This document shows, in pieces, positions 1 through 32,617 of a stretch of 32,617 nt of DNA (its first letter is position 1; every line of letters starts with the position of its first letter). The notes under the pieces are model-generated. The model saw nothing but the letters and a program-made list of their open reading frames with translations. It had not been told where the DNA came from and ran no database searches. The DNA lies in contig JAHQWI010000115.1 of the NCBI GenBank assembly GCA_029856085.1, forward strand, positions 1-32,617, read 5' to 3'. Source of the DNA: Promethearchaeia archaeon (GTDB taxonomy: Archaea; Asgardarchaeota; Lokiarchaeia; Sigyniarchaeales; SOKP01). The translations under genes were made by a program, and so were the position numbers.

Positions 1-794
1 TCACTAGAATTAAAAAACAAGAAAAAGAAGATCTACAAGATATCGTTCTTATCGAAAGCCCTATTGATATTTTTATTGATTCAGAACCATTGGTAAATAT
101 CATCTGTTTACCTAAGGACCTTAAAGAATTAGCATTTGGATTTTTATTTTCTGTAGGGATAATAAATTCGGTTGATGACATTAAAGAAATAAAAATATCA
201 GAATTAGAAAATAATATTTTTGTCGAATTACAAAATACGGTAGACTTTAAAATTGAAGATATTGATATGAATCCAGTAAGCAGAGTTGTTGATACGACCT
301 GTGGAATTCCATCACCTTGGAGAAAATTGATAAAAAATAGTCTAGACAGTGCTAATGTTAAGGAAGAATTGAAGTCTAAGGGCCCAATAAAAATTAAATC
401 AGGCATAATTTTTTCTGCTATTAAGAAGATGCAATTAGCAACTCCTTTATATAGAGAAACAGGTGGGTGTCACGGTGCTGCTATTTTTGATATTGAAGGA
501 AATTTATTAGCTGTAAAAGAGGATATTGGTAGACATAACGCAATTGATAAAGTAATTGGTGAAATGCTGCTTCAAAAACATAGCTTTGAAAATGTTTTTT
601 TAACTTCAACCGGTCGATTAACAAGTGATTCAGTTTTAAAAGCGATACGGGCCAAAATTCCTATTGTAGCCTCATTCTCAGCGGCAATAGAATCGGGTAT
701 TAGATTAGCTTTTGCTTATGGAATTACATTGATAGGTTTTGCACGTGGAGCTAGGATGAATATTTATACTCATCCAGAAAGGATTGAAACCTAA
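1..794 (+). CDS. fdhD: FdhD-family sulfurtransferase / formate dehydrogenase accessory protein (5' truncated)
   Basis: The reading frame is open from the first bases of the window (codons from position 3), so the true start lies upstream; the TTG at 90 is internal. FdhD transfers sulfur from a cysteine desulfurase to the molybdenum/tungsten-bis-MGD cofactor of formate dehydrogenase. Family signatures are clear: an N-terminal E-x-P stretch followed by DLKELAFGF, then GGCHGAAIFD, the EDIGRHNAIDKVIG block, and a C-terminal STGRLTSDSVLKA block ending in YTHPERI. The catalytic loop, normally with a CxxC pair, reads TTCGIPSPW here, so only the first cysteine is present. A CCG-domain HdrB-like gene follows on the same strand, a common partner of formate/heterodisulfide electron flow. 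The family call is strong; the catalytic consequence of the missing second Cys is unknown. Confidence 0.92.
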   Translation, partial: TRIKKQEKEDLQDIVLIESPIDIFIDSEPLVNIICLPKDLKELAFGFLFSVGIINSVDDIKEIKISELENNIFVELQNTVDFKIEDIDMNPVSRVVDTTCGIPSPWRKLIKNSLDSANVKEELKSKGPIKIKSGIIFSAIKKMQLATPLYRETGGCHGAAIFDIEGNLLAVKEDIGRHNAIDKVIGEMLLQKHSFENVFLTSTGRLTSDSVLKAIRAKIPIVASFSAAIESGIRLAFAYGITLIGFARGARMNIYTHPERIET

Positions 795-834
795 CTTTCC
801 AACTTTCTATCTTTTAGAAAAAAGCTAGGTTTTT
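787..834 (+). terminator. possible stem plus T-run after fdhD
   Basis: AAACCTA (787-793, overlapping the stop codon) can pair with TAGGTTT (826-832), and a short run of five T follows. Archaeal termination mainly needs T-tracts, so this is only a weak candidate. Confidence 0.3.
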
Positions 835-921
835 AAAACTATTAAATTATAGAAAAAGCCTTTATATTTTATTCACACAATTAAAATCACATAAATCTAA
901 ATGTAAGAGGTTTAAAAAATA

Positions 922-1353
922 ATGGAAAACAAAAAATGGATTTTACTATGTATTATCGGCGGAATTTTAATGATTATTAGTTCCATTGTGGGCAGTATAG
1001 CATTCTTTGAAACATTGTTTAGTTTAATTGAAGCTGATGTTGGAGAAGATGTAGCTAAGATTGTATCCCTTGTTATACAGATCTTAGGATATGTAGCAAT
1101 TGGAGGAGGAATATCTGTTATCATAGGAGCTCTTATTTTTGCGATGGATCATTATAGATTGGGAAAATTCCTAATTAGTCTAGGTGCTGGTATGGGTTTA
1201 ATTAGTCTGATAATCTTTTTTATTTCAGGTATATTTGAGGGATCAATAGTTGAAGATGTAGAAGGAATTGTTTCAGGAATAGCCCACGGTAGTTATGGTT
1301 TCTTGGGTATATTACTTACAATAATTGCTCGAATAAAATTAAAGAAAGATTAA
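922..1353 (+). CDS. hypothetical four-helix membrane protein
   Basis: I do not recognise a family. The 143-residue protein begins with MENKKW, has hydrophobic segments near residues 6-30, 47-75, 78-105 and 115-137, and ends in a basic IKLKKD tail, so both ends are probably cytoplasmic. Glycine-rich helices (IGGGISVIIGA, SLGAGMGLISL) suggest tight helix packing. An acidic loop lies around residues 36-45. It stands alone between fdhD and the HdrB-like gene, with a 127-bp upstream gap and a 165-bp downstream gap. The minus-strand frame over its 5' half is a shadow. Confidence 0.7.
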   Translation: MENKKWILLCIIGGILMIISSIVGSIAFFETLFSLIEADVGEDVAKIVSLVIQILGYVAIGGGISVIIGALIFAMDHYRLGKFLISLGAGMGLISLIIFFISGIFEGSIVEDVEGIVSGIAHGSYGFLGILLTIIARIKLKKD

Positions 1354-1518
1354 GCGACAAAATTTTTTCTATTTTTTTTATATTTATTTTATTCTTATGT
1401 GTAATATAGAACTTATTGAAATATTTAACAAATTTTTTAATTAATTCTTAATAGATCTAAATATTAAGTAATACAAACACTAATTTACTAAATTTAACTC
1501 TAAAAAAGTGTAAATATT

Positions 1519-2406
1519 ATGGCTAAAGCTGAAGAATACAAGATGTTCCAAGGTTGTGTTATAGGTAATCGAATTCCGTTTATAGAAGCTTCAGCAAGAA
1601 AAGTATTTGATAAGCTAGGAATTAACACTTCTGACGCTGCATTTGCATGTTGTCCAGATCCAGTTGGGTTCAATAGCACTGATCATCTTAGCTGGTTAGC
1701 AATGGGCGCAAGAAATCTTACGATCGCAGAAGATGAAGGAAAAAATATCATTTCTTTATGTAATGGATGCTTTCAAACTCTTAAACTTGTTAATGAAGAA
1801 TTGAAACATGATGATCATGATAAAGAGAAAATAAATAAATTGTTGAAAACCGTTGGAAGAGAATTTAAAGGTACAATCAATGTGAAGCATTTTGTAGAAG
1901 TTTTACATGAACTTGGAGCAGAAAAAATTAAAGAATTTGTTAAAAAAGATTTATCTGGTATAAAGGTTGCCTGCCATACAGGTTGTCATTATAATAGACC
2001 TTCTGAAAAAGTACAAACCGATGATCCTATGAAACCTGTTAAATTGAGAGAAATTGTGGCGGCAGCAGGTGCGATTCCGGTCGATTATGAAGAAGAAATG
2101 CTATGCTGCGGCACTGGTGTTGGCAATACGGAAGAAGAACCCGCTATGCAAATATTATCAAATAAATTAACGAGTGCTATGAATGCTGGCGCAGAAGTTA
2201 TGATTGTTAATTGTCCTGCTTGTTTCCAACAATTTGATAGTAACCAGAAAAAAGCAGAAAAAATAGATAACAAGACTTTTGGTTTACCTGTGTTATATAT
2301 AACTGAATTATTAGCCCTTGCTTTTGGTGAAAATCCGGATGATTTAGGATTAAAATTCCATCGTACCAGGTTAACAGCATTTTTAGAGAAGCACGGGTTA
2401 AAATAA
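1519..2406 (+). CDS. hdrB: HdrB-like CCG-domain protein (heterodisulfide reductase subunit B family)
   Basis: The 295-residue protein carries two cysteine-rich CCG domains, which in HdrB bind the noncubane [4Fe-4S] clusters that reduce the disulfide substrate. The first has C13, C44-C45 and C81-x2-C84. The second has C156 (C152 is an extra cysteine), C196-C197 and C232-x2-C235. The spacings, about 30-39 then 34-35 residues, fit the known CX31-39CCX35-36CXXC pattern. The length matches HdrB alone, without HdrC fused. No hdrA or hdrC lies nearby, so its partner is encoded elsewhere or it serves another thiol/disulfide oxidoreductase complex. It is cytoplasmic or loosely membrane-associated; no membrane helix is visible. 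The next gene converges from the other strand only 10 bp away. Confidence 0.88.
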   Translation: MAKAEEYKMFQGCVIGNRIPFIEASARKVFDKLGINTSDAAFACCPDPVGFNSTDHLSWLAMGARNLTIAEDEGKNIISLCNGCFQTLKLVNEELKHDDHDKEKINKLLKTVGREFKGTINVKHFVEVLHELGAEKIKEFVKKDLSGIKVACHTGCHYNRPSEKVQTDDPMKPVKLREIVAAAGAIPVDYEEEMLCCGTGVGNTEEEPAMQILSNKLTSAMNAGAEVMIVNCPACFQQFDSNQKKAEKIDNKTFGLPVLYITELLALAFGENPDDLGLKFHRTRLTAFLEKHGLK

Positions 2407-2416
2407 TCCTTACTTT

Positions 2417-3598
2417 TTATTTTACTACTAATTCTTTATTGATTAATTGTTCTATCTCAAATAAGAGATCTTCAGGCATTTTTCCTATAACAGCTTGGGC
2501 AGATTTAGAATTTCCTCCTCCTTTACCATCATATTTCTGAATTATATTTTGTAAAATCTTATTTGCATCTACATTTTCATTCAAGGAAAGCAATCTTAAC
2601 CTATTATTTCCCATCAATACAATAATAAGAGAATTTTGAGGAAAGATACTTATGGATTTATTTAGAATTTTTATATCTATATCCAAATCAAGATAAAACA
2701 AAGAGATATTATTAATTATTTTATAAGGTGATTTTGAAATAGCATCTAGGAACTTATAGGATAAATCTTTCTGTTGATCTTGAATATCTTCAAGGAGTTC
2801 TAAACGTTTTTTAACGATCTCTCGTATTTTTAAAATGGGTATGTTTAAACTATTAGCTAGATTAATCAGGTTAACATTAATATTTGAACTATTCAGGGTT
2901 GCTTTGTTTCCTACATAATATCTAATCTCATTCCCTTTTTTAAAATCATAGATGAATAGGCAGCCTATTTCTGTCGTATTTTGAACATGAGTTCCTCCAC
3001 AACACACTAGATCTAGATTCTCAATCTCCATTAAGCGAACTTGAGGTTCTTTCGGAATTTGACTTCTTATCTTATTAGATATTTCTTGAGCCTTGATAAG
3101 AGGAATAATCTCTGCGCTTATTTTATAGTTTTTTGAAGTGCAAATGTTATTTACTTCATATACTATTTCTTTTAATTGTTCATAATCTAAATTTTGAGAC
3201 ATTTGAAGGAACACTTCTTCATGATTAAGATTTGCACGCATTGTATCAATATCATATATATTTTTTAGAACTGCTGAAAATACATGCTGAGATGAGTGAG
3301 CTTTCATCAAACCATATCGATATTGCCAATCTATTTCACCCTCCACTTTATCTCCTATGTTGATTTTGTCTTTTAAATCTAATGGAATATGATGTATGAT
3401 TTCATCATCATCTTTGCTTACTTTTTCGATCTTTACTTTAAAATCCTCAATTTTGATATATCCTCTGTCGCTCAATTGATTCCCACTTTCAGGATAGAAT
3501 AAGGTTTTATCAAGTACAAAACCAGACTCTTTAATTGATATTACTTTTGCTGTAAACTTAGTTTCATATGGATTTTCCCAATATAATTTTTTAGTCAT
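2417..3598 (-). CDS. alaX: alanyl-tRNA editing protein AlaX (long form with DHHA1)
   Basis: This stand-alone homologue of the AlaRS editing domain hydrolyses Ser-tRNA(Ala) or Gly-tRNA(Ala). The N-terminal beta-barrel (residues 1-95) includes FYPESGNQLSDRG. The zinc site is complete: H101 and H105 of the HSSQH motif, and C200-x3-H204 of CCGGTH. The C-terminal part (about 290-393) has the DHHA1-like GKGGGNSKSAQ block, which makes it an AlaX-L type; the 393-residue length agrees. The ATG is followed by TKKLYW, typical of the family start. It is transcribed toward the HdrB-like gene and away from the tautomerase, with which it shares a 165-bp intergenic region. Confidence 0.93.
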   Translation of the reverse strand: MTKKLYWENPYETKFTAKVISIKESGFVLDKTLFYPESGNQLSDRGYIKIEDFKVKIEKVSKDDDEIIHHIPLDLKDKINIGDKVEGEIDWQYRYGLMKAHSSQHVFSAVLKNIYDIDTMRANLNHEEVFLQMSQNLDYEQLKEIVYEVNNICTSKNYKISAEIIPLIKAQEISNKIRSQIPKEPQVRLMEIENLDLVCCGGTHVQNTTEIGCLFIYDFKKGNEIRYYVGNKATLNSSNINVNLINLANSLNIPILKIREIVKKRLELLEDIQDQQKDLSYKFLDAISKSPYKIINNISLFYLDLDIDIKILNKSISIFPQNSLIIVLMGNNRLRLLSLNENVDANKILQNIIQKYDGKGGGNSKSAQAVIGKMPEDLLFEIEQLINKELVVK

Positions 3599-3763
3599 TG
3601 CTTAACATCTCTTGAAAAGTTTAATATGAGAATATATCAATTAATATTCTAACATATTTCAAATTATAAGATAGTTAAAATGTAATAGGAAGTTTGCTTG
3701 GGTTAGTAAGAATATATATTTTCATATAAAAAACATCATTATTAATCATGAGGTGAGAAAAAA

Positions 3764-3961
3764 ATACCAATTATTATGATTGAAGGACCACCCCGAGATG
3801 TAGAAATTAAAAGGAAACTAGTTAAGCAATTTACTAAAATATTTAAAGAAATTTATGGATACCCTGAAGATTTTCCTCATATTTCAGTTATTATCCGCGA
3901 AAATGCCCCTGAGAATGTCGGAGCGAATGGGGAATTACTTGTAGATAGATTTAAAAAATAA
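3764..3961 (+). CDS. 4-oxalocrotonate tautomerase family protein, apparent ATA start
   Basis: Small tautomerases use an N-terminal proline, exposed after Met removal, as the catalytic base. The first ATG (3776) would give MIEGPPRD and lose that proline. Reading back in frame gives ATA-CCA-ATT-ATT-ATG, that is P-I-I-M-I-E-G, exactly the family N-terminus, and a TGA stop at 3749 closes the frame upstream. AGGTGAG at 3751-3757 is placed correctly for initiation at the ATA (3764) but is too far from the ATG. The 65-66-residue product fits family length (about 62-75). Downstream features include PHISVIIRE and a basic C-terminus. Either AUA is the true initiator or the ATA is a sequencing or assembly error for ATG. 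The natural substrate is unknown. Confidence 0.85.
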   Translation: MPIIMIEGPPRDVEIKRKLVKQFTKIFKEIYGYPEDFPHISVIIRENAPENVGANGELLVDRFKK

Positions 3962-3964
3962 CCA

Positions 3965-3973
3965 TTTTTTTTT
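3965..3973 (+). terminator. T-tract terminator after the tautomerase gene
   Basis: Nine consecutive T start 4 bp after the stop codon; T-tracts on the coding strand are the usual archaeal intrinsic terminator. Confidence 0.45.
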
Positions 3974-3980
3974 ATTTTAA

Positions 3981-3990
3981 AATATAATAT
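3981..3990 (+). promoter_or_regulatory. TATA box for the dehalogenase-like gene
   Basis: AATATAATAT is centred about 28 bp before the ATG at 4013. In archaea transcription starts about 25 bp after the TATA centre, so the transcript is probably leaderless or nearly so. Confidence 0.4.
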
Positions 3991-4012
3991 ACTTATTGTT
4001 AGTTGATTTGGT

Positions 4013-4912
4013 ATGATTGAATTTTTAAGAACCCCTGAAGAAAGGTTTGATAATCTTCCTAATTTTCCCTATAAACCTCACTACATTGAAGATCTTAAAG
4101 GGTATGAAGATTTAAGAATGTGTTATTATGATGAGGGACCAAAAGATTCCAATGAGGTATTTTTTTGTCTTCATGGGGAGCCTACATGGAGTTATTTATA
4201 TCGTAAAATGATTCCTATTTTCTTGGAAGCAGGATATCGTATTGTCGCTCCAGATTTTTTTGGATTCGGAAGATCTGATAAACCAGTAAAGGATGAAATT
4301 TATACATTTGATTTTCATAGAAATTCACTTATAGAATTCATAAATTATTTAGGTTTGAATGATATGACACTTGTCTGTCAGGATTGGGGTGGTTTATTTG
4401 GTCTTACATTACCAATAGAATTCCCTAATAGATTTAAGCGTTTAATAATAATGAACACTATACTAGGAACTGGTGATTTTGAAATTTCCCAAGGATTCAA
4501 AGCTTTTCGTTCATTTGTAAATAATACTCCCGATATTGATGCAGGACGGTTAATTCGCAGTGTGACCCGACACTTGACTCCTGAAGAAGTTGCTGCTTAT
4601 GATGCACCTTTTCCAGATATCAAATATAAAGCGGGGGTTAGAAGATTTCCCAATTTAGTTCCGACTAGTCATGATGCTCTGGGAGCTGAAATTTCAAGAA
4701 AAGCTCGAGATTGGTTCGAAAAAGAATGGGTTGGTGAATCTTTTATGGCTATTGGTATGGCAGATCCTGTACTTGGACCTCCCATGATGCAAATACTAAG
4801 AGAAATGATTCCAAGATGCCCTGAACCATTAGAGATTCAAGATGCTAGTCATTTTGTGCAAGAATGGGGAGACATCGTAGCTAAAAAGGCTTTAGAAGCG
4901 TTCAATTTATGA
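4013..4912 (+). CDS. haloalkane dehalogenase-like alpha/beta hydrolase
   Basis: The protein aligns along its whole 299 residues with the DhlA branch (HLD-I) of haloalkane dehalogenases: FLRTPEERFDNLP at the start, HGEPTWSYLYRKMIP (54-68), APDFFGFGRSDKP (79-91) and QDWGG. The catalytic triad is visible as nucleophile D124, acid D251 (GMADPVLG) and H280 (DASHFVQEW). W125, one of the two halide-binding tryptophans of DhlA, is present. The second, in the cap domain (W175 of DhlA), is not: there is no Trp between residues 126 and 233. It may therefore bind halide differently or hydrolyse another ester or epoxide-like substrate. It is cytoplasmic, with no signal peptide, and follows the tautomerase after a T-tract. 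Confidence 0.85.
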   Translation: MIEFLRTPEERFDNLPNFPYKPHYIEDLKGYEDLRMCYYDEGPKDSNEVFFCLHGEPTWSYLYRKMIPIFLEAGYRIVAPDFFGFGRSDKPVKDEIYTFDFHRNSLIEFINYLGLNDMTLVCQDWGGLFGLTLPIEFPNRFKRLIIMNTILGTGDFEISQGFKAFRSFVNNTPDIDAGRLIRSVTRHLTPEEVAAYDAPFPDIKYKAGVRRFPNLVPTSHDALGAEISRKARDWFEKEWVGESFMAIGMADPVLGPPMMQILREMIPRCPEPLEIQDASHFVQEWGDIVAKKALEAFNL

Positions 4913-4927
4913 AAGTAAGAGATTTAA

Positions 4928-6241
4928 TTATTTTACTCTTCCAAAGAGATTAAATCCCTCAACTTTTTCAATCTTAACATTTATGAATTTACCGAATTTG
5001 CCTTTATAATTGTCGATAAATACATTTTTATAAGCAAAATTTCTGCTAAAAGCTTGGAATTTCTCAGATCCCTTATGCAATAACAGGACTTCTCCCTCCC
5101 ATCCTCTCCAAGTATTATTGATGGTTTCTAAACTATTCCTAAAAACATTCGATAATCTTATTGACCTTTTTTTTATTAATTTACTGTCTAACTGCTTCAT
5201 GTTTTTTGCTTTTGTGCCAGGTCTAGGAGTAAATTTTGAAATATTTAGAATTTCAGGCTTTAACCACTTAATAAGATTTATAGTTCTATAGAAATCGTAT
5301 TCTGTTTCACCAGGAAAACCGCATATGATATCTGTGGAAATTGTAAGATGAGGAAATTCATTTCTTAAAAGTTCAAGATTATCTAGGATATCCGAAATTA
5401 GATATTTTCTTTGCATCTCTTTAAGAACCCTATTACTCCCAGATTGAATAGGTATATGTAGAAATTGATATACTTTTGGTTGTTTGAAAATTGAGATTAA
5501 TTGTTCTGTATTATTAATTAAAAAGCTTGGATTAATCATTCCAATTCTTAAATAAAATTTAAAATCTAAATTAATAATATCTCTTATTAAACTCGATAAT
5601 TGAGTCCCTTGGTATTGATAAATACTACAATCTTGGGAAGTTAAATAAATCTGTTTAATCCCTTGTTCTAATTGATATTTGACATTTTGAACAATGTTTT
5701 TAGGATTGTAGCAATATAATTTTCCTCTTGCATGCTTAACACAACAATAAGTACAAGAACCGAGACAGCCTTCTGAAATTGGTATTATTCCTGTGATTTT
5801 TCCAATTGGATGATTTATTAAAATTTCTGCCTTATCAATTGATCTTTCAGATTTGTAAATTCGATTTTTATTACCAAGTTTAATTTCATCAAATATTTCT
5901 GGAAGTTCTTTAAAATTATCTAAATCTATAATAGCTGAAAATGATGGAATAATCTTTTTAATAATATTAATATATTCAGGGGTGATATGGGGCAAACACC
6001 CAGCAATTATAATATACGTCTTAGATTTAGTGCGATATAATTCATGTAACTTTTTCAATCGCTCCTTTATCTTGTTTTCAGTCTGTTCCTTGACCGCACA
6101 CGTATTAATAATTAGAAACTGAGCATCTTCTAACTTTGCTTGAATATAACCTGAATTTGTTAAAATTGTTGAAATAATATAAGAATCTGCTTTATTTGAA
6201 GCACAACCATAAGTTTCAATATAAAATGAATCCTCAAGCAA
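4928..6241 (-). CDS. MiaB/CDKAL1-family tRNA methylthiotransferase (radical SAM)
   Basis: The 437-residue protein has the three-domain layout of methylthiotransferases. The N-terminal UPF0004 domain holds the auxiliary-cluster cysteines C13 (TYGCASNKAD), C48 (NTCAV) and C82 (AGCLP). The radical SAM domain has C159-x3-C163-x2-C166 in GCLGSCTYCCVKHARG. The C-terminal TRAM domain spans about residues 378-437. Archaeal and eukaryotic members (e-MtaB, CDKAL1) convert t6A37 to ms2t6A37 in tRNAs reading ANN codons. The CVKHARGKL after the cluster motif is the archaeal/eukaryotic style. It lies tail to tail with the dehalogenase-like gene (15 bp) and head to head with the zinc-ribbon gene at 6354. 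Confidence 0.92.
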   Translation of the reverse strand: MLEDSFYIETYGCASNKADSYIISTILTNSGYIQAKLEDAQFLIINTCAVKEQTENKIKERLKKLHELYRTKSKTYIIIAGCLPHITPEYINIIKKIIPSFSAIIDLDNFKELPEIFDEIKLGNKNRIYKSERSIDKAEILINHPIGKITGIIPISEGCLGSCTYCCVKHARGKLYCYNPKNIVQNVKYQLEQGIKQIYLTSQDCSIYQYQGTQLSSLIRDIINLDFKFYLRIGMINPSFLINNTEQLISIFKQPKVYQFLHIPIQSGSNRVLKEMQRKYLISDILDNLELLRNEFPHLTISTDIICGFPGETEYDFYRTINLIKWLKPEILNISKFTPRPGTKAKNMKQLDSKLIKKRSIRLSNVFRNSLETINNTWRGWEGEVLLLHKGSEKFQAFSRNFAYKNVFIDNYKGKFGKFINVKIEKVEGFNLFGRVK

Positions 6242-6353
6242 ATCTAGATCTTTTAAAAAGAATATAATAATTTATAAAAAAAGAACTTGATTATTAGGTA
6301 ATATAAACTTTTTTTAATTAAAATAATCTTTCATTAAAAAACACATATTAAAC

Positions 6354-6812
6354 ATGCAAAGTTGGGGAGAAATGTCACCGAAAATAAAATATAACTATTG
6401 TAAAATATGCAAACATGAGGTAGAAGAGCCTAGCAGAAAACCATTAACAAGAACGCAGAAAACTATCTGGGTTATTGCTATAGTCGCTACAATCGGGATT
6501 GCTGCAATTATTTTAGCAATATATCTCTCTACTAGACTTAAAGAATACTGTCCAGTTTGTAACACTAAAATAGTTAAATCAGATCAACCTTTCGAAAAAC
6601 CAAAAAAGAAACCTGAGGAAATGACGCCAAAAGAGAGAGTGCTCGACAAAGCAGGGATTGAGGAGGAAGAAGAACCTGCTAAAAAACCCGCAAGAAAGAA
6701 ACCAACAACAGAGAAACCAGAAGAAGATAAAATATTTTGCCCATATTGTGGTGAAGTACTAGAAGAAAAAGTTCCAACATGTACTTTCTGTCAAGCTGTC
6801 ATAGAGTGGTAA
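6354..6812 (+). CDS. membrane-anchored zinc-ribbon protein
   Basis: Not a named family that I recognise. C16-x2-C19 lies at the N-terminus, a membrane helix at about residues 38-60, and C66-x2-C69 immediately after it, so one zinc knuckle half sits on each side of the helix. A charged Lys/Glu/Pro-rich linker (about 78-125) follows, then a full C-terminal ribbon (FCPYCGEV and CTFCQ). A second ATG lies at 6372. The GGGGAG before it is only 2 bases away, which is too close to decide the start, so the upstream ATG is kept. The divergent methylthiotransferase gene shares the 112-bp promoter region. The next membrane protein (6927) follows on the same strand. Confidence 0.65.
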   Translation: MQSWGEMSPKIKYNYCKICKHEVEEPSRKPLTRTQKTIWVIAIVATIGIAAIILAIYLSTRLKEYCPVCNTKIVKSDQPFEKPKKKPEEMTPKERVLDKAGIEEEEEPAKKPARKKPTTEKPEEDKIFCPYCGEVLEEKVPTCTFCQAVIEW

Positions 6813-6926
6813 TTTTTTTAATAATTACTAAGTAAAAATAAATAGTATAATAACCAATTATAAAATTATAGAATTTTTAAAACTTAATCTAAATTTAAAG
6901 AAAAAAAATCATAAGATGAAAAAATT

Positions 6927-7706
6927 ATGCCGCGTACAGGAAGAAAAGCTCCGGATAGAGAAGCCAATCCACTTGATGTTTATAGTACATGGGATCTACG
7001 ATACGCAAAACTGATATATTATGGATTTATCCTTGGTACGGTAATAGTCGTACTAGGTGTATGGGGAGTTATTATTAATTTTTTATTCTCTAAAGGTGCT
7101 TGGGATGTTTGGTTAGACCTTGATCTTGGATTTCAGATAGCTATTATAGCTGGAGCAGTTACAGGTCATCTATTTTTATTAGTTCTCTTCTATACCCTTT
7201 TTCGTGGAGGAATGGTACGATTATGCCAGATAATGTTTAAAGATCGCCTAATTGCAAACAAATGGACAGATTACTATGGACTACGCATGCTTATAGGCGT
7301 TGCTCTATTAGGTCTCTATATAACCCTTATAAGTGTTGTTATAGGACTTCTTCCATCAGCATTCTTGGATGTTGTTGAAAAAGTCTGGGACTGGCAAGTT
7401 GAAAAATTCAAAGATTACCCGGGAATGTGGATCATGTGGGTAGGACTACTTGTCTTTATTTTTGTTGTTATCATTTTTATTGGAATCATGATATGGAATA
7501 AGGGTGTGTTCTGGGTATTAAGCCACGTTAAAGAAATAGAAGAAGAGATCGAAATTGAGGAAAACATAAAAAAAGAAGCAATTAAGAATTCTGATGAGCG
7601 AACACTAAGAGACATCTACAAGAAAGAGATGGGGCAAAAAGCTATACATCGAGGACGAGAAACTAGTGGCTATAAAGAGTGGAAAGACAAACTTGGAATA
7701 AAATAA
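6927..7706 (+). CDS. hypothetical polytopic membrane protein with charged C-terminal tail
   Basis: The 259-residue protein is unrecognised. It starts with a basic, polar region (MPRTGRKAPDREANP) and has about four hydrophobic segments near residues 29-52, 68-93, 117-142 and 165-190. It ends in a long cytoplasmic tail of about 65 residues, strongly acidic then basic (EIEEEIEIEENIKKE...), probably coiled coil, closing with SGYKEWKDKLGIK. The layout suggests a membrane scaffold, but no catalytic motif is seen. It follows the zinc-ribbon membrane gene by 114 bp, probably as a separate transcript, and is followed by strong T-tracts. Confidence 0.65.
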   Translation: MPRTGRKAPDREANPLDVYSTWDLRYAKLIYYGFILGTVIVVLGVWGVIINFLFSKGAWDVWLDLDLGFQIAIIAGAVTGHLFLLVLFYTLFRGGMVRLCQIMFKDRLIANKWTDYYGLRMLIGVALLGLYITLISVVIGLLPSAFLDVVEKVWDWQVEKFKDYPGMWIMWVGLLVFIFVVIIFIGIMIWNKGVFWVLSHVKEIEEEIEIEENIKKEAIKNSDERTLRDIYKKEMGQKAIHRGRETSGYKEWKDKLGIK

Positions 7707-7740
7707 TAAATCTTAATGAATAAGGAAGTATTTTATAAAA

Positions 7741-7768
7741 TTTTTTTTTAATTCTTTTTTTATTTTTT
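7741..7768 (+). terminator. T-tract terminator region after the 6927 gene
   Basis: Runs of nine, six to seven and six T follow the stop codon at 7706 within 60 bp. On the opposite strand, the A-run at about 7823-7836 gives a T-tract downstream of the convergent glycine-rich gene, so the 157-bp gap probably terminates both transcripts. Confidence 0.45.
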
Positions 7769-7863
7769 AAATTATTAGAAAAAGCGAATTAAATAAAATC
7801 TTTAGATTTATTTGTGTAAAATTAAAAAAAAAAATTGTTAAAATTTCTTAAAAATTCTGATTT

Positions 7864-9606
7864 TTAAAGGTAGACTTCTCCTGAACCCCCTTGTTCTCCA
7901 GCATTCCCAGAGCTTGAACCGCCTAAACCTCCAGTACCTATAGTGTATAAGTTTTCACTAATTAGGGAATTCGAATCATAACAGTAAATACCAAAAGATA
8001 TACCACCAGTTCCTCCACCTCCTGCCCCACCAGCTCCTCCTTTTCCACCATTACCGCCGAAGCCTCCTGCTCCGCCCAGAAACTGTGCTCCCGGGACACC
8101 CCCGGATCCTCCGGGACCTCCTATACCACCATTACCACCATTACCACCATTACCACCATTACCAGTAGTTATCGTATTATGAGTAATAGTTATATTGGCT
8201 TCTACAAGCAAAATACCAATTGAACCATCACCGTTGGTACCTCCGAAACCTCCGAAGCCAGGAGATCCACCACCGCCACCGCCACCGCCACCACCGCCCC
8301 AAGAAGGCAAAACTACGTTAGAACCACCCCCCCCTCCTCCGCCTCCGCCGCTTCCAAAAAGACCAGTTGCACCATTATTTCCATCAAAACCTTGCCAAAA
8401 TTTATTTACAATCGTACCATTTCCATCTCCTACAGCACCATTAACACCATTAGAACCATCCCAACCGTTTCCTCCATTACCCCCGGGCAAAAAAGGACCA
8501 CCAGCAGCACCACCAGTTCCACCTATTCCAACCCCCTTAGTTCCAGGAGCTCCAGCGACAGGAATGATAAAGATGAACACGCCTCCTGCTCCACCATTTC
8601 CACCAGCAAACCAAAACGTGCCTCCTGATCCCCCAGCTGCATTCACACCATTAGCTCCATTTTGACCTGAAAATCCAAATAATCCAGGCCCTCCATTAAC
8701 ACCATCTCTACCATCTCCGCTACTAATAATACAATTATTTATATTAAGCAAGTTATCAGAGATATTATAGCACCAGACTCCACAAGAACTACCTGTAGTA
8801 GAATTTGCAGTTATTATTTCTATAGTGTCTAAATATGTTTGTAATGTGATATTGTGAGCTGTGACTCCTACAATACGATTATTCACTTCCTCAGTTGCAT
8901 TTATTATTGGATGATTTGATGTGTCCCTTGACCATAAATCTGATTCTTTATATCCTCCACATAGACTAACTCCATCTATCATTACTATGCTTTCATTATA
9001 AGAACCTTCTGAAATGTATACATCTTTTGTTCCACTTTCATTAGCTTTTGCAACTCCTGCATTAATCGTTAACATCGGTTGAAATATAGTTCCTGAATTA
9101 AGATCATCTCCACTTTTAGACACAAATATCGCATTATCGCACATACCATCAAGCCCATCATTATTTGGATCTATATAGCTAGAATCAGGTCGGTCTAAAT
9201 CTTTTGGAAAAGAGCCCGTGTCTGCATTAATCCTAAAATCTACAGCATTTTCAATTACACTTGTTATATTATATGTAATATTTATGTGAATTTGATTCAT
9301 ACCATGTATTAAGTTTAATATGAGACCCCATTTTTTAAAATTAGACTCCAAACTAATAGCACTTATACCATTTATAACAATTTGATTAATATCTGGGGAT
9401 CCAGATGTAGTTCCTCTTAAAACGATTGTCGAAGATTGTGTTAGTGAATCATTTTGATGTGAAGTAATAGCGAAATCAAAAATAAATAATTCCTCATCAG
9501 GTCCATCTCCAGGTTGGAAAAGATAAAAAGCAACTAAAACTATACCTCCTGTAGCCAGTCCTGTCACTACTAATCCTGAAACAATATATTTTGTTACTTT
9601 TTTCAT
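7864..9606 (-). CDS. secreted glycine-rich repeat protein (DUF1565/PE-PGRS-like)
   Basis: The 580-residue protein begins with a Lys-rich N-terminus and a hydrophobic segment (residues 7-30: signal peptide or membrane anchor), followed by an acidic spacer. Residues 35-130 look like a beta-sandwich. DSSYIDPNNDGLDG resembles a calcium-binding loop, and AIFVSKSGDDLNSGT...YISEGSYNES matches the start of DUF1565/pectin-lyase-like beta-helix proteins. From about residue 300 onward it is dominated by GGxGG repeats, interrupted by two runs of nine or more Gly, like PGRS proteins of mycobacteria and similar proteins of myxobacteria. It ends with SGEVYL and has no C-terminal anchor, so attachment, if any, is N-terminal. 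Base composition over the repeats is GC-rich because of Gly codons. Its role, perhaps surface layer or adhesion, is inference. Confidence 0.75.
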   Translation of the reverse strand: MKKVTKYIVSGLVVTGLATGGIVLVAFYLFQPGDGPDEELFIFDFAITSHQNDSLTQSSTIVLRGTTSGSPDINQIVINGISAISLESNFKKWGLILNLIHGMNQIHINITYNITSVIENAVDFRINADTGSFPKDLDRPDSSYIDPNNDGLDGMCDNAIFVSKSGDDLNSGTIFQPMLTINAGVAKANESGTKDVYISEGSYNESIVMIDGVSLCGGYKESDLWSRDTSNHPIINATEEVNNRIVGVTAHNITLQTYLDTIEIITANSTTGSSCGVWCYNISDNLLNINNCIISSGDGRDGVNGGPGLFGFSGQNGANGVNAAGGSGGTFWFAGGNGGAGGVFIFIIPVAGAPGTKGVGIGGTGGAAGGPFLPGGNGGNGWDGSNGVNGAVGDGNGTIVNKFWQGFDGNNGATGLFGSGGGGGGGGGSNVVLPSWGGGGGGGGGGGSPGFGGFGGTNGDGSIGILLVEANITITHNTITTGNGGNGGNGGNGGIGGPGGSGGVPGAQFLGGAGGFGGNGGKGGAGGAGGGGTGGISFGIYCYDSNSLISENLYTIGTGGLGGSSSGNAGEQGGSGEVYL

Positions 9607-10003
9607 ATTTTATCACTTATATTAATTTTTAAATTAGATTTCTTGTTGAATGATAAGAATTCGAATATAATCGAATATAAATTCACTAGGACCAAAATTT
9701 TACATTGAATGGTGAATCGCAACAGAAATTACATTATATCTCATTTCCTTCGATATATGTTATTCGATTGATTTAATTATGATTTTGATGAGGAAATCCA
9801 GAATAAAAAAATGATAGAATTAGTAAAAGCTGATTTTTGCAGCATGAATATTTTAAAATTCCTTGAACACATCGCGAAAGGAATCGAAGGGTGAATAAAG
9901 ATAATTGCGAGTTTAAAATATTTTATCTCGAGGAAAAATAAAATTCTTTAAAGAAAAAAAAATTAAAAAAAAATCTGGATTTCATAAATTATAAAATTAT
10001 ATT
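9607..10003. other. gene-poor spacer with a possible broken small ORF
   Basis: No intact gene is convincing here. On the plus strand a frame runs from ATG 9709 to the stop at 9892-9894 with one in-frame TGA (9769-9771). The second half reads as plausible protein (MIELVKADFCSMNILKFLEH). A tandem TCGAATATAA (9661-9680) precedes it. The A-rich end (about 9948-9975) is a T-tract on the minus strand, suited to ending a minus-strand transcript from 10004. Confidence 0.35.
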
Positions 10004-10942
10004 CTAACGTCTCATCATACGAGGGTTCCTGAACAAAGATAGTTCTGTTCTTGGCGGTTTATAATCTGAGGTTGCTGTCTTTTTCATTTTTTTATACAAT
10101 TTTTTAACTATCTTCTCTGCTTCCTTCATAAAATTACACATACATCCAAATAAAATCAAGTAAATAGTAAAAGTTTTGTCTTTCGCATATTGTTCATCAT
10201 AAATTTCGATTTCAAAATTTTTCTGGATAACTTGTCCATCTACACGGGCAATTTTTACATCACCAATGAATATATTGTAATTTCTTCCAGGTCCAACAAC
10301 CCCTTTTGCACGAACTATTTGGAATTTATCATCCTTCTCTTCTGGAAGTAATGGCCATGTCCATCGCGTTCCTACTAATCTCCAACCTCTAACTACTCGA
10401 GATAAATTGATTGTTCTAGGTATCTGCATAAAGAATACTGGAGCAGGATGTTTAATTTCATAGCTCTGGATTAACGAGTGGGTAATACTAAGTTCAAGAC
10501 TTCCCTTATAGTTTCCACCTTTAGCGGTACCTGCATCTGTAACTTTTTCTTCCATTATTGTAAATATTCTACAGACTAGTCTTTTTTCCATCTCTGGTTT
10601 TTCTTCCCACGATTCCTTACTATAAGCAATAATATATTTTTTCTCCTTGTTTATTTCTACTACTCCTTCGATATCAAAATTTTTGGAGAAAAACCTAGTT
10701 TTAGCTTGATATTTGAGTTGTTGATGTATTCCAAGTTCTTCATCGTGCAGTCTTGTACGCCAGAAATTAACTTTCATTTCTTTATAAACAGCCTTCTTAG
10801 GTTTTGGCTCTGCTCCTGCCGCTACCTCCTTTTTAGTCGTTTTTTTAGGTTTCTTTTTTGTTGGTTTTGCTCTTGCTGTAGCTCGTGGTTTAGCCTTTTT
10901 TGCCATCTCTTCTAATTCTTCTACCGGATCTTCTTCCGACAT
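10004..10942 (-). CDS. Lys/Ala-rich tailed protein with possible LURP-one/tubby-like domain
   Basis: The N-terminal acidic stretch (MSEEDPVEELEE) is followed by an extremely basic, low-complexity Lys/Ala/Pro tail (about residues 14-50), reminiscent of DNA-binding or membrane-binding tails. The rest (about 55-280) looks like an all-beta domain ending in a hydrophobic helix (FTIYLILFGCMCNFM). The phrase NYNIFIGDVKIARVDGQV followed by the C-terminal helix is reminiscent of LOR/tubby-C-like barrels, in which a central helix passes through the barrel. This assignment is an inference of low certainty. No signal peptide is present and it stands alone on its strand. The plus-strand frame at 10706-10915 is a shadow. 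Confidence 0.65.
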   Translation of the reverse strand: MSEEDPVEELEEMAKKAKPRATARAKPTKKKPKKTTKKEVAAGAEPKPKKAVYKEMKVNFWRTRLHDEELGIHQQLKYQAKTRFFSKNFDIEGVVEINKEKKYIIAYSKESWEEKPEMEKRLVCRIFTIMEEKVTDAGTAKGGNYKGSLELSITHSLIQSYEIKHPAPVFFMQIPRTINLSRVVRGWRLVGTRWTWPLLPEEKDDKFQIVRAKGVVGPGRNYNIFIGDVKIARVDGQVIQKNFEIEIYDEQYAKDKTFTIYLILFGCMCNFMKEAEKIVKKLYKKMKKTATSDYKPPRTELSLFRNPRMMRR

Positions 10943-11165
10943 TCAAAATCACATTCAAAATTTGTATTATAAATAATATTGTGTTAAATTTATTTTCATT
11001 AAGATACCTTATAATTTTTACCTTAAATTATAATTAAGGATTAAAACTGTTGTGGATATCTTGACATCACATTAAAATTCTTCTTAACTATTGGACTCTA
11101 AAAGAAATTAATTCATTAATATTCTAATTTAATCTAAAGAACTAACAATAAAAGAGTCTAAAAAA

Positions 11166-11444
11166 ATGAGTAAAGCAATAATTTGGCAATATAACGATTT
11201 TATCCAATCAAGAAAAGATAAATTAACTAATATGCTTATTAGCGAGATTATATTTTTAAAGACTAAGCTAAAAAAACCCCAGAATATTGGAAAAATAAAT
11301 CACCTCAAATATGGATTGGATAAATTAGAGTATCTTTTAAATAAACTGAAGATATATGGTTCAAATATGCCCGAAAAAGATTTTGATAAAATTCTAATGT
11401 TTATTTATCAAATCTTTAAAGATATTGCCTTGAATTTAGAATGA
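11166..11444 (+). CDS. small hypothetical helical protein
   Basis: A 92-residue, Lys-rich protein with a predicted mostly alpha-helical pattern (repeated KLKKxxxIxKIxxLKxxLDKLEYLL heptad-like spacing) and no Cys or recognisable motif. It could be an antiparallel helical bundle. It lies alone between two minus-strand genes and converges on the ribonucleotide reductase gene, whose stop is 25 bp away. An ATG at 11166 is preceded by A-rich sequence without a clear Shine-Dalgarno. Evidence for expression is composition only. Confidence 0.5.
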   Translation: MSKAIIWQYNDFIQSRKDKLTNMLISEIIFLKTKLKKPQNIGKINHLKYGLDKLEYLLNKLKIYGSNMPEKDFDKILMFIYQIFKDIALNLE

Positions 11445-11469
11445 TTACTAATTGAAGTTCAGATTCGAC

Positions 11470-13731
11470 CTATTTTTTGTTAGGATCAATAGATACTTCA
11501 CAGACCCCGTCCGCATCACAAAATTTAACCCCAATTGCTCTGTCTTTTGTCTCATCTAAAAATAAAGGCTTTACATTTGTTATCATTTCTTCATATTGTT
11601 CTTTAGTTATTTCTTCATAGGGAGCTTGCTTATAGCCATGTTCTTTAATTGGTAGAAAACTTGCACTTTTAAGCTTATCTTCACAAAATTGTAGAACATG
11701 TTTAATTTGATCTGCTTCTTCTGACTTAAAGGTTATTGTAATACTTACCTGATTATCAGACCATAATCGTTGGTAATCGATTGCGTTAGCAGCTTGTTCC
11801 CAAATTGATACTTCATTTTTAGAACGATTGAAATACTTCTCATGAATGGGGAACTCCGCTACTACAGTGTTTGGTGAATATGAATCATCCTCAATCTTAT
11901 AACCAGCATTTTTTATATGTTCAATTAAATCTGAATTTTTAGAAAGTCTAATTCTCCTTATGTAATATTCTGAATGAGGATAATGAATTCCAGGAGGTAC
12001 TCCGGGTAGTAGGCTCACTGTGCCGCTAGGTTTCACTGTTGTAATCTTTATACTTTTCGGTATACAAAGCCAATCGGAATACTGTTCATCTAAATCTCGT
12101 AAATATTTATAAGCTTTATCACACCATTCTAAAATCATTCTTCTCCCATGTTTGACGAAAGCTTCAATTATTCCAGTCTGTGAAATTCCCATTCGTCTAT
12201 TCTTAAGCATGACTGCATTAGTTTCTTTCCAATGTGTGTTTACTAACGTGACAGATTTAGAATATAAGTAAGCATACTTTAATGTTTCTTCAAATTCTTC
12301 ATAACTATCATGACGAGACGGAAAAGTCTCTACAAGACAACAAAGTTCGAATGATTCTAAGCTCTGTTCCCCGCACGGATTAACCCCTGCTACTTTTTTG
12401 TCTCTATAATCAGGGGCATCTCCCATTCTTGAATAAATTCTAGCATTTTCTAACCAAAAGATTCCAGGTTCTCCGTTTACAGCTATTTGATCTGCAATAA
12501 ATGAATAATCTAATCCCTTTACGGCAAAAACGGAATTATTACTAGCCCATCTATGAGAATATAATGCTTTTTCGTCTTGTTTACAAGTTACAAAATCCAA
12601 ATCGGTAGGGTCTCCTAAAGCAATTTCTGCACTTCTTCGTACATTACCTGCGACTACACATTTGCCGATATAATTCATAATGTCTACGATGTCAACGGAT
12701 GTAATCATCTTTCCTATACGTGCCTCGAGAATTTTCTTAATGTCTTCTAGCATCTCTTTCAATGGAGTTGGTCCAGAAGCAATACCACCAAATCCTCTAA
12801 TTGGCTCACCAGCGAGTCTGATCTTATTAAAATCAAATGTAGGAGCTTGTTTTCCCAAAAAATATGCTTCAAGAATAAGTCTTAGGGATTCAACCCATCC
12901 TTCTCTAGAATCGTCTATCTCAAAATCAAAAGTTCCTTCTTTAGGTTTTTGTATTTTTATTTTTTCTGCTCCTTTGGTATCAAATCCAACTCCTACGCCC
13001 AACATTAAAGCGTCCATGACGAATTCGAATGCTTTTGAATATTTTAGGCCTATATCTTCCGTTGATGCGAACCCACAATTATTAAGCGACATTGACCCAT
13101 GACGAGCAATAAATTCAGTGCCCATCATCCATAAACCACGTCCAGGAGGGGAAAATTTAAAATTCCAAATCTTTTCAAACATTACTTGCGCTGATTTTTG
13201 AGCTTTTTGGTCAGACCAGGGTAAACTTAATTTCATACAATGCTCTTTCTGAATTGAATAACAACCTTCCACAACTCGTCTAATTGTCTCCCAAAATTCT
13301 TCCTTACGGTTTTCACCTTCAACTATTCTAGCATAAGTCCTTTTATATGTAATATATCCTATAGGACCCCAATCAGGTTGCTTACTTTTGTATTGATTGA
13401 TAAATCCATCATCAATTTTGAAACCAATACTTTCTAAATTAATAGCTCTAGCAAACAGATTTCTATATTTATTTAGTCCGCGTTGAGTCAATTCAACACA
13501 AACTAACTCGCGTATATAATTTGTAGTAATTTCATCTATTCCTAGGCCTATTATTGTACGAATAACATCCTCAGCAACCTTTTCAGCAATTTGCATATCC
13601 AATCCGGTTTCCTTGTTTAATATTTTCGCAATACTGTTTTCATCGAACTTCTTCTTCTCTCCCTTTGCATTAATTACATACTTCGGATATAAATCTATTA
13701 ACGAAAACGAATTATCGGTCATGTTATTCAT
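11470..13731 (-). CDS. nrdJ: adenosylcobalamin-dependent ribonucleoside-triphosphate reductase (class II)
   Basis: This enzyme reduces ribonucleotides to deoxyribonucleotides using adenosylcobalamin to make the thiyl radical, independent of oxygen. The 753-residue length and motifs match the monomeric RTPR of Lactobacillus leichmannii. They include C219 in LNNCGFAS, the NPCGEQSL loop with N451, C453 (thiyl) and E455, and C464 in FELCCLVE; the C453-C464 spacing equals that of C408-C419 in RTPR. An N-terminal ATP-cone-like region (about 15-100) suggests allosteric control. The C-terminal redox pair is seen in FCDADGVCEVS. It is a single gene with no nrdA/B or nrdD nearby. Like HgcA further on, it needs a corrinoid. 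The plus-strand 140-codon frame within it is a shadow. Confidence 0.95.
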   Translation of the reverse strand: MNNMTDNSFSLIDLYPKYVINAKGEKKKFDENSIAKILNKETGLDMQIAEKVAEDVIRTIIGLGIDEITTNYIRELVCVELTQRGLNKYRNLFARAINLESIGFKIDDGFINQYKSKQPDWGPIGYITYKRTYARIVEGENRKEEFWETIRRVVEGCYSIQKEHCMKLSLPWSDQKAQKSAQVMFEKIWNFKFSPPGRGLWMMGTEFIARHGSMSLNNCGFASTEDIGLKYSKAFEFVMDALMLGVGVGFDTKGAEKIKIQKPKEGTFDFEIDDSREGWVESLRLILEAYFLGKQAPTFDFNKIRLAGEPIRGFGGIASGPTPLKEMLEDIKKILEARIGKMITSVDIVDIMNYIGKCVVAGNVRRSAEIALGDPTDLDFVTCKQDEKALYSHRWASNNSVFAVKGLDYSFIADQIAVNGEPGIFWLENARIYSRMGDAPDYRDKKVAGVNPCGEQSLESFELCCLVETFPSRHDSYEEFEETLKYAYLYSKSVTLVNTHWKETNAVMLKNRRMGISQTGIIEAFVKHGRRMILEWCDKAYKYLRDLDEQYSDWLCIPKSIKITTVKPSGTVSLLPGVPPGIHYPHSEYYIRRIRLSKNSDLIEHIKNAGYKIEDDSYSPNTVVAEFPIHEKYFNRSKNEVSIWEQAANAIDYQRLWSDNQVSITITFKSEEADQIKHVLQFCEDKLKSASFLPIKEHGYKQAPYEEITKEQYEEMITNVKPLFLDETKDRAIGVKFCDADGVCEVSIDPNKK

Positions 13732-14557
13732 CCATTATTGTTTGTAAAATTAAAATAATAATTTTATCGGCTTGAGTATTAAATTGTAAATTTTATTGCC
13801 TTAACCTACCTATAATTTTATTATTTATTCTAATATAAAATTATTCATTGGTTTTTATTAAGCTATTGATTAACCACTCTACTTTTTGTTTATTAACAAT
13901 TATGTAAATCTATGGAATATACACAAATTTGTACATATATCTTTTATGATTTTATTCTAAAACTTTATCATTCTTATTTGTCGATAATTTGTGCATCTCC
14001 TAATAGATCAAAATATATCATATTATTTAAACAAAAAATGAGATTAGAATTATTAAATTGTGGTAAAATCATTATTAATTCAAATTTAAAGTATAAAGAT
14101 AAAATTAATTATAAAAGAAAAAGTTAAAACTTAATAGAACCACTTTTTTTTCTAATTTATGAAATTTGGATATTATGTAAGAACACTATTAATATATCCA
14201 GAGATTAGAGATTAGTGAAGAATTATACAACCAAGTAGATTTGGGGCATAGTCTATTTCTAACAAGACTTTCCTATTATATTACGTCAGAGACAACACGA
14301 CTATATAAATAGGTGTCTTAGGCAAAAAGAAAATTTTGTTAAAAGATTCCTTAATAAACAGCGAATTAGGACCGAGCAATAGAACAGTAAAATCGGGAAA
14401 GAAGTGATTATTCTATTAGTTTAAATATTTCAAAAAAAGAAATTTTTATATAAGCATAAATCTACAAAAATATCAAAAAGTTTAAAATCTTCTTTTCTAA
14501 TTATTTCATAATTTTGTAAAAATTAACAGAAAGAATTAGTAATCCAATTTAATAATT
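13732..14557. other. 826-bp spacer without a clear gene
   Basis: The first 180 bases are the AT-rich promoter region of the ribonucleotide reductase gene. A plus-strand 71-codon frame (13912-14127) is rich in Tyr, Ile and Lys as expected from AT-rich noise. The 14160-14420 segment is less AT-rich than its surroundings and contains a start-less minus-strand frame (listed separately). No tRNA, rRNA or known riboswitch is visible. Confidence 0.6.
14212..14412 (-). pseudogene. possible gene remnant, single internal stop
   Basis: On the minus strand, a frame runs from just after TAA-TAG (14418-14413) for 43 codons to a TAA (14283-14281). It then continues for another 22 codons in the same frame, reading VLLEIDYAPNLLGC near the end. 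It has no start codon. A TATA-like TTATATAAA lies upstream, near 14441-14451 on the minus strand. Composition looks protein-like, but open frames of this size can occur by chance. Confidence 0.25.
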
Positions 14558-15220
14558 ATGAGTGCGCGAAAAAAATGTCCTCAGTGTGGTAAGATAAATC
14601 TTCCAGATGATAATTTCTGCAAAGATTGTGGATTCGAACTCAAAGAATATGGTCCTGAAGATTTTGTAATTATAGAACATCTAAAAGCTTCATTATATAG
14701 TAGTATACTTTGTATAGCTATATTCATTGGATTTATGATATTAATTTCGGCAGCTCTCATTTCTCAATATCTTGTCCAAGCAATAATCCCTTTTTTAATC
14801 ATCTGGCCAATCGTAATAGGTTTTATGGTGTGGGCAACAAGATATTTACGAGGACTTTCCAAAATTAGAAAATTCATTATTACTGATGATTATATTGAAA
14901 TAGTTGTTCCACATAAAACAAATTTTAAAGTTAATTGGTCTGATTTTGATTCCATTGAAATTACAAAAAGAGAGTCAATTACAACAGTACCTACAACAGA
15001 TGCAGTAATATTAGGTCCAAGGTTTGTATATTTCACTTTGATTTTTAAGGGAATGAGTTATGAACAGAATTATGAATTCGAATCAGGAAAAGATTTCAAA
15101 GTAAGGACGAAAAAGAAAATTATAGCTGCATTAGAAAAATATGCTAAAGAAAAAGGTAAGAATTTTACAGGATGGAAATGGAAAGATAAAAGAAGAGTAA
15201 AAAAAGCTTTAAAAGATTAA
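14558..15220 (+). CDS. zinc-ribbon membrane protein with PH-like C-terminal domain
   Basis: The 220-residue protein starts with a double zinc ribbon: C7-x2-C10 and C21-x2-C24 (KKCPQCGKINLPDDNFCKDCGFE). Two membrane helices follow at about 45-72 and 76-96. The rest, beginning IRKFIITDDYIEIVVPHK, resembles bacterial PH domains (bPH2/DUF304-like) found after paired helices, with the pattern 'YxxTDDxIxI...W.DFDSIEI'. The C-terminus is very basic (KWKDKRRVKKALKD). The ATG at 14558 is the only in-frame start before the zinc ribbon. The specific function is unknown. Confidence 0.7.
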   Translation: MSARKKCPQCGKINLPDDNFCKDCGFELKEYGPEDFVIIEHLKASLYSSILCIAIFIGFMILISAALISQYLVQAIIPFLIIWPIVIGFMVWATRYLRGLSKIRKFIITDDYIEIVVPHKTNFKVNWSDFDSIEITKRESITTVPTTDAVILGPRFVYFTLIFKGMSYEQNYEFESGKDFKVRTKKKIIAALEKYAKEKGKNFTGWKWKDKRRVKKALKD

Positions 15221-15819
15221 TTTGTAGAGCATAAATCAACTTTAAACTCAAGTTCGAATTTCAAATTTATCTCGGATCTCAAATAGTTTATTTCCGTGAT
15301 CTTTTTTTTAAGAAGGGATAATAGTAATTCTACTTTCAGCACTGAAATAGCTTAATTTTCAATTGTTCTTTATCACACCATGAAGATTATTAGTTGGAAA
15401 CTTGTATCCATAACAAGGTGCTGAGTGATAAATATAAGTGTCTTGACTTTCTTGGGATACTTTACCGGTACTTCAAAGGGAGTCCATAAAATTTCTCGTT
15501 CAACAGACTGGTGAGGTAGTAAACTTAATTTTCCTTGAGCAATTATTCGGTTATTTCCGTTGGAAAAACGGAAGTAGAAGATCCACTAGCGGATTTCAAA
15601 ATTGATATTATATAAGATCATTACTACTTTTAAATTATTATACTAATTTTCATTTTAATATAAGATCAAAATAAAAAGTATTTTTAACATATAATAATAA
15701 TGCAACCTAAATGGTAAAGAGAAATAATCCCCGTTTTAAAGATTCAAGTTTTTATAATACAAAACAATAAAAAGACATTAGCGTTATTTTCATTAAATAC
15801 TAAAAAGAGTTATAAATTA
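15221..15819. other. 599-bp spacer with a hairpin and a probable gene remnant
   Basis: No intact gene. A 7-bp perfect hairpin, TTCCGTT-GGAAA-AACGGAA, lies at 15555-15573. The minus-strand remnant at 15373-15621 covers the middle. The last 150 bases are very AT-rich and probably carry the promoter of the downstream membrane enzyme. Confidence 0.6.
15373..15621 (-). pseudogene. small protein gene interrupted by one amber codon
   Basis: Minus strand: ATG at 15621 reads MILYNINFEIR, then TAG (15588-15586), then 70 sense codons to TGA (15375-15373). The second part reads as a beta-strand-rich protein (SNGNNRIIAQGKLSLLPHQ, then ILWTPFEVPVKYPKKVKTL). Without the TAG the product would be about 82 residues. 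It contains no frameshift. I do not recognise the family. A decayed gene is the simplest reading; amber readthrough cannot be excluded. Confidence 0.35.
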
Positions 15820-16641
15820 ATGATAGAAACAATGTTAGTGATTATTGGATTCTCTGCTCTATTTCTGCTTTTTTACCTCCTACTTGCTTTTATAGTTGGG
15901 ACAGTAAAAAAAAACAATGGCTTAATGGATGTTTTTTATGGTCCAGGATATTTTGTTGTAGCACTCTCAAGCTTAATTCTATTTTTCTTCTTTACTAACG
16001 AAGTAAATATTCGACAAATAATAATGACAATTCTGGTTTTTATTTGGGCACTGAGATTGGCAACATATGTATTTATAAGAAATCGAGGAAAACCAGAAGA
16101 TTATCGATATCAAGCTATGAGAAAAAAATGGAAAACTAATATCCTATTGAAAAGCTTTATACGAGTTTACATATTTCAAGGAATTGTTATATTCATTGTT
16201 GCTTTCCCTGTATGGTTTGTAAATATAAGCAGTAATCCTTCCATAGAAAACCTTTCAGATTTCATAGGAATAACATTATTGCTTGGTGTGGTTGTATGGT
16301 TAATAGGATTTTTATTTGAAACAATAGGTGATCATACACTCTATAAATTTTTACAAAAGCCTGAAAATAAAGGAGAAGTTATGGATAGAGGAGTATGGAA
16401 ATTATCTCAACATCCTAACTATTTTGGTGAAGTAACTCAATGGTGGGGAATTTATATAATTGCATTAGCAATTCCTTTTGGGTTTATCACTATTCTTGGA
16501 CCAATTTTTATCACCTATATGATTATCAAAGTTTCGGGAATAAAACTTTTAGATAAAAGATTTGAGGCTGACGATAAATATGCGGAATATAAACAAAGAA
16601 CTAGTGTTTTTTTTCCCTGGTTCCCCAAAAAAAAGAAATAA
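15820..16641 (+). CDS. DUF1295 / steroid 5-alpha-reductase-like membrane enzyme
   Basis: The 273-residue polytopic protein has about six to seven hydrophobic segments and the DUF1295 signature near the C-terminus: DRGVWKLSQHPNYFGEV (189-205), with the HPNYFGE core at 198-204, followed by QWWGIY and, at the end, F-x-x-D...YAEYKQRTSVFFPWFPKK. The family is an NADPH-dependent lipid (steroid/isoprenoid) reductase or methyltransferase-like membrane fold. In archaea the substrate is unknown, and reduction of an isoprenoid lipid would be inference. A T10 tract follows the stop, separating it from the beta-helix operon. Confidence 0.85.
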   Translation: MIETMLVIIGFSALFLLFYLLLAFIVGTVKKNNGLMDVFYGPGYFVVALSSLILFFFFTNEVNIRQIIMTILVFIWALRLATYVFIRNRGKPEDYRYQAMRKKWKTNILLKSFIRVYIFQGIVIFIVAFPVWFVNISSNPSIENLSDFIGITLLLGVVVWLIGFLFETIGDHTLYKFLQKPENKGEVMDRGVWKLSQHPNYFGEVTQWWGIYIIALAIPFGFITILGPIFITYMIIKVSGIKLLDKRFEADDKYAEYKQRTSVFFPWFPKKKK

Positions 16642-16647
16642 TCCAAA

Positions 16648-16657
16648 TTTTTTTTTT
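16648..16657 (+). terminator. T-tract terminator
   Basis: Ten consecutive T begin 7 bp after the stop codon of the DUF1295 gene. Confidence 0.5.
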
Positions 16658-16771
16658 ACACTTATCCTATGATTTTTAATCAGAGAATTTTTAAATACTC
16701 AAAAGTATATACCTAAGAAAAAGAAAGAAAATAGCCGAAATTTTATAATATTTCATTAAAAGGGATACATT

Positions 16772-17683
16772 TTGGGCGAAACAAAAGAAACTGATAAAAA
16801 AACTATAAAACCTGCTAATAATCTCATTAAAGAAGAAATTAATTTACAGCTGCATTGGTATTTAACTGCATTTTTTGTCATCTATTTTGGTTCTTTTTTA
16901 ATATCTGCTATAATTTTTATGCTCTATATCATGCTGTTTTATTTGCCATACTTTCTAGAAATAAGAAATTTTATTTCCATTTTTACTAATATGCCTTCTC
17001 TTATCGCATCTATATCGTTACCATTCGTAATAGTAATATGCTACTTAATACATCTTTTTGTTGTAGCTTTAATTACTCGATGGTTTTGGCGGATATCAGA
17101 AAAAAGATCACCTTCTAAATCTGGGATTATACCTAGAAATATCCCCAGTAAAACTCTAAATTATTATCACATTCGAAGTTTTATAATAAAATATCCAAAA
17201 AATGCTTTTTCAAGAGGTCCCTTTCCATGGTTATTAAAATGGATGTTTAATTTCACAGGAACTAATAAAATTGGTAAGGGAACTGTTATTGAAGAACAAA
17301 TCGCGGGAGATCGGTTTGTATCAATTGGGGAAAATAGTTATTTAGGCACTAATGTTGCAATTAGTTCGCATGCAGTTGACGGAGTTTTCGGAAATATATC
17401 ATTTGCCAAAATAAAAATTGGAGACAATGTTACAACCGCTGCATTTAATTGTATTGCTCCTGGAGTAAATATAGGAAATAAATCATGGTGGTTACCAATG
17501 ACAGGAGCTACAAAATATAATATATTAAAAGGAAATAACTTTTATTTTGGTACACCTCTTAGAAAGATTTTTAAAAGGAAGGTTATAGAGTATCTACAAA
17601 TTTCCGAAGAAGACTTAAAAAGAGCAGAAGAGCTAAAAAACAAATTAAGCAAAAAAAATAGAGAGATCGTAATAAATGAATGA
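16772..17683 (+). CDS. membrane left-handed beta-helix protein 1 (NRPS-terminal-domain-like)
   Basis: First of three related genes. The TTG start is preceded by AAGGGAT (about 16759-16765); no upstream ATG exists. Two membrane segments (about 33-58 and 82-108) precede a left-handed parallel beta-helix (about 165-250) of hexapeptide type (IGKGTVIEEQ, IGENSYLG, IGDNVTTA, IAPGVNIGNKS). The layout resembles the C-terminal domain of poly-lysine synthase-type peptide synthetases (helices plus LbH repeats), which also occurs as separate proteins. A His in SSHAVDG could be catalytic as in LbH acetyltransferases. The C-terminal tail is a charged helix. It is the most divergent of the three paralogues. 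Its end overlaps the next start by 8 bp, so translation is coupled. Confidence 0.75.
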   Translation: MGETKETDKKTIKPANNLIKEEINLQLHWYLTAFFVIYFGSFLISAIIFMLYIMLFYLPYFLEIRNFISIFTNMPSLIASISLPFVIVICYLIHLFVVALITRWFWRISEKRSPSKSGIIPRNIPSKTLNYYHIRSFIIKYPKNAFSRGPFPWLLKWMFNFTGTNKIGKGTVIEEQIAGDRFVSIGENSYLGTNVAISSHAVDGVFGNISFAKIKIGDNVTTAAFNCIAPGVNIGNKSWWLPMTGATKYNILKGNNFYFGTPLRKIFKRKVIEYLQISEEDLKRAEELKNKLSKKNREIVINE

Positions 17684-18569
17684 ACCTTTAGAAAAGGAAA
17701 AAGGTAATTTAAATAAAATTGATTACACCATTGATTTCGTAACTAGTAGTGCAATTAGTAGAATAAGTATCAAATTTCTTATTTTTTATATTCCAATTAT
17801 TTGGTTCTCAGGATATATGGCCACCGCTGTCTTTTTTGATATGTCACTTTTGATAAATAATTGGGTAATTACTATGTTTCTTCTACCAATGTGGTTGATT
17901 ATTTTATATTTTATTTTTGTTTTTGGCATTGCGATTTTTACAAAAGCTTTCCTGCTCATGATAAATATGATTCATAAGCCAAAAGAAGGTGTTTTCTTAG
18001 CAGAAGAAGGTAATCAAGATTATGAATTTTGGAGACTTAGAGTGGAATTGAAAAAATTAGTATTTTGGTTAATGAATAACGGCCCATTACCTTGGATTGT
18101 TATGTGGGGTTTTAGATGGTTAGGAACTCGAGTTGATTTCTCTAGTCACATGCATGATGCTTGGGCGGATGGTGAATTTATTGAATTTGGTCGAAATGTA
18201 ACGGTTGGTCAAGGTTGTGTAGTAATGAGTTCAATGGTTGTAGGAAAATATTTAATTATCAAAAAGGTTATTCTAGGAGATTATACTGTCGTTGGCGGGG
18301 TATCAAATATTTCACCAGGAACTATAATGGGTAAAGAATCAATTACTGGCGCTTTTAGTGCAACTGTTCCTAATCAATTTTTAGAGCAAGGTTGGATTTA
18401 CTTAGGGCCACATTATGCAAGGAAATTTAAACCTAATAAATATGCTGAGCAAAGACGAGACATTATTTATAGAAAAAATGTAGACGAAGAAATAAAATAT
18501 GAAGTGAAACAAGATGTGAATATTGATGAGGATAAGAAAAAATTACTAAATAATAATTTGGAGGATTGA
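17676..18569 (+). CDS. membrane left-handed beta-helix protein 2 (NRPS-terminal-domain-like)
   Basis: The middle paralogue has 297 residues. Membrane segments lie near 28-52 and 62-90, followed by the family block MINMIHKPKEGVFL and FWRLRVELKKLVFW. The LbH repeats begin near residue 155 (FIEFGRNVTVGQGCVVM, VGKYLIIKKVILGDYTVVGG, ISPGTIMGKESI). The usual catalytic His of hexapeptide acyltransferases is not obvious. It overlaps the gene before it by 8 bp. Its stop TGA overlaps the region just before the next start, and the Shine-Dalgarno GGAGG for the next gene lies inside its last codons. Confidence 0.75.
   Translation: MNEPLEKEKGNLNKIDYTIDFVTSSAISRISIKFLIFYIPIIWFSGYMATAVFFDMSLLINNWVITMFLLPMWLIILYFIFVFGIAIFTKAFLLMINMIHKPKEGVFLAEEGNQDYEFWRLRVELKKLVFWLMNNGPLPWIVMWGFRWLGTRVDFSSHMHDAWADGEFIEFGRNVTVGQGCVVMSSMVVGKYLIIKKVILGDYTVVGGVSNISPGTIMGKESITGAFSATVPNQFLEQGWIYLGPHYARKFKPNKYAEQRRDIIYRKNVDEEIKYEVKQDVNIDEDKKKLLNNNLED
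18560..18564 (+). promoter_or_regulatory. Shine-Dalgarno that decides the start of the third beta-helix gene
   Basis: GGAGG lies 10 bases before ATG 18575 but only 1 base before the alternative TTG 18566, so the ATG is the likely start. Confidence 0.6.
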
Positions 18570-18574
18570 AAAAA

Positions 18575-19423
18575 ATGTCTGTACCTTCAAGTTTAAAAGT
18601 AGGACCAAACACCACTCTTTTTCTAGCTAAAAAAAGGTATTTAATCTTGTATATTTTACTAATATGGATTAGTATATACACAATTCAATTTGAGTTTTGG
18701 TTATTTTGGATTGTTTATGAAATAGAGAAATATGTTCATTTCTATCTCTTTTTACCGCTCTTGATTTTTGTAATGTATTTATCAGCAATATTTATCTCTC
18801 TAATTTTTGCAAAATTTATGTTAGTTATTGTTAATCTTATCCATAAACCAAGAGAAGGCGTTTTTCTCAGACATCATTCTGATATAAACTATAGATATTG
18901 GAGTTTAAGAAGTGTAATTAAAAAATGGCCATTGTGGATTTCTCATAAATTTCCGTTTCCCTTCATGGATAATATATGTTTAAAAATGTTTGGGGTTAAA
19001 ACTAAATTCTCTAATTCTCTTTTTGAAGGATTTGTTGATACGGAGTTCTTACATTTTGGAAAAAATATCCTTGTTGGTCAATCTGCCATTGTTCAATCGG
19101 CTGTCATAGTTGGAAATTTATTTATAATAAGACAGACAGTTCTTGAGGATAATGTTGTAATTGGGGCTCATAGTATTCTCATGCCCGGAACACATATGAA
19201 AAAAAATTCCATTTTAGCAGGGAGCTCTATGACAACTGTCGGACAAGAGTTAGAAGAGGGTTGGGTTTATTTAGGAGCCCCAGCGAGAAAATATAAAAAA
19301 AATGTATTCTTTGAAGATGATTTAGAACACGTAATTGCAAGCCAAATGGAAAAAGAAGCCATTATAGAAAAAAGACCTGAAGATTTATATACAATACGAA
19401 AAGATAAACATACTAAAATTTAA
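18575..19423 (+). CDS. membrane left-handed beta-helix protein 3 (NRPS-terminal-domain-like)
   Basis: The third paralogue, 282 residues from ATG 18575. It shares with protein 2 the sequence VNLIHKPREGVFL after two membrane segments (about 24-45 and 55-85), then FWxLR-like YWSLRSVIKKWPLW and LbH repeats (LHFGKNILVGQSAIV, VGNLFIIRQTVLEDNVVIGA, LMPGTHMKKNSILA). It ends with GWVYLGAPARKYKKN, the closing turn seen in hexapeptide acyltransferases. The nitrilase gene starts 15 bp later, so all four genes are probably one transcript. A scaffold or acyltransferase role in envelope or lipid chemistry is inferred from fold and helices only. Confidence 0.75.
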   Translation: MSVPSSLKVGPNTTLFLAKKRYLILYILLIWISIYTIQFEFWLFWIVYEIEKYVHFYLFLPLLIFVMYLSAIFISLIFAKFMLVIVNLIHKPREGVFLRHHSDINYRYWSLRSVIKKWPLWISHKFPFPFMDNICLKMFGVKTKFSNSLFEGFVDTEFLHFGKNILVGQSAIVQSAVIVGNLFIIRQTVLEDNVVIGAHSILMPGTHMKKNSILAGSSMTTVGQELEEGWVYLGAPARKYKKNVFFEDDLEHVIASQMEKEAIIEKRPEDLYTIRKDKHTKI

Positions 19424-19438
19424 TAATTCTCTATAAAA

Positions 19439-20224
19439 ATGAAAATTGGTTATCTTCAAACAAATCCCATTTTTAGCGAAAAGGAGCAAAATTTTAATGA
19501 AATTGAGAAATTAACTGCTAATTTGAAAGCTGATTTAATAGTATTACCTGAGCTATTTGCAACAGGTTATACTTTCATATCAAAAGAAGAGGCAGTTTCT
19601 TTAGCTGAAAATACTAATGGAATAACTTCTCAATTTTTACTTAAAATTGCTAAAAATACTGGAGCTGTGATTGTCGGAGGTTTTGTAGAAAAAGAAGGGA
19701 ATAAAATATATAATTCAGCAATGCTCGTGTCAAATAAAGGAGTAATCGGCACATATAGAAAAATTCATTTATATTATAAAGAGAAATTATGGTTTTCTCC
19801 AGGTAATAAACCATTAAAAGTGTTTAAAGTAAATGGTGTTAATGTTGGCATAATGATCTGTTTTGACTGGATCTTCCCAGAAACAGCTCGAACCCTTGCT
19901 CTCTTAGGGGCGGAAATTATTGCCCATCCTGCAAACTTGGTTCTCCCTTATTGTCAAAAAGCAATGGTTACCCGATCTTTAGAAAATCGAATTTATGCTA
20001 TTACAGCAAATAGAATTGGACAAGAAAAGCGTGGTAATGATGACTTTAAATTTACGGGAGGTAGTCAAATTACATCCTATGATGGAAGTATTCTTTCTAC
20101 AGCACCTTTAGATCAAATTTTTATAGAGTTTGTAGAAATTGACCAAAATCTTGTGAGAGATAAGAAATTAAACGATTATAATGATCTTTTTAGAGATCGA
20201 AAGAAAGAATTTTACCTAGTTTAA
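19439..20224 (+). CDS. carbon-nitrogen hydrolase (nitrilase superfamily, omega-amidase-like)
   Basis: The 261-residue protein has the full catalytic triad of the superfamily: E38 (VLPELFATGY), K108 (YRKIHLYY) and C141 (IMICFDWIFPE). The nearby Phe-Asp after the Cys and the PANLVLPYCQ and RSLENRIYAITANR blocks are typical of single-domain amidases that cleave small omega-amides or carbamoyl groups, rather than nitriles. It is cytoplasmic with no extra domain. It follows the three beta-helix genes by 15 bp and may share their transcript. It comes 36 bp before UvdE, which seems to have its own TATA box. The precise substrate cannot be read from sequence. Confidence 0.9.
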   Translation: MKIGYLQTNPIFSEKEQNFNEIEKLTANLKADLIVLPELFATGYTFISKEEAVSLAENTNGITSQFLLKIAKNTGAVIVGGFVEKEGNKIYNSAMLVSNKGVIGTYRKIHLYYKEKLWFSPGNKPLKVFKVNGVNVGIMICFDWIFPETARTLALLGAEIIAHPANLVLPYCQKAMVTRSLENRIYAITANRIGQEKRGNDDFKFTGGSQITSYDGSILSTAPLDQIFIEFVEIDQNLVRDKKLNDYNDLFRDRKKEFYLV

Positions 20225-20231
20225 TTATATG

Positions 20232-20240
20232 CATATAAAT
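20232..20240 (+). promoter_or_regulatory. TATA box of the UV endonuclease gene
   Basis: CATATAAAT is centred 25 bp before ATG 20261, giving a start of transcription at the ATG itself; a leaderless mRNA is likely. Confidence 0.45.
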
Positions 20241-20260
20241 TCATAAATTGATAACCACTA

Positions 20261-21160
20261 ATGAAAATTGGCTATCCATGTATTAACTCAACTTTAAAAT
20301 GTAGAAGTAGTAGTACATTTCGCTTAAAAAATTACTCTGAAGAGAGATTAATACCAACAATTACTAATAATTTAAATTGTTTAGAGAAAATTTTAAAATT
20401 TAATGTTGATCATAGAATTTTGTTTTTTAGAATTACCTCTGATTTAATCCCTTTTGGTTCGCACCCCGTAATGGATTTTAATTGGCAAGAATACTTTAAA
20501 GCAAAATTTCAAGCCATTGGAAATTATATTAAAAAAAATTTTATAAGAATCTCAATGCATCCAGGGCAATATACCGTTCTCAATTCTATCAATGATAAAG
20601 TTTTTAAGAATAGTCTAAATGAACTTATTTATCATACTGATATTTTAGATTTGTTAGAATTAAATAGAACTGCTAAAATTATAACACATGTAGGGGGAGT
20701 TTATAATGATAAAGCTAATAGTATTAGAAGATTTATAAAACGGTATAACGCTCTAGACAAAAGAATAAAACAGTATTATGTAATCGAGAATGATGATAAA
20801 AGTTTCAATATAAGTGATTGTCTAGCAATTAGTGAACAGACAGGGATTCCAGTAATCTTCGACGTTTACCATCATGAATGTAATACTACAACAGAGATGG
20901 TTCAAGATGTCTTAAAAAAAGTAATCAAAACTTGGAAACCTGAAGATGGGTTACCAATAATACATTATAGTTCAGAACATCTTATAAAGGGTAAATGTCG
21001 TCATGCCGATTCAATTAATATAAACCATTTCAAAAATTTTATTGAATCATCGCAAAATTATGATTTTGATATCATGATTGAAATTAAAAATAAGGAGTCT
21101 AGCGCTTTACAAGCTATAAATGCAATTTTAAATGATGAAAGGTTAAATATAGATAGCTAA
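20261..21160 (+). CDS. uvsE: UV damage endonuclease UvsE/UvdE
   Basis: This TIM-barrel endonuclease nicks DNA 5' to UV photoproducts and starts an excision repair path independent of UvrABC. The 299-residue protein has the family order: GYPCINSTL near the N-terminus, FFRITSDLIPFGSHPV, ISMHPGQYTVLNS, the metal-site HVGGVYNDK, VIENDDKSF, VIFDVYHHECN and IHYSSEH. The His and Glu/Asp residues in these blocks are the three-metal site. The next genes are a PNPOx-like protein and a heliorhodopsin. A light/UV-response neighbourhood is suggestive but unproven. Confidence 0.93.
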   Translation: MKIGYPCINSTLKCRSSSTFRLKNYSEERLIPTITNNLNCLEKILKFNVDHRILFFRITSDLIPFGSHPVMDFNWQEYFKAKFQAIGNYIKKNFIRISMHPGQYTVLNSINDKVFKNSLNELIYHTDILDLLELNRTAKIITHVGGVYNDKANSIRRFIKRYNALDKRIKQYYVIENDDKSFNISDCLAISEQTGIPVIFDVYHHECNTTTEMVQDVLKKVIKTWKPEDGLPIIHYSSEHLIKGKCRHADSININHFKNFIESSQNYDFDIMIEIKNKESSALQAINAILNDERLNIDS

Positions 21161-21202
21161 AATAAAATTAATATTTAATTATAAATCCGCTTTAAACAAA
21201 TT

Positions 21203-21673
21203 ATGCGTCCTTTAAAATTACCAAAAATGGATAAAAATGAAATAGAAAGAACACTTCAAACAGAAAATATATGTAGAATTGCATTTATTGATGATAAATT
21301 CCCATATATTTCTCCTTTTCAATATGTTTATCTCAATGATACACTTTATTTCCACTTTACTGATTATGGGAAAAAAAAGAAGATCTTAGAAAAAAATAAA
21401 AATGTATGTGTCTCAATTGAGCATCTAGAACAAGATTTAAGTGCGTTCTACTTTATATCAATGCAGGGTAAATTAGCTCTTGTTGAAGATGAGGATGAAA
21501 AATTGAATGTGTTTAAACTAATAGTAAATAATGCTAGAGAAACCTTTTCACAAAATTTTTTAACCGCACATGGTTTTGAAAAGGAAAAAGGATGGAATAT
21601 TTTAACTAACAAGAATCAGGTATTATATAAATTTATAGAAATGCGCGAACCAATTGGATTAAAATCACCTTAG
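21203..21673 (+). CDS. pyridoxamine 5'-phosphate oxidase-like FMN/heme-binding protein
   Basis: A 156-residue split-barrel protein of the PNPOx-like superfamily (NimA/HugZ-type). It starts MRPLKLPKMDKNEIERTLQ, then CRIAFIDDKFPYISPFQYVY and LYFHFTDYGKKKKIL, the usual first half of the flavin-binding barrel. VCVSIEHLEQDL and the closing YKFIEMREPIGLKS follow. The family binds FMN or F420 (sometimes heme) and reduces or detoxifies small molecules; the substrate is unknown here. Its last 57 codons are copied at 28686-28859, which marks the left border of a 2.5-kb duplication. It is convergent with the heliorhodopsin gene. Confidence 0.8.
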   Translation: MRPLKLPKMDKNEIERTLQTENICRIAFIDDKFPYISPFQYVYLNDTLYFHFTDYGKKKKILEKNKNVCVSIEHLEQDLSAFYFISMQGKLALVEDEDEKLNVFKLIVNNARETFSQNFLTAHGFEKEKGWNILTNKNQVLYKFIEMREPIGLKSP

Positions 21674-21728
21674 ATTTTCTACAAAATAACCAATTTCTTG
21701 TTAAAATAAGAAAGTAATAAAAAATAAA

Positions 21729-22541
21729 TTATTGTGGTTGTAAAATACCTCCAAATGCTAACCATGCCAACAATGATTTAGCAACCAAACTCAATATTAC
21801 GTAAACACGTTCACCGAAAAGATAATCTCTCCAAGGACCGACTGCCTTATATTGAAGCACCATGTTAATTGCAAAAGTGTTAAATAGAATAAGATAAGTA
21901 TAAAATATCCAGTATACAAAGTCAGGTATACCTTCAGCATCTACTCCGTAAAAGTAGCCAAAAATAACAATCCAAGGAATAGCACCAGATATACATCCCA
22001 TTATAAAAGGTTTCCAATTAGTTTTTTCCGTATATTGATTGACTAATTCCATTATATACCCGAACATAATCATTGTAGCATTTAATACAAATATCATAAC
22101 GAGTGCCCAAAAATCCCAGACTCCAAATAATAGTGCAATAAAAGCAATCATGATCGAACTAGAGAAGGCATACTCGTACCAACGATATGGATTGAATCCT
22201 TTCTGCAGATTCTCATTATATCTTTTATTCAATGGATAAGCAATTAATAAATGTGCTAAAGCAGATATTAATAGAAATGATGCTAAAATAGCCCCTACGT
22301 ATGAAAATGTAAATAGTACCTCAGGATTTGGATATATATTAAAATTATCAGGAGGAGGAACTACCTCATAAGTTAAATAAAAGGTATAAATATCTCTAGA
22401 GAATTCTAAAATAAGCCCTATTGTAAGCATTAATATTCCTTGTATTAAATGTAGAATTCCCATATTTCTATTAAATTTCTGCAAATAATCAAAAGATATT
22501 TCTGACTTTGAAATAATTTCTTGTCGTTCTCTGTAATTCAT
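21729..22541 (-). CDS. heliorhodopsin, copy 1
   Basis: A seven-helix retinal protein of the heliorhodopsin family, whose membrane topology is inverted relative to other microbial rhodopsins. Numbering from the alternative TTG at 22550, the retinal-binding lysine is K258 in SLVAKSLLAW and the counter-ion is E126 in PYRWYEYAFSSS. H34 (helix 1) and H100 (helix 2) match the two conserved histidines. Other family blocks are FVLNATMIMFGYIMEL, NWKPFIMGCISGAIPW, NMVLQYKAVGPWRDYLFGE and the Gln-Pro-Gln end. ATG 22541 is in both copies; the TTG three codons upstream corresponds to an ATG in copy 2. Heliorhodopsins are slow-photocycle, non-pumping light sensors or regulators. The neighbours UvdE and PNPOx suit a photodamage context. 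Confidence 0.95.
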   Translation of the reverse strand: MNYRERQEIISKSEISFDYLQKFNRNMGILHLIQGILMLTIGLILEFSRDIYTFYLTYEVVPPPDNFNIYPNPEVLFTFSYVGAILASFLLISALAHLLIAYPLNKRYNENLQKGFNPYRWYEYAFSSSIMIAFIALLFGVWDFWALVMIFVLNATMIMFGYIMELVNQYTEKTNWKPFIMGCISGAIPWIVIFGYFYGVDAEGIPDFVYWIFYTYLILFNTFAINMVLQYKAVGPWRDYLFGERVYVILSLVAKSLLAWLAFGGILQPQ

Positions 22542-22575
22542 TTTAACCAATTTTATTATTATTTTTTAATTTAGA

Positions 22576-22588
22576 TTTTATAATATTA
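22576..22588 (-). promoter_or_regulatory. TATA-like box of heliorhodopsin copy 1
   Basis: On the minus strand TATTATAAAAT lies about 40 bp before ATG 22541 within a block also kept in copy 2 (TTCTTTATTTGGATAATTA, then the TATA box), which suggests a preserved promoter. Confidence 0.35.
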
Positions 22589-22799
22589 ATTATCCAAATA
22601 AAGAACTTAAATAATGTTTTTAAAATTTATTTAAATTTTTCAAATCTCATTTTTAGAATTAATGAGTTTAAACTAAAGTTTTAATATTTAATTAATGACT
22701 GAAATTTTTATATTTTATATAAATAAAGATTAAATTAGCATATAGAATATCAAGCTTAAATTAAGTTTTTAAATATCTAAAGAAAATTATGTGATAATT

Positions 22800-22880
22800 A
22801 TGGCTTTAAAAATCAACTGGTTAGCCGTTGTCGTTGCTGCAATAATAAATTTTACACCTCTATTTTGTAAAATAAAGTGA
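22800..22880 (+). CDS. candidate 26-residue membrane peptide, copy 1
   Basis: ATG 22800 to TGA 22880 encodes MALKINWLAVVVAAIINFT followed by PLFCKIK: one hydrophobic segment flanked by Lys. The same frame is kept in copy 2 (29976-30056). Nine nucleotide differences give three silent and mostly conservative replacements (Val/Ile, Leu/Phe, Ala/Val) and no stop. ATG is preceded by GTGATAATT without a clear Shine-Dalgarno. It reads divergently from the heliorhodopsin gene. Small, so uncertain. Confidence 0.35.
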   Translation: MALKINWLAVVVAAIINFTPLFCKIK

Positions 22881-23254
22881 TTATTAATAATTTAGATGCT
22901 CTTATATTTAAACCTATTAAGACTGAAATTATTACATTCAAAAGATATAGTTTTTGTTAATTCAAAGTATATATCGACACAAATGTGGAAAATTGTCTAT
23001 ACAATATCACAAAACCACCAATTTCCCGAGTATACGGATGAGTTGGAGGAAATGTTAAAGAAAAATTCATCACCATAATCTAATTACTATCTGTTAAATG
23101 GTTTTTGTCGGGATAACCTATAAAGGAAAAGTTCACTTTTTGTTAAAACCGACACCCCCCCTTGAGATTTATTATGATTCAGCAAATATTTGAAATGCTA
23201 ATTTAATTATTTGTTTTTACAAAAAAATATTTCAAACGACAATTTTATGAAAAC
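22849..23254. repeat. near-identical core of the duplication, copy 1
   Basis: These 406 bases match 30025-30429 exactly except for a run of seven versus six C (end of 23160). The flanks on both sides differ at several percent or more. The core includes non-coding sequence. Confidence 0.85.
22896..23078 (+). CDS. hypothetical 60-residue ORF, copy 1
   Basis: Unrecognised. The C-terminal two-thirds (FVNSKYISTQMWKIVY, then EYTDELEEMLKKNSS) looks protein-like, while the Leu/Lys-rich start may not be coding. It is identical at the DNA level to 30072-30254. A GTG-started frame (22876 onward) overlaps its 5' part. It lies between the tiny membrane ORF and the longin-like gene, 168 bp before the latter's ATG. 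Confidence 0.3.
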   Translation: MLLYLNLLRLKLLHSKDIVFVNSKYISTQMWKIVYTISQNHQFPEYTDELEEMLKKNSSP

Positions 23255-23999
23255 CTACAATAGAATTCAAAACCACGGAACTTCTATAAATGGAAAACTA
23301 GACCAAATTGCAAATTTCTCATATAATTTTAACAAAATACCACCAATTATTGGTATGATAATTGCCGATCAATTTGGAAATACAATCATGGTTCTTGAAT
23401 ATGAAATTAAGCCAGAAGGAAATTACGGCTCAATAAAATCGTATTTGTCTGAAGATAATAAGAGTTTATTAGAAATCGATCTAATTTCAATGTATTTTAG
23501 TTCATTCAAAACATTTGCTGGGCAAACTAACATCCAAAACTTATCAAATCTTGAAATTCATGGATCTAACATTAAAGTCCAGTTGTATTTTCTGTTTGAT
23601 AAATATATGGTAATTATTTTTCTAAACTCTAAAGTTGATTTGAACTTAAAAGAAAAGGAACAAATTATTCAGTACTTTAAAGAAATTTTAATTAGGTACG
23701 AATATGAGTTTCAGTATTTTAATGATTCAAATTCCAGAAGGACTCTTAAAATTTTAGAGAATAAAGGAAAGATATGGTTAAAGAAATTAAATAAAACCTA
23801 TATACAGGCATTTCAAAACAACTATTTAAAGAAGCATGAAATTCTTGAGATAGTTATTAATAAAATTTCTCCTACAATTAAAAAAGTATTAGGTGAATAT
23901 TTAGAGAGTATTCCAGAGGATTTTATGAATGATATATCAAGGGAATTAAAGAATAAGATTCACGATAAAATTTGTGAATTCAATTTTAATCTAGATTAA
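23247..23999 (+). CDS. longin/roadblock-like small protein, copy 1
   Basis: ATG 23247 (MKTYNRIQNHG) is chosen over the TTG at 23211. The protein, 250 residues, starts with a short helix (residues 1-30). An alpha/beta domain of about 120 residues follows, with the strand IIGMIIADQFGNTIMVLEY, an extended middle (IDLISMYFSSFKTFAGQT), strand KVQLYFLFDKYMVIIFL and helix KEKEQIIQYFKEILI. This order fits longin- or roadblock-like domains, which are abundant in Asgard genomes and often control small GTPases. The C-terminal 110 residues are helical and Lys-rich. No GTPase lies nearby. The assignment is by pattern only, with no catalytic residues to check. The N-terminal half is almost identical to copy 2; the C-terminal half has diverged. 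Confidence 0.65.
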   Translation: MKTYNRIQNHGTSINGKLDQIANFSYNFNKIPPIIGMIIADQFGNTIMVLEYEIKPEGNYGSIKSYLSEDNKSLLEIDLISMYFSSFKTFAGQTNIQNLSNLEIHGSNIKVQLYFLFDKYMVIIFLNSKVDLNLKEKEQIIQYFKEILIRYEYEFQYFNDSNSRRTLKILENKGKIWLKKLNKTYIQAFQNNYLKKHEILEIVINKISPTIKKVLGEYLESIPEDFMNDISRELKNKIHDKICEFNFNLD

Positions 24000-24096
24000 A
24001 TGAATCAACTATAGAAGATCTAAATAACACTCCATTATTAATATAGAAATTTTTGCGAAGGATATAAGCATAACTACAAAAAGCTCTAATTTTTTA

Positions 24097-24267
24097 ATGT
24101 TTTATTTCCGAGTAATCCAAGCAAAAATTACAGATTTTTTTGATACCCAACTTAATTCAATAAGTCTAAATCCAAATTTCTTTCGAAATTTCCTAAAAAA
24201 ATGGCGGGCCCATTTAGATAAAGATTCTTTTGAAAATGAGATAAATCCGCTTTTGAGTAATGCTTAA
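24097..24267 (+). CDS. small hypothetical ORF or gene fragment
   Basis: ATG 24097 to TAA 24267 encodes 56 residues (MFYFRVIQAKITDFFDTQ at the start; FFRNFLKKWRAHLDKDSFE in the middle). Charged and helical in composition. Unrecognised; it may be the 3' remnant of a larger gene, because the next ORF is also a fragment. Confidence 0.25.
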   Translation: MFYFRVIQAKITDFFDTQLNSISLNPNFFRNFLKKWRAHLDKDSFENEINPLLSNA

Positions 24268-24580
24268 CTCTAAGTTCGTTTATTATCTTCTATTAACCTT
24301 TCAAAAGTTAATATTAACCTTTCAAAAAGCTGGTTTACAGGGTCCTTCTCTCGAAGATGGGGGCATGTTATTTATTTGGAAGTTTTCAAACGGAGAGATT
24401 ATACAAAGTTTGCCAATTATACAACATTTTCACGGGTATTATGAGGAGTTAAATCACTTAGCAATTTCTAACGATAGCGTCTTTATGCTCTCCGCATCAC
24501 GGGAAAGAATAGTGAAAGTGTGGATGGAGTTCATGGGATATATAGAATTTCAAGAAATTATTCAAGAACTCTATGATTAG
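24260..24580 (+). pseudogene. WD40-repeat protein fragment
   Basis: Residues 27-88 read as one WD40 repeat and its neighbours: DGGMLFIWKFSNGEIIQSL, then HFHGYYEELNHLAISNDS, SVFMLSASRERIVKVW. This fits the pattern DG-x-IxxW...HGxxVxxLxxSxDxxxLxSxSxDxxIKVW. A propeller needs at least four such repeats, so this 106-codon ORF is a remnant. The first 25 codons come from an unrelated, partly duplicated sequence (ATTAACCTTTCAAAA occurs twice at about 24293-24329) and are probably not part of the original gene. Confidence 0.6.
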
Positions 24581-24636
24581 CCTCATAGCAGGGGTATATT
24601 AATGGTTATGCGAGAAACGAGGTTATAGGAAGCAAA

Positions 24637-24936
24637 TTACTTTTTCCTTTTTGGCGGCTCAATATGTTCGAAAAGGGTTACGTGAGATAAGGAAGCGTCA
24701 TAAAACTCATCTTGGTTGCGTGATAGACACCCTTCTACTCGAATCCACTGCTCCACTTTCGGTATGAACCCATACTGGTTAAGTTTTGAAGCGTTCACCA
24801 GCACAGAATAATACTCGAACCCTACTAATACTCGTAAAGACATGTATCCATACGTATAACTACGGGTTATTTTACGCTCTCCATTTCGCACTTCTACAAT
24901 TCTTCCTTCAATTCTCGTAAGCCCTGTACTTGTCAT
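24637..24936 (-). CDS. small beta-barrel-like protein, GC-rich relative to neighbours
   Basis: A 99-residue protein (MTSTGLTRIEGRIVEV...) with alternating strands (ITRSYTYGYMSLRVLVGFEYYSVLV, WIRVEGCLSRN), compatible with an OB-fold single-strand nucleic-acid-binding domain. This is an inference. It ends in EPPKRKK. Base composition is visibly higher in GC than the surrounding AT-rich DNA, and codon use differs (CGT, TAC, GTG), suggesting transfer from a plasmid or virus. It follows a zinc-ribbon gene on the same strand by 27 bp (24964-25191), so the two probably form one transcript. Confidence 0.6.
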   Translation of the reverse strand: MTSTGLTRIEGRIVEVRNGERKITRSYTYGYMSLRVLVGFEYYSVLVNASKLNQYGFIPKVEQWIRVEGCLSRNQDEFYDASLSHVTLFEHIEPPKRKK

Positions 24937-24963
24937 CTATAATTATAGGCAATAATTGTTTGT

Positions 24964-25191
24964 TTAATCCCACTTATAGGCAAATTCTGTAATGCTCAAA
25001 GTTTTGTTACAGGATGGGCACGCCCAGTTTCTTGATACCTGTTTTCCAAACCCAGGAAGCGATTGTTCAATTTCTTCTCCTTTAAAACCTTCTATTCTTT
25101 GCTTTGTTTTTCCTTTTTTTGTCTCTTTAGTAGTAATGTAGAAGAAATCATGTAAATGGATTTCATTATCACAATATGGACATTTCGACAT
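24964..25191 (-). CDS. small zinc-ribbon protein
   Basis: The 75-residue protein carries CPYC (residues 4-7) at the N-terminus and CPSC (58-61) near the C-terminus, a four-Cys zinc ribbon with a long insert. The insert is basic and contains TKETKKGKTKQR. It lies just upstream of the OB-fold-like gene (27 bp), and both have higher GC than the surrounding region. Nucleic-acid binding is likely but not shown. The pair could derive from an integrated element; no integrase or transposase is near. Confidence 0.65.
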   Translation of the reverse strand: MSKCPYCDNEIHLHDFFYITTKETKKGKTKQRIEGFKGEEIEQSLPGFGKQVSRNWACPSCNKTLSITEFAYKWD

Positions 25192-25626
25192 AATTGTTAT
25201 AAGTATATGGGATAATAAATATTTGATCTGTTAGAAGCATATAAAACTTTAACATTAAAATAAAATTGACATAAAAATATATAAATTAAAAAAAGATACA
25301 GATCCATGATAAAAATGCAAAAAATTGAAACAATAGAAGAAAAGCTATATACATTTGGACTTCAGCGATGTTAAATAGCCAGACTATATTATTCGTAATA
25401 TGGAAAAGAATTGCTAGCAGAAAAAATTCAAAAAATGAATCTTGATATGCCATCTATTGAAGATATAAAACGAAAGGCAGAGTAGGTTTTCAATTCAAGC
25501 TGTACTTATGATGAACTTTGTTGGTTGAATGCTGAAATGGATCTTTTGATCAAAAAATGCTTTCTCGAAAAGACAAAGAAGGAATTTAATTATTAGACAC
25601 TAAAAAAAGAGAATTTAAAACAATTT
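25192..25626. other. spacer between the zinc-ribbon gene and hgcB
   Basis: 435 bp without an intact gene; it holds the decayed plus-strand frame at 25306-25596 and, near its right end, the stop of hgcB. Confidence 0.6.
25306..25596 (+). pseudogene. decayed ORF with three internal stops in one frame
   Basis: From ATG 25306 a single frame of 97 codons reaches TAG 25596 with internal TAA (25372), TAA (25396) and TAG (25482) and no frameshift. Between stops the reading looks like protein: KIETIEEKLYTFGLQRC, then YGKELLAEKIQKMNLDMPS, then FNSSCTYDELCWLNAEMDLL. It is Glu/Lys-rich with several Cys. Family not recognised. It is convergent with hgcB. Confidence 0.35.
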
Positions 25627-25896
25627 CTATCCACAACAACTATTATTTTGAGGATTTTTAGCAACATAACGCGCATTCCATAAACAACCACAACCTTTTT
25701 GCTCTTGTAAAATGATTGCCATTGTTGGACAATTTCTTTTACATGCAGAACACTCCGTGCAGCGTTCTGGTTCATAGATTTCGAATTTCCCATCTTCGTT
25801 TAGTTTTGGGATTCCAAAAGGGCATATTTCACCACATATACCACATCCTGTACATAAATCAGGAATGATTGAGATTTTTGGAATGACTATTGCCAT
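25627..25896 (-). CDS. hgcB: HgcB, ferredoxin partner of the mercury methylation corrinoid protein
   Basis: HgcB is the small 2[4Fe-4S] ferredoxin that, with HgcA, methylates inorganic mercury; it reduces the corrinoid and is thought to hand over Hg(II). Two cluster motifs are complete: LCTGCGICGEICP and RCTECSACKRNCP. After them come GCGC and a C-terminal vicinal pair (SCCG at the end), the conserved extra cysteines that set HgcB apart from ordinary ferredoxins. The frame extends up to a GTG at 25932 (then MVKITLK); ATG 25896 gives MAIVIPKIS, 89 residues, close to the usual length. No Shine-Dalgarno decides it. It lies 88 bp (52 from the GTG) downstream of hgcA on the same strand, in the usual order. 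Confidence 0.9.
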   Translation of the reverse strand: MAIVIPKISIIPDLCTGCGICGEICPFGIPKLNEDGKFEIYEPERCTECSACKRNCPTMAIILQEQKGCGCLWNARYVAKNPQNNSCCG

Positions 25897-25984
25897 TTTA
25901 ACTGATGATGTTTTTAATGTAATTTTTACCACCTTTTTTTTCTCTTATTAATAATATATTTTATTTTATTTATTTTAACTTAAT

Positions 25985-27664
25985 TTAAAATATGAGGGGG
26001 AAAATGAAACTAATAGCTAGAGTTATAAGACTAATTACCAATAAAATCATATTGATTTTACTGAAAGTAGGGTATTCATCTTGGATCTCTTGAGGGCTTG
26101 TTGCCATAGTATACCCACTATATGACATTGTGGAGAAGAATGCTAACCAAAAATAAAAGCAAGAACTCCAGAATATTAATGGTAATGAACTATGAAAAAG
26201 CCAAGAAATATAACCTAATAGGACAACATTAATAACTCCATAAATTATCCCTTTAGTAATAAATTTTCGTGTGAAATTGGTGATAGGAAATAAAATCATT
26301 ATTGTTGTATTTGTAATAATAACCCAGAGCCAAATTTCGCCTACAATCCACAATTTACTTATCTCTACAACATTTAAAAGAGTAAGACCAAATAAAATTA
26401 AAATTAGTGCAAAACTTGGCCATAAGAAAATTTTTCGTAATAAGAATGTAGTATGTGTAATAGCTGCACGTAAACGATGAAAAGCAGTGAATTTGGCTAG
26501 TTTCATTTTCTCTGGCTTTCGAGCAGGTCGTTCTTTTAGAAATTGAGGTAGGTGTTTCGCCCATACAGGTCCGAATAAAACATTAAATGGAAAATTTGGG
26601 GCTTCACTTTTAATTAAGGGTGATGCTATTCCTCCCGCGGAAAGTTGAGGAAGAATTAATGTTTTCTTATTAGAAACTTTAGTAATATCAGTAGCTTCTA
26701 CTGCTTCAATCAATTGTTTATTTCCAAAATTGTTTCCTCGAGCTGCGCACCAAACGTTTATCCCGTCAGAATCCACACATAACACCCAAGCATCAATCCC
26801 TTTAAGAGCACGCATAACTTTAATATATGTGTATAAATAATTAGCTGTAACAATAATGGGCGAATTTTCATCTGGGGTAGCTGAATGGTAAATTCCTGGT
26901 TCAATTGGAACATGATCTACTTGTCCTGTAAAAATACAGCGATAGATATTCATTTGAGCTCGTAATCCTTTAAATTTTTTAGGGTTAGGTCTATAATATC
27001 CTGGTTCTTCTACCTTTTCATCACTAATCTTTTTTAATTCAATTACTCGAATGGATCCATGGTTCCATTTTTTTTCTGCTACAAATTTAAAACCAATAGG
27101 CTCTAAATATTTGAAAAACCATTTTACTAAAAAAGTACTTTTTAATCGGAGTCTTCTTAATTTTTTTCTGTACCTCCAACGATTTATGTTAAACAAAATT
27201 TTCCAAAGACCTGAAGGAACGAATTCAGCGGCAACTATCATCCTACCGTTTAGTTTCAAGGCTTTCCAAGCGTTTCTTAGAAAATTTTGTTGTTCAAATG
27301 GTCTAAGTTCTGAAAGCATAAATGTACTTACAATTAAATCTTTAGAACTATCATCTGCTGGTAAATCACTGATGGAGCCTATTTGATATAGAAGTTTCGT
27401 ACCTTCTTCAGAAGGATAATTTTTCATAGCAGTATTTATCATTTGTAAGTTTTTATCAATCGCAAGAACTTCATTTCCCTTTAATGCCATTTTTTTAGCA
27501 AGAGTTCCTGTACCACAACCTACTTCTAAGATAATCTGTGGTGCTTTGATCCGTTCTAATATCCAATTATGAACTTTAATATTCGTACCTTTAGTAAGTT
27601 CAGTGAATTTTGATTCATAGGTTTCAGGTTCTAATTCCAATTTCCGCATGTAAACTACGGCCAT
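25985..27664 (-). CDS. hgcA: methyltransferase-HgcA fusion (corrinoid mercury methyltransferase)
   Basis: 559 residues in one uninterrupted frame. Residues 30-210 form a class I SAM methyltransferase: motif I ILEVGCGTG (45-53), an acidic end of strand 2 (LAID), then LPADDSSKDLIVSTFMLSEL. Residues 222-390 are HgcA: PIEPGIYHSATP, PIIVTANYLYTY, the cap-helix motif GINVWCAARGNNFG with C306 as the expected lower Co ligand, LILPQLSAGGIASP and NVLFGPVWAKHLP. Five membrane helices follow (about 411-432, 437-459, 466-488, 493-513, 535-557), as in HgcA. The motif normally reads NVWCAAGKG; here G-K is R-G. AGGTGT (27672-27677) precedes the ATG by 7 bases. Family HgcA is about 330-400 residues with no methyltransferase, so the fusion is unusual. 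Confidence 0.93.
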   Translation of the reverse strand: MAVVYMRKLELEPETYESKFTELTKGTNIKVHNWILERIKAPQIILEVGCGTGTLAKKMALKGNEVLAIDKNLQMINTAMKNYPSEEGTKLLYQIGSISDLPADDSSKDLIVSTFMLSELRPFEQQNFLRNAWKALKLNGRMIVAAEFVPSGLWKILFNINRWRYRKKLRRLRLKSTFLVKWFFKYLEPIGFKFVAEKKWNHGSIRVIELKKISDEKVEEPGYYRPNPKKFKGLRAQMNIYRCIFTGQVDHVPIEPGIYHSATPDENSPIIVTANYLYTYIKVMRALKGIDAWVLCVDSDGINVWCAARGNNFGNKQLIEAVEATDITKVSNKKTLILPQLSAGGIASPLIKSEAPNFPFNVLFGPVWAKHLPQFLKERPARKPEKMKLAKFTAFHRLRAAITHTTFLLRKIFLWPSFALILILFGLTLLNVVEISKLWIVGEIWLWVIITNTTIMILFPITNFTRKFITKGIIYGVINVVLLGYISWLFHSSLPLIFWSSCFYFWLAFFSTMSYSGYTMATSPQEIQDEYPTFSKINMILLVISLITLAISFIFPLIF

Positions 27665-27803
27665 TCTATTTACACCTTTTTATTGTATTTTGGGTGGATT
27701 CAAAATTCAGTGAAATAACCTCATAAAGTAATTTAGGCAATTTATTGAAATAAAACTGAAAAAAATAAAAATTTTGATCTTTATAAATTTTAAATGTAAC
27801 CTT

Positions 27804-27823
27804 AAAGTGAATTCGTTTACTTT
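27804..27823 (-). promoter_or_regulatory. inverted repeat after the CC-peptide gene
   Basis: AAAGTGAA and TTTACTTT (7 of 8 pairs) flank four bases right at the stop codon of the small peptide. It may be an attenuator or partial terminator ahead of hgcA, or chance. Confidence 0.25.
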
Positions 27824-27905
27824 AACAACACCCTTCTTTTGATTGGGATTCCTCATCATCATCTTTTGGTTCTTCAGAACAACATCCTTTATCTTTATCT
27901 CCCAT
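27822..27905 (-). CDS. 27-residue acidic peptide with two vicinal cysteine pairs
   Basis: ATG 27905 to TAA 27822 gives 27 residues: MGDKDKGCCSEE, a Pro-Lys-Asp-Asp-Asp-Glu-Glu middle, and a KEGCC C-terminus. Nothing but the two CC pairs, acidic and lysine residues is present, so it resembles a minimal thiol metal chelator more than a folded protein. It follows a TATA box and operator at the expected distance (about 40 nt leader) and precedes hgcA by 157 bp on the same strand, making it the probable first gene of the transcript. The next gene upstream, the MarR regulator, also carries CC pairs. No published family is known to me. Role in binding Hg(II), As(III) or Cu is an inference. Confidence 0.6.
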   Translation of the reverse strand: MGDKDKGCCSEEPKDDDEESQSKEGCC

Positions 27906-27947
27906 GCGTAATTAAGACCTCATCTATAATTAATTGTTAGTTGATTA

Positions 27948-27967
27948 ATAGTTAGGATCCTAACTAT
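27948..27967 (-). promoter_or_regulatory. perfect 20-bp palindromic operator of the hgc operon
   Basis: ATAGTTAGGATCCTAACTAT equals its own reverse complement over all 20 bases. It overlaps the end of the TATA box and reaches toward the expected transcription start (about 27944), the classic position for archaeal repression. A further GTTAG half-site lies at 27936-27940. The adjacent MarR-family protein is the likely ligand. Confidence 0.6.
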
Positions 27968-27973
27968 ATAAAA
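27965..27973 (-). promoter_or_regulatory. TATA box of the CC-peptide/hgcAB operon
   Basis: On the minus strand TTTTATATA follows a purine-rich BRE-like ACGAAACGAAAC (27974-27985). Its centre is about 64 bp before the peptide ATG. Confidence 0.5.
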
Positions 27974-28047
27974 GTTTCGTTTCGTATAATTAAGAACTTA
28001 ACAAAATGATCTATAATGTAATTTTAAAGGAATAGCAAGTTAACTCT

Positions 28048-28512
28048 TTAATATTTTAGTGAGTTTAATAATTTCTGAAGTAATTCTCCTAACTTTTTCA
28101 TCTCTTCTTGATTAATTTCTGGGCAACAGCCATTAACGATTGATTCTAAAGGAGGTGTTTTATTTTTTAAGTTTTTGCCTTTTTCTGTAAGTTTAACAAG
28201 AAGACTCCTTCTATCAGAGGGGTGTAATTCACGAATGACTAACTTCTTTTTTTCCATTGTATCTACTACCCCTGTAATTGTAGATCTTGAACACACACAT
28301 TTTTCTGCTAATTCTTTAAATTGTTGGCCATCAGATTCCCAAAGTTGACTTAAAATAAAATGCTGAGCTGGTGTAAGGTCTAGTTCTTGAATATTATCTC
28401 GCTGTAATTTTTCATATTTCTTATTTAAGGCATTAATTAAAGTAAACACATCAACAATATTTTCGGGTTTACACGAATTTTCACAACATTCAGGGGTTTC
28501 TTCTTCACTCAT
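28048..28512 (-). CDS. Cys-rich MarR-family transcriptional regulator
   Basis: The 154-residue protein has a winged helix of MarR type: LDLTPAQHFILSQLWE (45-60), the recognition helix CVCSRSTITGVVDTMEKKKLV (72-92) and the wing RELHPSDRRSLLVKLTEKG. It contains seven cysteines, unusual for the family: C9-C10 and C14 in the N-terminal arm (ECCENSC), C72 and C74 at the start of the recognition helix, and C129-C130 (NGCCPE) in the C-terminal dimerisation helix. Such pairs suit thiol or metal sensing, an inference. It is the first gene on the hgc strand; 142 bp with a separate promoter separate it from the CC peptide. It probably represses that promoter and possibly its own. Confidence 0.85.
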   Translation of the reverse strand: MSEEETPECCENSCKPENIVDVFTLINALNKKYEKLQRDNIQELDLTPAQHFILSQLWESDGQQFKELAEKCVCSRSTITGVVDTMEKKKLVIRELHPSDRRSLLVKLTEKGKNLKNKTPPLESIVNGCCPEINQEEMKKLGELLQKLLNSLKY

Positions 28513-28521
28513 ACTCCCATC

Positions 28522-28545
28522 AAATTATTAGGAACGTAATAATTT
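28522..28545 (-). promoter_or_regulatory. inverted repeat at the marR promoter
   Basis: AAATTATTA and TAATAATTT (9-bp perfect arms) flank GGAACG, 10 bp before the regulator's ATG and overlapping a TATA-like GATATAAATTA. It is AT-rich, so partly expected by chance, but its location fits autoregulation. Confidence 0.35.
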
Positions 28546-28685
28546 ATATCCTTATAATCTTATTAGTTCTCAATCTTTATTAATTTATCAATTTTCAAAT
28601 AGAAGAAAGCGAAATCTATAAATTTAGTTTTATAAAATCTAAATTGATATTTCATAAGGAAATGAGAAAGAAATATTATTTATAA

Positions 28686-28859
28686 AAATTGAATGTGTTT
28701 AAACAAATAGTAAATAATGCTATAGAAACCTATTCACAAAATTTTTTAACCGCACATGGTTTTGAAAAGGAAAAAGGATGGGATGTGTTAACTAACATGA
28801 ATCAGAAATTATATAAATTTATAGAAATGTGTGAACCAATTGGGTTAAAATCTCCATAA
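28686..28859 (+). pseudogene. truncated PNPOx-like gene (3' end only)
   Basis: 57 codons matching the last part of the intact gene at 21203-21673: NVFKQIVNNAIETYSQNFL through EPIGLKSP and the stop. The N-terminal flavin-barrel half is absent and the sequence upstream is unrelated. This marks the left border of repeat copy 2. Confidence 0.85.
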
Positions 28860-28904
28860 ACACCTAATTACTTGTTAGAAAAAAAAGTAAAAAAAAAAAA
28901 TAAA

Positions 28905-29729
28905 TTATTGTGGTTGTAAAATACCTCCAAATGCTAGCCATGCCAATAAAGATTTAGCTACCAAACTCAATATTATATAAACTCGTTCACCAAAAAGATA
29001 ATCTCTCCATGGTCCGACTGCTTTATATTGAAGCACCATATTAATTGCAAAAATATTAAATAACACTAGATAAGTATAAAAAATCGCATATACAAAATCG
29101 GGTGGCCCCTCAGTGTTTGAAGTAACCCCATAAAAATAACCAAGAATTACGATCCAAGGAAGTGCCCCAGATATACATCCCATTATAAAAGGTTTCCAAT
29201 TAGTTTTTTCCGTATATTGATTAACTAATTCCATTACATAACCGAACATAATCATTGTAGCATTTAACACAAATATCATAACCAGCGACCAAAAATCCCA
29301 AACACCAAACAGTAATGCAATAAAGGCCATCATGATCGAACTAGATAAGGCATACTCGTACCAGCGATAGGGATTAAATCCTTTTTGCAAATTAGCATTA
29401 TATCTTTTATTTAATGGATAGGCAATCAACAAATGTGCTACAGCAGACATTAATAGAAATGATGCTAAAATAGCTCCTACGTATGAAAATGTAAATAATA
29501 CATCAGGATTGGGATTGATCTCGAATACTCCAGGAGATATTTCTATAAAATTTAAATAAAATGTATAAATATCTCTAGAGAATTCTAAAATAAGCCCTAC
29601 TGTAAGCATTAATATTCCTTGTATTAAATGTAGAATTCCCATATTTCTATTAAATTTCTGCAAATAATCAAAAGATATTTCTGACTTTGAAATAATTTCT
29701 TGTCGTTCTCTGTAATTCATTTTAACCAT
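28905..29729 (-). CDS. heliorhodopsin, copy 2
   Basis: A second full-length heliorhodopsin (274 residues from ATG 29729; a second ATG at 29720 matches copy 1). All key residues are kept: retinal lysine K259 in SLVAKSLLAW, the WYEYALSSS counter-ion Glu, and both conserved histidines in helices 1 and 2. Most differences from copy 1 are conservative; the extracellular loop after helix 1 (IEISPGVFEINPNPD against VVPPPDNFNIYPNPE) and the helix 5-6 loop (GVTSNTEGPPD) differ most. Both genes therefore seem to be functional paralogues rather than a gene and a relic. Loop divergence could alter partners or the retinal pocket environment; this is inference. Confidence 0.95.
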   Translation of the reverse strand: MVKMNYRERQEIISKSEISFDYLQKFNRNMGILHLIQGILMLTVGLILEFSRDIYTFYLNFIEISPGVFEINPNPDVLFTFSYVGAILASFLLMSAVAHLLIAYPLNKRYNANLQKGFNPYRWYEYALSSSIMMAFIALLFGVWDFWSLVMIFVLNATMIMFGYVMELVNQYTEKTNWKPFIMGCISGALPWIVILGYFYGVTSNTEGPPDFVYAIFYTYLVLFNIFAINMVLQYKAVGPWRDYLFGERVYIILSLVAKSLLAWLAFGGILQPQ

Positions 29730-29975
29730 TTTTAATATTTTTATTATTAAATTTTATAATAGTAATTATCCAAATAAAGAACTTAAATAATGTTTCTAAA
29801 AATTATTTAAATTTTTCACCAATTAGTTTTAGAATTAATGATTTTAAAGTATAGTTTTAATATTTTATTAATTATTGAAATATTTATAATCTATATAAAT
29901 AAAGATTAAATTAGCATATAGAATATCAAGCTTAAATTAAATTTTTAAATATTTAAAGAAAATTATGTGATAATT

Positions 29976-30056
29976 ATGGCTTTAGAAATTAATTGGTTTG
30001 CTGTTATCATTGTTGCAATAATATATTTTACACCTCTATTTTGTAAAATAAAGTGA
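29976..30056 (+). CDS. candidate 26-residue membrane peptide, copy 2
   Basis: MALEINWFAVIIVAIIYFT followed by PLFCKIK; same length and frame as copy 1 at 22800-22880. Replacements keep one hydrophobic helix and the C-terminal Cys-Lys-Ile-Lys. Confidence 0.35.
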   Translation: MALEINWFAVIIVAIIYFTPLFCKIK

Positions 30057-30429
30057 TTATTAATAATTTAGATGCTCTTATATTTAAACCTATTAAGACT
30101 GAAATTATTACATTCAAAAGATATAGTTTTTGTTAATTCAAAGTATATATCGACACAAATGTGGAAAATTGTCTATACAATATCACAAAACCACCAATTT
30201 CCCGAGTATACGGATGAGTTGGAGGAAATGTTAAAGAAAAATTCATCACCATAATCTAATTACTATCTGTTAAATGGTTTTTGTCGGGATAACCTATAAA
30301 GGAAAAGTTCACTTTTTGTTAAAACCGACACCCCCCTTGAGATTTATTATGATTCAGCAAATATTTGAAATGCTAATTTAATTATTTGTTTTTACAAAAA
30401 AATATTTCAAACGACAATTTTATGAAAAC
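30025..30429. repeat. near-identical core of the duplication, copy 2
   Basis: Matches 22849-23254 except for one C in a homopolymer. Confidence 0.85.
30072..30254 (+). CDS. hypothetical 60-residue ORF, copy 2
   Basis: DNA-identical to 22896-23078; same doubts about coding. Confidence 0.3.
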   Translation: MLLYLNLLRLKLLHSKDIVFVNSKYISTQMWKIVYTISQNHQFPEYTDELEEMLKKNSSP

Positions 30430-31168
30430 TTACAATAGAATTCAAAACCACGGAACTTCTATAAATGGAAAACTAGACCAAATTGCAAATTTCTCTTATA
30501 ATTTTAACAAAATACCACCAATTATTGGTATGATAATTGCCGATCAATTTGGAAATACAATCATGGTTCTTGAATATGAAAATAAGCCTGAAGAAAATTA
30601 CGGCTCAATTAAATCATATTTGTCTGAAGATAATAAGAGTTTATTAGAAATCGATCTAATTTCAATGTATTTTAGTTCATTCAAAACATTTGCTGGGCAA
30701 ACTAACATCCAAAACTTATCAAATCTTGAAATTCATGGATCTAACATTAAAGTCCAGTTGTATTTTCTGTTTGATAAATATATGATAATTGTTTTTCTTA
30801 ACTCGAAGGCGGATTTAAATTCAAAAGATAAGGAACAAATAATTCATTATTTTAGTGAACTCTTAGTAAAGTACGAATATGCGTTTCAACATTTTAATGA
30901 TTCGAATTCCAGAAGGATCCTAACGACTTTAGAGAATAAAGGAAAAGTATGGTTAAAGAAGTTAAATAAAACCTATTTGCAGGCATTTCAAGGCAATTAT
31001 TTAAAGAAACATGAAGTTCTTGAATTAATAATAAATAAAATCTCCCCTACAATTAAAGAAGTATTAGGTGAATATTTAGATGGTATTCCAGAGGAGGTTA
31101 TTAGTGATATGTCTAAGGAATTAAAGAATAAGATTCATGATAAAATTTGCGAATTCAAAATATGGTAG
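30422..31168 (+). CDS. longin/roadblock-like small protein, copy 2
   Basis: 248 residues from ATG 30422, paralogue of the protein at 23247-23999. About the first 130 residues (the longin-like alpha/beta domain) differ at very few positions, while the helical C-terminal part differs often (for example SKDKEQIIHYFSELLVKYEY and DGIPEEVISDMSKELK). The last residues (EFKIW) come from sequence beyond the repeat border, so the C-terminus differs from copy 1 (EFNFNLD). The frame is intact, consistent with a working gene. Domain assignment is by pattern, as for copy 1. Confidence 0.65.
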   Translation: MKTYNRIQNHGTSINGKLDQIANFSYNFNKIPPIIGMIIADQFGNTIMVLEYENKPEENYGSIKSYLSEDNKSLLEIDLISMYFSSFKTFAGQTNIQNLSNLEIHGSNIKVQLYFLFDKYMIIVFLNSKADLNSKDKEQIIHYFSELLVKYEYAFQHFNDSNSRRILTTLENKGKVWLKKLNKTYLQAFQGNYLKKHEVLELIINKISPTIKEVLGEYLDGIPEEVISDMSKELKNKIHDKICEFKIW

Positions 31169-31246
31169 CCGAGAGTTTATGAGTAATTTGCTAACAAAAT
31201 ACTCTGTAAAAACTACTAAATTCAAATAATAAAATGAAAAAATAAG

Positions 31247-31268
31247 GAAAAAAAAAATTTTCTTTTTA
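31247..31268. terminator. A-run/T-run between convergent genes
   Basis: A run of ten A followed by T-rich sequence: the T-tract on the minus strand lies downstream of the NosD-like gene and the plus-strand T-tract downstream of the longin-like gene. Confidence 0.4.
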
Positions 31269-31289
31269 GGTTTTATTGCTTTTTGTTTA

Positions 31290-32312
31290 TCATAAAATAT
31301 GGCTGATTCTCTTCCTCTTTAGTGTTAAATAAGCAGTACCTAATATTAATATAATTAGCGAGCTAACCAAGATTCCAATGTCATACCCAGGGATTCCACC
31401 ACTTGATCCTCCTTTGGGACATTCCATTAATGGATAATTGTCTTGATTTCCTACAGTCCCAGGAATGTTATAAGGAGTATCACCAATTCCATTACCATTC
31501 GCATCTACGCCCGGATAATCATCCCAATAATTCCCTTTTACCCCATTATCCCATGTATTATTAGTACTATAGTCCATAGCATTAATCGAGTTATTAAAAC
31601 AATTTAGATAAATCTTATTGTTAGCTGTTACAGCTTCCAATTCAATCCCAAAACCCGTAGTATTAGTGATAACATTCCCGTAAATTGTATTATACTCAGA
31701 ACCGTCTCGTAAAAGAATTCCCCAATTATTATTATTCGACACTAAATTATTCGAAATCGTATTATATCGAGTTGGACCAATGCTACCTTGTAATAATATT
31801 CCACAATATGCACCGTTTGAAGCGTTATTATTTGAAATTACATTATAACTTGAATTTCGCATATAAATTAACGTACCCGTCGTTGCTACCATACTATTTT
31901 CTCTTATTATCCCATTAGAAACATTTACCATATAAATTCCACCGTAATTAGTACCTGCAAAGAAAAGACAGTCTTCTATCACAAAATGCTGCAAAGAATT
32001 CTGAATTTGTAATGGACTCCCAGCTGCAAGGGATGTGTTAAATATGTGATTCTTTATAACGTATGGGCTACCTGAAGTTCCAGATCCAGTACAATATCCT
32101 TGATCTTTTGCCCAGCTCCAATTTGTAAGGCTTCCTGGTAAATCATTTATTATGATTGCAGTATTATAGTATGTGGAAATTTGTAGTTCATTATCTCCGG
32201 CAAATTTCTCAGAATTATAACCTTTGATGGAAGCACCGATATAAAATAGAGGATATATGAATAAGACTACTAATAAAATTCCAAAAATGAATTTTTTTGT
32301 TTTTATTTTCAT
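31290..32312 (-). CDS. NosD-like parallel beta-helix surface protein with C-terminal anchor
   Basis: A signal peptide or N-terminal helix (residues 6-28) precedes IIINDLPGSLTNWSWAKD and the start of a right-handed beta-helix. The helix is made of repeats such as SSYNVISNNNASN, YNTISNNLVSNNNNWGILL and YNTIYGNVITNTTGFGIEL (about 100-250). GNYWDDYPGVDANGNGIGDTPY, with a calcium-type D-x-N-x-N loop, is the usual close of NosD/PbH1 archaeal surface proteins. The C-terminus has a GGSSGGIPGYD linker, one membrane helix and LKRKR, a tripartite sorting/anchor signal of the CTERM type described in Asgard genomes. It is extracellular, perhaps polysaccharide-binding; substrate unknown. The plus-strand frame at 31685-31918 is a shadow. 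Confidence 0.85.
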   Translation of the reverse strand: MKIKTKKFIFGILLVVLFIYPLFYIGASIKGYNSEKFAGDNELQISTYYNTAIIINDLPGSLTNWSWAKDQGYCTGSGTSGSPYVIKNHIFNTSLAAGSPLQIQNSLQHFVIEDCLFFAGTNYGGIYMVNVSNGIIRENSMVATTGTLIYMRNSSYNVISNNNASNGAYCGILLQGSIGPTRYNTISNNLVSNNNNWGILLRDGSEYNTIYGNVITNTTGFGIELEAVTANNKIYLNCFNNSINAMDYSTNNTWDNGVKGNYWDDYPGVDANGNGIGDTPYNIPGTVGNQDNYPLMECPKGGSSGGIPGYDIGILVSSLIILILGTAYLTLKRKRISHIL

Positions 32313-32476
32313 TAATTTTGACCTATTCTTGTTTTAAATTTTTATTGGATAGAAGTAATTTGATGATTGTACTTATTAATATTTACCCTATGGAAGTTTC
32401 ATTTAAAAGAAAAATTGTTTAAAATACTATAATTTAAATTAGATATAGGAAGTTACCTTTACGTAAGATGTGAGAA

Positions 32477-32617
32477 ATGAATATTGAAGATATAAGAATC
32501 GAAAAGCTGAAACAGAAAATAAAGAGATTCAATGGCTTAATGGAGGAACTCTCTCAAGAGTTTACCGTTATCTATCATGAAGGTAAAGAACGGATATTTC
32601 ACGACGTTGTTCTGGAG
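32477..32617 (+). CDS. hypothetical protein, 3' truncated by the window
   Basis: ATG 32477 opens a frame that runs to the window end (47 codons): MNIEDIRIEKLKQKIKR..., a Lys/Glu-rich helix or coiled coil, then FTVIYHEGKERIFHDVV, which looks like strands of a small alpha/beta domain. Too little is visible for a family. Confidence 0.5.
   Translation, partial: MNIEDIRIEKLKQKIKRFNGLMEELSQEFTVIYHEGKERIFHDVVLE

Follow-up and report, generated by a model that had tools for sequence, protein, structure and literature searches.

HgcA (NF040863) combines a corrinoid domain, which carries a cysteine in its cap helix, with a five-helix membrane domain, and is partnered by HgcB. The available text of PMC11588087 (2024) reports residue C93 of HgcA and residues C73, C94 and C95 of HgcB as crucial for methylation, and describes SAM methylating Co(I)-HgcA in purified canonical HgcAB, with release of SAH and without an added methyltransferase. 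Fusions of HgcA to HgcB, known as deep relatives (PMC7573106, in its accessible portion), form the HgcAB-like group (NF043039; Thermococci and others), in which the HgcB part is without the terminal cysteine pair. NCBI has also named a methyltransferase for its pairing with corrinoid proteins, CpaM (NF043040, "corrinoid protein-associated methyltransferase", a hypothetical equivalog). The CdhE/CFeSP large subunit has no membrane domain and receives its methyl group from a folate or pterin methyltransferase. Asgard HgcA is likewise in print: in 2023, Zhang et al. (ISME J) reportedly proposed it as a potential mercury methylator and are said to have described Lokiarchaeota hgcAB with conserved residues; it is very probably the same gene family, from the same archaea, as the protein described below.

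Here we analysed a 32,617-nucleotide stretch of DNA from a Promethearchaeia archaeon (the window), which corresponds to contig C115 of a Lokiarchaeal draft genome of 3.26 Mb (214 contigs, 79.7% complete) and in which the first-pass annotation had seen HgcA fused in frame to a SAM-dependent methyltransferase. While the CpaM-corrinoid pairing and the Asgard HgcA were already known, the present analysis adds the one-chain form and its distribution, shows how nearly exclusive the pairing is and how canonical HgcA differs, and places one branch in a setting of arsenic genes. Among the matches listed in the open-licence PMC literature, we found no paper that describes CpaM and HgcA in one chain.

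Architecture of the fusion protein

The fusion gene (25985..27664, minus strand; 559 aa) runs as one open frame from the ATG at 27664 to the stop codon at 25987-25985, whereas the plus strand of the same interval is full of stops. The limits and the uninterrupted 559-codon frame of the first-pass annotation are correct, the strand being minus, and the motifs it quoted are all present in the translated frame: ILEVGCGTG (SAM motif I by sequence, residues 45-53, 27506..27532, minus strand), NVWCAA with Cys306, LILPQL and GPVWAKHLP. Residues 1-213 (27026..27664, minus strand) form a CpaM-like class I SAM methyltransferase half, and residues 223-559 (25988..26998, minus strand) an HgcA-type half with corrinoid and membrane domains, as recognised by NCBIfam and Foldseek. 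In Pfam, the protein matches Methyltransf_25 at residues 45-140 or 45-144 (4.9e-15) and the CdhD corrinoid domain at residues 238-343 (2.1e-13). In NCBIfam, the N-terminal half covers positions 2-215 of the 216 of CpaM NF043040 with 129.3 bits (below the cut-off of 180), while the C-terminal half scores best with HgcAB-like NF043039 (169.3 bits, below the cut-off of 285) and reaches 164.8 bits with HgcA NF040863 (below the cut-off of 275). Despite these sub-cut-off scores, the kinship of both halves to the CpaM and HgcA/HgcAB-like families is clear at the level of sequence. Since the N-terminal half is CpaM-like, the partnership of methyltransferase and corrinoid protein is one that NCBI has already named; the window protein differs from the named family in its lower score and in carrying CpaM in one chain with HgcA.

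The five membrane helices claimed in the first-pass annotation are present in the predicted structure (pLDDT 91.7, pTM 0.88), whose secondary structure has five helices of 24-36 residues each within residues 394-558 (25991..26485, minus strand), whereas a hydropathy scan at a threshold of 1.6 sees four clear membrane segments. In Foldseek, the best match of the HgcA half is the HgcAB model 9a0b_A, and its corrinoid domain is homologous to the C-terminal domain of the CdhE/CFeSP large subunit (PDB 2h9a, E 8.6e-8), which differs in having no cap cysteine (PMC7305189, in the part available). The structural matches from VIA-align all fall on the methyltransferase domain and are uninformative for the HgcA half. 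Residues 154-171 form a basic helix in both the sequence and the predicted model. The cap-helix motif reads NVWCAARG (26735..26758, minus strand; Cys306 codon at 26749-26747), whereas most canonical loci have NVWCAAGK. The earlier description of a complete HgcA holds for the architecture and goes too far for the family, as the 165 bits of this half fall short of the NCBI HgcA cut-off of 275 and the protein lies outside the canonical clade.

The HgcB-like ferredoxin is a separate gene (25627..25932, minus strand; listed with a GTG start, an ATG at 25896 being a possible alternative) with two 4Fe-4S motifs, a GCGC and a terminal CC(G), and scores 53.6 bits against NF040864, below the cut-off of 99. 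The separate gene and its GCGC and CC tail set the window fusion apart from the HgcAB-like fusions.

Spread of the fusion and constancy of the pairing

Contig C48 of the same genome bears another fused copy, 71% identical and accompanied by a separate HgcB, and the closest named relative returned, by a search that may omit the window's own record, is a Lokiarchaeota MAG (L065) with 83% identity across the whole fusion. We further searched 227 genomes of the phylum with CpaM and HgcA models and paired the best listed places (CpaM down to about 113 bits, HgcA to about 134; CdhE-like rows below 134 bits dropped), which gave 106 HgcA-family places in 91 genomes. CpaM is found in the same open frame at 64 of these places, in 61 genomes (a few frames are short, apparently cut at contig ends), and within 1.2 kb at 39, making 103 of 106 with CpaM fused or near. 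The exceptions are G182, where the HgcA frame reaches the end of its locus and CpaM sits on another contig, G081, with an HgcA fragment with stops near the contig start, and G052, where CpaM is 2.6 kb from HgcA. Seen from the other side, HgcA is near CpaM at 103 of 110 CpaM places, the other 7, some of them near contig ends, having no HgcA within 1.2 kb. A close partnership between CpaM and the HgcA family across the phylum is supported. Fifteen genomes of the phylum hold at least two HgcA-family places; at the time of PMC8261052, as its available text has it, no genome was known with more than one HgcAB. In the profile search, the NCBI HgcA cut-off was reached in none of the 227 genomes.

Beyond the phylum census, the best 80 of at least 584 relatives include named genomes with fusions from Loki-, Thor-, Heimdall- and Hodarchaea, Chloroflexota, Poribacteria and Zixibacteria. 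Triple fusions (L021, L028, L029, L093 and L096) were found in a Desulfobacteraceae MAG, a Bacteroidales MAG and three genomes of the phylum; they share with the window fusion the N-terminal CpaM followed by HgcA, but carry HgcB in the same chain and group with the HgcAB-like proteins. In the HgcA-HgcB fusions analysed, CpaM adjoins in all 25 rows, one of them from Wallbacteria. The arrangements seen thus comprise three separate genes, CpaM beside HgcA-HgcB, CpaM-HgcA, and CpaM-HgcA-HgcB.

The window does come from a fragmented draft assembly, which would be the ground for regarding the fusion as an artefact of assembly or annotation; against this stand the second copy in the genome, the 64 one-frame places in 61 genomes and the bacterial fusions in Chloroflexota, Poribacteria and Zixibacteria, and we put the chance of an artefact at next to nil. 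The assembly join, which the first-pass annotation had named as what would undo its reading, is rejected on the second fused copy and the independent fusions in 61 of 227 genomes. The methyltransferase is really fused in frame to an HgcA-type protein, and the search for other proteins with an N-terminal methyltransferase, proposed together with their mapping on the HgcA tree, returned those 61 genomes and placed the window protein among the Asgard fusions.

Canonical HgcA and the two trees

For comparison we used 46 canonical loci (L097, L099, L100, L102-L144); two further loci, L050 and L150, at first labelled canonical, are edge cases placed elsewhere in the trees. Unlike the window fusion, none of the 46 has CpaM within the stretch covered (up to 5 kb on each side; at least 1 kb upstream in 39), the sole methyltransferase matches of a custom CpaM model there being of 32 and 44 bits. 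At the level of genomes (36 searched in all), the CpaM cut-off was exceeded in 5 of 5 fusion or triple-fusion controls and in 0 of 31 canonical genomes (top score 90 bits, covering part of the model); this cut-off alone is not the whole test, as the window's own CpaM half is also below it, while the poribacterial, the zixibacterial and one tested chloroflexal fusion exceed its 180 bits. CpaM appears to be dispensable for canonical HgcA.

We built three maximum-likelihood trees of the HgcA half, of 92, 91 and 81 rows. Thinning left 28 of the 46 canonical loci, and 22 in the last tree; each time they form a single fully supported clade (100/100 for the 28 rows) that excludes the window protein, which is placed among fusions from Asgard archaea. 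Nearest to canonical HgcA are the fusions of Poribacteria and Zixibacteria (97/88; 98/71 with eight CdhE outgroup rows). Placing the root on the stem of the canonical clade could not be rejected (p-AU 0.588), its likelihood being slightly higher than that of the best CdhE-rooted tree. An ancestral association with CpaM, later lost in the canonical branch, is therefore not upheld, and canonical HgcA may either have lost CpaM or never have had it.

In the tree of the methyltransferase half, built from 62 CpaMs and 9 generic methyltransferase rows (one outgroup row, L171, is a wrong 33-residue fragment), the CpaMs fall on one side of the generic methyltransferases (72/94) and the small clades match those of the HgcA tree. 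The deep branches disagree: in the CpaM tree, Chloroflexota rows group with the three-gene class (83/76), whereas the HgcA tree puts them with HgcAB-like proteins (96/94). Together the trees fit, without proving, one old partnership followed by repeated fusion or splitting; the deep disagreement counts against the methyl relay discussed below.

Conserved residues and HgcB cysteines

Across all 62 CpaMs, whether fused, adjacent or in triple fusions, M6, E10, Y16, G49, G51, M75 and E119 are invariant; G53 is kept in 61, and D70, D109, S118 and E147 in 60 or 61. The only recurrent cysteine is Cys50 of motif I (46 of 62). In the HgcA half, the cap cysteine is kept in 54 of 55 fusion rows, the remaining row being cut short in its locus.

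The HgcBs beside fusions have a GxGC and a cysteine pair near the end in 42 of 43 cases (the exception is Chloroflexi L091), and the cysteine of the GxGC would, by alignment, be the counterpart of C73. No HgcB was found within reach in 12 fusion rows, eight of them from Chloroflexota, and none with a cysteine tail was found close by in 10 of the 11 bacterial fusion rows; Poribacteria have a more distant HgcB with GPGC and without the tail. In the predicted structure of the triple fusion L093, the HgcB part (residues 511-587) has a pLDDT below 50 and is uninformative on docking.

CpaM, HgcA and HgcB occur as separate genes in L145-L148 (family f28) and L149-L154 (family f15). In this three-gene class, neither the GxGC nor the cysteine pair is present in any of 8 HgcBs, which suggests that they may serve another acceptor. 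Canonical HgcBs have both features in 33 of 40 cases; the other seven (L099, L107, L109, L113, L114, L119 and L124) have a UGA codon just after GVG, followed by an in-frame, cysteine-containing continuation, and are probably selenocysteine HgcBs. A selenocysteine HgcB (GVGU), matching UGA after GVG, is listed in the available part of PMC13188914.

Gene neighbourhoods

A gene for an ACR3-type arsenite exporter is found near 15 of 44 distinct Asgard fusion rows, of which just 16 extend at least 1 kb upstream: in 13 cases it is directly upstream of the fusion, in one (L076) separated from it by ArsM alone, and in one (L069) 3.6 kb away. The loci that bear it are mostly close kin. ArsR-type genes are found in 15 of the 44 rows and ArsC-type genes in 3. 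In NCBIfam, one of seven ACR3 proteins is above the 282.8-bit cut-off and six score 259-282. An example is a Lokiarchaeota MAG (L076:2970-6996) in which acr3, arsM, the CpaM-HgcA fusion and hgcB follow each other in one gene run, the ArsM scoring 347 bits (above the cut-off of 263). The same queries find ACR3 at 3 of 46 canonical loci, once directly upstream of hgcA (L115), and at none of 11 bacterial fusions, 25 HgcAB-like loci (flanks mostly only about 1.5 kb), 9 three-gene loci and 5 triple-fusion loci; at the window's own locus, we found no ars genes. Ars genes close to hgcAB, and control by ArsR, are on record (PMC7438021, PMC10349881). For the system taken as a whole, the neighbouring genes of one branch point to arsenic.

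In the window, the gene order is a MarR-family regulator (28048..28512, minus strand; Pfam MarR 3.2e-16) with N-terminal cysteines (ECCENSCK), a 27-residue Cys-Cys peptide (27822..27905, minus strand), the fusion and HgcB. Both the regulator and a similar peptide are also found in L065, L075, L157 and L163, giving five loci with the window; the peptide has no family match in NCBIfam and is possibly a thiol metal carrier. A 20-bp perfect palindrome, ATAGTTAGGATCCTAACTAT (27948..27967), which overlaps a TATA-like element, is a candidate MarR operator, and the GTTAGGNNCCTAAC palindrome occurs in 5 of 5 loci with the peptide, again lying over a TATA-like element, some 60 bases upstream of the peptide. 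Neither peptide nor palindrome was seen in L164, from the same genus, or in the second copy (L155). Regulator, palindrome and peptide plausibly constitute a response to thiophilic metals under presumed MarR control.

Judged by eye, the hgc region lies between two pairs of highly similar genes, spaced about 7 kb from each other (21729-22550 and 28905-29729, minus strand; 23211-23999 and 30386-31168, plus strand), which gives the impression of a segmental duplication around the region.

Discussion

The analysis establishes how the fusion is built, that it is widely conserved and that the two partners almost always occur together, as well as the conservation of the SAM-site residues and the corrinoid cysteine, and the cysteines of HgcB. 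Our best reading, which we hold at slightly better than even confidence, is a relay from SAM to cobalt through CpaM: the CpaM-like N-terminal domain would pass the methyl group of SAM to the Co(I) corrinoid in the HgcA half, the neighbouring HgcB ferredoxin would provide the electrons for making Co(I), and the methyl-cobalt, "Cys-on" through Cys306, would deliver its methyl group to a soft metal or metalloid held on the HgcB thiols (GxGC and terminal cysteine pair). This is the simplest reading because of the fusion itself, the conserved SAM site and the close partnership of methyltransferase and HgcA family; the direction of methyl transfer is what we infer. We know of no class I SAM methyltransferase that acts on cobalt, and the 7 of 110 CpaM places without HgcA within 1.2 kb also count against the relay. 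So does canonical HgcAB, which takes the methyl group of SAM without CpaM (PMC11588087, in its available text), so that CpaM need not be the part that methylates cobalt. Of the built-in SAM-to-corrinoid relay put forward in the first-pass annotation, the fusion, the SAM site and the partnership stand, with the relay itself as the simplest interpretation and "HgcA" as too strong a label. Likewise, the fusion offers the claimed genetic support for SAM as donor only as corroboration, because SAM was shown to charge purified canonical HgcAB without such a domain.

As to the acceptor, we consider arsenic at least as likely as mercury in the Lokiarchaeal branch; mercury as the natural acceptor has no support over arsenic. 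Alternatively, CpaM could act on the product instead of on cobalt: HgcA would methylate arsenic or a different metalloid once, and CpaM would use SAM to attach a further methyl group. The ACR3, ArsC, ArsR and ArsM neighbours of one branch and the methyltransferase fold, common to many small-molecule methyltransferases, would suit such a two-step methylase, yet CpaM has no conserved cysteine other than Cys50 (46 of 62) and thus no ArsM-type metalloid site, it also accompanies HgcA-family members in which HgcB has no thiol tail, as at all 8 three-gene loci that include HgcB, the flanks covered at 9 three-gene and 25 HgcAB-like loci show no ACR3, ArsM, ArsR or ArsC match, and L076 keeps a separate ArsM, all of which makes it unlikely. 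ArsM needs several arsenic-binding cysteines. With these absent and low ArsM scores, we reject CpaM as an ArsM, and the alternative raised in the first-pass annotation, that the methyltransferase domain itself methylates arsenite, is weakened by the same absence and by the separate true ArsM of L076.

That the protein is a true mercury methylator, an HgcA with a built-in methyl source producing methylmercury in Lokiarchaea, accords with the proposal attributed to Zhang et al. above and with the counterparts of HgcA C93 and HgcB C73, C94 and C95, reported as crucial in the available text of PMC11588087. Its HgcA and HgcB scores are nevertheless below the NCBI cut-offs, it lies outside the 28-row canonical clade (100/100), none of the 227 genomes of the phylum reaches the HgcA cut-off, and the fused HgcAB of Pyrococcus furiosus is described as non-methylating in the accessible portions of PMC5038027 and PMC8261052; we therefore regard this as improbable. 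Still less probable, in our view, is a housekeeping or tethering role of CpaM beside HgcA-like proteins, in which it would modify the corrinoid ring, a lipid or a residue of some protein. A fusion indicates a common function and not the reaction, and phosphatidylethanolamine methyltransferase is among the close folds, in addition to the basic helix at residues 154-171, but a methyltransferase paired almost exclusively with a corrinoid protein that carries methyl groups is unlikely to serve an unrelated methylation.

The SAM-to-cobalt relay can be carried further, tentatively and with a rather low probability. The HgcA superfamily might have been founded on a class I SAM methyltransferase that charges cobalt directly, with the methylation of a thiophilic metalloid (arsenic), or defence, as its original role; canonical mercury methylators would then be the one branch that dispensed with the methyltransferase and takes SAM itself, mercury being a side substrate.

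The source of the methyl group on HgcA-type proteins and the purpose of these proteins have been addressed only recently, if at all. The CpaM-HgcA fusion is real, widespread and functionally suggestive, while mercury methylation by the window protein is putative, because its HgcA half lies outside the canonical clade and below the NCBI cut-off, although the HgcB cysteine tail is kept. This bears on surveys that take Asgard HgcA as mercury-methylation potential: since the protein is outside the canonical clade and of a different make-up, its substrate needs testing. The surroundings of ACR3, ArsM and ArsR in part of the Lokiarchaeota provide a genetic lead to a metalloid substrate, and the one-chain CpaM-HgcA, together with its separate-gene and triple-fusion relatives, offers constructs for direct tests of methyl transfer from SAM to cobalt.
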